From positions 1,922,001-1,986,000 of the forward strand of contig NC_019678.1 in NCBI RefSeq assembly GCF_000316665.1: DNA of 64,000 bases, read 5' to 3'. Position numbers and translations under genes: made by a program. Position 1 is the stretch's first letter. Every line of letters starts with the position of its first letter. The notes under the pieces are model-generated. The model ran no database searches. It worked only from the letters and a program-made list of their open reading frames with translations, and was not told where the DNA came from. Below, piece by piece: positions 1-64,000 of the stretch. Source of the DNA: Rivularia sp. PCC 7116. Lineage in GTDB: Bacteria; Cyanobacteriota; Cyanobacteriia; Cyanobacteriales; Nostocaceae.

Positions 1-934
1 ATTCCGCCAATCTTATGCGTGAATGTCGCCATTTTGCTTGTACTCTGACGAATAATTCCAAGTAAACCTTGCCTGCAATTAACTTTTGAATTTGTTCCCT
101 GGCAGCGCTGCCAATAGATTTAAGCATTCCTCCACCTTTCCCAATCAAAATGCCTTTTTGGGAATCGCGTTCAACGTTAATTGTTGCCAGCACGCGAGTT
201 AATTTCGGTGTTTCTTCAACTAAGTCGATGCTGACAGCTACCGAGTGGGGTACTTCTTCGCGAGTCAGCAACAAAATCTGTTCTCGAATTAATTCACCCA
301 TAATAAAGCGTTCGGGTTGGTCGGTGACTAAATCGGGAGGATAATAATATGGTCCTGGTTCTAAATGTTGTATTAATAATTTTTGTACTTCGAGAAGCCT
401 ATCACCTGTTTTCGCAGAAAATTTTGCTGTTTGCCATTCCCCAACGCCAGCTAATTCCAAGTAACTTTCGTCTATCAACTGAGAATCTTCAGGTTGACTA
501 TCAATTTTATTAATACCCAAAATTACCGGCGTAGTAGTACGTTCGAGTAACGAAGCAATATACTTGTCTCCACCACCGCAAGCAGTACTACCATCAACTA
601 CAAATAATAAAACATCAACAGATTCGATAGCTATTTTGGCATTCCTTACCAAAACTTCCCCCAACTGATGATGGGGTTTATGAATTCCTGGTGTATCTAC
701 AAAAATTAGTTGTGCTTCTTCTGTAGTTAAAATACCCCGCAGTCGATTCCGCGTAGTTTGAGCTACTGGTGATGTAATCGCAATTTTTTGACCAACTAAT
801 TGATTCATTAAAGTAGATTTACCGACATTCGGACGACCGATAATACCGATAAAACCCGACTTAAATCCGGGAGGAGCCTGGGGAATTAAAACTTCTCCCG
901 CAAGAGAAAAGTTGTTATCTTGAATACTATTCAC
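1..934 (-). CDS. era: GTPase Era (3' end cut by window edge)
   Basis: Era is a GTP-binding protein that binds 16S rRNA and assists 30S ribosome assembly. Translating the minus strand from a GTG at 934 gives 311 codons running off base 1. The G1 loop is GRPNVGKST, G3 is DTPG (in VDTPGIHKPHH), G4 is NKID, and the C-terminal KH domain carries IGKGGGMLKSIG. The last residues seen are RLAE, so only a few C-terminal codons are missing. An in-frame TAA lies directly upstream of the GTG, which makes this the earliest possible start. The identification is firm; only the exact start is an inference. Confidence 0.95.
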   Translation of the reverse strand, partial: MNSIQDNNFSLAGEVLIPQAPPGFKSGFIGIIGRPNVGKSTLMNQLVGQKIAITSPVAQTTRNRLRGILTTEEAQLIFVDTPGIHKPHHQLGEVLVRNAKIAIESVDVLLFVVDGSTACGGGDKYIASLLERTTTPVILGINKIDSQPEDSQLIDESYLELAGVGEWQTAKFSAKTGDRLLEVQKLLIQHLEPGPYYYPPDLVTDQPERFIMGELIREQILLLTREEVPHSVAVSIDLVEETPKLTRVLATINVERDSQKGILIGKGGGMLKSIGSAAREQIQKLIAGKVYLELFVRVQAKWRHSRIRLAE

Positions 935-1149
935 TTAAAACAATTATCAGTTATTTTATTATTAGCTCAGTCATGAAATATAAGTTCTATTTTGCAAGAT
1001 TACTAAATATAAATGCTGTTAATCGCAGCCGCTCAATTAGTAATAGAGCCTGAATTCATTGCTAGTAAACTTAATTAATCCTTTTGCTTATAATATAACG
1101 TTCAATTGATAGATATTTTATCTTTATTCACGCACGAATAACACTAAAC

Positions 1150-1316
1150 GGAGTGAAATCAAATTTCGCCAAGTACCCAAAATTGCCAATTCAGCCGCAC
1201 TGCAACGGGGGAGGAAGAAATCGCCAGTGGAGAGAGAGGATGTAAATCCAAGATGCGGCAATCTTCCGTGAAACTCGAAGCTAACACTCACCCGTAGGGG
1301 AGTGTCGGTAGTTCAC
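1150..1316 (+). pseudogene. IS200/IS605-type TnpB C-terminal remnant with right end
   Basis: A short open frame on the plus strand ends at TAG 1295-1297 and reads ATGEEEIASGERG then KMRQSSVKLEANTHP. This is the style of the C-terminal tail of many TnpB proteins, and it is followed by GTAGGGGAGTGTCGGTAGTTCAC-like right-end DNA. No upstream RuvC or zinc-finger coding sequence is left. It is not the same subfamily as the intact element at about 2.7-4.0 kb, whose right end differs. I infer a nearly fully decayed insertion that kept only its 3' end. The rest of the 935-1312 spacer is AT-rich and shows no other gene. Confidence 0.55.
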
Positions 1317-2467
1317 ATAATTCCTAATACAAACTCACCTTCATTTACCGATTGATTGGCAGAAACATCGTACACAAACCCATCTCTATCGGCAAAAATA
1401 TCTACTGTCGTAGGCAATTTACCTTGTTTATTAAAAATAAGAATTTGATAAATTTGTTCTCCAGCTCTTACCTCCCTACCAAGAGCAATTCTTGAATTAA
1501 TCATTCCACCAACGGTTGCATAATATTTTGTTACTTTACTTTTAGTTTTAAACATCATGTCATGATTGCGCTGTGGAATATCATCCAGTTGAAAATCATT
1601 TGATAAAACGCCCTTTTGTTTTAAATAATTTTTGATTCCTCTAACCCCTTTTGCCACTGAATCGGGAATCATTTCCATTCCTCTACCGAGTTCAAGCGTC
1701 CAAGCTTCCACATCAAATTTAATTGTTCTACCCAACTGCAAAAAACACTCTTCTAACGCTAACCAAGGTTTAATAAAAGCTTCGTCAAAAGCATCTCCGT
1801 CATATTCATCTAATAAAATGCCAAAATCGAGAAGAAAAAATTTCGCGCTTTCTTCGCGATCGCGAAAATAATATAGATAGTTTAAACCTTGATTAGTTGA
1901 GCTATGAATATCAATCAAGTAGTCTGCATCTAAGCTTAGAGATTGTAATTTGTAGCGAAATTTTTCAGTATAAGCTACCCCGCTATCGGAATTAACTTTA
2001 TCTGAAAGCTTGACAAATTGTTGTTTAATTGCGTCTAAAAAATTTATTCTAATCTCTTCTATATCTAAATTAATCTGAGATTTAGCAAATGTTAATAATT
2101 GATTCTCACCACTTTGATTACTTTGAGATATATCCTTCTCATAATCCCAAAAAATACGGTTCCAATCTTTAGCCTCATAAACGCAATATCTACCAGAAGA
2201 AAAGTGATGAGAGCGTTGATTAGTTCCCATCGGATTACAAACCGGAAGCAGCCAGATTTCACCAATTAAATCGGTATTATCTAACATCCACAAAAACTCA
2301 ATCAATTGGTGAATAACAGCATTCCCTACAATTTCTGCTCCATGAAGATTTGACTGAATATAAACTTTTTTACCAGGAGTAGCGCCAATAAACTTGTAAA
2401 CCTGTAGCGATAAAATATCACCAGAAGCCATCTGACGCAAAGGAATTGTAGAAATAATAGGGAGCAT
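1313..2467 (-). CDS. Succinylglutamate desuccinylase/aspartoacylase-family zinc deacylase
   Basis: This 384-aa protein fits the AstE/AspA family (M14-like zinc carboxypeptidase fold), which removes acyl groups from N-acyl amino acids. The zinc ligands are visible as HGAE (H42, E45) and DIHSS (H188). The NPMGTNQR segment near residue 78 and the RSHHF/DWNRIFWD block are the usual substrate-binding arginine/asparagine region. A beta-rich C-terminal domain ends in FVLGIM. The physiological substrate cannot be read from sequence. The TGA stop (1313-1315) falls in the outer bases of the decayed IS right end next door, so the last bases of the frame may have been replaced by insertion. The ATG at 2467 is the natural start. 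Confidence 0.85.
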   Translation of the reverse strand: MLPIISTIPLRQMASGDILSLQVYKFIGATPGKKVYIQSNLHGAEIVGNAVIHQLIEFLWMLDNTDLIGEIWLLPVCNPMGTNQRSHHFSSGRYCVYEAKDWNRIFWDYEKDISQSNQSGENQLLTFAKSQINLDIEEIRINFLDAIKQQFVKLSDKVNSDSGVAYTEKFRYKLQSLSLDADYLIDIHSSTNQGLNYLYYFRDREESAKFFLLDFGILLDEYDGDAFDEAFIKPWLALEECFLQLGRTIKFDVEAWTLELGRGMEMIPDSVAKGVRGIKNYLKQKGVLSNDFQLDDIPQRNHDMMFKTKSKVTKYYATVGGMINSRIALGREVRAGEQIYQILIFNKQGKLPTTVDIFADRDGFVYDVSANQSVNEGEFVLGIM

Positions 2468-2743
2468 TAATTGAAAAGAATTGTAAATCCTAAACTTCCA
2501 AATTATCTTTTTTGAGGACTTACGTATAGTCCCTGAGAATAATTGCAGCTATTTGATTCTCTAAAATACTTGTACTGTAAAGATTTAAGCAAATAGAAAG
2601 TCTTATTGGCTATATGCAATCGAATTCGCAAGAAGGCAAAATTATTTTCACCACATGCTTCTAATCTTTGATACTGGATTTAACCGTTCGTAATTTAAAC
2701 TTATCGCTTTCCGGTAATAATTAACGAGCTAAAATTATGCCCT
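2468..2743. other. Spacer, no gene seen
   Basis: This AT-rich spacer between the deacylase and the TnpB element has no coding frame that I trust and no RNA gene that I recognise. Bases 2728-2743 lie directly beyond the right end of the TnpB element, so they would supply the guide portion of an omega RNA if that RNA is made. Confidence 0.5.
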
Positions 2744-2752
2744 CTTGACACT

Positions 2753-2773
2753 CCCCGTCCTAGAAGAACGGGG
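2753..2773 (-). ncRNA. Right-end hairpin / probable omega RNA 3' region
   Basis: On the minus strand the tnpB stop is followed at once by CCCCGTTCTTCTAGGACGGGG, a 6-bp stem with a loop. In this family the right end doubles as the scaffold of the guide RNA, with the guide taken from the flank just beyond the end. The RNA itself is an inference; only the hairpin is seen. Confidence 0.5.
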
Positions 2774-2777
2774 ATTC

Positions 2778-3971
2778 TTACTTCAACGAGCCGACTTGCT
2801 CAACCAGACCGGAATCAGGAAGAGTAGAGGCCGATTCTCCGTAAGCGCTCGGATGATTAATCCAAGTTCCGGTGTGCCCCACCGTACTTAAAGCTCTTTT
2901 TAGAATATTGATCGCAGCATTATGATCTCGGTCTAGTTCACAGCCACACTCACAGACATGAGTTCTAGTTGATAAGGATTTCTTGACAACTTCACCACAG
3001 TCTGAGCAGTTTTGACTGGTATAAGCAGGATTAACAGCTACTGTTTGCCTGCCAAACTTTTGACCGAAATGCTCCAACCATTTCCTGAATTGATACCAAC
3101 CAGCATCATTGATAGACTTTGCGAGACAATGATTCTTGACTAGATTTTTTATCCTCAAATCTTCGTAAGCGACCACATCGTTAGATTGGATTACGCAACG
3201 TGCCAGTCTCTTGGCATGTTCTTCACGTTGCCTACTTATTTTGAGGTGTACTCTGCCTAGTTTATTTCTGGCTTTGTTTCGGCCCTCGGAGCCTTTCTTT
3301 TTGCGAGAAACCCGACGTTGATAAAACTTAAGCCGTTTCTCACCCTTACGATAAAACCTTGGATTTGTTTCTACACCTCCTTTGGAGTCGGTATAAAACT
3401 CCTTAAGTCCAACGTCTAAACCAACGTTGGTGTGCGAAGGCTCTAAAGGTTCGCTAATATCAAGTTTGATACAAAACTGAACATAATAACCATCCGCTCG
3501 GCGCACTAATCTAACTCGTTTGATCAGCTCACGATCGTAACGCCATAACTCCCAGGTTCCTTTTAGTTTTAGTTTCCCAATACCTTTTTGATCTAAAAAA
3601 TTTATTGATTTAGTATCGGGGGATAGTTTCCAGCCAGATGTTTTATACTCAACTGACCTAGAAAACTTCTTAAACTTAGGATATCCTTTTTTACCAGGGA
3701 CTTGTTTTTTGCATTGATTGTAAAATCGAGAAATTGAGTTGTAAGCTCTTTCAACTGAAGCTTGAGTGGCATGAGAATTTAAGGCTTTAACAAAGGGATA
3801 CTCAGATCTGAGCCAGGTATTATGACGATACAAGTCTTTTTGTCCTATACCTTTATTGTCCATCCAGTAACGGATGCACTTGTTGCGAACAAACTGACCG
3901 GTGCGAATCGCCTCATCAATGGCAGCATATTGAGTTTTATTCCCTTTGACCTTAAATTCTAAGACGATCAT
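2778..3971 (-). CDS. tnpB: RNA-guided endonuclease TnpB
   Basis: TnpB is a compact RuvC-type nuclease guided by an RNA transcribed from the element's right end. It is the relative from which Cas12 evolved. Counting from the ATG at 3971 (397 aa), the RuvC acidic residues are D186 (VGLDVGLKEF), E270 (VAYEDLRIKN) and the Asp pair in LDRDHNAAINIL (about 347/349). The zinc finger has Cys322, 325, 340 and 342. All are present, so the nuclease appears catalytically intact. An upstream in-frame TTG at 3986 gives five more residues, but MIVLEFKVKGNKTQY is the usual family start. The last about 30 codons overlap the region expected to form the omega RNA scaffold. Confidence 0.92.
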   Translation of the reverse strand: MIVLEFKVKGNKTQYAAIDEAIRTGQFVRNKCIRYWMDNKGIGQKDLYRHNTWLRSEYPFVKALNSHATQASVERAYNSISRFYNQCKKQVPGKKGYPKFKKFSRSVEYKTSGWKLSPDTKSINFLDQKGIGKLKLKGTWELWRYDRELIKRVRLVRRADGYYVQFCIKLDISEPLEPSHTNVGLDVGLKEFYTDSKGGVETNPRFYRKGEKRLKFYQRRVSRKKKGSEGRNKARNKLGRVHLKISRQREEHAKRLARCVIQSNDVVAYEDLRIKNLVKNHCLAKSINDAGWYQFRKWLEHFGQKFGRQTVAVNPAYTSQNCSDCGEVVKKSLSTRTHVCECGCELDRDHNAAINILKRALSTVGHTGTWINHPSAYGESASTLPDSGLVEQVGSLK

Positions 3972-4091
3972 TTTGACGTGGAACAACTATACGTAATATT
4001 ATAGCGCCAAAAAAAAATAAAGCCGTCCTAGAAGGACGGGGCTTGAGACCCAAATTTTTCGGTCAACAAGTTATAGCTACGAATATACTTA

Positions 4092-4682
4092 TCACCAAAA
4101 ATCAGCAATAGAGTACCCCATATCCATTAACATTATCCGCAGCAACGGCATACTTAAACCAATCACATTACTGTGGCAACCTTCAATTTTTTCGACAAAA
4201 ACCGAACCTTTACCTTCCAGTGCAAAAGCACCAGCACATTTAAGAGGTTCTTCGGTAGAAACATAAGCATCAATTTCCTCATTGCTTACGGAAGCAAAAT
4301 AAACTTTAGTTACTTGATGTTTGACTAAATTACGATTTTGAACATTATCTACAAAAACGTGCCCGGTAAAAAGTTCGCCATAATTACCTCGCATCATTAG
4401 CCAGCGCTGGCGTGCTTCCTCCTGCGAACTAGGTTTACCGTGAATTTCGCCATTGATAGCCAAAACAGAATCGCAACCCATTACTAAAGCCGACTGAAAA
4501 TGCGGTGCGACAGCTTCAGCCTTTCGTAAAGCCAGAGTTTCAACTAATTCCGCTGGATTTTTAAGTTGAATCTGCGACTCATCAAAATCGCTGGGACAAA
4601 CAAAAGGTTGAATTCCAGCATTTTGCAGCAAACGACGACGCGCAATTGAAGCGGAAGCGAGGACAAAAGTTGGAGTACCCAT
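4092..4682 (-). CDS. Maf-family nucleoside triphosphate pyrophosphatase
   Basis: This 196-aa protein is a Maf/HAM1-like house-cleaning pyrophosphatase that hydrolyses (modified or canonical) nucleoside triphosphates to monophosphates. The N-terminal signature [12 protein letters not shown] (residues 8-19), the catalytic acidic segment MGCDSVL (D71) and the C-terminal [22 protein letters not shown] block are all present. Length is normal for the family. The tnpB element lies immediately downstream without disturbing the frame. Whether it prefers dTTP/UTP or m7GTP cannot be decided by eye. Confidence 0.9.
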
Positions 4683-4759
4683 ATTTTTCGCTATAGACGG
4701 AGGAAGAAAGTTAGGAGTCAGGAGTTAGGAGTTAGCATTTTGACTGTTAACAGTCAACA

Positions 4760-4800
4760 GTTCACTGTTCGCTGTTCACTGTTCACTGTTCGCTGATAAC
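4760..4800. repeat. Heptameric short tandem repeat (GTTCACT/GTTCGCT)
   Basis: About six consecutive 7-mers are visible: GTTCACT, GTTCGCT, GTTCACT, GTTCACT, GTTCGCT and a degenerate GATAACT. They lie just beyond the psbP stop. Such heptamer arrays (STRR) are characteristic of filamentous heterocystous cyanobacteria. Confidence 0.85.
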
Positions 4801-4803
4801 TGG

Positions 4804-5352
4804 TTAATCAACCCGGAAAGAGCCTACAGAATCTTGAATCAATCGCCTCATACGATTCCAACGTCTTTGGGGTACTGAAGCATTAAAAGTGAACAACTTA
4901 CCGCGACTCACAGCCATACTAGCAAGGTTATGACGCTCTCGGTTATTAGGAAATTTGACTAAATACTCTAGTAAATAATAAGTTTTACCATCTTCGCCTT
5001 CTGTTTGTTCGGCGTTAACCAATTCTGCTTTACGATTAGAACCTTCGGGAGCAAGAGCGTTTTTTCCCAGCTTATACCCCACTTCTGTAGGTGTACCTAG
5101 TTCCGTTAAACTTTTACCTGATGGAACCGGACTTATTACTACAGAAACATTTTCAGTTGTTTCAATGATATCGTGAAAAACAACATCAGGACCCTTGCTT
5201 ATTTGTATTTCCACCCAGCCAGCAGGATATAAGAATTGATAGCCATCGGTTGAGTCTGAATAACTGTTAAGTGCTGCTGCTGCTGCTGTACCAATATTCG
5301 TAAGGCAAAAACTAAGCACTAAAAATAAAGTAATTGAAATTCTTTTCCACAT
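4804..5352 (-). CDS. psbP: Photosystem II PsbP (CyanoP)
   Basis: This 182-aa protein matches cyanobacterial PsbP, a lumenal assembly or accessory factor of photosystem II. A hydrophobic signal segment (residues 4-28, ending near TAAAAAL) is followed by the PsbP fold: YSDSTDGYQFLYPAGWVEI, a VVFHDIIETTENVSVVISPV strand block, and a C-terminal LFTFNASVPQRRW...DSVGSF. A Cys at position 16 is preceded by LSF, which is not a canonical lipobox, so lipidation is uncertain. The divergent neighbour at 5423 leaves only about 70 bp for both promoters. Confidence 0.92.
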   Translation of the reverse strand: MWKRISITLFLVLSFCLTNIGTAAAAALNSYSDSTDGYQFLYPAGWVEIQISKGPDVVFHDIIETTENVSVVISPVPSGKSLTELGTPTEVGYKLGKNALAPEGSNRKAELVNAEQTEGEDGKTYYLLEYLVKFPNNRERHNLASMAVSRGKLFTFNASVPQRRWNRMRRLIQDSVGSFRVD

Positions 5353-5422
5353 TGGTTCTGGTTCCTTTAGGCTGGAAACTATACTCCCGGTAAGGGTAAT
5401 TTATCGTTTTATTGTCCCACGT

Positions 5423-6040
5423 ATGCTGACAAGTTACGAAGTTCGCTGGTTTAACTCGGGTGATATTCCCGAAAATATTGAATCTTGGTTCAAGCACAAC
5501 CGTCTTGTATCACCCACAAAATTACCAGAAAAAAGAGAAGATGTGTATCTTTACATTCCTAAATGTAATTATTTAGGAATTAAGTTACGTCAAGGAGGAT
5601 TGGAAGTTAAATGGCGTTATCCAGAAAAAGAAATTATGCAGTCTGGTTCTTCAGTAAAAGGAAATGTTGAAAAATGGAAAAAGTGGCGATGTTGGGATTC
5701 AACAGGAGAAAGCTTTTCTCTTCCACAAATTACTGATAATCCGGTGTGGATAAAAGTTGAAAAAGTCCGCTATTCGCAACTTTACACAGTCGTCTCAAAA
5801 TCACCGAAAGCTGTTTCGACTGATATAGATATAGACAATGGCTGTAGTTTGGAACTTACTAGTATAGAAATCAATGGAACAAAATGGTGGAGTATTGCAT
5901 TGGAAGCTTTTGGGGAAGATTTCAATTTAAAAGATAATCTTCTAGCTACGGGTGATTTGGTATTCAGCGATTATGAAAGTTTTCTTTTACAAACTGAGAA
6001 TTCTTTTAGTTATCCAAGCTTATTGGAATTGGTTGTTTGA
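5423..6040 (+). CDS. Hypothetical protein, 205 aa
   Basis: I do not recognise the family. The protein is soluble-looking, rich in Trp and Lys, with no signal peptide or membrane segment. The first half alternates charged and aromatic strands (YLYIPKCNYLGIKLRQGG, LEVKWRYPEKE), suggesting a beta-rich, possibly CYTH-like barrel, but no diagnostic ExExK motif is seen. It is transcribed divergently from psbP with about 70 bp between starts. No good Shine-Dalgarno sequence precedes the ATG. The coding call rests on its length, the absence of a competing gene and normal amino-acid composition. Confidence 0.7.
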   Translation: MLTSYEVRWFNSGDIPENIESWFKHNRLVSPTKLPEKREDVYLYIPKCNYLGIKLRQGGLEVKWRYPEKEIMQSGSSVKGNVEKWKKWRCWDSTGESFSLPQITDNPVWIKVEKVRYSQLYTVVSKSPKAVSTDIDIDNGCSLELTSIEINGTKWWSIALEAFGEDFNLKDNLLATGDLVFSDYESFLLQTENSFSYPSLLELVV

Positions 6041-6199
6041 GGAAAACAAATTACATTCTGCCAACTGGAAAACATTTTCCCAAGCTGGTTGTATAAAAAA
6101 ATAGGTGCTATAACTGACATTTCCGCATTTAAGCGACCATTATTCTAACTTTAAATGTGGTCGTTGAACCTAACATCAGGTCATTAGGAGACATCTACT

Positions 6200-7192
6200 A
6201 TGCCTTTAAAAAATTACGGTGTTCTTAAAGGTAAAGTAACTGATAGAAAATTAGGGGAAGGTAAGAATCCTCATTATCAGCTACTTATCAACACAAATGA
6301 AGAAAAACATCGCATTGCTATTAACGTAAAATCAAAGCTTAGTCCTTCGGAATTACTGTATTTTGTAGACGATAATTTTGAACATCCGATTACTGAAGAA
6401 TTGCGTAAATTAGATTACGGATTCAATCATTTAGATAGAAAGCCCGGTGGACTAGCTTTGGACTACGTTCGAGGTAATTTGTTCGATACAACTCAGATGA
6501 AACCATTACCTCACGATGTTCCCGGCCCCGACAACGATTTAAATGAATTAATTGAATTGTATGTTGGGCGATCGCAAACTAGCGAAGATGCGGTTATCTA
6601 CGCCTTTGGTGAAAAATGGGGTCCAGAAGAAGACACCAAGGACAAATATTTTGATTTTCTTCCCGGTAACGGTATTCATGACATCCACATGAATCAAGGT
6701 AGTGTAGGTCAATTCCAAAAAGATAACGGAGTTTGGCAAGATGGAGGACTGTTAATTCACTTTCCCAACCGCGAACAGTGGGTTGGCATCTTTTTAACCT
6801 TCCAATCGCAATCTTTTCACACTAACGATAAAAATGGCGATAGAGTAGATTCTTTACTCGCCGCGAGTACTGCCGACATCCGTATTTTGGCTGCTTTAGT
6901 TAATCCTACAAGTAGTAAAGATAATACGGAAACGGTAACTTTGATTAATACTTCAACCGTAACGGTTAATTTAAATGGATGGTCACTTACCGATTACGAT
7001 AAACGTAAGCATCATTTAGATGGTGCTATTAATCCAGGTGAAGTATTGCAAGTACCTTTAGTTCACAACAGTATTTTATTAGAAAATGAAGGCGGTACAA
7101 TCACCCTGCTTGATAAACAAGGCGTCAAAATTGATGGCGTTTCTTATACAAAGAAAGACGTACAAAGCCAAGGTAAAACTGTAGTATTTTAA
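6200..7192 (+). CDS. DUF2278 (YukJ-like) protein with C-terminal lamin-tail domain
   Basis: This 330-aa protein begins MPLKNYGVLKGKV, the standard opening of DUF2278/YukJ proteins. The family core runs to about residue 220 and includes PGPDNDLNELI, the conserved GIHDIHMNQGS and GGLLIHFP. Residues about 228-330 form a lamin-tail domain (immunoglobulin-like), with VTLINTSTVTVNLNGWSLTD and the closing GVSYTKKDVQSQG. The biochemical role of DUF2278 is unknown to me. A clear AGGAGA ribosome-binding site lies 8 bases before the ATG. The gene stands alone, separated from the next one by an AACTAAT heptamer array. Confidence 0.85.
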   Translation: MPLKNYGVLKGKVTDRKLGEGKNPHYQLLINTNEEKHRIAINVKSKLSPSELLYFVDDNFEHPITEELRKLDYGFNHLDRKPGGLALDYVRGNLFDTTQMKPLPHDVPGPDNDLNELIELYVGRSQTSEDAVIYAFGEKWGPEEDTKDKYFDFLPGNGIHDIHMNQGSVGQFQKDNGVWQDGGLLIHFPNREQWVGIFLTFQSQSFHTNDKNGDRVDSLLAASTADIRILAALVNPTSSKDNTETVTLINTSTVTVNLNGWSLTDYDKRKHHLDGAINPGEVLQVPLVHNSILLENEGGTITLLDKQGVKIDGVSYTKKDVQSQGKTVVF

Positions 7193-7211
7193 TTAGCTGT
7201 TAGTTGCTTAC

Positions 7212-7251
7212 TACTAATAACTAATAACTAACAACTAATAACTAATAACTA
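7212..7251. repeat. Heptameric STRR (ACTAATA)
   Basis: About five and a half copies of the 7-mer ACTAATA/ACTAACA occupy the space between the DUF2278 gene and the convergent SpoIIE phosphatase. It is another heptamer repeat of the type seen several times in the window. Confidence 0.9.
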
Positions 7252-7260
7252 AGTCGCAAT

Positions 7261-8649
7261 TCATCGCGCTTGCAAAACCACTAATGTCATATCATCATTA
7301 TTTTGCCTATCTGTACCGATGAATTGCTTAATTTCGTTAAATAGACAATCAAGTATTTCTTGTGGATCTTTGTAATACCTGCAAGCATTATTGAAAGCAA
7401 CAATTAGATTTTCTTCATCAAAACGCTCGCCTGAAGGGGAAGCAGCATCAGTTAACCCATCAGTGTAATAAATAATTGTGTCACCGGACTCTAAATAGAT
7501 CTGACCATTTTCGTACTGACTATTAGCTTCTAAACCTATAAGCATTCCATTAGTGTCTAATCGACTAACAGTTTTTGTTGCGGCGTGCCACCACAAAGGA
7601 GGATTATGTGCGGCATTACTGTAAGATAAAAGCCGTTTGTGGGGGTCATATTCCGAGTAAAACAAGGTAATAAAACGACTTGAATTATCCAAATCAGCAT
7701 ACATGACTCGATTCAAGTTTTGCAAAATTTGGGCTGGAGAATTTAGGTGCAATACCTCACCCCTTAACATTCCCCGCATCATCGTCATAATTAAACCGGC
7801 AGGTACGCCTTTACCCATCACATCTCCGATAACCATAGCCCAACGGTTGGCATCAGGATTATCCGAGTCTTTACCTTTAATCGTTAGGTTATGATTTGTA
7901 GGGATAAAATCATAATAGTCTCCGCCTACATGGTTTGCTGGTTTACATCTAGCAGCTAAAGCAACACCTGGAATATTTGGACATTGACGGGGCAAAAGTC
8001 GCCGTTGAATTTCTGCACCAATTTCTAATTCTTGGTCAAGTCGTTCTTTCTTACGTAACTCTACCCCTAACTCATCATTTTCAATTGCCACTGCGGTTTG
8101 ATCGGCAACCAAACGTACTAACTTTTGTCGAGTTTCTGTCCAAGTATATTCGGGATCTCGGCTTAAAACATAAAGCCATCCACGTTCCATATGTTTAACC
8201 AAAATTGCAGTACCAAAAGCCTGCATATCTGGCCCCAAACAACGATGCATATGAGCATCTAACATTCCGGTGGTGGTTGCTAAAGGTGTAGCATTAGTTG
8301 GCAAAGAAATTTGACTGCTAGCTGCTTCTAAAGCCTTACGTATGTTTTTCCGTTGGCGGCTATCTTGCCAATGTAGCTGTTCTAATCGAACTTGACCGTT
8401 CGGTTTATAGAGAAACAAAGCACTACCGTCGGCATCAGTTACCCTAGTTGCCATCAACGGTATTAGTTCCAAAAATTGGTTTAAATTATTGAAACTTCGC
8501 AGAGCAAATCCTAAAGAAGAAAGTAAATCTTGGATTTTATTCTGCTCCCGGTGCAGCCGCGCCACAAGTTCTTTGAGTGCCACCACCGGAGTGACATCTG
8601 TTGGGGCACTGCTATTACTATCAGCTGGTTGGGAAGGCAGTTGAGACAC
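7261..8649 (-). CDS. GAF-domain SpoIIE-type PP2C serine phosphatase
   Basis: This 462-aa protein has a GAF sensory domain (about residues 55-195) and a coiled linker ending in LEIGAEIQRRLLP, the usual entry to SpoIIE-type PP2C domains. The phosphatase core follows, with metal-binding Asp in GGDYYDF (D244, D247), IGDVMGKG (D276), YYTDGLTDA and a terminal NDDMTLVVL. Such enzymes dephosphorylate anti-sigma-factor antagonists (STAS proteins) in partner-switching cascades. The start is GTG at 8649. In its neighbourhood (ftsY, nusB, DUF502) it occupies a position I recall as conserved in cyanobacteria, so it may be a general rather than accessory regulator. The partner is not in this window. Confidence 0.9.
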   Translation of the reverse strand: MSQLPSQPADSNSSAPTDVTPVVALKELVARLHREQNKIQDLLSSLGFALRSFNNLNQFLELIPLMATRVTDADGSALFLYKPNGQVRLEQLHWQDSRQRKNIRKALEAASSQISLPTNATPLATTTGMLDAHMHRCLGPDMQAFGTAILVKHMERGWLYVLSRDPEYTWTETRQKLVRLVADQTAVAIENDELGVELRKKERLDQELEIGAEIQRRLLPRQCPNIPGVALAARCKPANHVGGDYYDFIPTNHNLTIKGKDSDNPDANRWAMVIGDVMGKGVPAGLIMTMMRGMLRGEVLHLNSPAQILQNLNRVMYADLDNSSRFITLFYSEYDPHKRLLSYSNAAHNPPLWWHAATKTVSRLDTNGMLIGLEANSQYENGQIYLESGDTIIYYTDGLTDAASPSGERFDEENLIVAFNNACRYYKDPQEILDCLFNEIKQFIGTDRQNNDDMTLVVLQAR

Positions 8650-9699
8650 AGGCGATTTTATTATATTGCTCTTTTGAATTGACTAAATTCAGATGATTGA
8701 TAAATCAAAGTTCGCTTCAATACGGCTAAACCATATTGAGACAAGGTTTATAAGTTTAGCAAGAGTAGAAAGACAATTAGAGTAAATTTTATAACTATTT
8801 TCTTGTCTGATTTATTTTGTTAATTTGTATAGATTTCTTCACTGCAAGCTTTTGGAATAAAATACCAATTTGTCTCGCTGTAAAATATTTCTAGACCATC
8901 GCAAATGTTTAATCTTTTCATAACTTTACTTTCAAATCATATATCTTCAGACATAAAAAATATACTTGTTAGTACAAAGCTGATTATTGAGCTTACTTTT
9001 AAATATTGTTAGTATGCTCAATAAGGGGTGATAGCCTGAAGGGGCAAGTGACTCACGCTTCTAATATTATGAAGATAAGTCAATCAATTAAGATGTTATT
9101 AAGAGTATGACAAGTAATAACCAATTTACGTATTAAATCTACGGAAAGTATACCCCAAGACCTTCAAATTAAAACTTAGTCAAGATTTTTTCTAAATCAT
9201 CGTGTTTTTTCCTTGTATTCCTGGCAAAAATTTTTCTTAGATATAGCCGACAAGTAACTGCCTAACAAGTGCAAAATTTACTATTTCGGTTTGCGTATAA
9301 AGGTTTTCCCCCATCTGTGAGGGAAGATAACACATAAATGGGGTAATCCCCAAACTAAGAAACTTAATTTTGATTGAGGCGAAGGGAGAAAATATCCCCG
9401 ACTTACTAAAATAATTGTGTTTGTGCAATTACTATTATCTTTTTCTCAACAAGCACTCACTGTCTTCGGTTAGATAATAAAACATTAAATTCTAACCAAT
9501 CGAGCTTTAGCGCAAATGCTCAGGGTACTTATACCCTATGCCAAAGCAGTTCACTAGCTTAGAAAAACATTAGTACTATATAAATTCGCTCTATAAACGA
9601 GAACTTACGCTCTTGTAAGATTTCTATGAATGCGTAAGTCCTCAAGTAGATGGATTATTGCGTTTTACTGACGATCAAATTCCGGTAATTTATACCAGC
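8650..9699. other. 1.05-kb gene-free spacer
   Basis: There is no convincing ORF, tRNA or known RNA in this AT-rich stretch. One inverted repeat is seen at 9603-9639 (ACTTACGC ... GCGTAAGT, 21-nt loop) and a small AGGGTacttATACCCT hairpin near 9526. A fragment of the first (GAGGACTTACG) recurs near 2515, so it may be a dispersed repeat. Confidence 0.6.
9603..9639. repeat. Inverted repeat ACTTACGC/GCGTAAGT
   Basis: Perfect 8-bp arms are separated by 21 bases, about 60 bp beyond the ftsY stop. It could act as a weak transcription end for ftsY, or be a dispersed repeat. There is no clear T-run. Confidence 0.5.
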
Positions 9700-11442
9700 T
9701 TAACCACTGAGCAACGCTTCCACAAATTCGTAACTGGAGAAAGGACGTAAATCTTCCATACCTTCACCAGCACCAATAAAACGAATCGGTAAACCCAACT
9801 GTTGTACTACTGCAAGAGCAACCCCTCCTTTAGCAGTTCCATCAAGCTTGGTTAAAACTACACCACTAAGTTCGGCAGCTTGAGAAAAAACTTCCGCCTG
9901 TCGCAATCCATTTTGACCTAATGTAGCATCTAGAACCAACAGTGATTCTACTTTGGCATCGGGAGCTTTTTTATTAATTATTCGCCGGATTTTACTTAAT
10001 TCCTCCATTAAGTTTTTCTTATTCTGTAATCTTCCTGCGGTATCTACTAGTAACAATTCAGTTTCCCGAGACACAGCAGCAGCGATCGCATCAAACACAA
10101 CTGCTGCCGGATCGGTATTTTTCCCCGGATTCGCAATGACTTCAACGCCGCTTCTTTCTCCCCAAACCTTCACTTGCTGTACTGCTGCGGCTCGGAAGGT
10201 GTCGGCTGCACCAATCAAACATCTATAGCCAGATTTATTTGCCAGATGGGCAATTTTACCGATAGTAGTAGTCTTACCCGCACCATTGACACCAGTCATC
10301 AACCAAATATTTAACGTTTCTTTTTCCGGAGTAAATGAAACGGATTGGGATTCTTGTAAAGGTTTATCCAACATATCCCGCAGAATTTTTTTCAAATAAG
10401 CAATACCTTCTTCAGGAGGTAAAGCTTCTTGACGTAGTTTTTCCTGCAAAGAATTAATAATGTAGTCTGTAGCTTCTATACCAACATCAGCTTGCAACAA
10501 TACAGCTTCAATTTCATCTACAGCATCTGTATTTAACGGTCCTTTACCGACAATTGCTTTGAGCTGGTTAACTACATTACGACGAGTTTTATCTAAACCC
10601 TGTCGTAACTTTTTGAGCCAATTGATCTCTTCAATTGAAACATCTTCTGCACGTCTTCCTTGTGCGGCAAGGACTTCGGTTGACCATAAAAATCCTTCGT
10701 CAAATGCTAGTTCTGGTGTTTCTCCAACTGATGATTCACTAGTATCAGCGGATACTGTTGTTGACTCATCTATCTGAGAAACTTCGGGAACCTCTACTGC
10801 GCTCTTCACGAGTCTTTCCTGCCTAGCTTCTCTTTCCGCTTTTGCTCTTTCTAAGAAAGATAAATTAGCAGTAGTTTTTGGCTCTTGCGAACTATCTTCT
10901 GTTTCAACTTCAGATGTTACATCTAGTTCTGTAACCTCTGCATCTGATTTTTCTAATTCCGATACATTAGTTGCAGTAGTTTCTTCCTGCTGTTGTGTAC
11001 TTTCTTCTTCAGCTGGTTCGGCTTCAGAAACAACCTCAGCTTCTTGGAGAGATTCGCTAGCTTGTTCGGATTCAGAAACGACCTCAGTTGCTTCTTGGGA
11101 AGATTCTACAGCTTGTTCGGATTCAGAAACGACCTCAGTTGCTTCTTGAGGAGATTCGCGAATTTCTTCAGAAATAGTTTCTTCAAGTTCAGTGCTTGCT
11201 TCAGATGTAGAATTCTCGCTTGAATCAGTTGTTTGTTGCTTATCTTGAATATTTTTGTAAGCAGCTTTAGCAAAAGCTAATAAATCTTCCGTTGCCTGTG
11301 CCCGAGGAGATTCTTCGGTTGACGATTCTTCGGTTGATTCCTCATCACTTACAACATTTTCAACTTTTTCTTGCTCGTTTCTCTCTTCAGAAGAAGGTTC
11401 GGAAGACTTCTTGTTTTGACGGCGAAACCAATTAAAAACCAT
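9700..11442 (-). CDS. ftsY: Signal recognition particle receptor FtsY
   Basis: FtsY is the SRP receptor GTPase that delivers ribosome-nascent chains to the Sec translocon at the membrane. The 580-aa protein has a long, very acidic N-terminal A-domain (about residues 10-245, Glu/Ser/Thr-rich) containing three near-identical repeats built on EATEVVSESEQA. The N domain follows (from about 265), then the G domain: P-loop GVNGAGKTTT (384-393), DTFRAA, DTAGR (467-471), TKLDG (531-535) and the closing GAGEGMEDLRPF. The catalytic part is standard. The expanded acidic region explains the greater length than minimal FtsY. nusB lies about 120 bp upstream on the same strand. Confidence 0.97.
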   Translation of the reverse strand: MVFNWFRRQNKKSSEPSSEERNEQEKVENVVSDEESTEESSTEESPRAQATEDLLAFAKAAYKNIQDKQQTTDSSENSTSEASTELEETISEEIRESPQEATEVVSESEQAVESSQEATEVVSESEQASESLQEAEVVSEAEPAEEESTQQQEETTATNVSELEKSDAEVTELDVTSEVETEDSSQEPKTTANLSFLERAKAEREARQERLVKSAVEVPEVSQIDESTTVSADTSESSVGETPELAFDEGFLWSTEVLAAQGRRAEDVSIEEINWLKKLRQGLDKTRRNVVNQLKAIVGKGPLNTDAVDEIEAVLLQADVGIEATDYIINSLQEKLRQEALPPEEGIAYLKKILRDMLDKPLQESQSVSFTPEKETLNIWLMTGVNGAGKTTTIGKIAHLANKSGYRCLIGAADTFRAAAVQQVKVWGERSGVEVIANPGKNTDPAAVVFDAIAAAVSRETELLLVDTAGRLQNKKNLMEELSKIRRIINKKAPDAKVESLLVLDATLGQNGLRQAEVFSQAAELSGVVLTKLDGTAKGGVALAVVQQLGLPIRFIGAGEGMEDLRPFSSYEFVEALLSG

Positions 11443-11561
11443 TGCAGAAAATAAGTTCGATTATAAAATAACTTTAATTAATTATTAATTATTAAATAGA
11501 GTTGCAGAAAGTAAGGAGTTAGGAATTAGGAATTGATAGTTAAGAATTTTACCTTTAAGCT

Positions 11562-12203
11562 TTAACCTTTAACCTGACTTTGCTCGCTGACTTTGCGTAA
11601 AACACCATTAATAAAGCGATGCCCATCTTCTCCACTGTAGCGTTTAGCGAGTTCTACAGCTTCATTGATTGCTACTTTTGAAGGGATATCAAAAAATTCT
11701 ATATCAGCTACAGCAATACGTAGAATATCTCGGTCGATTTGAGCAAGTCGCTTTACTTGCCAATCAACCAAAGCAGTAGATATTTTTTCATCTATCAGTT
11801 GACGTTCAGAAGTAATTTTTCTAACTAACTTGATTGCGTATTCATTTATTTCTTTGTATTTTTTAGTAGTTTCCTGACTCAATTCCAGAAAATCGAGCGT
11901 ATAAGCCAATCTATTAATTGCTGTCCGAGTATATTCAATTGCTTCTTTGAGCATTGTTCTAGAAGTATTCAAATCCGCAGCGCGAGTTTCGCTAGTTAAA
12001 AGGCGATCGTTGCTATTCTTTAACTCGTCAGAAGCATTTTCTAAACTATCTTTTATCTCTCCTCTTAGAGTACGCACTGCTCCAAGCACTAATTCAGGAA
12101 GTTGGTCTTCTGTTAAAGTTTTGGGATTTACAGGTAACTGAGAAAGGCTTAATAAAGCGAGTTCGCGAGCAATTTGACGGGGTTGACGTGTACGGTCTTG
12201 CAT
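11562..12203 (-). CDS. nusB: Transcription antitermination factor NusB
   Basis: NusB joins NusE (S10) on boxA RNA to promote antitermination of rRNA operons. From ATG 12203 the product is 213 aa, starting [20 protein letters not shown], the usual cyanobacterial NusB N-terminus. An in-frame ATG at 12248 would add 15 residues that do not look like the family. The C-terminal signature [24 protein letters not shown] is intact. The cyanobacterial insertion (about residues 60-120, [19 protein letters not shown]) is present. It sits between DUF502 and ftsY on the same strand, with gaps too wide for a tight operon. Confidence 0.95.
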
Positions 12204-12479
12204 AGCAGTTTCAATATAATTGTTAGTATGGCGGGTATACGCTACCATGAGCCAAACTTAGAGGTGAACGTAAAAAATTTTTAATTAAACTAAAACATAT
12301 TTATTAAACAATATTTCAATTCCATCATTTGAGATTGTCTAATTTTTGTGGGATGGGCATCACTGCCCGTCCCTAATATTCAATCAGAATACAGAAAAAA
12401 TGTGAGATTGCACTGTAATTGTTTGGTTACTGCTTCACAAAATACCATGCAACCGAACACCGCGAAGCAGCAATATAAA

Positions 12480-13247
12480 TTAAGCTTCTTCAACAGGGAT
12501 TACCTGCCGCTTTTTTTCTCGGGAATCTAGCTTGCGTTCTTTAGGAATTTCTAAAGGAGGTAAAGGAGGCGCTTGAGAAACAATACCACCAGATATCAAT
12601 ATTTTGAACGCTTCTTCTATTGACATTGATAAATTTACTACATCTTTTTCCGGAACCACTGCATACCATCCCGTAGTAGGGTTAGGAGTCGTGGGAATAA
12701 AAACGCTTAACATCGCTTCAGGCATTTGAGCTTGAATATCACTGTTAACAGCACCGGTAACAAAAGCAATCGCCCACATCCCCTGTCGCGGATACTCTAC
12801 CAAAATTACGCGACGAAATTTATTATTAGTATCTTTTAATAGTGTTTCTAAAAGCTGCTTGAGGGTTTTATAAATTTGTCCGGCTAAAGGAATTGCTTGT
12901 AAAAAGCGTTCTCCAAAATCAAGCAACCATTTACCCGCTATATTGCGAGCCATTAGTCCAATTAAAAGGATACTTAATAGTGGTACCGTAAAACCCACCA
13001 CAAAGTTTAATAGATTAATTAATAAAGGGTTTAACCCCTCAAAAGGATTTAGTTGTTTGGGTATCTGAGTCAAAAAATTGATTACCCAAATAGCAATAGT
13101 AACTGTCAACCAAATTGTTGTTGCTAAAGGAATTATTACCAGCAAACCAGCAATCAGGTCATTTTTTAGGTCTTGCTTCCAGCGTTCGTAGCCCAAGCCC
13201 TTATTCTCCTTAATACGGCTAGTGGAATTTCTGTTATTGACATTCAT
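12480..13247 (-). CDS. DUF502-family membrane protein
   Basis: This 255-aa protein from ATG 13247 (a TTG at 13292 would add 15 residues) has two strong transmembrane segments near residues 32-60 (LIAGLLVIIPLATTIWLTV) and 80-105 (VVGFTVPLLSILLIGLMAR). A conserved soluble part follows, with FGERFLQAIPLAGQIYKTLKQ, VEYPRQGMWAIAFVTG and FIPTTPNPTTGW, the hallmarks of DUF502. The function is not established. Family members sit in the inner membrane, and in cyanobacteria often beside nusB, as here. A proline-rich and basic tail ends the protein. Confidence 0.92.
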   Translation of the reverse strand: MNVNNRNSTSRIKENKGLGYERWKQDLKNDLIAGLLVIIPLATTIWLTVTIAIWVINFLTQIPKQLNPFEGLNPLLINLLNFVVGFTVPLLSILLIGLMARNIAGKWLLDFGERFLQAIPLAGQIYKTLKQLLETLLKDTNNKFRRVILVEYPRQGMWAIAFVTGAVNSDIQAQMPEAMLSVFIPTTPNPTTGWYAVVPEKDVVNLSMSIEEAFKILISGGIVSQAPPLPPLEIPKERKLDSREKKRQVIPVEEA

Positions 13248-14005
13248 ACCAGCAAGATATCGTTTGATTACTCTGAATATTTGCTTTCTCAAGCTGCACG
13301 CCCATTTTTTGATTCAAATTTGCCTGCTTTATAAATACAAAAATATTGGCATATAACTGCGGACTCGATAATTATATTGTGTCTCTACACCATAAATTTA
13401 TTGCCATTATCTTTAGTCAAAGAAAAAGATTGAAGTAAATCCAGTGAATAAAACTTTCAATATCTCTTTTTTTTACAAAGCACCACAAAAAATGCAGGCA
13501 AAATATGAGTTCGCTAATTATTAGAGCTAAGTTACAACCAACTTTCTAATTTATAAATTTACTAGCCCTGGCTTTTGGCAAGCAATTAAACATAGGCTAT
13601 CAAAATACAGCCCATCAAGATGCTGCAATACATAGGCTGCAAGACACAAGCAAAATATCTTCATTTGCCAGTAAGCAGCGAATAAGTCCATACACCCTAA
13701 TTCATTTTTAAGACCTGTAAACAAATGTTGCAAGCCATAAGGCATATCGCTCATATTGCTGTTTGCCGCTTTCAAATTGCTTACGGCATCAGCTAACTTC
13801 GCAAAAGCTTTTACAGACTAGCTTTATCCCCTAAAAACTCCCTCATTAAAACTGTGGGCTGTTTTAAAAAAGTTAGTTAAATATATTAATTTATATTAAA
13901 TGTAGCATTTATATTTAAAACGGGGAAATGGTCATTAGGCATAGTTTAAGGGTAGCGAGTAGCAAGCAACGTGTTGGGAGAATGACGATACTCGATGATG
14001 GGTGT
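13248..14005. other. Spacer without convincing gene
   Basis: About 750 bp are AT-rich at both ends with a more balanced patch at 13551-13800. A 74-codon minus-strand frame exists in that patch, but it has no ribosome-binding site and an unremarkable composition. No RNA gene was recognised. Confidence 0.5.
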
Positions 14006-14869
14006 CTACCTGATAACTGGTAAGCGGCTACTGGAAACTGCTTCCACGCTGGGTGTGGGGATATGCTTCATTTCCCAAGCTTTGAGCATGATTAAATATT
14101 CGTAGAAGGCTTGTAAGGTACACCAAGCAAATCCGGCTCTTCCATCCAAACAGCCTCCGAGGAGAAAGTACATATAAAAGAATCGTACCAAAGGTCTACC
14201 TGGTACTCGTAATGATAAGTCTTTAAGGGCACGACGGCGTTCTACTTCTGTTTTACCGAAAAATAAATCGCGCCAATTAACGTTTCCTTTTTCTAACTGA
14301 TGCAGTGTTTCTTTCGCTTCATCAGTAGAATAACGGTTATGCTTGTCAATCCAACGACTTAAGCCTTTACCGGAAGTGTAATGAGGATAAGTTTCTTTTA
14401 AAAAGCTGGTACTGCCTTGACAGACTTCTCTTTCGGTGTGACCGTAATCCGTAAACCATACTTTACCATGACGAAACAGCCTTAATTGGTAACGAGGATA
14501 TTGAGTACTGTGACGAATCCAAGTATTCATAAACATGACTCGTTCGGCTGCGTAATAACCTATATAATCTGGGTTTTTCGTTGCTTCTACACATTCAGCA
14601 AATAATTCCGGTGTCATGCGTTCGTCTGCTTCGAGAATATAAACCCATTCGTATTTCGGAGATATATTTTCTAACATCCAAGTACGTTGCTTACCATGAC
14701 TTTCAAAAGCGTGTTCGACAACTCTAACCGGATACCTATTCGCAATTTCCACTGTGCGATCGCTACTTATCGAATCCACCACAATAATGTCATCTGATAG
14801 CATTGCTGACTCAATACAAGCAGCAATGTCTAATTCTTCGTTATAAGTCAATATATAGATAGTAATCAT
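14006..14869 (-). CDS. Family 2 glycosyltransferase (WaaE/KdtX-like)
   Basis: This 287-aa protein has a GT-A fold N-terminus (ITIYILTYNEELDIAACI), the nucleotide-binding DSISSDRT and the metal-binding EADERMTPEL in place of a classical DxD. Family 2 members of this type add a hexose to lipopolysaccharide core or exopolysaccharide. A hydrophobic C-terminal stretch (about 230-265) may associate with the membrane. It lies at the downstream end of the hps region, on the same strand as hpsJ and the pseudopilins, so a role in hormogonium or cell-surface polysaccharide is likely but inferred. Confidence 0.88.
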   Translation of the reverse strand: MITIYILTYNEELDIAACIESAMLSDDIIVVDSISSDRTVEIANRYPVRVVEHAFESHGKQRTWMLENISPKYEWVYILEADERMTPELFAECVEATKNPDYIGYYAAERVMFMNTWIRHSTQYPRYQLRLFRHGKVWFTDYGHTEREVCQGSTSFLKETYPHYTSGKGLSRWIDKHNRYSTDEAKETLHQLEKGNVNWRDLFFGKTEVERRRALKDLSLRVPGRPLVRFFYMYFLLGGCLDGRAGFAWCTLQAFYEYLIMLKAWEMKHIPTPSVEAVSSSRLPVIR

Positions 14870-15054
14870 GCAGGTAATAGTAAAAAGGTATTAAATTTAT
14901 TGATATGTATTAATAATTATCAAATTAGAGAACGAGCATAGGGCATAGCAAATAGTAAGTAGATTAAGAACGATTGTGGGGTATTAGAAAGTCGAATTTT
15001 CAATTCTAAACTTTTTACTTCTAACTCTTTACAATGCCCGATGCCCATTCATTC

Positions 15055-15894
15055 TTAGCGTGCAGTAGCTTTACGCTTGCCACCACCAGATGCAGTACCT
15101 TTGCTTCTCAACCCTGTCCAGCCGATGATGCTGTAGCCGATAGAAAGCAGTAAGCTGCTTATACTAACTCGCAATCCAGACTTGAAAGCTGAATCTTTAG
15201 CTCGCTTGACAGCAGCTTCCTTATCTTGACGGATTTGGGTTAAGCGTTGAGTTGCCAACTGTGTTGGATCGCTTTGGTCAGCAATAAATTTATCAAGTGC
15301 TTTGGGGTCTTTCTTAAACCTTTGGAGTAATTCTTTTTGCTGTTGTGGAATATTGGGATTTTCTATAGCTTGCTTGTACCTTGTATCATCCTTAAGTAGT
15401 TCTGTGAACTGAGCTTTGACTTGGTCTCTCTGTTTTTGTATCTGAGCTTTTGCTTGGTCGGTACTTAATCTTGCTTGCACCTGCTGTAGCTGACTGTTAA
15501 CTTGACCTTCCGCTTGCTCGGCTCTTGCTTCAACTTGTTTAACATCGCTGTCGGTGATTTGTCGGACGCTGTTGAGGTGCAGAGGGAAGAATGCGAAGAA
15601 AATAAAGCCTAAGATAGTTGACAAAATCAGCGCAGGCAACCTCAAGTCTACGCCCGAAGGACTAGAATCATCAAAACTATCAACCCAATGTCCTGCGAAT
15701 AGCATACCTAAACCCACCATGGGCACAATTCCCCGGTCAACAAATGCAGTTATTAACCCAACTAACCATCGCTCGTCAGTAGGTCGGGGAGGGAATGAAA
15801 GTATTAAAACATCAACTAAAAAAGACAAAATCAAGATAATCCCCACCACTTTCAAGGTGCGGGAAGTATTTACAGTAGCCAAACGATTAACCAT
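15055..15894 (-). CDS. hpsJ: HpsJ-family membrane protein
   Basis: This 279-aa protein shows three N-terminal transmembrane segments (about residues 15-33, 50-68, 85-105) containing PPRPTDERW, VDRGIVPMVGLGMLFAGHW and LRLPALILSTILGF. A central coiled coil (about 118-235) is rich in Gln, Lys and Glu. A C-terminal membrane helix (about 245-262) is followed by a basic tail. This architecture and the sequence fit the HpsJ family, named from the Nostoc punctiforme hormogonium polysaccharide genes. The start ATG at 15894 follows an A-rich stretch. Its position beside the hps pseudopilin genes supports the name. The precise biochemical role is not known to me. Confidence 0.8.
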   Translation of the reverse strand: MVNRLATVNTSRTLKVVGIILILSFLVDVLILSFPPRPTDERWLVGLITAFVDRGIVPMVGLGMLFAGHWVDSFDDSSPSGVDLRLPALILSTILGFIFFAFFPLHLNSVRQITDSDVKQVEARAEQAEGQVNSQLQQVQARLSTDQAKAQIQKQRDQVKAQFTELLKDDTRYKQAIENPNIPQQQKELLQRFKKDPKALDKFIADQSDPTQLATQRLTQIRQDKEAAVKRAKDSAFKSGLRVSISSLLLSIGYSIIGWTGLRSKGTASGGGKRKATAR

Positions 15895-16217
15895 TTTTTT
15901 TTAGTCTCGTATTCAATTACAGCGATTGTCCTACATAAAGTTACTTGAATATTGCTGCCAATACTCTAGCTACTGTTGATAAATTAAGTAGGTTCAATAC
16001 AGGTGGAAATTTTAACACCTATGTTCGAGATTACACCACAGTAGCAAAGGTTGTTTTACCTGTCTTCGGCAAATTCTCGTATTAAAATTGACCAGCGACT
16101 AGTAACTATTGAACAGTTAAGGTTTGTAAGTTGTATTCTAGGGTCGCTATTACTCACCATCAGAAATTTTCATTTTTTTTATAAAGGACTTAAACACCTG
16201 GATTCGCGCCTAGTGAA
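15895..16217. other. Spacer, nothing recognised
   Basis: This gap of about 320 bp between hpsJ and the DUF2064 gene shows no open frame of interest. It presumably contains the hpsJ promoter, but no element could be assigned. Confidence 0.5.
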
Positions 16218-16868
16218 CTAGTCACTGGTAGCCGATTGCCCATCGGCTCTCTGCCAAATAGGTAAATCTTCCGGTCTGTCAACGTCAGCCAAGGTTGGCA
16301 AATAAGCAACTGATAAATTAAGTTGCTGGGCAATATCCACAGTTTGTTGCAATACCTTGGCGGTTCCCCAGTCTATGTTAGTAAATAATTGTCCGATGGC
16401 ACGCTTTAAAGCAATTAGATAATAGCCACCATCAACGGCTGGACCTAGCAATAAGTCGCTATTTTGGATTTTTTGAAAAGCTTCTGTTAAAACTTGATTA
16501 TTTACGCCTGGGCAATCAATACCGATGATAGCGACTTCTTGAGCGCCTTGATTAAAAGCATTCATAAAAGAGTTTTCCATGCGCTTTCCTAAATCCCCTT
16601 CTCCTTGAAGCTGGTAATTTAATTCTGTTCCCAACCAGTTTTGCATCAGCTGTAAATTTCCATCTGCAAATCTAATTTCAAAAGATATTGCAGCCGATTC
16701 TTGAAATTTCTTCACTTTAGATAAAGTGTATTCTGTCATTTGTCGCTGTAGATTTGCAGCACCTTCTGCTCCCAAAGCGGGTATCAGTCTGGTTTTAGTT
16801 TTACCTGGTTGGGGATAGCGAGTGAAAATAATTAAATGCTGTTTGGCTATTTTTGGTGAAACAAACAC
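16218..16868 (-). CDS. TIGR04282/DUF2064-family glycosyltransferase
   Basis: The protein has a nucleotidyl/glycosyltransferase A-type fold: HLIIFTRYPQPGKTKTRLIP near the N-terminus, QGEGDLGKRM, IIGIDCPGV and GPAVDGGYYLIAL. These match the TIGR04282 (arsenosugar-type) DUF2064 family. The frame opens further upstream to a GTG at 16916, but those codons lie in a dispersed palindromic repeat (16886-16918). I therefore place the start at GTG 16868 (216 aa), just before the conserved core. The actual sugar donor is unknown. It sits in the hps region on the same strand and could contribute to surface polysaccharide. Confidence 0.82.
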   Translation of the reverse strand: MFVSPKIAKQHLIIFTRYPQPGKTKTRLIPALGAEGAANLQRQMTEYTLSKVKKFQESAAISFEIRFADGNLQLMQNWLGTELNYQLQGEGDLGKRMENSFMNAFNQGAQEVAIIGIDCPGVNNQVLTEAFQKIQNSDLLLGPAVDGGYYLIALKRAIGQLFTNIDWGTAKVLQQTVDIAQQLNLSVAYLPTLADVDRPEDLPIWQRADGQSATSD

Positions 16869-16885
16869 GGAAAATATTTTGCATT

Positions 16886-16918
16886 TGTAGGATGTGTTAG
16901 CGACAGCGTAACGCACCG
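16886..16918. repeat. Palindromic repeat (GGTGCGTTACGC family)
   Basis: The sequence is GGTGCGTTACGC-TGT-CGCTAACACATCC on the minus strand, an inverted repeat also found at 47254-47287 (tgtagggtgtgttatcg...cgtaacgcacc). It overlaps the spurious 5' extension of the DUF2064 frame. Confidence 0.8.
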
Positions 16919-17042
16919 TTATTTAAATATTCATGAAAACCCGGATACATTTTAAAAATTATGAATACTAAATTATGAATATTAATGGTGGGCAGGAATG
17001 CTTACCCCATAAGATTAAAGTTAAATCAAAATACTATAATAC

Positions 17043-17588
17043 TTAATAACAATAATCACCGCTGCCTCGTCGAGGCTTATCGCGTTCTTTTGCGGTTCTT
17101 ATTGCTCCTAAAATTGTTGAAATATAAACGCATCGTTTCGTTTTTCCGCCATATTTACTAGATAAAGTGATTCTTCCCAAAGGCGGCTTTTTGATGCTGC
17201 CCCTGTAATCAAACTGAATATGTCTGACGTTAGTTGATTTTCGCAAAATCAAGGTAGTTTCTTCGTCTAAAACTACACTTGAATCTAAACTATTCCAATT
17301 CGCGTTATTCGGATCTAATGTCTCGGGGTGAATAGCCCACTGTACTATATCTTTTTTCTCGCGGAGGCTAAACTGCCAAGTAGTTTTCGTTTTTTGGGCT
17401 TTACTTTGTGCGCTACGTAAAGCTAGATAAATTTTATCGGAAGCAACGTTGAGCCGACGAGTATCGACAAAAGCTAGCCAAGACGGCGCAGAATAAGCAG
17501 CTAATATACCAATTGCCAAAATTGCTATCAGCACTTCAAGCAAAGTAAAGCCGCTGTTGGAATCTTTATTCCAGTGTTTATCAAACAT
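17043..17588 (-). CDS. Type IV pilin-like pseudopilin of the hps cluster (GspH-like)
   Basis: From ATG 17588 the product is 181 aa (the frame opens at a GTG 24 bases further up). A prepilin peptidase site, SG|FTLLEVL with Glu at +5, is followed by a hydrophobic helix AILAIGILAAYSAPSWLAFV. The rest is a short globular domain ending with a CVYISTILGAIRT strand and a terminal DYCY (possible disulphide). It is a clear paralogue of the pseudopilin at 18984-19679, sharing APSWL.FV, RLN.A.D, SFR and AIHP. By family knowledge it would be cleaved by PilD and inserted in a pseudopilus assembly. Confidence 0.88.
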   Translation of the reverse strand: MFDKHWNKDSNSGFTLLEVLIAILAIGILAAYSAPSWLAFVDTRRLNVASDKIYLALRSAQSKAQKTKTTWQFSLREKKDIVQWAIHPETLDPNNANWNSLDSSVVLDEETTLILRKSTNVRHIQFDYRGSIKKPPLGRITLSSKYGGKTKRCVYISTILGAIRTAKERDKPRRGSGDYCY

Positions 17589-17680
17589 GTCATTATTGAA
17601 TAAATGCACCACACTGGTAGATACGGATAGCTAAATTCACTAAATTAAACTAATACCTGATAACTTACAATACAGTCTGT

Positions 17681-17797
17681 CGCCGACATCCTTAAGGATG
17701 CGGCTACACCTACAAAGTCCGCCTGGGCGGACTATAAAAATTCAGCCCACGGAGGTGGGCTTTGCAATTGTAGCCCCACCCTTAGAGGGTGAGGGCG
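17681..17797. repeat. Cluster of consecutive hairpins
   Basis: Three strong stem-loops follow one another: AGTCCGCCtgGGCGGACT (17716-17733), AGCCCACggagGTGGGCT (17744-17761) and GCCCCACCCttagaGGGTGaGGGC (17773-17795). A weaker CATCCttaaGGATG precedes them. The GC-rich block stands out from the AT-rich surroundings. It sits directly after the hpsE stop, so it may also terminate that transcript. Confidence 0.85.
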
Positions 17798-17811
17798 TTT
17801 AAAAATTTATT

Positions 17812-18783
17812 TTATCCTTGATATTTGTTATTAAAATAACCGTTTCTCCACAGATAAAAAGGGCTGATCAAGCTATTTATAAACAGTTGCATTTCACAGG
17901 CTGCGACTAAATCTGTTTTAACTTTTTTACCGTGTTTAAATATATGAAATAAAATTTTTCGCAAGTCGTTTGCCATATAAGCAAATATTGCTGCTGGCTT
18001 TAATAATGGTTTTATATCAACCATTCTGGTAACGTACCGGCTTAACCCAATACCCTTAAAGAAAGGGAATAAATATTCTTTTTGTAATCGCCATTCGGGA
18101 ATCTGATGATAAATTTCCATCTCTGGGTTGTACCAAATTTCCCAGTTTGATTGTTGAATATAAGACAGCATTTCGGTGTCTTCACCCGTCAGCATATTAC
18201 CAACAATTCTACCAGTCAAAATTAGTTGGTTGGGTACGCTTTCCAACCAAGCTTGCTTACGAATAACTAATCCTGCACCTGGAGGTAATAGTTTACTTTT
18301 TGGATTGTAAAACAAAGGTGTATTGCCTCTTTCTACAATTGCTAGAAATGGCGCTATGCGTTGAAAGTTTTCTGGCGGCTCAATTTCCCAGTTGGGATGT
18401 ATTTGACTGGCAATCGCACCAGCCTTGGGGTATTTTCGAGCAAATTCATAAGCTTTCGCAACCCAGCTTGACACGGGATAGTTATCGTCATCGAGGAAAC
18501 CGATCAATTCACCTTTGGCTTCGGATACTGCTTTTTCACGGGCGTATGCTAAACCTTGTTTTAGCTCGAAGCAGTATCGTAAAGGAAAGGGATATTGCCA
18601 ATTTTCTTGGTATTTTTTAACGATATTTGCTGTATCATCGTTGCTATTGTTATCAACAACAATAATTTCCCAAGAAATATCTTCAGTATGCAGCTGATTT
18701 TTCAGCCTTTCTAAAATTTCGGATAACCGACTTCCACCGTTGTATGTAGGGATAGCTACGGTAAAGTTTAGACACTCTTTCAT
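17812..18783 (-). CDS. hpsE: Hormogonium polysaccharide glycosyltransferase HpsE (copy 1)
   Basis: This 323-aa family 2 glycosyltransferase shows FTVAIPTYNGGSRL, the nucleotide-binding VVDNNSNDDTA, the catalytic-region FLDDDNYP (DxD-like) and PPGAGLVIRKQAW, followed by TGEDTEMLSYIQQS. C-terminal hydrophobic helices may contact the membrane. In Nostoc punctiforme, HpsE-G are required for the slime secreted during hormogonium gliding. It lies on the same strand as the hpsA-D pseudopilins (downstream of them) and has a diverged paralogue at 33556-34527. Confidence 0.88.
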   Translation of the reverse strand: MKECLNFTVAIPTYNGGSRLSEILERLKNQLHTEDISWEIIVVDNNSNDDTANIVKKYQENWQYPFPLRYCFELKQGLAYAREKAVSEAKGELIGFLDDDNYPVSSWVAKAYEFARKYPKAGAIASQIHPNWEIEPPENFQRIAPFLAIVERGNTPLFYNPKSKLLPPGAGLVIRKQAWLESVPNQLILTGRIVGNMLTGEDTEMLSYIQQSNWEIWYNPEMEIYHQIPEWRLQKEYLFPFFKGIGLSRYVTRMVDIKPLLKPAAIFAYMANDLRKILFHIFKHGKKVKTDLVAACEMQLFINSLISPFYLWRNGYFNNKYQG

Positions 18784-18983
18784 AGCAAGTGTTTATATAT
18801 AATGTTAAAGTTTTTTATTTGAAGTTAGGTGAAAGCAAATTATATAAATTATCTTAAATATAAATTTGCAATTCAGGTGAAGATTTAAATATAAAACTGC
18901 ACCCAATATCATAATTTTCCTCCTTGAGATGCAGTATTAGCTTCAGTATTTTTATTGATATTTAATTTTAATCTTATGTGAAT

Positions 18984-19679
18984 TTATTTGTATTTATCGC
19001 AATCCTCATTTTTTGCAGTTACTATTCCTCCAATGAGGGTTTCTATAACAACACAACGTTTCTCGTCACTGGGCTTTGTGGGAGTTTTGGTTTGAGGTAT
19101 AGCGACCAAAAATTTTAAACTAGTATCGGAAGAATCTCCATCTTCTTTAGTGTCTAAAATTCCCAGATAGTTAAAGCTAATGGTTTGGGGCTTACTTTTA
19201 ATATAATTAGAGCCATAGGATACAATATTTTTAGTTTTATTTATGCCATCAAGATTTGTCCCGATTAATAGTTTTTCTGTGTTGACTCCAGCTTCTTCTC
19301 CCAATTCGCGCCAGTATTTATCGGGTTCTACAACGCTAGGATGAATTGCTATTTGAGGTTGTTTGTTATTAGTTCTAAAACTAACGCTGTAACTACGCTT
19401 AGTATTTTTGGCTTGCCGTTGTGATTCTTGCAGTGCTGCTAATACGCTATCGTTAGCTTTATTTAATCGCTGTTTGGCAACAAACGAAAGCCAACTTGGT
19501 GCTACTATCGCTGAGAGAATACCTACCATAGCTATAACTACCATGACTTCTATCAAAGTGAAGCCAGAAGTTAAATTGTGAAAATGTCCTAGATAACGCT
19601 TTTGATAAGAATCATCTGTCACAGAATTTGTTCGTAAATAATTCTTCTGTAGCAGTTTTGCAAATAACTTATTTTTCAT
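18984..19679 (-). CDS. hps-cluster pseudopilin (HpsD position, GspH-like)
   Basis: From ATG 19679 it encodes 231 aa; a TTG at 19724 opens the frame earlier. A prepilin motif SG|FTLIEVMVV with Glu at +5 lies after an unusually long basic leader of about 38 residues, then a membrane helix MVGILSAIVAPSWLSFV. The C-terminal part has KRCVVIETLIGG and a final Cys. By order (HpsA, B, C, then this gene) it corresponds to HpsD, but I name it by position only. It is the longer paralogue of the 17043-17588 pseudopilin. Confidence 0.85.
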   Translation of the reverse strand: MKNKLFAKLLQKNYLRTNSVTDDSYQKRYLGHFHNLTSGFTLIEVMVVIAMVGILSAIVAPSWLSFVAKQRLNKANDSVLAALQESQRQAKNTKRSYSVSFRTNNKQPQIAIHPSVVEPDKYWRELGEEAGVNTEKLLIGTNLDGINKTKNIVSYGSNYIKSKPQTISFNYLGILDTKEDGDSSDTSLKFLVAIPQTKTPTKPSDEKRCVVIETLIGGIVTAKNEDCDKYK

Positions 19680-19777
19680 TAGCTGTTTAAATATTTTATT
19701 AAAACACTTCTCTGAGATAGGCAATAACTTGATGATGTAAAATCTTTAAGTTTAAACTAAACAATATTTAGCGAATT

Positions 19778-20860
19778 TTAATTGGTACCTATTAATCCTC
19801 GACCTTTAACTAAAACGCTTGCTGTGGGAAAATAGGATTGACGACTGTCACTATAGCTGTTGTCTTTCTCATTTATCCGAGCAAAAGCATTACCTCTGAT
19901 AAATACTTTTGCTGATACTGTGTCAACATCTACACAAGCATAAAAACTGCTATTACCTAATTTCTTTAAAGTTGCGCTGCTTGAATATCTGTAAGTACCT
20001 TCAAAAGCTGGTACCTTTAATGATTTTCTTTTATCTGTTTGCTTGGTGGTAGTGTATCTACTCAAATCAAAAACTGTTTCACAATCAACACTTGTTAAAG
20101 ATTTATCCTGACTTGCGTCAATGTAATCAAGCAAAACCTGAGTATTACTTAACTCATAGGTTGCATTTGTACTAATCTTGCCTTTTTTCCAGCTATTCAT
20201 TTTTTCTTCAAAAGTTCCCGTTATTGCAGGGTTGCTTAATTCAAATAAAGCAAAACCTTTATCGGGTTCAATGCGTTGACCATTTTTATCTTTTGCATAG
20301 TTAATTTGTCCGCTCCTTGTAAAAGGATTATCTAAATCTCGGACTCCATCTTTTAATTCAAACCGAGCAATACGATATTGATTAGACCATTTTTCATCTC
20401 TATTATTAGTGTTATTACTTTGAATTAAGTAGTAAGCAACTAAAGAGTAAACAAAACTATCATTTCTACCTGTAAAATTACCACCTACAGCTTCTTTTTC
20501 AAACTGCCTTTTCCAAAAAACTAATACGGGAACTCTATCTGTATTAGTTCTGTAAGGAAGATTATTTTGGATAGCCTTTACACCTTTTGCATCATATATA
20601 TAAATAGCTTGTTGTAAATCTTGAGCGATGTAGTCAAGGGCTGTCTGGACTTCTTGCTCTGAGTTTACCTTGGCTTGTTCTTTTCTATCGGTATCTAAAA
20701 TATTAATCATAAAACCCAGTAAAGGTGTTATCACCAAAACCGCAAGCACCATTGCGACTATGAGTTCTATAAGAGTAAAGCCGTTATTTTTATTAGTAGA
20801 ATGATAAGTCTTTTGTTTGAGCTTATTCTGAATCAAGAAATGTAGTTGATTTCTCATCAT
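19778..20860 (-). CDS. hpsC: Hormogonium polysaccharide secretion pseudopilin HpsC
   Basis: This 360-aa protein carries NG|FTLIELIVAM with Glu at +5 of the mature protein, preceded by a 26-residue basic leader and followed by a hydrophobic helix VLAVLVITPLLGFMI. Next comes a large Lys/Asn-rich globular domain with EVQTALDYIAQDLQQAI, reminiscent of GspJ-type minor pseudopilins. Size and position (between hpsB and hpsD) fit HpsC. Only 21 bp separate it from hpsB, so the two are surely co-transcribed. Confidence 0.87.
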   Translation of the reverse strand: MMRNQLHFLIQNKLKQKTYHSTNKNNGFTLIELIVAMVLAVLVITPLLGFMINILDTDRKEQAKVNSEQEVQTALDYIAQDLQQAIYIYDAKGVKAIQNNLPYRTNTDRVPVLVFWKRQFEKEAVGGNFTGRNDSFVYSLVAYYLIQSNNTNNRDEKWSNQYRIARFELKDGVRDLDNPFTRSGQINYAKDKNGQRIEPDKGFALFELSNPAITGTFEEKMNSWKKGKISTNATYELSNTQVLLDYIDASQDKSLTSVDCETVFDLSRYTTTKQTDKRKSLKVPAFEGTYRYSSSATLKKLGNSSFYACVDVDTVSAKVFIRGNAFARINEKDNSYSDSRQSYFPTASVLVKGRGLIGTN

Positions 20861-20881
20861 ATATTGTTCCTTAAAGCAAAT

Positions 20882-21571
20882 TTAATTGTTACAGGTAGAA
20901 TTTCTATTGGTATTGTTGTCTAAACGAGTGCAAAAATTTTGAAAGTTAGTTTGTTGGTTAGAAACTTCTGTTACCATCTCAAGTAAAGGAGCTTTGCGTT
21001 TACCAAGTCCACCAGTAAAAGTTGATTGAGTTACTTTTTTTCCAGATGATTGGTTAGAAATCAGAGCCTTATTATCTTCAAAAGCATCTGCTCGGTAGAC
21101 TCGAACGCCCATTCTATAACCATCGGCAGCATCTGTTGAATTTGAGTTGAAACCAAATGCCTGCACAATTAAATCTTTTGATTTGTCTTTGCTACATGCC
21201 CCATCACCAGTACCATCAACGCAAAAAACTCTATAAGATGTTTCTGTTGGTGAGGAACAGTAACCTTGACTTTTTTTAAGGTCATTTGCTTTGCAATTTA
21301 AACCTGTCTTGGGTGGTTTGATATTATTCGTGCTTGAAATCGGTGGTGCGGGGATATTTCCGGAATTTACGCCATCAATATAAGCTCTGGCTGCTTGTGT
21401 CGCTAATTCCACACGTCTGGATTGAACTCGCGTCGCAGCTGAAATCAGAATTGTCGGAGCGATCGCAGTCATTAAAATACCAAGTACAATTACTGCGACT
21501 AACGACTCAATGATTGTAAAACCTGCTTGATGCTGTTTGGAATATATTTTCTGTAGTTGGTATTTGAGCAT
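20882..21571 (-). CDS. hpsB: Hormogonium polysaccharide secretion pseudopilin HpsB
   Basis: This 229-aa protein has the prepilin motif AG|FTIIESLVAVIV (Glu +5) and an APTILISAATRVQSRRVELATQAARAY segment, the recognisable HpsB core. Four to six cysteines in the C-terminal part (LNCKAND, GYCSS, VFCVDG, ACSKD, FCTRL, STCNN) suggest a disulphide-stabilised globular domain. In the Nostoc hps locus HpsB-D are proposed to form a pseudopilus that moves polysaccharide out of the cell. It is preceded by hpsA with a 224-bp gap holding a palindromic element. Confidence 0.9.
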   Translation of the reverse strand: MLKYQLQKIYSKQHQAGFTIIESLVAVIVLGILMTAIAPTILISAATRVQSRRVELATQAARAYIDGVNSGNIPAPPISSTNNIKPPKTGLNCKANDLKKSQGYCSSPTETSYRVFCVDGTGDGACSKDKSKDLIVQAFGFNSNSTDAADGYRMGVRVYRADAFEDNKALISNQSSGKKVTQSTFTGGLGKRKAPLLEMVTEVSNQQTNFQNFCTRLDNNTNRNSTCNN

Positions 21572-21676
21572 AATTTAGATTTTGAATTTTTTACTCAATT
21601 TTTTACTCAAGATAGTAATTAATAGGGAAGAACTGAAAAATAACTATAGTAATGACCACAACTAAGGTATTTTCTT

Positions 21677-21740
21677 GTAGGGTGCTGTAACACTTTGATT
21701 ATTTATGAACGTAGTAATAAAGTTTTTAGTGTCACGCACC
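21677..21740. repeat. MITE-like inverted-repeat element
   Basis: Terminal arms GTAGGGTGCTGTAACACT and AGTGTCACGCACC flank about 35 AT-rich bases. The ends match elements at 27481-27551 and 41314-41385 (GGTGCGTGACG ... CGTCACA.CACCCTACA). Confidence 0.75.
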
Positions 21741-21795
21741 ACCAAAACTAATTGCTTTTAATCTCATTTCTTCCCTAGAAAATTAGGATATTTAC

Positions 21796-24700
21796 TTATC
21801 CACCTGTTTTTTCTTTACAGAAGTCGGCTGGACGTTGATTGTCAGACACTGCATTGTTGTTAGTCATTTGAATTTGACCTCGATTATTGATATTTACGGT
21901 TTTCGCACAAAGTAATGTTTGAACCCATTGATCGTCCCGGCTTACTTGTCTAAAGAATTCATTAGGTCTAGTTGTAGGTGGTAAAGTAAAGGTTTGAGCA
22001 AACAAGTCAGGAAGTTGAGAAAGCAAACCAACATCAAAACCCCATTGACGTGAAGGTGGTGTATAAAATGGTGTTCTTCCTCCACTGATATCTGTTCGGT
22101 AAAGATTCTGGTAATCGCGATAAAGACTTTGACCTCCTGTGCGTAAAACTTGCCAAGGGGCACTTGCATAAGCACTACGTTTGTATTGAATCAGCGAGCC
22201 ACTTAAGTTGTGGTTAAATTGCGGACTTCTTTCGTTTGTTCTCCACTGTTCTAGATAACGTACAAAGTTTTCTAAACCACCATTAGTCTCAGTTCGGCTC
22301 GCAGGAGTATCGCCTCCAGCAATAATTAAGTTTGTTGTTGTATTAGTGGCTCTTTGCAACCAGTTTCTGTTTTTAATAATTCCTCTATCGTTGACGTTAG
22401 TAGGTAAGCTGCTTCTGCTTGTGCCGGGGTTCCTCTGGGCATTGTTAGTCCAGGTATCATCTGGCATATGAATTTGCAGCACTGGTATTAAGAGCGGGTG
22501 GTCGCCATTAGTTGCGACTTGGTAGTTTCCTACAGGGGCAGTGACAGTAGAATCTGGGGTAAATCTATTAGAAAAATACAGCGGGTTTTGGTTTCCGTAA
22601 TTAGTTCCTCTAGTTTGTCCGCCACCAAAACCTCCGTCGTCGGCAGTTCTAAACCATAAGGCGGTATTTACTAATCGGGGTCGTTGGTTGGTACTTCTGC
22701 GACTGAAGGCGGGGATATCTACTGTATCTGTACTAGTATCAGGATTAAGTACGAAGGTATTGTTAGTGGTGTCAAATGGAATAGTTAGATTGTTGTATGG
22801 ATAATAAGCAACTCTACCGTTTTGATTAATTCCCAACGGTACGGGATAACCATTCCTATCGAGTACCAGTTTGTTATTGGTGTCTCGTAAGAAAGCAACC
22901 CTACGCATGAAAGCTTGGTTTTCCGCGTCAGCAACTTGAGCAGTCGTACCTGATACAAGTCTAGTTGCTAGCTCTCCATTTCCTCCTGGGTTTTCTACTT
23001 GTAGTTGGTTGGCTGGTGTAGGTACAGGTGCTGTTCTTGGATTGTTATCATCATCAACCAGAACAACCCAATCTTGAGGACGACAGGTTTCTACGGGTAT
23101 CCTGGGGCAAACTTCCATTACATATTCGTGAAACATGACTCGTCGCTGAATTGGAGTCACGAAGTTGTTAACGTAGGAACTTCCCGGTTGATTACCTCTC
23201 GTGTCAGCATCAAAGTCATTTTTGGGGAAGCCTAAATTAGCACCGGCAGTATCAGCCCAATCAGCACTGGTAAGGTAATTATTGTCAAAGAAACCTAGTT
23301 TTCTACGAATTGCTCTGACAGTTATTTGGTTTGCTTCAGATACGTTGCGGTCATTTGTATCTCCATCACCATTAAGATCGGCAAACAAAATTTCTTGAGG
23401 ATCGGTGGTATCTCTATCGCCGGTGAGGTCAATTCTTATAGCTGTTTCATCTAAACCACCTATAGTGCCATCGTCATCAAAGTCATAGTTAGGAACTACG
23501 ACATTACCTGCATTATTTCTCAGGTCGTAGTCTCCTTCGTTACGGAAACCATAACGGAAATTATCAGATAGCACCGTAACTGCATCCGCTATTACTGTTG
23601 CCGGTCGCCAACTATCTCCTTGAGTACATTTGTTTGCTGGCAGTCTTGGGTCATTTTTACGACAAGCGAAGTTATCGTCAAGCCTGGAGCGTTTGTAGAA
23701 CTTACTCCAATCAATTTTTCCGTCATTGTTTCTTAAGTCTTCTAGAAACTCTTCAACTGGCTGATTGGCATTGCCTCCTCTCGCATGGAGATTAAAATCA
23801 CCTCTGATATAGGCAGGAACATTAGTTGCTAAAATTAAACCCTTTTCTTCGTCTCTGTAGTTTGTCTCGCGATCTAAACGCGAACCATTAATTAACATAA
23901 TGCCGTTAGGACGACGAGTAGGATCGAGTTTGTAGTCTGTTGGGCTAATTAATTTCCTTCTATCGATATTTTGGGTTTGAATTCTTTCGTTATTTTGATT
24001 TCTACCAGGTTGATCGCTCATATCTAAGAGAGCATCATCGCGGGTGGCGTAAATAATGCCGCTGTTTGGCAGTAGATATTCTCTGGTGGGGGAAGCAGTA
24101 CCAATGCGTGTCCGACGCAATTGGTCTAAATCTATAGCTGTAACGCGGACTTCTAAAGGTTGACGTTGTTCTAAGGTACCTGTGTAAGTTGGATCTATAG
24201 TTGGATCGGCTGTATTCTGGGTGTTTTCGATTGATTTGATTTGTCTGGTATCCAAGAAGGCTTTTTCGTAGAAGGTTCCGTGAGGTACCTTACTCGCATT
24301 AGGTCTTACCCTACCGTTGAGAATTTCAATCGCACATACTGCTGCATCGATTGCGGAATTATCAGTCATTGTCAGAGGTTGGCGACTGCCAAAATTTAGC
24401 ATCGCGTCTCTTAAAGGTTCATTCACAAACCGCCCGTTAGGAAATACCAGTCTGGCTTGAGCATCTAGCTGTCTCCTATTTCTAGAAATAGCAGCCGCTC
24501 TAGATCCACTGTAAGAAGTATAAGTAATACCATTATTCGATTTACCATTAGCTCCTGGAGCTGCGTCAGGATTTTGCCAGAATCCTCTAACGGTACGATT
24601 ATTTTGGGCTGTAGTTGAGTTTGTTGGGTCGTAGTAACTGCTTACACAAGCGATTGGTGTCTGATCTTCACCATTATTGTCTTTGTAATGATAAACAGCA

Positions 24701-26859
24701 GTTGCTCTCATTAACAAATCGCCTCTGGATGCATCATCCGTAGGATTGCCCATTGGCATAGAATCGGGCCAAGTAATTATCGGTGCTAAAGTGCCGAAGT
24801 TAAGACTATTAACCCAAACTCGATTTACATCTCTATTAGTTGGATCGACAAAGTTTGTATCCCAACCTGGAGCCGCTAAAGAAGCATTGGCTCCTCTAGC
24901 AAATGTCACATCATCAATATAAATACCCGCTCCAGTGACTGCACGCATTCCACCAACGTTATCGAGGGGATTTTTTGGCGGTTCTGCGGCTTTTTGCTCG
25001 AAAAAGTCGTTGCGCTTGGTAGCACCTTCAAGACTAATTAATTGCTGGATTTGAGTGTTTCGGTAGCGGTATTTAGTTTCTTCGTCTTCATAGTCAGTCC
25101 ATCTTGTATTGTTTGATTTTGGTAAAACGGTTTGACGAGTTTCTTTACCTACGAAGTTTTTGGTTTGTGGGTCATACCATAGAGCGGGTAAATTATTTCC
25201 GAGTATGATGCGATCGCCTAAGTATTTTTCTTCTTCTTTATTAACTTCCTTGAGTTTATTTGGCTCTGTGGCAGGTAATCTATTAAGGTAAAGGCTTAGT
25301 CCGGTATAACTTGTACTATTGTTAGTAATAGAAAAAGGATAAATCCATCTATCTGGACCTCTTAATAAATCAGTTCCCAAACCTTGAAGAGTTACGGTTG
25401 TAGGATTTTGTACTGGGTCTCTAAAAGGAACTTTACGAGTACGCTTTTTAAAGTAAGCTTCTAATTCTTCTCGACGTACATCTTCAACTTCTCTGGTCGA
25501 ATCTTCAAGTTTAGCTCTAATATTTTCCTGTACTTCCTGCGGATCTCGACTGAAATCATCAGGTCTAGTAGTTACCTGAAGTGCCCTTTCAACTTGTAAA
25601 TTAATTCTCCGAGCATAAGCTTGAGCGTTGTAAGCTGTATCGGCAGAAGAGTTGTTAACCGATCTAGTATTAGCATCAATTCTTGCAAAAGTGCCTTCCG
25701 CTCCTGGTTTAAATAAATCTACTCGAACGGCATTTCTTCTATTTGAGCCAAAAATACGACCGTAAGCAAGATTACCACCAACAATAATTTTGCTATTTTC
25801 TGCTTGGTAAAAACATGAATTAGGACTGCTGACTTGGTACAAACGAATCGGCTCCCAAATTGTTGCTGTCAGCAAATTACTATTGGTAAAAACTCTTCCG
25901 TTGAGGCTTAGTCCAGCACCAGGGGTGATTTCTAAATCGTCTTCATAAACCACCGCATTATTAATGACTGGCACCCTTTCTTGGTCTTGCTGGAACTCTA
26001 TAGCAGAAAAGCCTTGGTTTCCTTGGTATGTTTCGTAATTATTACCATATTTGCGAGTATCCTTATCGGTAATCGGTACGGTCGTAGCATAAACAAAGAA
26101 GCTTTTTTTGAGGTTTCCTCCCGATTTATACCAGCCAGAATCACCAATCAAACTAAAACTAGTACCTCTTGCTGCCGCACAAAGTCCACCTAAAGAACCG
26201 TCATCCATAGGTGGTGTTCTAGCTTCTAAAGGAGAACGAGCGCGGTTAAATTTACCATCGTCACTACGGCTGGGGCTGCGAAAGAAAACCCCATAAAGTG
26301 TGAAGCTATCATATTTGCCGTTGTTATCAGTATCAACAGGAAATCTCCACGCAGTGTTTGTAACTTCTCTATCTTCTAGAGAGGTGCTATTAGTGCTTAT
26401 ACTTCTGTTTTTATTAATGTCGTAGCGAACTGCTAAGGGAGTTTCATCACCAAAGGTATAGTTGGAAAGATTTTGGGTGAAAGCATTATCAAGAGAACTA
26501 TCTGATGGAGTAGAACGTGGTAGCGTAGGGTCGGTAAATAATTTATCAATCTTCGCTCTAGCTCTATCTATTGCCGGAGTAGCGGCTTTCAAAACAGCTT
26601 GATTGACTCTGACATTGCTAGCATTTTTAGAACGTTCAAACGAGCGAAACAAAATTGCAACAGTCAGCAATACAACAACCAACGAAACCATTGCTACTGT
26701 AGGCAATACAAAACCAGCATTTACCCAATCCGGTCGTTTTTTCGTAACTATAAAACTTCGTAAAAGCCATAAACTTTGTTCCTTGACAGTAGATGGATGT
26801 TTACGCTGAAACTGTTGGTAAAAGTTTTGAAATGCCCTGACTAACTTACGATTTTTCAT
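21796..26859 (-). CDS. hpsA: Hormogonium polysaccharide biosynthesis protein HpsA
   Basis: This is the largest gene of the window, 1687 aa. An N-terminal basic segment is followed by a single pilin-like helix, NAG|FVLPTVAMVSL...AILF (about residues 48-71), then RSFERSKNASNVRVNQA. The +5 residue after the Gly is Thr rather than Glu, as in GspK-type tip pseudopilins. The remaining about 1600 residues are extracytoplasmic, rich in Asn, Asp and Arg. Around residue 1124 there is a Ca-binding-like loop, DFDDDGTIGGLDE, and a second, DLNGDGDTND. HpsA is required for hormogonium slime and motility in Nostoc punctiforme. It heads the hpsA-B-C-D-E gene order; an AGGAAAG site precedes the ATG. Confidence 0.92.
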   Translation of the reverse strand: MKNRKLVRAFQNFYQQFQRKHPSTVKEQSLWLLRSFIVTKKRPDWVNAGFVLPTVAMVSLVVVLLTVAILFRSFERSKNASNVRVNQAVLKAATPAIDRARAKIDKLFTDPTLPRSTPSDSSLDNAFTQNLSNYTFGDETPLAVRYDINKNRSISTNSTSLEDREVTNTAWRFPVDTDNNGKYDSFTLYGVFFRSPSRSDDGKFNRARSPLEARTPPMDDGSLGGLCAAARGTSFSLIGDSGWYKSGGNLKKSFFVYATTVPITDKDTRKYGNNYETYQGNQGFSAIEFQQDQERVPVINNAVVYEDDLEITPGAGLSLNGRVFTNSNLLTATIWEPIRLYQVSSPNSCFYQAENSKIIVGGNLAYGRIFGSNRRNAVRVDLFKPGAEGTFARIDANTRSVNNSSADTAYNAQAYARRINLQVERALQVTTRPDDFSRDPQEVQENIRAKLEDSTREVEDVRREELEAYFKKRTRKVPFRDPVQNPTTVTLQGLGTDLLRGPDRWIYPFSITNNSTSYTGLSLYLNRLPATEPNKLKEVNKEEEKYLGDRIILGNNLPALWYDPQTKNFVGKETRQTVLPKSNNTRWTDYEDEETKYRYRNTQIQQLISLEGATKRNDFFEQKAAEPPKNPLDNVGGMRAVTGAGIYIDDVTFARGANASLAAPGWDTNFVDPTNRDVNRVWVNSLNFGTLAPIITWPDSMPMGNPTDDASRGDLLMRATAVYHYKDNNGEDQTPIACVSSYYDPTNSTTAQNNRTVRGFWQNPDAAPGANGKSNNGITYTSYSGSRAAAISRNRRQLDAQARLVFPNGRFVNEPLRDAMLNFGSRQPLTMTDNSAIDAAVCAIEILNGRVRPNASKVPHGTFYEKAFLDTRQIKSIENTQNTADPTIDPTYTGTLEQRQPLEVRVTAIDLDQLRRTRIGTASPTREYLLPNSGIIYATRDDALLDMSDQPGRNQNNERIQTQNIDRRKLISPTDYKLDPTRRPNGIMLINGSRLDRETNYRDEEKGLILATNVPAYIRGDFNLHARGGNANQPVEEFLEDLRNNDGKIDWSKFYKRSRLDDNFACRKNDPRLPANKCTQGDSWRPATVIADAVTVLSDNFRYGFRNEGDYDLRNNAGNVVVPNYDFDDDGTIGGLDETAIRIDLTGDRDTTDPQEILFADLNGDGDTNDRNVSEANQITVRAIRRKLGFFDNNYLTSADWADTAGANLGFPKNDFDADTRGNQPGSSYVNNFVTPIQRRVMFHEYVMEVCPRIPVETCRPQDWVVLVDDDNNPRTAPVPTPANQLQVENPGGNGELATRLVSGTTAQVADAENQAFMRRVAFLRDTNNKLVLDRNGYPVPLGINQNGRVAYYPYNNLTIPFDTTNNTFVLNPDTSTDTVDIPAFSRRSTNQRPRLVNTALWFRTADDGGFGGGQTRGTNYGNQNPLYFSNRFTPDSTVTAPVGNYQVATNGDHPLLIPVLQIHMPDDTWTNNAQRNPGTSRSSLPTNVNDRGIIKNRNWLQRATNTTTNLIIAGGDTPASRTETNGGLENFVRYLEQWRTNERSPQFNHNLSGSLIQYKRSAYASAPWQVLRTGGQSLYRDYQNLYRTDISGGRTPFYTPPSRQWGFDVGLLSQLPDLFAQTFTLPPTTRPNEFFRQVSRDDQWVQTLLCAKTVNINNRGQIQMTNNNAVSDNQRPADFCKEKTGG

Positions 26860-27381
26860 AGCTACTTTCCTATCAAGAGTTGTAATCCGAGTTTTGAAAT
26901 TAAATGGTTTTAAAATATGGAAATAATGCCTATTGTGTTAAGGCTTAAATTGGCTTTTAACTACTCTCTAATGCTGCCGCAAGCAGACTGCTACTGCAAA
27001 TATTTAGCGAAATACATGATATATAAACATTGCCAACCGAAATATTTTTTGGTTGGCAGCAGCCAGAATCATCAAGTTTCACTAACTAAATAAAAGTGCT
27101 ATTTTAAATTTGTAAATTTTTTATGTTTTTCCGGTCAATAAAAATATTATCTGAATTATTTAATTTATAGCCGACAAAGAAAAATAAAGCCATAGCTTCA
27201 TGAGATTTTTGCGTATTTTTTACTGAATTTAGTATTGGCTCAACACAACTTTATGAAGTTGTTATTAGCAAACTAAATTTATATTACCCACTTGGAACGG
27301 TAAAGTTATCAGCTAGAAAAAATATTGAGGAATTGTATCGCAAAAATGTAGAGACGTTGTAGCTCGTTCCAAGTCTCTGGT

Positions 27382-27455
27382 TTGGAATGCCATTTTCTTG
27401 AGGCTCTGCCTCTTTGTACACAGCCTAGGCGGAGCCTCTAATACTGTATTCCTTG
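27382..27455. repeat. Dispersed palindromic repeat (GAGGCTCTGCC/GGCGGAGCCTC)
   Basis: Nested arms are GGAATGC...GTATTCC outside and GAGGCTCTGCC (27400-27410)...GGCGGAGCCTC (27429-27439) inside. This is the style of the gene-free repeats common in Nostocales genomes. Confidence 0.75.
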
Positions 27456-27480
27456 CCGGACACAAGGAACAAGTGATAAT

Positions 27481-27551
27481 GGTGCGTGACGGCATTCAGT
27501 AAGTTATTTCATTACCTTTGATAAATTATTCTAGCCGTCACACACCCTACA
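27481..27551. repeat. MITE-like inverted-repeat element
   Basis: The arms GGTGCGTGACGGC (27481-27493) and GCCGTCACACACC (27534-27546) are complementary with one mismatch, separated by 40 AT-rich bases and followed by CTACA. It belongs to the same family as 21677-21740 and 41314-41385. Confidence 0.8.
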
Positions 27552-27577
27552 AGATATACGAATAAATTTAAAAAACA

Positions 27578-27606
27578 AAACCCACATATCTTTTATATGT
27601 GGGTTT
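27578..27606 (-). terminator. Rho-independent terminator after rpmB
   Basis: The 12-bp perfect stem AAACCCACATAT/ATATGTGGGTTT has a 5-base loop. Read on the minus strand it is followed by TTGTTTTTTAAA. It lies 53 bp beyond the rpmB stop. Confidence 0.85.
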
Positions 27607-27658
27607 AATAAATTTAATGAATTGAAAAAGTAATATTTGAATTACCCGCAATTCCGAT

Positions 27659-27895
27659 TTACACGCGATTAAGATTAATTCCAGCTTCTTTAGCCATTGC
27701 ATTCAAACCTTTCTTCTCCAAAGTCTTAATTGCCTTAGTAGAAAGCTTTAATCTTACCCAGCGATTACCTTCAGCCCACCAAACGCGCTTGCTTTGCAGG
27801 TTCGCTTGTTGAAGTTTCTTTGTGCGACGGTGAGAGTGAGATACCGCATAACCGTTATTCGCTTTTTTACCAGTCAGTTGACATCTGCGGGACAT
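27659..27895 (-). CDS. rpmB: 50S ribosomal protein L28
   Basis: This 78-aa protein starts [21 protein letters not shown] and continues [17 protein letters not shown], the L28 signature, with the usual basic composition. It lies downstream of htpG on the same strand, 188 bp away. It is followed by a strong terminator. Confidence 0.97.
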
Positions 27896-28083
27896 ATTTA
27901 TGAATCTCCTGTTTTTTTATGCAGTCTTCTATTTTATATGAGAGAGGGGGAAGAGGGGATGATGGGGTAATGGGGAGAGGGAGAGAGAAGAAGAAATTTA
28001 AACTCCCTAACTCATAACTCAATAACAGACGTAGCATTGCTACGTCTCTACAATGCCCAATGCCCAATTCCCAACCTTTAACC
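27896..28083. other. htpG-rpmB spacer with small palindrome
   Basis: The spacer contains a purine-rich G/A tract (about 27940-27990), a perfect palindrome AGACGTAGCA-t-TGCTACGTCT (about 28027-28047) and CCCAATG-type heptamers. No gene. Confidence 0.6.
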
Positions 28084-30096
28084 TTACTTTGCTGCTTGTT
28101 TTGTCAGCTTAGTGAGTACTTCGTTAGAACGTTCTACGAAAGATTTCATTCCGTCTGCATCGAAGCCTTTTTGGGACATTAAGGCTAAATCGTAAACGTG
28201 CTGGCAAATTGAGTTGACTATTTCGGCGTTTGAGGATTGTCCGTCATCTTGAATGATACTACCTTGGTTAAGATTTTCTAGGTTTTGTATCAGTGGGTGG
28301 GCTGTATTAACTAATAATACGTGTTCTTCGGGAAATTCTACGTTTTGCTGCTGCATCATGGCGTTCATTTCTCGCAAGCGACGCAGTATTTCTGGTAAAA
28401 GCACCATTGCTGGTGGTGTTCCTTGGGGATTGTCGGATTTTAAGGCTTCGGTACGAATGTTGAGTTTGGGTTTGTTGAGGGCTTTTTCAAATATTTCTTT
28501 GATTGTATCCCCTCTGGTTTTGTTGGTTGTTGGATCTACGATTTCTTGGGATTTATCTTTATCTAGTAGGGTGTTATCCAAATCGGAGTCTACCCGTGTA
28601 AATTTAACTTCGTTGTATTCCCGTTCGAGGAAGTTAATGAAGTGGGTGTCGATGAAGGAGTCTAAATATAAGACTTCTAAACCTTGATTTTTGTGTAACT
28701 CTACGTAAGCAGCTTGTGATGCTTCGTCGGTACAGTAAAAGACGCGATTTTCGTGACTTTGTTTATTTCTCTCTAAATATTCTTTGATGGTTACGTAAGG
28801 TAATGCCGGTTTTTGAGAGGATTCGGCGTTTTCTCCTTCACCCCCAGGAGTCACATCTTGCCATACGTCGCCTTCTTGGGACTGTACTTCTACTGCGGGA
28901 GTTTCTGCTGCTTCTGTTGTAGATTCAGTATTTTCCGATTCTTGAGTAGTGCGGAAAACTACGATGTCTTCAACTTGCTTTTGGAATTTTTCATCGTTCA
29001 TCACCCCGAACTTAACGAAGGTAGCTAAATCCTTCCAAGCGTGAATGTACTGCTCGCGGTCATCGCGATACAGTTGTTTGAGCCTATCGCCAACTTTTTT
29101 GGCAATGTAATCACCGATTTTTTTGACGGTGCGATCGCCTTGCAATGCACTACGGGATACGTTAAGGGGAATATCGGTACTATCAATTACCCCGCGCATC
29201 GGCAATAGAAATTGAGGAATGATTTCTTCGCAGTTGTCGCTAACAAATACTTGATTGCAGAATAATTTGGTTTGTCCTTTGCTAACGTCAACATCTGGCT
29301 TTAACTTGGGGAAGTACAAAATACCGTTAATAATAAAAGGATAATCGGTATTCAAATGTACCCACAACAAAGGCTCTTCCTCAAAGGGATACAGATAACG
29401 GTAGAATTCCAGGTAATCTTCTTTAGTTAAATTACTTGGGGATTCTCGCCAAGGTGCTTTTTGTCGATTTAATACCTCACCATCAAGTTTGATGGGTACT
29501 GGCATAAAATCGCAATAAGTTTTAACAAGATTCTTGACTCTTGCTTCCTCTACAAATTCTTCTTCCTCTTCCATGAGGTGAAGAATAATAGTAGTACCGC
29601 GAGTTGTACGGGATGATTCTTCTAAGGTGAAGTTGGGGGAACCATCGCAACTCCAGTGAACTGACTGTGCTCCTTCCTTGTAAGATAAAGTATCGATTTC
29701 AACCTGCTTAGCCACCATAAAGGAGGAGTAAAAACCAAGTCCAAAATGACCGATAATAGGTTGATCGGAAGCACCTTTATACTTCTGAACAAATTCTTCA
29801 GCGCTAGAGAAAGCAACTTGGTTGATATATTTCTTAACTTCCTCTACAGTCATACCGATACCATTATCGGTAATAGAAAGAGTTTTCTTATCCTTGTCTA
29901 CAGCAATTTGAATTTCCGACTCGCCAATTTCACCCGAGAATTCACCAGAGCGAGCTACCATTTGCAGCTTTTGGATTGCATCAACGGCGTTTGATACCAG
30001 TTCCCGTAAAAATATTTGATGATCTGAGTAAAGAGATTTCTTGATAATTGGGAAAATATTCTCAGTATGGATACTGATGGTACCTTGTTCTAACAT
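28084..30096 (-). CDS. htpG: Molecular chaperone HtpG (Hsp90)
   Basis: This 670-aa bacterial Hsp90 carries the GHKL ATPase N-domain: RELVSNAVDAI (about 31-41), TDNGIGMT (76-83) and GHFGLGFYSSFMVA. The middle domain has GVIDSTDIPLNVSRS. A Glu/Ser-rich linker of about 50 residues (TTQESENTESTTEAAETP onward) is inserted before the C-terminal dimerisation domain. It acts in heat, light and oxidative stress, and has a phycobilisome-related role in cyanobacteria according to published work on Synechococcus. rpmB follows on the same strand. No heat-shock operator was identified upstream. Confidence 0.97.
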   Translation of the reverse strand: MLEQGTISIHTENIFPIIKKSLYSDHQIFLRELVSNAVDAIQKLQMVARSGEFSGEIGESEIQIAVDKDKKTLSITDNGIGMTVEEVKKYINQVAFSSAEEFVQKYKGASDQPIIGHFGLGFYSSFMVAKQVEIDTLSYKEGAQSVHWSCDGSPNFTLEESSRTTRGTTIILHLMEEEEEFVEEARVKNLVKTYCDFMPVPIKLDGEVLNRQKAPWRESPSNLTKEDYLEFYRYLYPFEEEPLLWVHLNTDYPFIINGILYFPKLKPDVDVSKGQTKLFCNQVFVSDNCEEIIPQFLLPMRGVIDSTDIPLNVSRSALQGDRTVKKIGDYIAKKVGDRLKQLYRDDREQYIHAWKDLATFVKFGVMNDEKFQKQVEDIVVFRTTQESENTESTTEAAETPAVEVQSQEGDVWQDVTPGGEGENAESSQKPALPYVTIKEYLERNKQSHENRVFYCTDEASQAAYVELHKNQGLEVLYLDSFIDTHFINFLEREYNEVKFTRVDSDLDNTLLDKDKSQEIVDPTTNKTRGDTIKEIFEKALNKPKLNIRTEALKSDNPQGTPPAMVLLPEILRRLREMNAMMQQQNVEFPEEHVLLVNTAHPLIQNLENLNQGSIIQDDGQSSNAEIVNSICQHVYDLALMSQKGFDADGMKSFVERSNEVLTKLTKQAAK

Positions 30097-30386
30097 AATT
30101 TAATCGCAGCAAATACAAATATTCTAATGATTACCTGGGCAATAAAACCCCAATATCCCACTTTACCTGAGAAGGAAAGCAGGACTATTATTGATCGGGA
30201 TTTTAAATGCTTTAGCAGATAAATTGTACTGAATTGATTGGATTGTTTGCCCTATACAGATGATTCGGATTTCCCTACCATAGTTCTTAGTCAGGACTTA
30301 AGTCCTTGGAATTACGGTTAAAACCCTGACTACAAAACTTTTTTATAACTGGTTCCCACTCAGAAGAGCTTTGTAACGAGAAAATA

Positions 30387-31322
30387 TCAACTTGCACGGG
30401 CTTTTTTCAATTCACTAATTAGGAGATACAGTTGTGGAAAGAAAATTTTTAAAACAGCAATCATTATGAGCTGCTTATTTCTGATTATTACAGGATTATT
30501 TTTAATACAATTCCATAAAAAGTAAGCAGCAGTCAGAGTTTGACGTTGTTTAGGAGGTGCATCAATAGCTTTAAAAGTTAGGTATTGATAAAGGTGTGAA
30601 AGACTTTGTTTTTTTAAATGCTGCAAATTATCGGCTTTGGGATAACTAAAAGCACGTTCGGTTACTGTTAGACATGCATTTTCTTGTCTTCTCAAATTTG
30701 CAGACATTGAACTAGTTGATGTCCGATATAAAATTTGTGGTTTTTCTACGCAAACAAATTCGTAATTTGCAGCCAGACGCAACCACATATCAATATCTTC
30801 TGCTGCGGCAAGCGATTCATCGAAACCACCCACTTTTTCTAAAGCTTTTCGATGAATTAAAGGATTGGAACCATTTTCTAAAAAGTTAATTACCAAAAGT
30901 TTACTGAAAACATCACCATTAGCTTTAATTCTTCTACCCGACTTGAGAAACTGACTCGATTCGTCAATATAATCAGTCCAACTATAAGCAATAGCAGCTT
31001 GAGGGTTTTCTTGTAAAGCTTTCCACTGTAATTCTAATTTATCAGTTGTCCATAAATCATCTGCATCAATAAAAGAGATATATTCACCTTTAGCTTGAGA
31101 AATTCCGCGATTGCGACTTGCTGATAAACCAGCGTTGGGATAAGAAAATATTTTGATGCGGGAATCGGATATTTCTTTAATAGTTGCTAAAGTATCATCT
31201 GTGGAACCATCATTAATTATAATTATCTCTATATCTCTAAAAGTTTGATTTAATATTGAGTTAATGGTTTCCCCAATAGTTACTTCTCCATTAAAAACAG
31301 GAATTATTACAGAAATATTCAT
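30387..31322 (-). CDS. Family 2 glycosyltransferase (tandem paralogue A)
   Basis: This 311-aa GT2 enzyme has ISVIIPVFNGEVTI, INDGSTDDTL, the DxD-bearing FIDADDLW and GSNPLIHRKALEKVGGFDE, with a C-terminal helical region. It is a tandem duplicate of 31377-32312. The catalytic halves are nearly identical (SGRRIKANGDVFSKLLVIN is shared exactly) while the C-terminal 90 residues diverge, suggesting divergent acceptor choice. Location among hps genes suggests HpsF/HpsG-type work on hormogonium polysaccharide, but I cannot assign which. The 54-bp gap to its twin suggests one operon. Confidence 0.86.
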   Translation of the reverse strand: MNISVIIPVFNGEVTIGETINSILNQTFRDIEIIIINDGSTDDTLATIKEISDSRIKIFSYPNAGLSASRNRGISQAKGEYISFIDADDLWTTDKLELQWKALQENPQAAIAYSWTDYIDESSQFLKSGRRIKANGDVFSKLLVINFLENGSNPLIHRKALEKVGGFDESLAAAEDIDMWLRLAANYEFVCVEKPQILYRTSTSSMSANLRRQENACLTVTERAFSYPKADNLQHLKKQSLSHLYQYLTFKAIDAPPKQRQTLTAAYFLWNCIKNNPVIIRNKQLIMIAVLKIFFPQLYLLISELKKARAS

Positions 31323-31376
31323 TTGATTTAAATATGGTGAGATGCTGGATCTGATTATATTATTTAAAAAGATTAT

Positions 31377-32312
31377 TTATGTGAATGCTGTCTTTTTGAA
31401 TTGAATAACTCGTTGAGATATTTTAGGGAATAAAAATTTCACAGCAATTATTAGCATCAATTTTTTATCCATTATATCCGCAGGTTTATTTTTAAAATAA
31501 TTCCATAAAAAATACATAGTTGTCATGTTTCTACCTGTTTCTGGTATAGATTCAATAGCTTTAAAAGTCAGATATTTATAAAAATTTGAGATAGTTTGTT
31601 TTTTCAAATGCTGAAGATTATGGGCTTTGGGATATCTGAAGGCGCGTTTAATTACTTTCAAAGATGTAGCTTCCATATTCTTGAGATTACTAGAAAGCGA
31701 ATTCATCGAAGTTCTGTAAAAAATTTGTGGTTTCTCGATACAAACGAATTCGTAATCAATCGACAACTTTAACCACAGATCGATATCTTCAGATGAACTT
31801 AATGATTCATCAAAACTACCAACCTTTTCTAATGCTTCTTTGCGAATTAAAGGATTAGAACCATTTTCTAAAAAGTTTATAACTAAAAGTTTGCTAAAAA
31901 CATCACCGTTAGCTTTAATTCTTCTACCAGATTTGATAAATTGACCCGATTCGCTAATATAATCAGTCCAACTATAAGCAACAGCAGCTTGCGAATTATT
32001 TTCTAAAGCTTGCCACTGCAATTCAAGTTTATCAGGTGTCCATAAATCATCGGCATCTATAAATGAAATATATTCTCCTTTGGCCTCATAAATTCCCCGA
32101 TTGCGACTTGCTGATACACCAGCGTTGGGATAAGACAATATTTTTATGCGGGAATCGGAGATGTTTCTAACAACTTCTAATGTTGAATCTGTAGAGCCAT
32201 CATCACTGATGATTACTTCTATATCTTGAAAAGTTTGATTTAAGATTGAATAAATTGTTTCTTTAATAGTTTTTTCTCCATTAAAGACAGGGATGATTAC
32301 AGAAATAGGCAT
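31377..32312 (-). CDS. Family 2 glycosyltransferase (tandem paralogue B)
   Basis: This 311-aa protein has ISVIIPVFNGEKTIKET, SDDGSTDSTL, FIDADDLW and ENGSNPLIRKEALEKVGSFDE, the standard GT-A features with the DxD in DADD. It is the twin of the downstream gene at 30387 and a more distant relative of 32506-33504. A likely membrane-proximal helical tail ends in KTAFT. It lies on the same strand as the other glycosyltransferases and probably belongs to the hps sugar-assembly set. Confidence 0.86.
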   Translation of the reverse strand: MPISVIIPVFNGEKTIKETIYSILNQTFQDIEVIISDDGSTDSTLEVVRNISDSRIKILSYPNAGVSASRNRGIYEAKGEYISFIDADDLWTPDKLELQWQALENNSQAAVAYSWTDYISESGQFIKSGRRIKANGDVFSKLLVINFLENGSNPLIRKEALEKVGSFDESLSSSEDIDLWLKLSIDYEFVCIEKPQIFYRTSMNSLSSNLKNMEATSLKVIKRAFRYPKAHNLQHLKKQTISNFYKYLTFKAIESIPETGRNMTTMYFLWNYFKNKPADIMDKKLMLIIAVKFLFPKISQRVIQFKKTAFT

Positions 32313-32505
32313 TGTTTTATATTCCTTGATTTATGATAATTAGCTTTGATTTAAGCTTTTAGGCAGATTATCTTATAAACAAGATAGAAAACAGCCCCGA
32401 CAACATAATTACGATGATAAAAAAATCTTTATTATCTATTCTTTTCCAATCAGCAGGAGCCCGGTATCTAGAGAATTTGAAATTATATTGATTTACGAAA
32501 TAAGA

Positions 32506-33504
32506 TTAAGTTGTTTTTTCATATCCTAAAAAAGTACTTGTATTTGATAAGCGAGGAAGCTTTTGAAAAAACATACTTGCCCAATTAGGAGGTAAAATTA
32601 TCATTGCTAACAGTTTCAAAACAGCTTTAAATATTATGGGTTTAAATAAAAGACTTATATCTGTTTTAATTGCAGTTATTAAAAATCTTCCTGCAATTGC
32701 ATTTTGTTGTTTCCCAGGTGGGGCTGCCAGAACTTTATAGCAAAGATATTTATAAAGGTTTCCTATTGCTATAGGCTTGAGATGTTGTAGTGATTTTGCT
32801 TTTTCGCGAGCAAAACCACGTTTAATAACCTCTAAATTTGATTTTTCCAGTCCTATTACATTAGATGACATAGAATTTTGTTGAATTCGATATAATATTT
32901 GTGGTTTAGGTACGCAAACAAAATTTGTTATAGCCGACAATTTTAACCACATATCGGTATCTTGAGCGTTGGTTAATGATTCATCAAAACCACCAACTTC
33001 AGTTAAAACATCTCTACGAATCATGACGTTAGAACCGTTACCGATAAAATCATCTAATAAGAATTTAGAATAAACGTCTCCACTCCAATTAACGTGAGAA
33101 GTTTTACGGAGAAACTTGCTATTTTCATCTATACAATTTGTCCAGCTATAAGCAACACCAGCTTGAGGATTTTCCTGTAAAGCTGTATATTGTGCAGCTA
33201 GTTTATCATTTGCCCATAAATCGTCTGCATCTAAAAAAGTTATATAATCGCCAGTCGCTTGGTTAATTCCACGATTGCGATTCACCGCCACATTAGCTTT
33301 AGGATAAGAAAAAACGTTGATTCTATCGTCTTTTGTCTGAGAAATAATAGATAAAGTATTATCTGTTGAATCTGCATTAATAATAATTAATTCAAAATTC
33401 GTAAAGCTTTGATTTAAAACTGATTCAATAGTTTCTTTTATTGTATTTTCACCATTGTATACTGGTATAATTACAGATATTTTATCGCTTCGCATATCAA
33501 TCAT
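32506..33504 (-). CDS. Family 2 glycosyltransferase
   Basis: This 332-aa relative of the two tandem enzymes downstream has ISVIIPVYNGENTIKET, IINADSTDNTL (Ala replaces the usual Gly-preceding Asp position of NDGSTD), FLDADDLW and GNGSNVMIRRDVL. Residues 270-300 are hydrophobic and may bind membrane. Three consecutive related GT2 genes point to a repeated duplication. It is placed on the same strand, 50 bp after the second HpsE copy, so the four glycosyltransferase genes may form a unit. Confidence 0.85.
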   Translation of the reverse strand: MIDMRSDKISVIIPVYNGENTIKETIESVLNQSFTNFELIIINADSTDNTLSIISQTKDDRINVFSYPKANVAVNRNRGINQATGDYITFLDADDLWANDKLAAQYTALQENPQAGVAYSWTNCIDENSKFLRKTSHVNWSGDVYSKFLLDDFIGNGSNVMIRRDVLTEVGGFDESLTNAQDTDMWLKLSAITNFVCVPKPQILYRIQQNSMSSNVIGLEKSNLEVIKRGFAREKAKSLQHLKPIAIGNLYKYLCYKVLAAPPGKQQNAIAGRFLITAIKTDISLLFKPIIFKAVLKLLAMIILPPNWASMFFQKLPRLSNTSTFLGYEKTT

Positions 33505-33555
33505 ATTAAAGATTATTATAATTGATATGCTAATCTTAGGTTTGTAAAAATAGCC

Positions 33556-34527
33556 TCAGTATAATTTCAGAACATTTCTCAGCCTAATTTGAGTCAGATA
33601 AAAAGGACTTAGTAAAGTTCCAATTAAGCGTTCCTTCTCACAAGTCGCAACAATATTATTCACAAATACCGAACGATAGTTAATTAGATGTAAAATTAAT
33701 TTGCGGCTATCGTTAACAAGATAAATTAAAAAAGCTAATGGTCTTTGCCACCATTGTAGTGATAGCATTCTTAAGTGAAATCGACCTAAACCTACGCTTA
33801 GCATTAAACGCATCAGGTAAGTTTTTTCCAATCTCCAAGCAGGTATAACATGTTCGATTTGCATTTCTGGGTTATACCAAATTTCCCAACCTGCTTTGTA
33901 AATATATGAAAGTGCTTCAATATCTTCTCCTGCTCGCAGAATATATTTTCCCCCAGCCACTAAAAACAGACGTTGAGGAACACATTTCTGCCAAACTTCA
34001 CGACGCACAACCAACCCAGCACCAGGAGGAAGCCCTTTTTTACGAGGTTCGTATATTAGTGGTTGCGAACCTCTATCAACAATAGCAAGATAAAAAACTA
34101 TTTGTTTGAGTTCTTCGGGTGGTTCGGTTTCAAATAAACCATCGATTTTACTACTGAAAGCTCCAGCTTGGGGATGCTGTTGAGCAAATGTGTATGCTGC
34201 TTTTACCCAATTAGGATTTGGTAAATTATCATCATCGAGAAAGCCAAGTAGTTCTCCTTTTGCTTCCGCAATAGCTTTTTGTCTGGGAAATGAAAATCCC
34301 TTTTCTGGTTCAAAGCAGTATCTTAAAGGTACGTCTTTGAGCCAATTTTCTTGATATTTTTTAACAACTTCAGCCGTGCCATCCGTACTATTGTTATCAA
34401 CAACAAGAACTTCCCAATTAATATGTTCGGTATCTATTTGTTGTTTTAATTTATCTAATACTTGAGGTAAACGATTTTCTCCGTTGTAAGTAGGGATAGC
34501 AACGGTTAAGTTTACGGCTGTATTCAT
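33556..34527 (-). CDS. hpsE: Hormogonium polysaccharide glycosyltransferase HpsE (copy 2)
   Basis: This 323-aa protein has the same length and layout as copy 1 at 17812. Seen are LTVAIPTYNGENRLP, VVDNNSTDGTA, FLDDDNLPNP and LPPGAGLVVRREVW, then the AGEDIEALSYIYKAG block. It is a family 2 glycosyltransferase expected to work at the inner face of the membrane on the hormogonium slime polysaccharide. It is the first gene of a four-glycosyltransferase block that is separated from the pseudopilin genes by rpmB and htpG. Confidence 0.85.
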   Translation of the reverse strand: MNTAVNLTVAIPTYNGENRLPQVLDKLKQQIDTEHINWEVLVVDNNSTDGTAEVVKKYQENWLKDVPLRYCFEPEKGFSFPRQKAIAEAKGELLGFLDDDNLPNPNWVKAAYTFAQQHPQAGAFSSKIDGLFETEPPEELKQIVFYLAIVDRGSQPLIYEPRKKGLPPGAGLVVRREVWQKCVPQRLFLVAGGKYILRAGEDIEALSYIYKAGWEIWYNPEMQIEHVIPAWRLEKTYLMRLMLSVGLGRFHLRMLSLQWWQRPLAFLIYLVNDSRKLILHLINYRSVFVNNIVATCEKERLIGTLLSPFYLTQIRLRNVLKLY

Positions 34528-34649
34528 TTTAAGAGTGATTTTTAAAGCTTGCTGAAATTAGTGTTCCCAGTTCAAGCTAAAAACTCACAAATTGTGGAAA
34601 ATCTAAATTTTAGAAACTCTTACTTGGAAAAAGTGGTGCGATAAGAACT

Positions 34650-34671
34650 AAGCCCACCTGCGTGGGCTTTA
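34650..34671. terminator. Hairpin AAGCCCAC/GTGGGCTT between clpB and hpsE
   Basis: An 8-bp stem with a CTGC loop lies about 20 bp past the clpB stop. It resembles the AGCCCAC hairpin in the 17681-17797 cluster, so it may be a copy of that repeat used as a terminator. The run of A/T on its plus side is clear. Confidence 0.6.
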
Positions 34672-34692
34672 AAAAAAACAATAATTTACTCT

Positions 34693-37359
34693 TCACCCTT
34701 CCGCAGACTCTATAACTTGTACGGTATTTGCAGAAGAAGATACTTTGACAACGGCTTTTTTGCTGAAGGTTAAACCATTGGGATCTCTATCAATTATGAT
34801 TGTGTCACCCGGTACAAAGGTATTTTCTAGAATCTTTGTGGCAAGGGGGTTTTCTATTTCTCGCTGAATTGCTCGCTTGATTGGACGCGCACCATACATG
34901 GGATCGTAACCAATTTCTACTAGTTTCTCGCAAGCTGCTGGGGTAATTTCGACGGAGATTTTTTGATCTGCTAATAAACCTTCTACTCGTTTTAGCTGAA
35001 TCCGAGCAATATCTCCCATTTGTTTTCTACCCAAAGCATGGAAGATAATTAAATCATCAATACGTTGGACAAATTCTGGGCGGAAGTGTTTTCGCAAGGC
35101 TCCCATGACTCGATTCCGCATTTTTTCATACTGCGAATCATCGCCAGATATATCTAATATATGCTCGCTACCAATATTACTCGTCATCACGATCACGGTA
35201 TTGCGAAAGTCTACGACTCTTCCCTGAGAATCAGTAATTCTGCCGTCATCTAAGACTTGCAATAAAATATTAAATACGTCGGCGTGGGCTTTTTCAACTT
35301 CGTCAAGCAGCACCACAGAATAAGGACGACGACGAACTGCTTCGGAAAGTTGACCTCCTTCTTCAAAGCCAACGTATCCAGGAGGCGCTCCCACTAAGCG
35401 AGATACAGAATGCTTTTCCATGTATTCCGACATATCTAAACGCACCATTGCGTCTTCGGAATCAAACATAAATTTCGCTAACGCACGAGCTAATTCTGTT
35501 TTTCCAACACCCGTAGGTCCCATGAATAAAAACGAACCAATTGGACGCTGGGGGTCTTTCATTCCCGCCCGAGCGCGACGGATTGCAGCTGATACTGCTG
35601 ATACTGCTTCATCTTGTCCGATGACTCGTTGATGAAGATGATCTTCGAGCTGCAACAATTTTTGTCTTTCTGACTCTAACAGGCTATTTACTGGAATTCC
35701 CGTCCATTTTGCGACTATTTCAGCAATATCGTCTTCCGTAACCTGCTCTCTTAATAAACTTACGCCTTTGCTTTGAATTTCTAATAATTTTGTTTCCTTA
35801 ATTTCGCGATCGCGCTGTACTCCTTCTAATTTCCCGTACTTTAATTGGGCTGCGGTGTTTAAATCGTAAGCACGCTCGGCTTGTTCAATTTGGACTCTAA
35901 GTTTCTCTTCTTCCTGTTTTAAACCACTAATATCTTCTAAAACTTGTTTTTCACCTTGCCACTGAGCGTTAAAATCTTCCTGCTTTTCCGTCAAATCATC
36001 AATTTCTTGCTCAATTCGCTCTAAGCGCTGCTGCGTCTGAAATGTCGCTTTTTCTTCTCCTGCTAAAGACAGCTTTTCCATTTCGAGTTGCATCAAACGA
36101 CGCTCAATATTTTCTAATTCCGCAGGTTTGGAAGTAATTTCCATTTTTAACTGCGCTGCTGCTTCATCTACCAAATCAATGGCTTTATCGGGTAAAAAAC
36201 GGTCGGAAATGTAACGTGCTGACATTGTTGCGGCTGCAACTAAAGCAGAGTCAGAAATTTTGACATTATGGTGGACTTCATAACGCTCTTTAAGTCCCCG
36301 CAAAATAGAAATCGTATTTTCTACGCTGGGTTGAGTAACTAAAACCTGTTGAAAACGTCTTTCTAAAGCCGGGTCTTTTTCGATATACTTCCTATACTCA
36401 TCCAAGGTTGTAGCACCAATACAGCGCAATTCACCCCGCGCTAACATCGGCTTGAGTAAATTACCGGCATCCATTGAACCTTGCTGTCCGGAACCGGCAC
36501 CAACTACCGTATGTAATTCATCAATAAATAAAACAATTTGACCGGCAGACTCAGTAACTTCCCTGAGAACAGCTTTTAGTCTATCTTCAAACTCACCGCG
36601 ATATTTTGCGCCAGCAATCAAACTACCCATATCCAAACCGATGATTTGCCGGTTCTTCAGCGATTCTGGGACATCCCCATTAATAATTCTTTGAGCCAAC
36701 GCTTCAGCGATCGCAGTTTTTCCCACTCCAGGTTCGCCAATTAACACCGGATTATTTTTACTTCGACGAGATAAGACTTGAATCACGCGACGAATTTCTT
36801 CATCTCGTCCAATCACGGGGTCAAGTTTACCCGCTTTTGCTTGTTCGGTTAAATCTCTACCAAACTTTTCTAATGCTTCATAACGAGATTCGGGATTTTG
36901 GTCAGTTACTTTCTGACTACCGCGCACTCCTTTAATCGCATCTTCTAAATCATCGATACTAGCATTTAAACTTCTAAATATTTTTCTGCCAATACGCTCT
37001 TCTTCAGCAAAAGCTAGTAGAAGATGTTCCACACTAATGTAAGCATCATTCATACTCAACCTAGCATCTTCAGCACCATCAAGCATCCGGTCAAGACCTT
37101 TACCCAGGTATAATTGCTCGCTTCTGCCTACTTTCGGTTGACGGCGGGTAAAATCTTCAAGCTGTTGTTGCAATCGCTCAATTTCCACACCAGAACGACT
37201 GAGAACTTTATTCGCCAACCCATTATCTTGTTCCAAAAGAGCCAGCATCAAATGTTCTACATCTAACTGCTGTTGATTGTAAGCACGGACAATATCCTGA
37301 GATTTAACAATTGCTTCCCAGGCTTTATCAGTAAATTTATCTGGATCTGTAGGCTGCAT
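34693..37359 (-). CDS. clpB: ATP-dependent disaggregase ClpB
   Basis: ClpB, an 888-aa Hsp100 hexamer, extracts polypeptides from aggregates with DnaK. The N-domain repeat is followed by NBD1 with P-loop GEPGVGKT (near residue 208) and Walker [15 protein letters not shown]. The long coiled-coil M-domain (about 405-530) is the feature separating ClpB from ClpC. NBD2 has GPTGVGKTE (near 613) and a [11 protein letters not shown] Walker B. There is no IGF ClpP-docking loop in the expected place. Three promoter-proximal TTTTAGA-like repeats lie just upstream (37370-37470); no CIRCE element was seen. Confidence 0.97.
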
Positions 37360-37574
37360 ATTAAGAATTTTAGATTTTAGATTTTACGGAAACTGTCGGA
37401 GGTAGATGTTTTTCCAATTAAAGCTTCCAAGATAGATTAGAGATTTTAGGAAGGTAGATTTTACATTTTTAGATTGGCAAAATTGTAAATCAAAAGTTTG
37501 TCTTAAATAAATATCCAAGCATTATTAAGCACTATTTGCTTGTATCTGCGGTTGCAATTGAATAATTGGAAATA

Positions 37575-37641
37575 GGTAATTGGTAATTGGTAATTGTGAA
37601 TGGGGTATGGGGCATAGGGCATTGGGCATCGGGCATCGGGT
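37575..37641. repeat. Heptameric STRRs GGTAATT and GGGCATN
   Basis: Three GGTAATT units are followed by GGGGTAT, GGGGCAT, AGGGCAT, TGGGCAT, CGGGCAT and CGGG-type units. Confidence 0.85.
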
Positions 37642-37812
37642 AAGATAAAAAAGTTATGAGCTATAAGTTATTTAATTTATAAATATTCCCATATAGATTA
37701 CAAACAGAATATAAAGCAATACTAAAAGGCTTCGTAAATATATAAAATTAAAAATTATATAACTACGCTTGATTTTTATATTCCAATTCCTAACTCCTAA
37801 TTTTCAGCGATT

Positions 37813-37846
37813 CCCAATACCCAATGCCCAATACCCAATACCTATT
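37813..37846. repeat. Heptameric STRR CCCAATA/CCCAATG
   Basis: Four consecutive 7-mers are CCCAATA, CCCAATG, CCCAATA and CCCAATA, ending just before the porin stop. The heptamer recurs at about 15030, 28050 and 41400-41450. Confidence 0.85.
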
Positions 37847-37852
37847 ACTAAT

Positions 37853-39421
37853 CTAAAACGAAAACGTTGACCTTAACGTAGTTTGCCAAATAGTACCGCG
37901 ATCGCTGTCGTTGTCAGGATTAATTACTAAAGAAATTACGGGAGTAAAGCTGATATTGTCGCTTATTTGCAGATTATAAAATGTCTCAAAGTTAGTTTGA
38001 GTCGCATTTCCCACACCATCGGTAACAAAAGGTTGACCAATTGCGACACCGGCAATAGTACCGGGAATGCCAATGTTACGCAAACCCACACCAAGCGTCC
38101 AACTAACGGGATTTAAATCTAATTCTTGATTGATAGCGGTATTAAATCCTTGATAATCACCGATTCCCAAACGACCAAAAATTCCTGCATTGCGGTTGAG
38201 AGCGTATTCGGCATTCACCCCATAAGCATTAATATCGGTATTTTCAATTTCAGCATTTGTATATTGGAGTTTTAAAGTTAGTTTATCGCTAAAAGTATAT
38301 TCTAATTCAGCACTTGCTTGATGAGGGTCGCCAAAAAAACCTTTATCTTCAGAGCTTGAATCAGCATCCCCAGCAATATAAAGCGAGCGAAAAGCCAGTT
38401 TGCTATTCGGTTTCCAAACCACAGCAGCCCCAGCACCACCATTCCGATCGATTCGATTTTGGACAATCAAAGGATTATTTAGAAAAATTCCCGAACTAAA
38501 ATCAGCCGCTTCATTATTCGCATAGCGATTACCGTCGATAAAATCTCGCGGGGACATTTTCGTTCCTACAGTCACCGCTAAATCTGACGAAGGACGTAAA
38601 GTATAGTGCAAACGCCTGAGTTTGACATCATCTTCAACATCGGTAAAGTCAAGTCCCCCAGCATTCGCGAAAAGTCCAGCGCTTCCTAGTAAATTAGCAT
38701 TTTCCTTTTGCGCTAAACCAACAGCATCACCACCATTGTTACCAGATTCCAATTGAGTAACCAGCAAATCTTTTTGACTAAAACTAGTTTCAAAAGTCAA
38801 TCGAGTTCGAGAAGCTAAACTAAAACTCGCTCTTCTTCCATCCGTCAACCCAAAAATTTGCTGTCCTTTTAATTTTGTGGTTGTAGAAAACTGATTCGCT
38901 TGTAATTGTGCAGAACGAGAATCAATATCATTCAAACGCTTGCGTACATCAGCTAAAGCTTCAGCGAATTCTCTTTGTAATCGTCGTAAAGTAATTTTAT
39001 CTTGTTGGATGTACCTATCACTGACAGAAGTAGCAGTAGCATCTTCCACCTTGTCTAAAGCCGCAGCCAAACCAGTTGCAAATTCATAACGAGTGACAGC
39101 ACGATTTCCCTTGAAAGTCCCATCCGGTAAACCCGTAATTACACCATACCTTTCAATTAAAGACTTTAAAGCTTGATAAGCCCAATCCGTTGGTTTTACA
39201 TCTGATAGTTCGTCTACTGAAGTTTGTTGAGCCAAGATTTGAGAGGGGGCAGAGGGGGCAGAGGGGGTAGAACTTATAACCTTTAAACTTTGACCTTTTA
39301 GTTGCAATGCTGCTTCTGAGGGAAAACACAACGGGCTAAAAATTCCATAGCCAACTAAAGCCGCTAACAGCTTTGGAGAACGAATTATTTGCTTGAGAAA
39401 CTGCTTCACGCTCAACTCCAT
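37853..39421 (-). CDS. SLH-domain OprB-type outer-membrane porin (iron uptake porin)
   Basis: From ATG 39421 it encodes 522 aa (a GTG lies one codon earlier). A signal peptide with ALVGYGIFSPLCFPSEA is followed by an SLH domain (about 75-125: DVKPTDWAYQALKSLIERYG, LPDGTFKGNRAVTRYEFA). A short coiled coil around residues 140-175 is next, then a beta-barrel of the OprB family to the terminal TTLRSTFSF, an aromatic C-terminus as expected for Omp85 assembly. These porins are the dominant outer-membrane proteins of cyanobacteria, with published roles in iron uptake. A small Ser/Ala/Pro repeat (SAPSAPS) precedes the SLH domain. Confidence 0.93.
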   Translation of the reverse strand: MELSVKQFLKQIIRSPKLLAALVGYGIFSPLCFPSEAALQLKGQSLKVISSTPSAPSAPSQILAQQTSVDELSDVKPTDWAYQALKSLIERYGVITGLPDGTFKGNRAVTRYEFATGLAAALDKVEDATATSVSDRYIQQDKITLRRLQREFAEALADVRKRLNDIDSRSAQLQANQFSTTTKLKGQQIFGLTDGRRASFSLASRTRLTFETSFSQKDLLVTQLESGNNGGDAVGLAQKENANLLGSAGLFANAGGLDFTDVEDDVKLRRLHYTLRPSSDLAVTVGTKMSPRDFIDGNRYANNEAADFSSGIFLNNPLIVQNRIDRNGGAGAAVVWKPNSKLAFRSLYIAGDADSSSEDKGFFGDPHQASAELEYTFSDKLTLKLQYTNAEIENTDINAYGVNAEYALNRNAGIFGRLGIGDYQGFNTAINQELDLNPVSWTLGVGLRNIGIPGTIAGVAIGQPFVTDGVGNATQTNFETFYNLQISDNISFTPVISLVINPDNDSDRGTIWQTTLRSTFSF

Positions 39422-39656
39422 CACACTTACACCAATAAGTATAATTGTTGACTTTTGGCGAATTATGAATGTTTCTTGCTTAACCCTTAACTGCTCGCTT
39501 CAAATTTCTAACTTCTCATTGCTAACTATTAACTATTCGCAAAATGTTTTAAAATCTCTCCTCAGATGGTCGTCTAAACATCTATTCTATAGTCGCGTAA
39601 ACCTCTATTCTAACTGTGGGAGTTACGACTCCTAATTTGAAAGAAAGTCGTTATAA

Positions 39657-40964
<1,308 letters not shown>

Positions 40965-41027
40965 TTTATTTGGGCATGGGGCATAGGGAATTGGGCATCG
41001 GGAATAGTTAGGAATTGAAATTTTAGG

Positions 41028-41056
41028 AATCCGGCTTTTGTTGATGAAGCCGGGTT
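41028..41056 (+). terminator. Probable eno terminator hairpin
   Basis: CCGGCTT (41031-41037) pairs with AAGCCGG (41047-41053) across a 9-base loop, followed by GTTTATTTG. The stem begins about 65 bp after the eno stop. Confidence 0.65.
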
Positions 41057-41060
41057 TATT

Positions 41061-41132
41061 TGTAGGTTGGGTTAGGCGCACGACAAATTATAATTTTCAA
41101 CGAGAGATTTATCTTTTTCGCCGTAACCCAAC
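41061..41132. repeat. MITE-like element with GTTGGGTTA ends
   Basis: Arms TGTAGGTTGGGTTAGGCG and CGCCGTAACCCAAC enclose about 40 AT-rich bases. The same ends occur in the next element at 41213-41286. Confidence 0.75.
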
Positions 41133-41212
41133 ATTAATTTAGAGAATTAAGAATAGGTAATTTTGGTATTAGAAATTAAAAATTGTATTAAATGTATTTA
41201 CCACAATCTTGA

Positions 41213-41286
41213 TGTTGGGTTACGACACGAAAATATCAATTCGCGTTGCATTTTTCAATTTTTGTTCGTGTCTAACCCAACCTACA
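41213..41286. repeat. MITE-like element with GTTGGGTTA ends (second copy)
   Basis: GTTGGGTTACGACACGAA and TTCGTGTCTAACCCAAC form long arms (one mismatch), followed by CTACA. It is opposite in polarity to the copy at 41061-41132. Confidence 0.8.
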
Positions 41287-41313
41287 GATTTAGCAAAATT
41301 TTAATTGGGGGTT

Positions 41314-41385
41314 GGTGCGTGACGCTAAAAGGTTCATTATTCCGTTGTGCGTTCAAGTTTTTTTTAAGCGTCACAGCACCCTACA
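41314..41385. repeat. MITE-like element with GGTGCGTGACGC ends
   Basis: GGTGCGTGACGCT pairs with AGCGTCACAGCACC; the element ends in CTACA. It belongs to the family at 21677 and 27481. Confidence 0.8.
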
Positions 41386-41455
41386 ATTTAATTATCCAAT
41401 GCCCCATGCCCCATGCCCAATACCCCATGTCCAATGCCCAATCCCCTATTCCCAA

Positions 41456-42514
41456 TTACGGATAAAAACCTAACTTTGGCAATCCGAGCATTTCATCCCA
41501 GCCCATCATGATGTTCAAACACTGGATTGCTTGTCCGCTCTGTCCTTTGATTAAATTGTCAATAGCTGATATCACAATCACTCGGCGGGTTCGTGAGTCA
41601 ACTTCTATACCCATATAACAAAGGTTGCTACCGTGAGTCCATTTGGTTTGGGGATAAATTCCTGGTTCGCAAATTTTTACCCAGGGGGAGTTACGATAAA
41701 AGGCTTTATAGATGGTAATTAAGTCGTCTCTAACTAATCCGGGGTCGCGTAATGTTGCGTATACTGTTGCTAAAATACCGCGTACCATTGGTATGAGGTG
41801 ATGGGTAAATTGGACTGTGACTTCGTGTCCTGCTAAATCGCTGCAAATCTGCTCTATCTCTGGGGTATGGCGGTGACGGGCAACGTTGAAAGCTCCGAGG
41901 CTGTTGTCTGCTTCCGATAGTAATAAATGAGTTTCGGCTTGTCTTCCGCCGGTTGATGTGCCCCCTTTGCCGTCAATGATGGCGGTTTCGGGTACGATTA
42001 ATCCTTGTTTGAGGAGGGGTGAAAGTCCTAGCAGACTGGCTGTGGGATATGAACCGGCACAGCCTACTAATTGAGTTTCAGAAATGCGATCGCGGTAAAG
42101 TTCTGGTAGTCCGTAAATGGCGTTAGATACGGTTTCAATGTCTTGACGCTTTTTGCCATACCAATTACTATAGGTTTTCAAATCTCTAAATCGATAATCT
42201 GCTGACAAATCTAGGACTTTGCATCCATATTCGAGCAGTTTTGGTGCAATTTCGCAGGCTAGTCCATTGGGTAGCGATAAAAAAACGACTTCGCAGCGGC
42301 GTGCAATTGCTTCTGGTTCTAATGCTTCAACTTTAAGGTTTACCACCTGGGCTAAATGAGGATAAATATCGCTAAAATCTTTTCCAGCACTACTTTCACC
42401 CCCTAAGTAAACCAGTTCGAGTTCTGGATGATTCAGCAGCAACCGCACCAACTGAACCCCACCATATCCTGACGCGCCAATAATTCCCACGGGTACGCGC
42501 CTAAAATTGCCCAT
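41456..42514 (-). CDS. argC: N-acetyl-gamma-glutamyl-phosphate reductase
   Basis: ArgC carries out the third step of arginine synthesis, NADPH reduction of N-acetylglutamyl phosphate to the semialdehyde. The 352-aa protein has the Rossmann motif [16 protein letters not shown] (10-25), the substrate region LSADYRFR and the active-site Cys152 in [13 protein letters not shown] conserved H-R-H-TPEI block ([12 protein letters not shown]) and the PM.RGI strand follow. It is divergent from ribBA with 256 bp between. Its last codons abut the CCCAATN heptamer array. Confidence 0.96.
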
Positions 42515-42770
42515 GTTTTAAAATTCCCATCCAATGTTTTTTCTTTTTCTGCAATAACTCCGCGCTTAATCGCCAAAATGGCTAAATTTAGGCGGCTAAT
42601 TGCGCTTAAAATGTTATGTAATTAAGTATTAGTAACATAGGAGCGCGTTGTAGACACTTCTGCTATGTTATCGAATCATTGCTACTATGCTTCGGTATTT
42701 CACAAAAGAGCTACAATATAAGATAAGATTTATTAAAAAAAATTAACGTTCGCTCTTCGAGAAATTCTCT

Positions 42771-44495
42771 GTGTCGCAGCATAATATCGAAACGCACTCT
42801 CCGCAAGGTGGGGAACCCACCCCGGTTACTGCCGATTCAACCCAAGCATTTAAATTTGATTCGATTGATTCCGCATTGGCTGACTTGAAAACTGGTCGCT
42901 CTGTGGTTGTGGTGGATGATGAAAATCGAGAAAATGAAGGCGATTTGATTTGTGCAGCCCAGTTTGCAACACCAGATAATATCAACCTCATGGCGGTAGA
43001 AGCACGAGGTTTGATTTGTTTGGCAATGACTGGCGATCGCCTTGATGAACTTGATTTACCTTTGATGGTGAAGAACATCACTGATACCAATCAAACTGCT
43101 TTCACTGTCAGCATCGACGCTGGGCCAGAATTAGGGGTTACTACAGGAATTTCCGCTGAAGACCGCGCTCGTACTATTCAAGTCGCGCTCAACCCAAACA
43201 CTAAACCAGAAGATTTACGCCGTCCCGGTCATATTTTTCCAATTCGCGCTAAGAAGGGAGGAGTACTCAAAAGAGCGGGACATACGGAAGCTGCTGTAGA
43301 TTTATCTCGATTGGCTGGTTTGTATCCGGCTGGGGTAATTTGCGAAATCCAAAATCCCGACGGTTCGATGGCAAGGCTACCCGAATTAATCGAGTACGCC
43401 AAGCATCATAAAATGAAAATTATCAGCATCGCGGATTTAATTAGTTACCGTCTACGTTACGACAGAATAATTCAACGCGAAACTGTTGCCGATTTACCTA
43501 CAGAGTTCGGTAATTTCAAAATCTACGCTTATCGTCACACTCTTGACAATAAAGAACACGTTGCGATTGTTAAAGGTGACCCGGAGAAATTTGGTGACAA
43601 ACCAGTAATGGTGCGGGTACATTCCGAATGTCTCACCGGGGATGCTTTAGGCTCCTTACGCTGCGATTGTAGAATGCAGTTAAAAGCAGCCTTAAAAATG
43701 ATTGAAAATGCCGGAGAGGGTGTTGTTGTATACCTGCGTCAAGAAGGTCGCGGTATTGGGTTAATCAACAAATTAAAAGCCTATTCTTTGCAGGACATGG
43801 GGCTAGATACCGTAGAAGCAAACGAACGTCTGGGATTTCCTGCCGATTTACGCGACTACGGTATGGGAGCGCAAATGCTGATGGATTTAAACGTACATAA
43901 TATACGTTTGATTACTAACAACCCTCGTAAAATTGCTGGTTTGAAAGGTTATGGTTTGGAAGTTGTTGATAGAGTACCTTTATTAATTGAAGCCAACGAT
44001 TACAATACTCATTACCTAGCAACAAAAGCTAAAAAGCTAGGTCATATGCTCTTACAAACTTATTTAGTAACATTAGCATTGCATTGGCAAGACGAACCTT
44101 TATCAATTACCCAACGTTACGAGCGTTTAGAAAAGATACGGAATTTAGCAAAAGACTATCATTTATTATTGCAAGAAGAAACTCGTCCTTTAGGTCTTGC
44201 TTTATTTAGCGAACCATCTTTAACAGTACACTTAGGTTTAGACCAAGCCAACGTCGCTTCAGCGGATTGGTATCTTGAAATTGGTCATCCTTACGTACAG
44301 GCTGTTACTAACATCCTCGATAAACTGGTTGAATTACCTTACGTTCAAAAATTAGAATTTCTGATTTCACCTGGAGTAGATCCATTAAGTAAGCTACAGG
44401 TTAAATTAGATAGACAAGCTTTTGAAATCAGTCAATTACCTTCTTCACTCAGTGGTGAATTGGAAACCCAGAAAATTTATAGTTTTGGGAAGTGA
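42771..44495 (+). CDS. ribBA: Bifunctional 3,4-DHBP synthase / GTP cyclohydrolase II
   Basis: RibBA makes both riboflavin precursors. The 574-aa protein starts at GTG 42771 after an AT-rich leader. Residues about 35-235 are the RibB domain (VVVDDENRENEGDLI, the HTEAAVDL active-site segment). Residues about 240-435 are RibA, with the zinc Cys set HSECLTGDALGSLRCDCR and RQEGRGIGL, then DYGMGAQM and the LRLITNN region. About 135 residues follow that are typical of cyanobacterial RibBA but without known function (LGLDQANVASADWYLEIGHPY). No FMN riboswitch was recognised upstream. The second riboflavin gene of the window, ribD, is 13 kb away. Confidence 0.96.
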   Translation: MSQHNIETHSPQGGEPTPVTADSTQAFKFDSIDSALADLKTGRSVVVVDDENRENEGDLICAAQFATPDNINLMAVEARGLICLAMTGDRLDELDLPLMVKNITDTNQTAFTVSIDAGPELGVTTGISAEDRARTIQVALNPNTKPEDLRRPGHIFPIRAKKGGVLKRAGHTEAAVDLSRLAGLYPAGVICEIQNPDGSMARLPELIEYAKHHKMKIISIADLISYRLRYDRIIQRETVADLPTEFGNFKIYAYRHTLDNKEHVAIVKGDPEKFGDKPVMVRVHSECLTGDALGSLRCDCRMQLKAALKMIENAGEGVVVYLRQEGRGIGLINKLKAYSLQDMGLDTVEANERLGFPADLRDYGMGAQMLMDLNVHNIRLITNNPRKIAGLKGYGLEVVDRVPLLIEANDYNTHYLATKAKKLGHMLLQTYLVTLALHWQDEPLSITQRYERLEKIRNLAKDYHLLLQEETRPLGLALFSEPSLTVHLGLDQANVASADWYLEIGHPYVQAVTNILDKLVELPYVQKLEFLISPGVDPLSKLQVKLDRQAFEISQLPSSLSGELETQKIYSFGK

Positions 44496-44834
44496 ACCAA
44501 TTTTGGATTTTAGATTTTAGGTTTTAGATTGTAGGGGAGGCAAATTGGGAGGACACTGCGTTGCGGGGGTTCCCCCCATTGTAGCAAGTGTCCGGGTGTA
44601 GATTTTCTTCCCCCAATATTGCCGTTGTGTTACGGCACGAATATGTAATGCTTGAAATTGCAAAGTTGAAAATGCCGTAACGTATTAGCAATAATAACCT
44701 AAACGTACCTTTCTACCTTTGTCTTTAAATCGGACAACAGGTACAATTTTAATGTCTTCTTAATCCTGTGTCAGGGAATTACTATTGGTAAAGATTTACT
44801 ATTTTAGTTCAAATAATCAATTAAAGACGCAGCA
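44496..44834. other. Spacer with inverted-repeat arm A
   Basis: There is no gene. After a TTTTAGATTTTAGG repeat, bases 44531-44682 are one arm of the long inverted repeat that also occurs at 47327-47478. Bases 44683-44834 should hold the promoter of the ATPase-RloB pair. Confidence 0.7.
44531..44682 (+). repeat. 152-bp inverted repeat, arm A
   Basis: It starts GTAGGGGAGGCAAATTGGG and ends AATGCCGTAACG. It contains an internal hairpin (GGACACT...AGTGTCC enclosing GGGGGTTCCCCCC) and a second inverted pair (GTTACGGCAC...ATGCCGTAAC). The reverse complement of 47327-47478 matches with about 7 differences in 152 positions, counted by eye. Confidence 0.92.
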
Positions 44835-46148
44835 ATGCTTATAGAGTTTAGTATTGAAAATTATCGTTCAATTCAAGAGCGACAAACTTTGAGTATGGTG
44901 GCATCTAAGGATGAAGCCATGCTTGATAGTAACACTTTTCCTACACCTAACTCAAAAGACGAACTTCGCTTAATTACTAATGCTGTAATTTATGGTGCTA
45001 ACGCTTCAGGAAAAAGTAATTTATTACGAGCAATACAAACTTTAAGAAGGTTAGTGGTTGATTCAGCAAGTAAAATGCAGGTTGGTACTAAACTTCCTAT
45101 TGAGTCATTTCGATTAAATACTAAATATAAAAATCAACCAACTAGTTTTGAAATAATTTTTATTCATCAAGATATACGTTATGAATATGGAGTTGTGTTA
45201 ACTCGGGAACGGGTACATGAGGAATGGTTAATAGCTTATCCCAATGAACGCTCTCAAAAATGGTTTTCTCGTGAGTATTTAGCAGAAAATAAGGAGTATA
45301 AGTGGTCTTTTGGAAAAGCATTAAAGGGAGAAAAACAAAGTATAAAAAAACTTGTTCGCTCTAATTCTTTGTTTCTTTCTCATGCTGCACAAAACAATCA
45401 CATTCAACTAACTCAAATTTTTAAATGGTTTGACTCAGAATTAAATATTCTTACATCCAATACTATTGTAGAAGGATTTACATTAAGATTTTGCGAAGAA
45501 CACGATGATTTTCGTCAACAGGTAGTTAATTTGTTAAGCGAAGCAGATATTGGTATTTCAGATATAAAAATTGAACAAAAACCGATATCAGAAAAAGAAA
45601 AAAGCTTATTTAAACAGTTTTTGATGAGACAAGTTTTTGAAAACCAAGAGCTAGAAGAAGACATCAATTTTGAAGAATTACAATCATTGGATGTAAAAAC
45701 TATGCATCAAATGAATGATTCGGAACAAGAAGTCGAATTTGAGATGGAAGATGAGTCAGATGGAACGCAACGTTTATTTCAGTTAGCAGGACTTTGGCTG
45801 TATGTTTTACAAACAGGGGAAACATTAATTGTAGATGAATTAGGTAGAAGTTTGCATCCAGTTTTAACAAGAGCATTAATAAAAATGTTTAATAATCCAG
45901 AAATCAATCAAAACAATGCTCAAATTATTTTTACAATTCATGATACTACGCTTCTAGATACAGGATTATTTAGACAAGACCAAGTATGGTTTACTGAGAA
46001 AGAAAAAAGCGCAACTAAATTATATTCATTGCTTGATTTCATGAATCTAAATGATGAATCTTTAGAAAAAGGATACCTTTTAGGTTTATATGGTGCTGTT
46101 CCTTTTACTGACGGATTAAATAGTATAAATTATGTCAAAAAGAGGTAA
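44835..46148 (+). CDS. AAA/ABC-type ATPase of an AbiL/RloAB-like defence pair
   Basis: This 437-aa protein of the AAA_15/AAA_21 class is related to OLD-family and RloA/AbiLi ATPases. Walker A is YGANASGKSN (G54-S61). An ABC-like signature ESDGTQRLFQLA precedes Walker B LIVDELGRSLHP, and a switch-type His follows in FTIHDTTLLD. About 100 residues of charged, Glu-rich insertion lie between the signature and the N-terminal half. Its last 17 bases overlap the start of the RloB gene. In this class the ATPase senses invasion and gates a partner effector. The role here is inferred from family and partner, not from any visible phage target. Confidence 0.85.
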   Translation: MLIEFSIENYRSIQERQTLSMVASKDEAMLDSNTFPTPNSKDELRLITNAVIYGANASGKSNLLRAIQTLRRLVVDSASKMQVGTKLPIESFRLNTKYKNQPTSFEIIFIHQDIRYEYGVVLTRERVHEEWLIAYPNERSQKWFSREYLAENKEYKWSFGKALKGEKQSIKKLVRSNSLFLSHAAQNNHIQLTQIFKWFDSELNILTSNTIVEGFTLRFCEEHDDFRQQVVNLLSEADIGISDIKIEQKPISEKEKSLFKQFLMRQVFENQELEEDINFEELQSLDVKTMHQMNDSEQEVEFEMEDESDGTQRLFQLAGLWLYVLQTGETLIVDELGRSLHPVLTRALIKMFNNPEINQNNAQIIFTIHDTTLLDTGLFRQDQVWFTEKEKSATKLYSLLDFMNLNDESLEKGYLLGLYGAVPFTDGLNSINYVKKR

Positions 46149-46800
46149 AAATAAGAATCAGCTACAAAGAGGCAAAGCAAACAAGAAACGGATAAAATAT
46201 ATTTTAATTGTAGTTGAAGGTCAAGAAACTGAATATAACTATTTTAATTCCTTGAAAGATGATTTAAAACTAAAGACTACAGAAATACAAGTTGCGCGTG
46301 CTTCTGGTGGTAGTCCTTTAGATGTTGTAGAAAAAGCGAAAAGTTTATTGCAAGAAAAAATTAGACTTAGTAACAAACAAGGTAACCCAAAATACGATGA
46401 AGTATTTTGCGTTTTCGACCAAGATAACCAAATGAAAAAATATCATCAAGCTTTAATAGAAGCTAAAAATAATAATATTCAAGCTATAACATCAATTCCC
46501 TGCTTTGAAGTTTGGTTTTTATTGCACTGCTGTAACACTAGCAGCCCTTTTTCTGATTGTAAGGAAGTATGCAAAAAATTAGAATCAGAGTTCAAAAAGC
46601 TAAGATTTTTAAAACCTAAAGAATGCTATGAGAAAAAGAATTCTGACTGGTACAAAATTTTAAAGCCGAAACTTCAGAATGCTATTGATAATGCAGAAAA
46701 ATTAGAGAAATACCAGGAAAATAATCGAGAAAATTTTAATCCATCTACAAAAGTACATATTTTAGTGAAAATTCTGCAAAATCAAAAGCATTTTGAATAG
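46132..46800 (+). CDS. RloB-family protein, TOPRIM-like effector
   Basis: This 222-aa protein begins with a Lys/Arg/Asn-rich stretch and then YILIVVEGQETEYNYF, the RloB-family opening. Glu29 in VEGQETE and the D96-Q-D98 pair in VFDQDNQ are arranged as in TOPRIM nucleases (E...DxD). A conserved PCFEVWFLLHCC block follows, and the C-terminal part is helical and basic. RloB (restriction-linked ORF B; AbiLii in the AbiL system) is normally encoded directly after an ATPase, as here, with a 17-bp overlap that implies coupled translation. A nuclease activity is an inference from the acidic residues. Confidence 0.85.
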   Translation: MSKRGKNKNQLQRGKANKKRIKYILIVVEGQETEYNYFNSLKDDLKLKTTEIQVARASGGSPLDVVEKAKSLLQEKIRLSNKQGNPKYDEVFCVFDQDNQMKKYHQALIEAKNNNIQAITSIPCFEVWFLLHCCNTSSPFSDCKEVCKKLESEFKKLRFLKPKECYEKKNSDWYKILKPKLQNAIDNAEKLEKYQENNRENFNPSTKVHILVKILQNQKHFE

Positions 46801-46811
46801 ATTGTTACTTC

Positions 46812-47219
46812 TCATAAGTTCGTAGTAAGCGATTTATCGCTCTTCCTTAACCAAAATATAAAAATCAGAATTAAATAAATCAATCCAAGCAAACCAGCAC
46901 CATAAATCAACCCTAAAGAAAGAGTAGAATTAAAAGTATAATTTGGACTATTTTCTAATAACTTATGAAGTCCGCTGTGAATTATCATAAATCCAGCAAG
47001 CGCAATCCGCGACCAATTTTTAACAACTTCAGACTCATTATTTGTTAACCACAATAGCGCTGCAATCAGTGGTATATGAAGAACAATAAAAGCTACGGAT
47101 GCAGTTTGCTCTGGTAAACTTCGCAATATAAACAAAAGCTTCCATTCCGATTGCGTCATCGCATCGAGTTCGTGAGTAAGAATTGTTGCAAAGCCTAAAT
47201 AAAAAAGCAGGTTTTTCAT
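46812..47219 (-). CDS. Small membrane protein, possibly DUF6713
   Basis: This 135-aa protein has four hydrophobic segments (about 3-15, 38-58, 70-85, 103-123). It opens with LLFYLGFATILTHELDAMTQSEW; the THELDAM motif and the later HSGLHKLLE histidines are the distinctive features. I recall this pattern from the DUF6713 family, but the number should be checked. The function is unknown. It converges on rloB with 11 bp between stops, and it too lies inside the inverted-repeat pair. It may be cargo of the same module or an unrelated passenger. Confidence 0.65.
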   Translation of the reverse strand: MKNLLFYLGFATILTHELDAMTQSEWKLLFILRSLPEQTASVAFIVLHIPLIAALLWLTNNESEVVKNWSRIALAGFMIIHSGLHKLLENSPNYTFNSTLSLGLIYGAGLLGLIYLILIFIFWLRKSDKSLTTNL

Positions 47220-47253
47220 TACTCTATTAAATTTATTCCAGATAATTGTTAAA

Positions 47254-47287
47254 TGTAGGGTGTGTTATCGCGCAGCGTAACGCACCA
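47254..47287. repeat. Palindromic repeat (GGTGCGTTACGC family)
   Basis: TGTAGGGTGTGTTA...TAACGCACCAT is an inverted repeat like that at 16886-16918. It lies just inside arm B. Confidence 0.75.
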
Positions 47288-47326
47288 TACTAAGAATAGT
47301 TATTTGTTTAATTTCTATAAATGGTG

Positions 47327-47478
47327 CGTTACGGCATTTTCACATTTGTAATTTATACCATTACATATTCGTGCCGTAACACAACGGTAATATTGGGGGA
47401 AGAAAATCTACACCCGGACACTTGCTACAATGGGGGGAACCCCCGCAACGCAGTGTCCTCCCAATTTGCCTCCCCTAC
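47327..47478 (-). repeat. 152-bp inverted repeat, arm B
   Basis: This is the reverse-oriented copy of 44531-44682, with differences concentrated in a 25-base patch near 47340-47365. The stop codon of the DUF2834 gene (47482) lies 3 bases outside it. Confidence 0.92.
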
Positions 47479-47481
47479 AAA

Positions 47482-47862
47482 TTATGAGTTTTTACTTTCC
47501 AAAACTCCTTCGCGGAAATATAAAAACAACGGTAAACTGCAACTTAAACCAACTCCAAAAGTAGCTGCGATATAAATCAATAATCTACTACGAGATAAAC
47601 CTAGTCGCTTCAATTCAACAAATGAAAAGCATAAGAAAACTAATGCACTAATTAATAAATCCGTCCCAAATGCAGCGGCAGCGTAATTATCAAATTCTTT
47701 TTGAATCAATAATTCAATAGAAAAACCATTTTGAATAAAAAATTCTAAAATTAAGCTCCAAGGTGCAATGCTTCCAATAATTACTAGCAGTAGATAAAGC
47801 GATTTCGCTGAAAATAATTTACTAGATGCAGAAGTTTGATTTTGATAAGTTGTATTTGACAT
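47482..47862 (-). CDS. DUF2834 membrane protein
   Basis: From ATG 47862 (126 aa; GGAGAA lies 8 bases upstream, whereas the longer TTG start at 47889 has no such site) the protein has three membrane segments: LYLLLVIIGSIAPWSLILEFF, AFGTDLLISALVFLCFSFVE and IYIAATFGVGLSCSLPLFLY, ending FREG. This is the DUF2834 layout, of unknown function. It is transcribed divergently from the XRE regulator, 93 bp between starts, and may be its target. It lies just outside the long inverted repeat, with only 3 bases between its stop and the repeat. Confidence 0.82.
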   Translation of the reverse strand: MSNTTYQNQTSASSKLFSAKSLYLLLVIIGSIAPWSLILEFFIQNGFSIELLIQKEFDNYAAAAFGTDLLISALVFLCFSFVELKRLGLSRSRLLIYIAATFGVGLSCSLPLFLYFREGVLESKNS

Positions 47863-47935
47863 GACTTTTATTCTCCGATTCAGACTCAATCATCGTTGTT
47901 GTTTTGATTATCATTGCTGTATCCCAGAGTTACAA

Positions 47936-47950
47936 TTACCTTTGAGGTAA
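47936..47950. promoter_or_regulatory. Perfect palindrome over the XRE gene's ribosome-binding site
   Basis: TTACCT-TTG-AGGTAA has perfect 6-bp arms. The right half contains the Shine-Dalgarno sequence GAGGT of the XRE gene starting at 47956. It is a plausible operator for autoregulation by the XRE protein or, less likely, a translation-control hairpin. Confidence 0.55.
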
Positions 47951-47955
47951 TAAAG

Positions 47956-48792
47956 ATGTTAGTAAAAATGCAATCCACCTCAAATCAACAAACAACTTTC
48001 GGAAATCTGCTGAAGCACCATAGGAAACTGCGAAATTTCAGCCAGCTTGATTTAGCTTTAGCTAGCGATGTTTCCCAAAGACACATTAGTTTTCTCGAAT
48101 CCGGTAGAGCAAATCCCAGTCAGGAAATGATATTGCAGCTTGCGACTGTACTAGATATTCCTTTACGGGAACAAAACGTCATGCTGACAACTGCGGGATT
48201 TGCACCAATTTATTCCGAAAGCGATTTATCTTCACCAGAATTTGAACCCATCCGTAAAGCTTTGGATTTCATTTTGCTTTCTCAAACACATTCACCTGTG
48301 TTGATAATGGATAGATATTGGAATTTAATTCAAACTAATCCGGTTTCGCAACGGTTAATCAACTGGTTGATTGATTCAGAAGACTTGCACAACCGTTTTT
48401 ATATCGATGGAAAAATTAACTTGATGCGATTGATGCTACATTCCCAAGGATTAAAACCCTTCGTTTCCAACTGGGAAGAAATTGTTAGTCATTTAATCAA
48501 AAGAGTTTATCGAGAAGCAATAGCAGACGATAATAACGAGCAACCACGGCAGCTTTATCAAGAATTGATGACATATCCAGATATTCCACAACTGTGGAAA
48601 CTTTCCAATTCTCAAAGTTGGCAAATGCCATTATTAACCGTCAATTTTTTTAAAGCTGGGCTACATCTCAACTTTTTTTCAGCAATAGCAACTCTAGGTA
48701 CACCCCAAGACATAATGTTACAAGAATTACGCATTGAAACCTTATTTCCAGCGGACGAAATCACCCAAAAAAATTTGGTCGAGTTAAATTAA
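47956..48792 (+). CDS. XRE-family regulator with MmyB-like ligand-binding domain
   Basis: From ATG 47956 (278 aa; GAGGT 7 bases before it; the frame opens earlier at a TTG) the N-terminal 75 residues form a helix-turn-helix: LLKHHRKLRNFSQLDLALAS followed by VSQRHISFLESGRANPS. The C-terminal part (about 100-275) resembles the MmyB-type transcription-regulator ligand-binding domain, with VLIMDRYWNLIQTNP, LMRLMLHSQGL and LNFFSAIATLGTPQDI. It probably represses its divergent neighbour, and a perfect palindrome overlaps its own leader. The ligand is unknown. Confidence 0.88.
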   Translation: MLVKMQSTSNQQTTFGNLLKHHRKLRNFSQLDLALASDVSQRHISFLESGRANPSQEMILQLATVLDIPLREQNVMLTTAGFAPIYSESDLSSPEFEPIRKALDFILLSQTHSPVLIMDRYWNLIQTNPVSQRLINWLIDSEDLHNRFYIDGKINLMRLMLHSQGLKPFVSNWEEIVSHLIKRVYREAIADDNNEQPRQLYQELMTYPDIPQLWKLSNSQSWQMPLLTVNFFKAGLHLNFFSAIATLGTPQDIMLQELRIETLFPADEITQKNLVELN

Positions 48793-48912
48793 TTATCAGT
48801 GAAATTTATCTTAAGAAAGAATATTTTGCTCTTTACCTTCTGACCTCTGCGCTCTTGACTTCCTCTGCGGTTTTATAATTCCAAGATTATTGCAAAAAAC
48901 ATTACTTTACCT
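48793..48912. other. Short spacer without toxin gene
   Basis: Only 120 bp separate the XRE gene from the antitoxin-like gene. No toxin frame fits here; a CTCTGCG-type repeat is all that is visible. Confidence 0.6.
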
Positions 48913-49386
48913 TCAATGAAAAGCTTTCAATCTATCTTTTTCGCTAATCCAATACTCCGATACCCAAAACTTATCAATATTCATTACAATCGCCACTGGC
49001 GCAAAAGTATCAAATTCTTTCCCCGATAAATGTTGTGGAGGCAACAATCCGAATAGTTCTTTATATACCGTCACCTCAGTAATAATCTCATCAAACTCTG
49101 CTTCCATCTCATCAACTAAAACACAGTGAATTCCCCCTTCATCTTCGTAATATTCCTCTTCATAAGGTTCCCAGATAGGAGGTACGAGTTCGTGTTCCAA
49201 ATATTCCAGACGCTCAAATTCCTTGACGGGGATTATTGCCGCAACTTCTTCCCCAGCTTGCTGTAAAACGATACGCTTTCCTGCTAAAACCACTGTTTTC
49301 AAAGCTTCGAGCAAATTGCCTCGAACTTCCTCAATGCTCGAACGTACAAACCCTTCATCTTGGTTAACGTGCTGTTTTATGATCAT
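48913..49386 (-). CDS. Phd/YefM-like antitoxin with acidic C-terminal extension
   Basis: This 157-aa protein has an N-terminal segment (about 18-68: RGNLLEALKTVVLAGKRIVL, QAGEEVAAIIPVKEFERLEYL) with the Phd/YefM DNA-binding signature. An unusually acidic stretch follows (EPYEEEYYEDEGGIH, then DEMEAEFDEII), and a C-terminal part whose final 60 residues I do not recognise (LPPQHLSGKEFDTFAP, VMNIDKFWVSEYWI). Normal Phd antitoxins end near residue 80-90. No RelE/Doc-type toxin lies on either side. It sits divergent to metH with only about 90 bp in between. Either a solitary regulator or an antitoxin whose toxin is fused or lost. Confidence 0.6.
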   Translation of the reverse strand: MIIKQHVNQDEGFVRSSIEEVRGNLLEALKTVVLAGKRIVLQQAGEEVAAIIPVKEFERLEYLEHELVPPIWEPYEEEYYEDEGGIHCVLVDEMEAEFDEIITEVTVYKELFGLLPPQHLSGKEFDTFAPVAIVMNIDKFWVSEYWISEKDRLKAFH

Positions 49387-49478
49387 AAATGTAATCTTAG
49401 TGCAATCTAATAGGTCATTTAGTCTAGAAATCCGGGAAAATAATAAATTAAGGCTAACCTAAATTTTTCTTGAATTTT

Positions 49479-52400
49479 ATGGCGAACTCATTTTTGGAAC
49501 ATCTCCGAAGCCCCAAACGCCCTGTTGTGGTGTTCGATGGAGCGATGGGAACAAATTTACAGGTACAGGAACTCACTGCTGAAGATTTTGGTGGTGCGGA
49601 ATACGAAGGCTGTAACGAATATCTCGTTCACACCAAGCCGGAAGCAGTTGCGACGGTTCACCGTGGTTTCTTGGCTGCTGGTGCGGATGTGGTTGAAACG
49701 GATACTTTTGGTGGTACGTCAATTGTACTTGCCGAGTACGATTTAGCAGACCAAGCTTATTACCTGAATAAAGCTGCTGCGGAATTAGCTAAGAAAGTCT
49801 GTGCGGAATTTTCTACACCAGAAAAACCCCGTTTTGTTGGTGGTTCGATGGGTCCTGGTACAAAATTACCAACTTTGGGACATATTGACTTTGACACCTT
49901 GAAAAATGCTTATGTAGAGCAAGCAGAAGCATTGTGGGATGGTGGAGTCGATTTATTTATCGTCGAAACTTGTCAGGATGTGTTGCAAATTAAATCAGCG
50001 CTGAATGCAATTGAAGAAGTTTTTGCTAAAAAAGGCGATCGCCGTCCGATAATGGTTTCTGTGACTATGGAAACTATGGGCACAATGCTCGTAGGTACGG
50101 AAATTGCTGCGGTAGTGACAATTCTCGAACCCTACAATATCGATATTTTAGGGTTAAACTGCGCCACCGGACCCGATTTGATGAAACCATACATCAAATA
50201 CTTATCGGAACACTCACCATTTATTGTTTCTTGTATTCCCAACGCGGGTTTACCAGAAAACGTCGGCGGACAAGCGCATTATAAATTAACTCCAGTAGAG
50301 TTAAAGATGCACTTAATGCATTTCATCGAAGACTTAGGTGTCCAAGCGATCGGGGGTTGCTGTGGGACACGTCCGAAACATATTGAAGCTTTGGCAGAAA
50401 TTGCTAAAGACTTAACACCGAAAGATAGAAAACCGCAAACTGAACCGGCTGCGGCTTCGATTTACGGTACTCAACCATACGATCAAGATAATTCGTTCTT
50501 GATTATCGGCGAACGTCTCAACGCTAGCGGCTCTAAGAAGTGCCGTACCATGCTCAATGACGAAGATTGGGACGGATTGGTGTCTTTGGGACGTTCTCAG
50601 GTTAAAGAAGGCGCACACGTACTTGATGTCAACGTTGACTATGTAGGGCGCGATGGCGTGCGTGATATGCACGAGTTAGTTTCGCGTTTGGTGAATAATA
50701 TTACTTTACCGCTGGTGCTTGACTCCACCGAATGGGAAAAAATGGAGGCAGGGTTAAAAGTTGCTGGTGGTAAGTGCTTGTTAAATTCTACCAACTACGA
50801 AGACGGTGAAGAACGCTTTTTAAAAGTGTTGGAATTAGCTAAAACTTATGGCGCTGGGGTAGTAATTGGTACCATTGACGAAGACGGAATGGCGCGAACT
50901 GCCGATAAGAAATTTGAAATTGCTCAAAGAGCTTATCGTCAAGCATTAGAATACGGTATCCCCGCTCACGAAATTTTCTTTGATAATCTAGCGCTACCGA
51001 TTTCCACCGGAATTGAAGAAGATAGGGAAAACGGTAAAGCCACGATTGAATCCATTCGTCGGATTCGTCAAGAATTACCCGGATGTCATGTTGTATTGGG
51101 TGTTTCCAACGTTTCCTTCGGTTTAAATCCCGCAGCGCGGATAGTTTTAAACTCGATGTTCCTGCACGAAGCAATGCAAGCGGGCATGGATGCAGCTATT
51201 GTTAGTGCCAGCAAGATTTTACCGCTGGCTAAAATTGAAGAAGAACATCAAAAAATCTGCCGCGACTTGATTTACGACAACCGTAAATTTGACGGTGATA
51301 TCTGCGTTTATGACCCCTTGGGCGAACTTACCACAATGTTTGAAGGGGTTAGCGCTAAACGCGATAAAGGCGTTGACGTTAGTTTACCAATTGAAGAACG
51401 CTTAAAACAGCACGTTATCGACGGCGAACGCATTGGTTTAGAAGATGCTTTGAAAGAAGCAATGGAAAAATATCCGCCGTTGGATATTGTTAACATCTAC
51501 TTATTAGATGGAATGAAAGTAGTAGGTGAATTGTTCGGTTCCGGACAAATGCAGCTACCTTTCGTATTGCAGTCAGCAGAAACGATGAAAGCAGCGGTGG
51601 CATTTTTAGAACCGCACATGGAAAAATCGGAAGGTGAAGTGGATAATGCCAAAGGTACCTTTGTTATTGCTACCGTAAAAGGTGACGTTCACGACATTGG
51701 TAAAAACCTGGTGGACATTATTTTGTCCAACAACGGCTATCGGGTAATTAACTTAGGCATAAAACAGCCAGTAGAAAATATTATCCAAGCCTACGAAGAA
51801 CATAAACCCGATTGTATAGCCATGAGTGGTTTGTTGGTGAAATCAACGGCGTTTATGAAAGATAACTTAGAAACCTTTAACGAAAAAGGAATTACCGTTC
51901 CCGTCATTTTGGGTGGTGCTGCATTGACTCCCAAATTCGTTAACGACGACTGTCAAAACACCTATAAAGGTAAAGTTATCTACGGTAAAGATGCATTTTC
52001 CGATTTGCATTTCATGGATAAATTAATGCCAGCCAAATCTGGTAATGATTGGGATGATTTTAAAGGTTTCTTGGGTGAATTTGCAGAAGAAGAACATTCT
52101 CAAAACGGAAACGGAAACGGACATAAAGGAGCAGAAGCAAAAGCTGTAGAAGACAAACCCGAAGAACCAAAAGTCATTGACACCAAACGTTCCGAAGCAG
52201 TCGATATCGATACCGAACGTCCCACACCACCATTCTGGGGAACCAAATTATTGCAAGGAGAAGATATTCCTCTAGAAGAACTATTTTGGTACTTGGATTT
52301 ACAAGCATTAATCGCCGGACAATGGCAATTTAGAAAACCCAAAGACCAGACAAAAGAAGAATATCAGGCTTTCTTAGCAGAGAAAGTATATCCAATTCTA

Positions 52401-53021
52401 GAAACCTGGAAAAAACGGGTAGTAGAAGAAAACTTGTTGCATCCCCAAGTAATTTACGGTTACTTCCCCACACAAGCAGAAGGAAACACTTTACATATAT
52501 ACAACCCCGAAAACCATTCCGAAAAAGTTACCGAATTTGAATTCCCCCGTCAAAAATCATTACGTCGTTTGTGTATAGCAGACTTCTTTGCTCCCAAAGA
52601 AACCGGAATCATGGATGTCTTCCCCATGCAAGCGGTGACAGTCGGTGAAATTGCCACTGAATTCGCTCAAAAGCTATTCTCCAACAACGAATACACAGAT
52701 TATCTGTACTTCCACGGAATAGCAGTGCAAATGGCAGAAGCCCTAGCCGAATGGACGCACGCCCGAATCCGCCGCGAATTAGGCTTTGCAGACGAAGACC
52801 CCGACAACATTCGGGATATGTTAGCGCAAAGGTATCGCGGTTCGCGTTATAGCTTTGGATACCCAGCTTGTCCGAATATTCCAGACCAGTACAAGCAGTT
52901 GGACTTGTTGAAAACTGACAGAATTAACCTGTATATGGACGAAAGCGAGCAGATTTATCCCGAGCAAAGTACAACAGCGATTATTACCTATCATCCTGTA
53001 GCTAAATACTTTAGCGCTTAA
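49479..53021 (+). CDS. metH: Cobalamin-dependent methionine synthase MetH
   Basis: MetH transfers the methyl group of 5-methyl-THF to homocysteine through cobalamin. From ATG 49479 it encodes 1180 aa (a TTG three codons earlier is possible). The homocysteine domain has zinc Cys in LGLNCATGP (C228) and AIGGCCGT (C294/C295). The pterin-binding domain has [10 protein letters not shown] and [18 protein letters not shown]. The B12 cap and domain have DVHDIGKN, with His738 as the lower axial ligand. A long hydrophilic linker ([14 protein letters not shown] onward) leads to the AdoMet reactivation domain. All four modules are present. No riboswitch was seen in the 92-bp leader. Confidence 0.98.
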
Positions 53022-53025
53022 CTCA

Positions 53026-53149
53026 AACCCCCCTCTCCTTAATAAGGAGAGGGGCTGGGGGTGAGGTTTCGAGCAATGTAGCAAGAAAAGATTTAGAAGT
53101 AAGGTAATTCTCCCCTCTCCTTGACAAGGAGAGGGGTTGGGGGTGAGGT
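53026..53149. repeat. Two copies of the CCCCTCTCCTT palindromic repeat
   Basis: Copies at 53026-53067 and 53111-53149 read CCCCTCTCC-TTAATAA/TTGACAA-GGAGAGGGG followed by (C/T)TGGGGGTGAGGT. They belong to a six-copy family in 53.0-55.4 kb and could also terminate metH transcription. Confidence 0.9.
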
Positions 53150-53231
53150 AATTTAACGGATGTCAAAAACCAATCAATGTAATTAATCTGATATTAACTA
53201 AAACCCTATTAATATCAGCTTAATTATCAAA

Positions 53232-53600
53232 ATGACCCAACTTTATAATAAAAAATCAGAAAAAGAAAAACGGCGTAAATTACGTCAAGATATAGTAAAA
53301 GCAGAAAAGATAATTTGGGACAAAATAAGAAATAGACAAATAGAAGATTGTAAATTCCGCAGACAATATAGTGTAGATAAATTTGTCATTGATTTTTACA
53401 ATCCTATATTAAAGCTAGCGATAGAAATTGACGGTGAAAGTCATTTTCAAGAGGGTGCTGCTGAATATGATAGAGAAAGACAAAGTTATATTGAGTCTTT
53501 AGGAATTAAGTTTATTCGGTTTACGAATAATGATGTTTATAACAACTTAGGTGGTGTTTTAGAAAGTATTGCGATGAAGGTGAGAGAGTTGAGGGGTTGA
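53232..53600 (+). CDS. DUF559 endonuclease-domain protein
   Basis: This 122-aa protein contains a PD-(D/E)XK/Vsr-like core: EKIIWDKIRNRQ, FRRQYSVDKFVIDFYNP and the acidic LKLAIEIDGESH with D at its metal position, then DRERQSYIESLGIKFIRFTNNDVY. Such small DUF559 proteins are scattered among cyanobacteria and mobile DNA; the natural substrate is unknown. It sits between palindromic repeats, without a partner methylase. Confidence 0.82.
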   Translation: MTQLYNKKSEKEKRRKLRQDIVKAEKIIWDKIRNRQIEDCKFRRQYSVDKFVIDFYNPILKLAIEIDGESHFQEGAAEYDRERQSYIESLGIKFIRFTNNDVYNNLGGVLESIAMKVRELRG

Positions 53601-53626
53601 AGTTGTTTGTTAGAATTAAAAGTGAA

Positions 53627-53667
53627 AACCTCACCCCTAACCCCTCTCCTTATTAAGGAGAGGGGGA
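53627..53667. repeat. CCCCTCTCCTT palindromic repeat, inverse orientation
   Basis: ACCTCACCCCTAACCCCTCTCCTTATTAAGGAGAGGGG is the same repeat with its conserved flank on the other side. It follows the DUF559 gene. Confidence 0.88.
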
Positions 53668-53680
53668 AAGGAATTTAAAA

Positions 53681-54232
53681 TTATTGATTACGCTTTCTCA
53701 ATTTACAATCAATTTCTGGTGGGAACGCTGGAAAGTTTTTTCTAATCCAATCTAAAGAACGCCAAGCTATTTTATTACAATTAGTACTTGCTGCACCAAG
53801 GTTATTACCTCCAGCATCAAATATTTCCAACCATCCATCATCACCATCTGTAGTTACCCGAGTTGTAAAAATTCTTTGTCTCCCAATAGTGACTACAAAA
53901 TTATATACAGAACCAAAATCGGCTTCATCAACATTTTGTTTATAGAAAAGATAAGATTTTGCAAAAGTTTGGGGATATGTTGGTTTTCTTTCTCCTGACT
54001 GCAATTCGTTTAGAAATATATGAACATCTTCAAGATTGAATTGAGTTTTTAAACTATACCCACATTCTTCAAGATAAGCTTCTTCTTCACTATAATTTTC
54101 CAATCCACTAACTTCAAAATCCCAAGTTTGAGAAGGGTAAAGAGATTTCGCATCAATTAACTCTTCTTCGTCATAGACTTCTGTATAATTTTGAGAATAA
54201 AATAGCTTAATTTTCTGAATGAAGTTATTCAT
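53681..54232 (-). CDS. Hypothetical protein, 183 aa
   Basis: I recognise no family. The protein is acidic in its first 90 residues (TEVYDEEELIDAK, SEEEAYLEECG), then has a beta-rich core (GSVYNFVVTIGRQRIFTTRVTTDGDDGWLE) and a basic tail. There is no signal peptide or membrane segment. The gene lies on the minus strand between palindromic repeats and is read away from its neighbours. Coding status is supported by length and composition only. Confidence 0.6.
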   Translation of the reverse strand: MNNFIQKIKLFYSQNYTEVYDEEELIDAKSLYPSQTWDFEVSGLENYSEEEAYLEECGYSLKTQFNLEDVHIFLNELQSGERKPTYPQTFAKSYLFYKQNVDEADFGSVYNFVVTIGRQRIFTTRVTTDGDDGWLEIFDAGGNNLGAASTNCNKIAWRSLDWIRKNFPAFPPEIDCKLRKRNQ

Positions 54233-54342
54233 GGTAGATTTTGATTAATAGCTAATTATGATTAACTTATTTTGCCCTATTTAACTTATAAATATTCAAT
54301 TATGTTCAATAAATTTTAAACCTTATTTTGTTATAACAAACA

Positions 54343-54381
54343 TCCCTCTCCTTAATAAGGAGAGGGAACGAGTGTGAGGTT
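54343..54381. repeat. CCCTCTCCTT palindromic repeat, diverged copy
   Basis: CATCCCTCTCCTTAATAAGGAGAGGGAACGAGTGTGAGGT is a copy with a changed flank. It lies upstream of the hydrolase gene. Confidence 0.85.
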
Positions 54382-54431
54382 TAAATGTATCGCAATCTTA
54401 GATATTATTAACAATATTCATCCAATCTTCA

Positions 54432-55298
54432 ATGACAACCCAAAAACCAAAACCCCTTTCAAAACTAAAATTTATAAAACGAATGTTAATAACCATAATC
54501 CTCATCTACCTAACCTTCGCTATCATCATTTATTCCCAAGTAGAAAAACTAATCTTCCTTCCCCCACCTTCCACCTATGAAGACACTGAAGAAATAATCA
54601 AACTAATCAGCGAAGATGGAACCAAACTTTCTGCAATTCATCTATCAAATCCCGATGCTAAATACACTATCCTTTACGCTCATGGAAACGGTTCCGATTT
54701 AGGTATGATTAAACCCAGATTAGAACAGTTAAAAGATATTGGTTTCAGCGTCTTAGGTTACGATTATCGCGGTTATGGAACTAGCGAGGGAAAACCGTCA
54801 GAAAAAAATGCTTATAAAGACATTGATACGGCTTACAATTATTTAACCCAAGAACTAAAAATACTACCCCAAAAAATAATACCTTTTGGACGTTCTGTCG
54901 GAGGAGGTTCGGCAATTGATTTAGCAGCGAGAAAACCTGTTGCTGGCTTAATTACCGAAAGCACTTTCACTTCTATATTTAAAGTTAAAGTACCTATTAA
55001 AATTTTACCTTTCGATAAATTTCCGAATTTAGAAAAAATTAAAAGAGTCAAATGTCCGGTATTAATAATGCATGGAAAACTTGATGAAGTTGTTCCTTTT
55101 TACCACAGCGAACAATTATTCGAGCAAACACCTTCACCAAAACTTTCCTTATGGATTGAAGATGCTAAACATAATAACTTCCCATATGCAGCGGGAGAAA
55201 GATATACAAAAATTTTGAAAGAATTTATCGAGTTAGTTAATAACTATAACTCCATTTCTTACTCCCCTCTCCTTAATAAGGAGAGGGGCTGGGGGTGA
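54432..55298 (+). CDS. Membrane-anchored alpha/beta hydrolase
   Basis: This 288-aa protein has an N-terminal signal anchor (about 18-36), then an alpha/beta hydrolase fold with the oxyanion-type YAHGNGSD, nucleophile elbow GRSVGGG (S155), acid D218 in MHGKLDEVVP and His247 in DAKHNNF. It resembles the bem46/FSH-like serine hydrolases. The substrate is unknown. The last 11 codons (SPLLNKERGWG) and the stop are encoded by a palindromic repeat (55263-55301), so the natural C-terminus has been altered or extended. Confidence 0.86.
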   Translation: MTTQKPKPLSKLKFIKRMLITIILIYLTFAIIIYSQVEKLIFLPPPSTYEDTEEIIKLISEDGTKLSAIHLSNPDAKYTILYAHGNGSDLGMIKPRLEQLKDIGFSVLGYDYRGYGTSEGKPSEKNAYKDIDTAYNYLTQELKILPQKIIPFGRSVGGGSAIDLAARKPVAGLITESTFTSIFKVKVPIKILPFDKFPNLEKIKRVKCPVLIMHGKLDEVVPFYHSEQLFEQTPSPKLSLWIEDAKHNNFPYAAGERYTKILKEFIELVNNYNSISYSPLLNKERGWG

Positions 55299-55345
55299 GG
55301 TAATCTCCCCTCTCCTTAATAAGGAGAGGAGCTAGGGGTGAGGTT
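55263..55345. repeat. Two adjacent CCCCTCTCCTT palindromic repeats
   Basis: Copies at 55263-55301 and 55306-55345 have TTAATAA cores and GGGGTGAGGT flanks. The first contains the C-terminal codons and stop of the hydrolase. Confidence 0.9.
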
Positions 55346-55387
55346 TCACAAGTACGATAAAACACTAATTGACATTAACAAAAATAT

Positions 55388-55955
55388 ATGCCAGAAGGTC
55401 CAGAAATTAAACAAGCAGCCGATAAAATTGCTTCTGCTATAACCCACTCCCCCGTAGAAGAAATATTCTTCGCATTTGAGCGTCTCAAACCTTATGAATC
55501 ACAATTAAAAAACCATCGCATTACAAAAGTAGACACAAAAGGGAAAGCGATGTTGATTCACTTTGACAACCAACTTACAATTTACAGTCACAATCAACTT
55601 TACGGTAAGTGGATGGTGCGTAAAGCTTATGATTATCCAAAAACTAACCGTCAGCTACGTTTAGCAATTCACAATCATCAAAAATCAGCGCCCAATAGAT
55701 TGCAATCAGAAACAATTAGAAAAACTCGCTGAAGCGGCGCTTTCTGTCCCCAAACAATCCTACGAAACTAAAGGTATTACCAACAACCTTGAATTAGCTG
55801 CTGAATTGAAATCAAAGGGATACAAGCGACAGGAATATCGTCACTGGGTATTCGGAAGGGAGGTTAAACCTTGCTATATTTGTAGCACGACTATTATTAA
55901 AGACACTACAGCCGGAAGGCGCTATTATTATTGTCCGCAATGTCAAACGCAATAG
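55388..55955 (+). pseudogene. nei: DNA glycosylase Nei/Fpg-type (endonuclease VIII) broken by internal deletion
   Basis: The first 104 residues are intact: MPEGPEIKQAADKIASAI with catalytic P2/E3, YSHNQLYGKW and RQLRLAIHNHQKSA. The frame then stops at 55732. In a second frame the gene continues DCNQKQLEKLAEAALSVP, HWVFGREVKP and a zinc finger CYICSTTIIKD...YYYCPQCQTQ ending at TAG 55953-55955. Compared with full-length relatives (about 270-285 aa) about 80-95 residues between the two parts are missing, including the helix-two-turn-helix region, and the frame is shifted. The gene cannot make an active enzyme. An assembly error is a less likely alternative. Confidence 0.85.
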
Positions 55956-56557
55956 CATACTTTCTATAAATAATTTTATTTTTCAACGAAAAAAATTTGT
56001 TCGCAAAGTTATATTTATTCAATTTGATAAATGATTTATAAAAACTACTAAATTTTTTATTTAAAATTCACTCGCTTAAAAGTTGAATCAGTTTCATGTC
56101 GATTCTTAAAAATCAAATGTAAATATTCTTGACAAAAAAAGTTTTCTCAATATTGTTTAGCAGTAACTTGAGAATTAAGCTCTTTGTAAAATCTAAATTG
56201 TTCCTTGTTTACAAAGATGTAATATTAAAAGAAAGTAAATAATCACTTTGAAGTAAATTTTTGTAAAATAAGTTAATTAAATAATAGATTGATAAAAGTT
56301 GTAAACATGATTTTCTATATATTCGTAGTTTGAATCACAAAATGCGAAATATAAATTAAAAACTTTGTCCAGCATCTCATTTTTAGTTCTAAAATTGCTC
56401 TATATTAATCATTAATTCTGAGAGTTCATCAAGTAATAACTCAATATATTAAGTTTTTTTTCGCACTGGCATTATGTTGTCCTTTAATACCGGACGTTGC
56501 TGTTTAAATTGTGTATCCTGAAAACAACTAATCAAATTTTCACGAAACAGAGGTCTA
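55956..56557. other. 600-bp AT-rich spacer
   Basis: No gene, RNA or repeat is recognised. Its length and base composition suggest decayed coding DNA or a long regulatory leader for the small gene at 56558. Confidence 0.5.
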
Positions 56558-56797
56558 ATGACTCCTAAAATTATGCGTCAAGTTTGGTCGGTAGTCGAAA
56601 AAACTCAAACCAAGACACTGTTGCAAATGGATGATGCCAGCTTGGTTAAGTTGTTAGTAAAACAAACAAAAAACCAAGCATCGTTAGAAGATTGTCACGA
56701 AGCCGATGTTCTTTGCGATTACATTCAATCCCGACTTCCTCTAATCCGCGATATTGCTCATGAACGCCAATACAAATTACAGTCAACGTTCAATTAA
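56558..56797 (+). CDS. Small conserved cyanobacterial protein, 79 aa
   Basis: The protein starts MTPKIMRQVWSVVEKTQTKTLLQMDD and has the acidic ASLVKLLVKQTKNQ, EADVLCDYIQSRLPLIRD pattern that I recall from small hypothetical proteins of Nostoc-type genomes. No membrane segment is seen; it is predicted helical. An AGAGGT site lies 5 bases before the ATG. The neighbour ribD converges on it 98 bp away. The function is unknown. Confidence 0.72.
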   Translation: MTPKIMRQVWSVVEKTQTKTLLQMDDASLVKLLVKQTKNQASLEDCHEADVLCDYIQSRLPLIRDIAHERQYKLQSTFN

Positions 56798-56895
56798 CGA
56801 ACAAATTGTTGAAACATCATCGCTTTGCGGTGAAATGAAAGGACATATAAGCTTTTATCAACTGCTTTCGCTACAAAGAATAGAAGTATCGCCAA

Positions 56896-58095
56896 TTATG
56901 AGCATGGTAGGTATCCTTCCACCAAACAATCAGAACCTACAATCCTCATCTCTACACGTTCCAAAGATAGCGCTTGAGTCATTGTAGTTAAACCTAAATC
57001 TCCTACAGGTGTGGGAGCATTACTCCCACCAATAATTTTTGGAGCGATAAATGCTAGAACTTTTTGTACTGCTCCTTGAGCTATGGCATTAGCAGCCAGA
57101 ATTCCTCCACATTCCCATAGCACGCTACAAAAACCCAAATCATATAGGTAAGCCATTGCTTTTTCGGGTGTGAGTGGTGATAATTCCACCACTTTTACGC
57201 CTTGTTTTCGTAAATTTTCTTGTAAATCTGGCTTAGCTCCGAGCTCTGTTAATACAAGGGTGGGTGATTCCTGAGTTTGCCACAAATGTGCTTCTCTAGG
57301 TAAATCAAGAGTGCGACTCATTACGACTCGCAAAGGATTGTGTGCCCCAGCTAAGCGAGAAGTTAAGCGAGGATTGTCTTGGCGCACTGTGTTGCCGCCA
57401 ACAATAACAGCATCAGATCCAGCCCGTAATTGTCTTACTACAGTGCGGGCATCTTGGTTTGTTACCCAAGCACTGTGACCAGTTGTAGTGGCGATTTTAC
57501 CATCCAAAGTCATAGCGTATTTCAAAATACCCAAAGGCTGCTTATAAAGGATTCGATGAATAAAGCCTTCATTTAGCTTACGGCAAGCTTCTTCTTCTAC
57601 TCCTGAAACCACCTCAATACCAGCTTCTTGTAAGCGCTGTATTCCACCTCCTGCAACTAACGGATTTGGATCTACCATACCTACCACAACTTTTACTACT
57701 CCTGCGGCTACTAGAGCCTCCGAGCAGGGTGGTGTACGTCCGTGATGATTGCAAGGCTCTAAGCTGACGTAAATGGTAGCTCCACGAGCATTATCTCCAG
57801 CTGCTTTGAGTGCAAAAACTTCTGCATGAGGTTCTCCGGCACGAGGATGAAAACCTTCCCCAATAATTTCCCCATTTTTGACAATTACTGCTCCTACCAT
57901 TGGATTTGGTGAAGTACGCCCCAAACCACGACGAGCCAGTTCCAAACAACGCCGCATCATAGTTCTGTCAAAATCACTTCCTACCGCTTTCACTGGCGAT
58001 CGCTTTGGGTAGAGCAATTCAAATTCGTCTACTTTTTCCTTCTCGATATTAGATATTAATTTATCTGCACTAGGATTGGCAGGAGAATCGTTCAT
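56896..58095 (-). CDS. ribD: Riboflavin biosynthesis deaminase/reductase RibD
   Basis: RibD deaminates and then reduces the riboflavin pyrimidine precursor. This 399-aa fusion has the CDA-type deaminase domain (from about residue 41) with zinc site PHAEV (H90, E92) and EPCNHHGRTPPC (C115, C124). The HTP reductase domain follows from about residue 195 (YAMTLDGKIATTTGHSAWVT, AGSDAVIVGGNTVRQDNPRLT). The first about 40 residues are a variable extension. The mreD terminator lies upstream, so ribD is a separate unit. Confidence 0.96.
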   Translation of the reverse strand: MNDSPANPSADKLISNIEKEKVDEFELLYPKRSPVKAVGSDFDRTMMRRCLELARRGLGRTSPNPMVGAVIVKNGEIIGEGFHPRAGEPHAEVFALKAAGDNARGATIYVSLEPCNHHGRTPPCSEALVAAGVVKVVVGMVDPNPLVAGGGIQRLQEAGIEVVSGVEEEACRKLNEGFIHRILYKQPLGILKYAMTLDGKIATTTGHSAWVTNQDARTVVRQLRAGSDAVIVGGNTVRQDNPRLTSRLAGAHNPLRVVMSRTLDLPREAHLWQTQESPTLVLTELGAKPDLQENLRKQGVKVVELSPLTPEKAMAYLYDLGFCSVLWECGGILAANAIAQGAVQKVLAFIAPKIIGGSNAPTPVGDLGLTTMTQALSLERVEMRIVGSDCLVEGYLPCS

Positions 58096-58390
58096 AATAA
58101 ATCAGTATTTTTGCGTGAATATAGTTCATTTCCCAGAAAAATCGGAAAATGAAAGCAATTCGGAAAGAGGAGTTGACACAAGCCCATATACAAGGCTGCA
58201 ATGTAAAAGCTCCACTTAACTTCTTGCATCCATATTGCCAGAGGCAGCATGATAAATTCCAACAAAATTAAGGAGGAAGGAATCAAACAGCTTTTTAGTG
58301 CGATTCCTTCCTCCTTTTTGAAGATGAGGGGATTTTTTTTTAGTAGCGAGTAAACTATGCTCTATGCCCTATGTCCAATTCCTAATTAAA
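58096..58390. other. ribD-mreD spacer
   Basis: It contains the terminator listed separately. A 64-codon frame crossing it (58092-58286) is hydrophobic by chance. Confidence 0.6.
58270..58316 (-). terminator. Strong hairpin terminator after mreD
   Basis: Fifteen-base arms AAGGAGGAAGGAATC (58270-58284) and GATTCCTTCCTCCTT (58302-58316) pair perfectly around a 17-base loop. On the minus strand the stem is followed by TAATTTTGTT. It ends the mreBCD transcript before ribD. Confidence 0.85.
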
Positions 58391-59029
58391 TCAACTAGAT
58401 TGTTCTGCTAACTTCAACTGCTGCCACCAACGATTTAAAGGATAATAAACCACGGGTGCCCAAAGACTGCTGAGAATCGCGGAAGCTAGAGTCACCTTTT
58501 TGTAATATGCCCAGATGACATCCGAACTAGCAGTACCTGCCCCAATTAGCTGCAAGGCAAAGATGGTATCCGATAAAATAGCCATTGCAAAAACAATCAA
58601 GGCAATTGAAATAAAGTCTTCTTGGATGAAACGCTGTTTCTGAAATAAACCGATTAAAAAACCTACCACACCTAAACTGACAGCATGAGTAGGCTGGGGT
58701 GATGTCATTGCATCTTGAAGCAAACCCAAAATTACCCCAGCGAAAGCACCTTGTAATGCCGAACGCTTGACACTCCAAGCTACAACCCAAATCAACAGCC
58801 AATTAGCCCCAATCCCCAATAATTCCATACCGGGAAAGCGATTTGGCAATAGAAATAAACATAACAATACAGAGCCAGCAATTACAGCCCAATCAGTAGT
58901 TTGACGCAAGCGGGGATGCCAGCGAGAAAGGGGTTTGATGTGCTGTTTCTTCGATTTTTTGCGTCGGGATGGAGGCAGTCCACTGGTTTGTCTTTTCTTC
59001 TCTTTCTCCCGAAATTTGGGAATTTTCAT
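58391..59029 (-). CDS. mreD: Rod shape-determining protein MreD
   Basis: This 212-aa protein has a long basic N-terminal tail (KKSKKQHIKPLSRWHPR) and five hydrophobic segments (from VIAGSVLLCLFLLP to the VYYPLNRWW end). MreD links the cytoskeletal MreB/MreC complex to peptidoglycan synthesis. It follows mreC by 23 bp on the same strand, which supports the identification as strongly as the low sequence similarity typical of MreD. Confidence 0.88.
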   Translation of the reverse strand: MKIPKFREKEKKRQTSGLPPSRRKKSKKQHIKPLSRWHPRLRQTTDWAVIAGSVLLCLFLLPNRFPGMELLGIGANWLLIWVVAWSVKRSALQGAFAGVILGLLQDAMTSPQPTHAVSLGVVGFLIGLFQKQRFIQEDFISIALIVFAMAILSDTIFALQLIGAGTASSDVIWAYYKKVTLASAILSSLWAPVVYYPLNRWWQQLKLAEQSS

Positions 59030-59052
59030 TGACTATAGCCTTGCTGTCTGTC

Positions 59053-59841
59053 TTATTTCTGTGTGTCTTTGTTGTTGGGTGCTGGATTTGTCGGCTTAGA
59101 ATTAACCGTTACCCAGTCAAGAGAACGAATTGGGGGAAAAAGTTCTATTGTTGCAACTGATGCAGGAAGTCTTTTTAAATCCAATGATTTGATTTTTCCG
59201 ATTGGTACACCTGAAGGGAACTTAGAACTGTAAGTAGATGTAGAAACCACGTCTCCCGGTTTCACATTTGGTACTTTTTCATAAAATTCCAATACCGCAT
59301 CAGCAGAGCCATCTCCTCGTAAAATACCTTTAGCTCCAGTACGACTGATGTTAACTCCTACTTGTGAATTCATATCGCTGATTAGCAAAACGCGGCTAGT
59401 ATTAGGAGTTACGCTATCTATTAACCCAACTAAACCACCTTCTGCCTTGACTATATAACCTTTCTTGATTCCTGAAAGGCTACCGCGATTCAAAGTCACC
59501 TGTTGCCACCAATTATCTGCACTACGTCCAACCACGCGAGCCGGAATAGTAGGTGTATTTTTTGGTTCTTTTTCAACGTATTTTAATAAAGCCTTAATAT
59601 TCTTATTCTGGCTTTCTAATTCAACGATTCTAGCTTGCAGTTCCTGTACCTTAGCATCCTTCAAGTATTCTTGTTGATTCGGTTGGGTTTGGAATACCTC
59701 AAGCGGACGAGCAATACCATCGTAAAACTCAACTAAAACTTCACCTTGAGTTTGGCGAATCAATACAGCACCACCAACTACCAAAGCTAACAATCCGAAC
59801 TGTAACCCAAAACGCTCCCACCAGCGACGTGCAGTAAACAT
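59053..59841 (-). CDS. mreC: Rod shape-determining protein MreC
   Basis: From ATG 59841 the product is 262 aa (a TTG at 59859 adds six). A signal-anchor near residues 13-30 is followed by a coiled coil (residues about 70-100, LQARIVELESQNKNIKALL) and the MreC beta domain (ARVVGRSADNWWQQVTLNRGS, GIKKGYIV, GGLVGLI, SRVLLISDMNSQVGVN, FPSGVPIGKI). It acts in the periplasm with MreB/MreD. A strong hairpin separates it from mreB. Confidence 0.93.
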   Translation of the reverse strand: MFTARRWWERFGLQFGLLALVVGGAVLIRQTQGEVLVEFYDGIARPLEVFQTQPNQQEYLKDAKVQELQARIVELESQNKNIKALLKYVEKEPKNTPTIPARVVGRSADNWWQQVTLNRGSLSGIKKGYIVKAEGGLVGLIDSVTPNTSRVLLISDMNSQVGVNISRTGAKGILRGDGSADAVLEFYEKVPNVKPGDVVSTSTYSSKFPSGVPIGKIKSLDLKRLPASVATIELFPPIRSLDWVTVNSKPTNPAPNNKDTQK

Positions 59842-60028
59842 ATAAACCTTTGTATACAAGAAATTTTCTTAATGAATTTTTGAGCTTTAATTCGCTTAGT
59901 TTTAAGTCAAAATTTGTTGAAAGGAGGTCTTAATCCCCATTAAAAAATATAACTGCGAATTGCGGCAAATATTCCATCTGCGTTCCCCCAGCGAAGGAGA
60001 TTGCAAATTAATTTAATAATTTTAATAA

Positions 60029-60064
60029 GAAGATATTGGATTCTATACAGAATCCAATATCTTC
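60029..60064 (-). terminator. Perfect 16-bp hairpin between mreB and mreC
   Basis: GAAGATATTGGATTCT and AGAATCCAATATCTTC are perfect arms with an ATAC loop. They start 20 bp after the mreB stop, and on the minus strand the stem is followed by TTATTAAAATTATT. It is a plausible attenuator or processing site that would raise mreB above mreCD. Confidence 0.8.
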
Positions 60065-60083
60065 TGGCAGAACACACTCTTCT

Positions 60084-61127
60084 CTAGATATTGCGAGAAC
60101 GTGCGCTGAATACCCGTTCCAATTGCTTGAAATTTTCTAACACGCGCCCAGTGCCCAAAACTACACAGCTTAAAGGGTCTGCTGCAACGTGTGTTACAAT
60201 TCCTGTTTCATGGCTGATTAAAGTATCTATACCCTTGAGCAAAGCACCACCACCAGCAAGCATAATGCCCCTATCGATAATATCTGCTGCTAGTTCCGGA
60301 GGTGTGCGCTCTAAAGTTCGCTTCACTGCTTCAATAATAACCGAAAGTGGTTCCGCCATACTTTCACGGATTTCTGGCCCTTTAATCGTAACCGTTCTTG
60401 GCAAACCAGAAAGTAGATGCAAACCTCGAACTTCCATCATTGCTTCTTCATCGTCATGAGTGGGATAAGCAGAACCAATACGAATCTTGATATCTTCTGC
60501 TGTACGTTCCCCAATCACCAGATTATGAACTTTCTTCATATACTGGACAATTGATTCGGTTAATTCATCCCCAGCAATACGTACTGATTCGCTCAGTACG
60601 GTACCTTGAAGACTCAATACCGCAACTTCAGTGGTACCACCACCAATATCAATAATCATATTACCAGTAGGCTCTGCTACCGGTAGTCCTGCTCCAATGG
60701 CTGCTGCTACAGGTTCATCGATTAGATAAACTTCTCTTGCCCCTGCTTGAGAAGCAGCATCCATCACAGCCCTTCTTTCAACACCAGTTACACCGCTGGG
60801 GATACCAATTACAATCCTGGGTAAAACTAGAGATTTACCTTCGTTTACGCGCTGAATAAAATTCTTCAGCATTAGTTCGGCAGTATCAAAGTCAGCAATT
60901 ACACCATCGCGCAAAGGACGCAAGGCAATCACATTTCCGGGAGTCCTACCGAGCATTTTCTTCGCATCCTCTCCCACAGCCAGCGCTACCTTTTCGTTTT
61001 GGTCGATGGCAACAACTGACGGCTCTTGGAGTACAATGCCTTTACCAGAAACGTAAACGAGAGTGTTGGCAGTACCCAGATCGATACCCATATCCCGCGA
61101 CAAGGAAAACTTACTGAAAAGACCCAC
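60084..61127 (-). CDS. mreB: Rod shape-determining actin homologue MreB
   Basis: This 347-aa protein starts at GTG 61127 and reads MGLFSKFSLSRDMGIDLG. It shows phosphate-1 GIDLGTANTLVYV, connect-1 and the IDIGGGTTEVAVLS phosphate-2 loop, plus IMLAGGGALLKG and the closing LFENFKQL-like region (VLENFKQLERVF). It forms membrane-associated filaments that organise cell-wall growth. It heads the mreB-mreC-mreD unit and is divergent from ssb. Confidence 0.98.
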   Translation of the reverse strand: MGLFSKFSLSRDMGIDLGTANTLVYVSGKGIVLQEPSVVAIDQNEKVALAVGEDAKKMLGRTPGNVIALRPLRDGVIADFDTAELMLKNFIQRVNEGKSLVLPRIVIGIPSGVTGVERRAVMDAASQAGAREVYLIDEPVAAAIGAGLPVAEPTGNMIIDIGGGTTEVAVLSLQGTVLSESVRIAGDELTESIVQYMKKVHNLVIGERTAEDIKIRIGSAYPTHDDEEAMMEVRGLHLLSGLPRTVTIKGPEIRESMAEPLSVIIEAVKRTLERTPPELAADIIDRGIMLAGGGALLKGIDTLISHETGIVTHVAADPLSCVVLGTGRVLENFKQLERVFSARSRNI

Positions 61128-61459
61128 GCGTTTCTACGCCCCCTATTCTCGCTACTTTTTACAACGTCCGAAATACCGAATCGTGCTGGATTCTATTATT
61201 TTTTTTGACCTGAGTCTAGTAAAGCAGATTAACTTTTGAAATATCTTTTCCGAATCTTTACCATGTCCGGGTCCCTTTGATTTTTTATTCCTCGTTTTAC
61301 TAAACCCATCAGTATGCTTTTGCAATTTAGGTATAGTCATTTTTATCATCTAATTGATAAATTTTGTTGTCAATTATTTAACACTACGTCAAATGTGTTC
61401 TAATCCGCTATTATATAAATCATCATTTCAAAGTACACCAGTACTAAAAACACAAACAT

Positions 61460-61819
61460 ATGAGTATTAATGTTGTCCATCTTGTAGGTCGTGTGGGTAC
61501 CGACCCCGACATGAAATATTTTGAATCTGGTAGTGTTAAGTGTAGATTGACCTTAGCGGTTGACCGTCGTAGAAAAGACAGTGGACCTGACTGGTTTAAT
61601 CTAGAACTGTGGGGAAGAACGGCAGAGATTGCTAATAGTTACGTGCGTAAAGGGAAACAAATCGCCGTAAAAGGTTCCTTAAAATTGGATAGCTGGAACG
61701 ATCGTTCCACAGGTGTACCTCGTTCATCACCAGTTATTAACGTAGATGACTTACAGTTACTAGGCTCTAGGAGGGATTCTGAAGCTGACATGATGAATAG
61801 CAGCCCAGAACATTTTTAA
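61460..61819 (+). CDS. ssb: Single-stranded DNA-binding protein (short cyanobacterial type)
   Basis: This 119-aa OB-fold protein reads MSINVVHLVGRVGTDPDMKYFESG, LTLAVDRRRKDSGPDWFNLELWGRTAEIA and VRKGKQIAVKGSLKLDSW. It lacks the long acidic tail and DDDIPF end of E. coli SSB, as cyanobacterial SSBs of this length usually do. It binds single-stranded DNA in replication and repair. The divergent mreB neighbour is, as I recall, a common cyanobacterial arrangement. Confidence 0.93.
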   Translation: MSINVVHLVGRVGTDPDMKYFESGSVKCRLTLAVDRRRKDSGPDWFNLELWGRTAEIANSYVRKGKQIAVKGSLKLDSWNDRSTGVPRSSPVINVDDLQLLGSRRDSEADMMNSSPEHF

Positions 61820-61820
61820 T

Positions 61821-61892
61821 TAGTAGTTAGTAGTTAGTAGTTAGTAGCTAGTAGTTAGTAGTTAGTCGTTAGTAGTTAGTCGTTAGTCGTTA
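61821..61892. repeat. Heptameric STRR (TAGTTAG)
   Basis: About ten 7-mers TAGTTAG/TAGTTAGTCG-type units follow the ssb stop by one base or two. It pairs partly (6 of 7 per unit) with the array at 61930-61997. Confidence 0.9.
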
Positions 61893-61929
61893 AGACTTAA
61901 TAGTTTCTACTAAACTGATGAAACAAAAA

Positions 61930-61997
61930 CTAAAAACTAATAACTAATAACTAATAACTAACAACTAATAACTAACAACTAAAAACTAATAACTAAT
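61930..61997. repeat. Heptameric STRR (AACTAAT)
   Basis: About nine 7-mers AACTAAT/AACTAAC follow, overlapping the last codons of the SIMPL gene. Confidence 0.9.
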
Positions 61998-62732
61998 TCG
62001 TAAAGTAACAGATGCCCCCACTTCTTGTTCGCCGCCAATTACAGGAGTGGGTGCAGCTTCTGCCATTGCTGCTGTAGGTGCACTTCTTCTATACATTACA
62101 GGTTCTGGCATTGAAGCATTATTAACTTGAATATTAACTATTTCTTTTGCTGTAAAACCCAAACTAGAGAAAACAGCATTAGCTTGTTTCTGAGCGTCTT
62201 GAGTTGCTTCTTTTAATGCTTGTTGGCGTGCTTGAGTAATTTCTTCTTCAGTAGCTACAAATCTAATGCTATTAATTCGTGTCGCACCAGCTTTTATGGT
62301 TTCATCTAATAATTTGCCAGCTTTATCCGTTGGAATGCGAAAACTTACGGTGTTGGTAGCTTCGTATCCCTGAAGTTTTCGTACATTATCCTTGTAGCTG
62401 TATGTAGGATTTAGTCTAATACCAGTAGTTTGTAATTTATCTACATTTCGCGATTTGAGTAATGCGACTACAGCATTGGACTTACGAGCTGCTTCTTGCT
62501 GCACGACATTAGCAGCTTTACCTTGAACCTGAACGCCTAAACTCACCTTAGACAAGCTTGTAGGAATTGTCTCTGTTCCTTGTCCCGTAACAGTTAAGGT
62601 TCGTAACATTACTTTTTCTTCTGCCCAACCTGGTTGAACGGAAGTAACACTGAAAAACAACGCGATAGGTAAAATTCTCCAGAATTTTTGGTAATTCTGA
62701 TGTTTGGACTGCGATAATTTTATTTTATTCAT
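61986..62732 (-). CDS. SIMPL-domain (DUF541) periplasmic protein
   Basis: This 248-aa protein has a signal peptide (RILPIALFFSVTSVQPGWA, cleavage near residue 37). A SIMPL/DUF541 domain follows: LTVTGQGTETIPTSLSKVSLGVQVQG, LQTTGIRLNPTYSY and IRFVATEEEI, with the C-terminal EVGASVTLRISY. Family members are envelope proteins of uncertain role. The last codons lie inside a heptamer array. Confidence 0.88.
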   Translation of the reverse strand: MNKIKLSQSKHQNYQKFWRILPIALFFSVTSVQPGWAEEKVMLRTLTVTGQGTETIPTSLSKVSLGVQVQGKAANVVQQEAARKSNAVVALLKSRNVDKLQTTGIRLNPTYSYKDNVRKLQGYEATNTVSFRIPTDKAGKLLDETIKAGATRINSIRFVATEEEITQARQQALKEATQDAQKQANAVFSSLGFTAKEIVNIQVNNASMPEPVMYRRSAPTAAMAEAAPTPVIGGEQEVGASVTLRISY

Positions 62733-62923
62733 AATATTTTTACCTCAAGTTAAATTATCATCTTGTGATATTCTGTTCTAGAGTATTTACTTAATTTGAA
62801 TGTTCCTCTGCCGTAAAATTAGTTTTGGGCTAATAAAACGGCAACCCGCATAGAAAAAGATTTATGATTTAATTCGATTAAAAAATCATAGTCTTAATAT
62901 CATATTGCGAGGACATATTATAC

Positions 62924-63334
62924 ATGAATTGGCTGTTAAAAACCGAACCTAACGAATACTCCTATACTGACTTAGAAAAAGAAAACACTGCGATATGGGA
63001 TGGAGTCAAAAATGCTCTGGCTCTAAAAAATATGCGTGCAATGCTTCCAGGAGAAGAAGCATTTATTTATCACACTGGTAAAGAGCGGAGGATTATAGGA
63101 ATTGCAAAGGTTGCGAGTATTGCATATCCAGATCCGAAATTAAACGATCTAAAAAGACTGGTTGTAGATATACGAGCCGAGCGAAAATTACCCGAGCCTG
63201 TTACTCTAAAGCAAATTAAGCAAGATGAAAAATTTATAGGTTTCGACTTATTGCGATTACCAAGACTATCAATTGTTCCAGTTTCACCTCAACACTGGCA
63301 GCACTTGTTAGAGCTTGCGGGAATTAAAAGTTGA
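62924..63334 (+). CDS. EVE-domain protein
   Basis: This 136-aa protein is a stand-alone EVE (PUA-like) domain: NWLLKTEPNEYSYTDLEKE, AIWDGVKNALALKNMRAML, GEEAFIYHTGKERRIIGIA and FGFDLLRLPRLSIVPVSP-like (IGFDLLRLPRLSIVPVS). EVE domains bind modified bases in DNA or RNA and occur fused to restriction nucleases; a solitary one may act in RNA-modification reading. The start ATG follows a GAGGACA site. Confidence 0.93.
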   Translation: MNWLLKTEPNEYSYTDLEKENTAIWDGVKNALALKNMRAMLPGEEAFIYHTGKERRIIGIAKVASIAYPDPKLNDLKRLVVDIRAERKLPEPVTLKQIKQDEKFIGFDLLRLPRLSIVPVSPQHWQHLLELAGIKS

Positions 63335-64000
63335 TATCAAGCTTGCTAGAAACTCACAAACATCAAGAATTATCAAAGCTGATCGTGCCGAATGCTGATT
63401 TTTTTGTTCCTGTTACTACGATTATCTATCCAAATGTTTTAATCGAACCGTTATAAGCAATCATTCCTGGTTTAATTATGCCAACTTTCCTGATTGAAGT
63501 TGCGATCGCAGGTAAAGTTATCACAGGTTTTAGTGTTTTTAATCAACCCAAATCAATCGAAATTGCGATTGGTGTGGAAATGATTCTTTTGGGTTAGTGG
63601 ATGTTTAAGAGCATTGATTGCGACGCTGGAATCTTCTCTAAATCATTCAAGGGTAGTAATCTGGTAACGATAGTTACTCTAATTACCTTTAAATCGTCAT
63701 ACTCTATTACAATTTAGCTTGTCTCAACAAGCAGGTAGAAATATTTATGAAATAGAGTTAGAACCTTCAACAGTTTATTTATGTTTAGTGTTCAAAAGCT
63801 TTACCCAACCCTTACAAGAATTCCTAAAACTTGTTTTTTATTTTTTGTCCTGAGTTGATTGCCAAGCAATTGCTTTACTCTTCGCAAGGAGAAGCCAATT
63901 AAAAATACATCAACTTTCTCGTCCGATATTAATAATCGCGAATCTTATAACCTGAAATTGTGAATTGCATAAAACATGTATCATTGTGTAAAAGTAGCTA
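63335..64000. other. Gene-poor end of window with decayed reading frames
   Basis: Several short frames (63380-63452, 63478-63597, 63719-63853) have protein-like composition but are separated by stops, and no family was recognised. A degenerate gene is possible. No RNA or repeat is seen. Confidence 0.4.

Follow-up and report, generated by a model that had tools for sequence, protein, structure and literature searches.

The window analysed here, 64,000 nucleotides of the filamentous cyanobacterium Rivularia sp. PCC 7116 (G000), carries an RloAB gene pair that is best explained, with a probability of about 0.78, as an old chromosomal resident of PARIS-like character lying beside later-settled inverted repeats that do not move it, with the centre of RloA acting as a sensing surface diversified by exchange. 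The pair would long have occupied the gap after ribBA, next to the likewise resident DUF6713 and DUF2834 genes, and composite repeats would have settled on either side of it in the Rivularia lineage when it was already in place. One of these repeat arms probably arose as a copy of the other through short-range duplication or gene conversion, and the arms would neither define nor move the pair. By analogy with PARIS, RloA is predicted to sense a phage product and to keep the putative TOPRIM-like RloB inactive until triggered, whereupon RloB would bring about abortive infection. The central insert of RloA is probably the sensing surface, and its pattern of variation suggests diversification mainly through the exchange of segments between alleles. 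To our knowledge, little is known of the trigger of AbiL/RloAB systems. We advance more tentatively, at somewhat under even odds, the proposal that rloAB forms, in this family of cyanobacteria, a fixed immune locus after ribBA, whose sensor swaps a recognition segment of about 90 residues between alleles, even across genera, within a conserved chassis. If true, a gene of bacterial innate immunity would here be evolving much as the specificity subunits of restriction systems do.

Pfam and, for the first two genes, PADLOC bear out the gene content named in the original prediction, namely an AAA/ABC ATPase, an RloB-family gene and a small membrane protein. RloA (44835-46148, forward strand; 437 aa), a putative sensor, is an AbiLi-type ABC ATPase (PADLOC AbiLi, 1.4e-98; Pfam AAA_21, 5.8e-43) that also matches the PADLOC AriA profile (7.5e-42). 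Its reading frame overlaps by 17 nt that of RloB/AbiLii (46132-46800, forward strand; 222 aa; Pfam RloB, 4.7e-47; PADLOC AbiLii, 3.7e-27), a putative TOPRIM-like effector. The DUF6713 membrane protein recognized by Pfam (46812-47219, reverse strand) lies outside the defence pair, while ribBA (42771-44495, forward strand; Pfam) stands directly upstream of it. A palindrome preceding RloA (ACCTTTGTC...GACAACAGGT; 44716-44743, forward strand), which has similar counterparts preceding RloA in the congeners G002, G003 and G007, is a possible operator.

An AbiLi-type ATPase gene adjoined by an RloB/AbiLii gene makes this a probable AbiL-type (RloAB) anti-phage system. It shares with AbiL (AbiLi/AbiLii) of Lactococcus and with RloAB the overlapping order of an ABC ATPase gene followed by an RloB-family gene, but differs in its fixed site after ribBA and in the hypervariable centre of RloA. 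RloB has three residues (E29, E34 and D96) that are invariant in eight aligned sequences and that would fit a TOPRIM catalytic motif. A relationship between RloB and TOPRIM is stated in PMC10440598. PARIS (AriA/AriB) is likewise a two-gene system combining an ABC ATPase sensor with a TOPRIM-type effector (PMC11455837; PMC12409363), and the present pair resembles it in coupling a putative sensor ATPase to a putative TOPRIM-type effector. It differs in that RloB matches only AbiLii in PADLOC, and not AriB, and in that this effector has neither a solved relative by sequence nor a significant fold match: sequence searches of the PDB returned only five weak matches for RloB (best E 0.043) and nothing for RloA at E <= 0.01, and Foldseek with the RloB model (pLDDT 74) retrieved no PDB entry at E <= 0.001.

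Close relatives of this RloA occur in 20 of 217 genomes, and in 19 of these 20, spanning 10 genera, the gene lies directly after ribBA, as against none of 10 loci from the distant clade. The remaining genome, G029, has no ribBA within its sequence stretch and was therefore omitted from both the ribBA tree and the survey of flanks; class-level RloB loci, whose flanks stop too near RloA for ribBA to show, were not taken as a ribBA control. This patchy presence is compatible both with ancient residence followed by many losses and with repeated transfer into a single site. The latter would entail horizontal transfer of the whole operon to a favoured position after ribBA, by homologous recombination through the conserved flanks, in place of residence and loss; we consider this unlikely, though it is the alternative that fares best. 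The small fraction of genomes with a close RloA speaks for it, as does the conflict between the full-length RloA tree and ribBA for G079/G083 and G099/G035/G134. Against it, the dip in similarity within genus g28 and between G083 and G099 is confined to the centre of RloA, with the 3' end of ribBA and most of the upstream intergenic DNA remaining similar, and 4 of the 46 flanks that lack an intact pair hold coding remnants, which points to losses. Relatives of RloA are present in 181 plasmid and 8 phage records, all at less than 60% identity; thus, no reservoir of the ribBA-linked clade was found among these records.

The central segment of RloA (residues 205-290; 45447-45704, forward strand), hypervariable among relatives in pairwise comparison, is an insert that separates the Walker-A half of the ATPase from its signature/Walker-B half. 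Across all pairs, 40-residue windows starting at positions 189-259 average 28-47% identity, whereas those starting at 1-169 or at 295 and beyond average 66-84%. In the four genomes of genus g28, the RloA flanks are 87-91% identical and the centres only 18-29% in five of the six pairs (59% in the sixth). The tree of the centre rejects the g28 clade (p 4.9e-7), as well as the grouping of G083 with G099 (p 2.5e-82), which are sisters in the ribBA tree. The transfer of a longer piece is possible for G079, since neither the clade of the other g28 members in the centre (p 0.065) nor the grouping of G079 with G083 in the flanks (p 0.63) is rejected. Several pairs show no central dip, namely G102/G077, G171/G172 and G000/G002, the last with 79% identity in the centre and 83% in the flank.

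The variability of the centre could also be that of a loose linker under relaxed constraint or diversifying selection, with neither allele exchange nor sensing. We judge this slightly less probable still than transfer of the whole operon. The concentration of low identity in the windows mentioned above and the lower confidence with which part of the segment is modelled are consistent with it, and the divergence could in part be due to rapid substitution and indels. However, different genera share types of centre (70% identity for G079-G083; 65-75% for G099-G035-G134) that vary inside g28, codon agreement at identical residues also drops in the centre (on small counts, 16-47 for the four g28 genomes), and the segment is modelled as helices and strands in a predicted structure that resembles Rad50/SMC heads and the retron PtuA. 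A hypervariable segment that seems open to exchange, in an operon so faithful to its locus, indicates where phage recognition may sit, and the variants of the centre offer natural alleles for testing such recognition. Literature searches covering RloA/RloB, AbiL, PARIS, sensor hypervariability and exchange between alleles gave no publication evidently about the ribBA locus or this hypervariable segment, which is not proof of absence.

The inverted repeats of about 95% identity reported to flank the block are real, and span 44529-44682 (forward strand) and 47327-47480 (reverse strand). The start originally given, 44531, falls 2 nt inside the left arm. The arms are 154 nt each, inverted, 95% complementary and 2,644 nt apart; their match has an E-value of 5.9e-66 in the 8.73-Mb genome, which rules out chance. 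The predicted clustering of their mismatches is likewise genuine: of 7 in 154 positions, arm position 93 accounts for one, and the other six fall within positions 123-138, corresponding to the loop of a REP doublet. Each arm is a copy of a composite dispersed repeat that combines such a doublet with a nested hairpin. The doublet occupies 47328-47380 on the reverse strand in the right arm and 44629-44681 on the forward strand in the left arm (GTTACGGC-37 nt-GCCGTAAC), the latter being one of 27 exact doublets of 52-55 nt recovered by pattern search in the genome, where a control pattern gave none. The hairpin module (GGACACT...AGTGTCC), itself dispersed, lies at 44551-44593 (forward strand) and, in the mirror position, at 47416-47458 (reverse strand); at about positions 18-66 of the arm used as query, it matches many sites in this genome and those of congeners.

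Small dispersed repeats of cyanobacteria, as Elhai is said to have described in 2008, reportedly include very small repeats nested within other repeats, and the arms resemble them in this nesting. As in REPINs and GTAG-type REP elements, characterized in PMC3116915 and PMC3733652 as dispersed inverted REP doublets at near-constant spacing, the doublets recur in inverted form at near-constant spacing at many sites of the genome. The arms differ in that the doublet is fused to a second dispersed module with a nested hairpin. Pieces of the arms are present in all eight searched genomes of the genus, which together with the 27 doublets bears out the alternative that the original prediction had offered, namely two copies of a dispersed repeat. 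The suggested count of copies elsewhere yielded widely dispersed pieces, with the two arms as the only full composites found in G000: the other 38 scored matches are partial, these counts being floors as 40 of 97 candidates were scored in G000 and up to about 40 per congener. The hairpin is joined to the next module at only two places in the genome (junction pattern, up to 3 mismatches), both of them in the arms, which were therefore probably copied from each other, the two lone composites implying one short-range copying event. In G001, a full-length arm-like element lies at another site. The REP on the left side of the G003 locus matches those of the left and right arms almost equally (43/55 and 41/55).

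The same locus in congeners indicates how the arms relate to the genes. G002 has RloAB at this very site, with unchanged gene order and orientation but no arms; remnants of RloA persist there in G003 and G007, and one of RloB in G003. Rfam returned nothing at gathering thresholds for these interrupted G003 and G007 loci (L079, L080 and L084). The block's presence at this locus in all relatives, named at the outset as evidence against a cassette, is borne out only in part, as four of the eight genus genomes lack an RloA match (G000 itself has a single one). DUF6713 adjoins DUF2834 in six congeners (G001-G006), with extra DNA between them in G003 and DUF2834 reduced to a fragment in G005. Hence DUF6713 belongs, like its neighbour DUF2834, to the resident chromosome, and the right arm lies between two host genes.

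It is very improbable that the arms have a function here, for example in switching by inversion or in supplying rloAB with shared hairpins for regulation or termination: inverted 154-bp repeats could recombine and both arms contain palindromic modules, but the pair in G002 keeps its order and orientation without them, and they are missing from 18 further close-RloA loci, 17 of them linked to ribBA and the last that of G029, where the sole match is a 37-nt hairpin piece at 78%. The mobile or cut-and-paste cassette first envisaged, with the arms as terminal inverted repeats of a transposase-less element that brought RloAB and the membrane protein to the site, could draw on the AT-rich block between long, near-identical inverted arms and on the location of both composites of G000 at this locus, but is very improbable, being contradicted by the cargo without arms in G002, the remnants in G003 and G007, the resident DUF6713, the lack of any RloA match in G001 and G006 despite their dispersed arm-like elements, and the outcome of the suggested check for target-site duplication outside the arms, which gave no match at 3-12 nt. 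The apparent cassette is accounted for by resident genes and scattered repeats, which cautions against taking inverted repeats alone as evidence for one.

With regard to base composition, the block has 31.1% GC, whereas 122 windows of the same size, those overlapping it included, average 38.3% (s.d. 3.0), and only one of the 122 is as low. The claim that it is more AT-rich than its neighbours is correct for ribBA (41.9% GC) but not for DUF2834, which is itself AT-rich at 30.7% GC.

Two inverted repeat copies, the left arm at 44529-44682 and the right arm at 47327-47480, each of 154 nt and 95% complementary to the other, are separated by 2,644 nt encoding three proteins: RloA, an AAA_21/AbiLi ATPase of 437 aa; RloB, an RloB/AbiLii protein of 222 aa overlapping RloA by 17 nt; and, on the strand opposite to these, a DUF6713 protein of 135 aa. 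This RloAB pair is a new member of AbiL/RloAB, and the points worth following are its fidelity to the locus after ribBA and a variable segment in RloA. The original prediction correctly described near-identical inverted repeats around an ATPase, an RloB-family gene and a small membrane protein, the AT-richness of the block (31.1% GC, equally low in 1 of 122 windows of the same size, those overlapping the block included), and the clustering of arm mismatches in one patch: six of the seven lie between arm positions 123 and 138, the loop of a REP doublet, and the other is at position 93.

Its reading of the block as a mobile cassette bounded by the arms is rejected, given the resident DUF6713 inside the block and RloAB without arms in a congener. 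DUF6713 adjoins DUF2834 in the congeners G001-G006 (with extra DNA between them in G003, DUF6713 in two pieces in G004, and a DUF2834 fragment in G005; the G007 contig stops short of this region), and therefore the right arm sits between two resident genes, one of which, DUF6713, is included in the block. Comparison of the interval among relatives, as had been proposed, recovered the pair in one and remnants in two others: in Plectonema cf. radiosum LEGE 06105 (G002) RloAB lies between ribBA and DUF6713 in the same order and orientation, RloB having one in-frame stop, and the arms are absent from the locus, its right side showing a REP-like piece only; in G003 and G007 what is left is the upstream region with RloA codons 1-46, after which other DNA begins, with G003 additionally retaining a piece of RloB. 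Thus, the gene pair at this site predates the arms. The genomes of G001, G004, G005 and G006 have no RloA match, and their ribBA-DUF6713 site contains no RloAB DNA.

RloA breaks off after about codon 46 at inserted DNA in both G007 (L084 3586-4199) and G003 (L080, reverse strand); the inserted DNA of the two is 92% identical over 396 nt, RloA start included, contains hairpins, and the interrupted loci gave no match in Rfam. Past the break, the G003 DNA presumably encodes a FolE2-like protein. In the DUF6713-DUF2834 gap of G003 (L079 2331-2452), a REP is followed by an RloA-upstream piece joined directly to one from mid-RloA, which looks like the outcome of a reshuffling by REP-mediated duplication and deletion. 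The locus also gathers other genes, as in G003, where we take L079 about 250-1520 to be a patatin-like gene adjoining the RloB remnant and about 2470-3320 to be a GNAT-like gene between DUF6713 and DUF2834.

The alternative offered for the arms, two copies of a dispersed repeat, is borne out. A left-arm search of the 8.73-Mb source genome, with 40 of 97 candidates scored and copy counts being lower bounds, recovered both arms in full and at least 38 partial matches, mainly to two modules (query about 18-66 and 66-120). Across the 28 partial loci inspected, the first module forms a hairpin, its sites being unrelated, the second frequently continues into a REP-like palindrome, and the two are never joined; a pattern search of this genome for their junction with up to three mismatches returned only the two arms. 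The doublet GTTACGGC-loop-GCCGTAAC has 27 occurrences in the genome, of total length 52-55 nt and with both arms among them (control pattern, 0). Pieces of the arm are present in all eight genomes of the genus; among 15 arm-like elements fetched from congeners, G001 has a complete one (hairpin plus doublet) at a different site, and a unit lacking the hairpin is seen in G001 and G003. Because modules, doublets and arm-like elements are found in the source genome and its congeners, the arms are both copies of one composite dispersed repeat. As the source genome has only these two composites, nearly identical across 120 nt and 2.6 kb apart, this suggests that one arm is a copy of the other, by whatever mechanism. 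Duplicated target sites, another proposed check, were not found outside the arm pair at 3-12 nt. In G006, nine of ten copies are nearly identical across the first ~103 nt, and several (L213-L216, L218-L220) also have flanks common to them; these copies represent a larger composite repeat that has multiplied in a recent burst. Another RloAB-positive genome (G172, L198 5114-7617) contains short inverted repeats, about 70-79 nt long, that are not related to the arms.

Of 217 family genomes surveyed, 105 have an RloA match and 20 a close one (at least 59% identity over nearly the full length), the remaining full-length matches having at most 43% identity among the matches listed. The close RloA lies directly after ribBA in 19 of the 20, spanning 10 genera by group codes; the exception is G029, where RloB was not found next to RloA. 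ribBA itself is present in 212 of the 217 genomes, and was found at none of ten distant-clade RloA loci (1.5-kb flanks). A survey of 58 other genomes (18 RloA-positive and 40 RloA-lacking, hand-picked for spread) and eight of the genus gave 65 flanks with ribBA, G029 being dropped. A convergent gene, which we take from the look of its sequence to be an amidase, lies downstream in 40 of these (15 of 19 RloAB-positive, 25 of 46 others), in the 15 past RloB and sometimes with another gene in between. Coding remnants occur in four of the 46 flanks without an intact pair (G180, G021, G003, G007). RloAB may owe its place after ribBA either to long residence followed by many losses or to transfers that repeatedly reached a single site.

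When genomes of one genus are compared, identity drops sharply in the middle of RloA. In four genomes of genus g28 (G149, G152, G156, G118) the flanks (residues 1-195 and 315-437) are 87-91% identical, and the centre (205-290) is 18-29% identical in five of six pairs and 59% in the sixth. The centre of a fifth g28 genome, G079, is 70% identical to that of G083 from another genus and 21-34% to those of its own; centres of G099, G035 and G134, from three genera, are 65-75% alike. The dip is not universal, centres being 94% identical in G102/G077, 99% in G171/G172, 79% in G000/G002 and 62-73% in other pairs of genus g7. The centre tree rejects a g28 clade (AU p 4.9e-7) as well as G083+G099 (p 2.5e-82), a pair united by the ribBA tree with support 98/97; it does not reject g28 without G079 (p 0.065). 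In the flank tree g28 stays united at a support of 63/91, which is not strong, and G079+G083 is not rejected (p 0.63). Codon agreement at identical residues among the four g28 genomes is 86-95% in the flanks and 56-77% in the centre, where counts are small (16-47). The centre appears to have diversified by exchange. Since ten RloA proteins of the distant clade, taken as a control, behave alike (one within-genus pair has 93% flank and 43% centre identity, another pair 95% and 90%), the variable centre is a trait of RloA more widely in the family, not of the ribBA site. RloB has a milder dip at about residues 60-90 in some within-genus pairs (L104 and other g28 loci), which may vary in concert with the RloA centre.

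In the RloA model (pLDDT 75.7), the variable part comprises helices 213-222, 224-237 and 253-270 and strands 241-250 and 283-292. It is flanked on one side by GANASGKS (residues 54-61), presumably the Walker A motif, and on the other by ESDGTQ at 307 and VDE at 333, which we take to be the signature/Walker B region. Rad50 and SMC proteins have a coiled coil inserted between these motifs; in the PDB the model matches Rad50 heads best, and its top 50 matches also include SMC heads and PtuA of retron Ec78. E29, E34 and D96 of RloB are kept in eight homologous sequences and, we assume, fit a TOPRIM-type site; a fold search with the RloB model (pLDDT 74) retrieved nothing at E <= 0.001. A passage in PMC10440598 relates RloB to OLD_TOPRIM, and one in PMC12409363 counts AbiL among OLD/ABC systems. 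In PARIS, AriB is retained by AriA, and a phage protein sets off its release and tRNA cleavage (PMC11455837). By analogy, RloAB may be a phage defence acting in the manner of PARIS, whereby RloA would hold RloB until a phage trigger, with the variable RloA insert as the predicted sensing surface.

In several genera (g28, g22, g34 and other loci) RloA is preceded by a separated inverted repeat (AACCCACAAAT ... ATTTGTGGGTTA), and in G000 and G002 by a different palindrome (window 44716-44743); these are possible autoregulatory operators.
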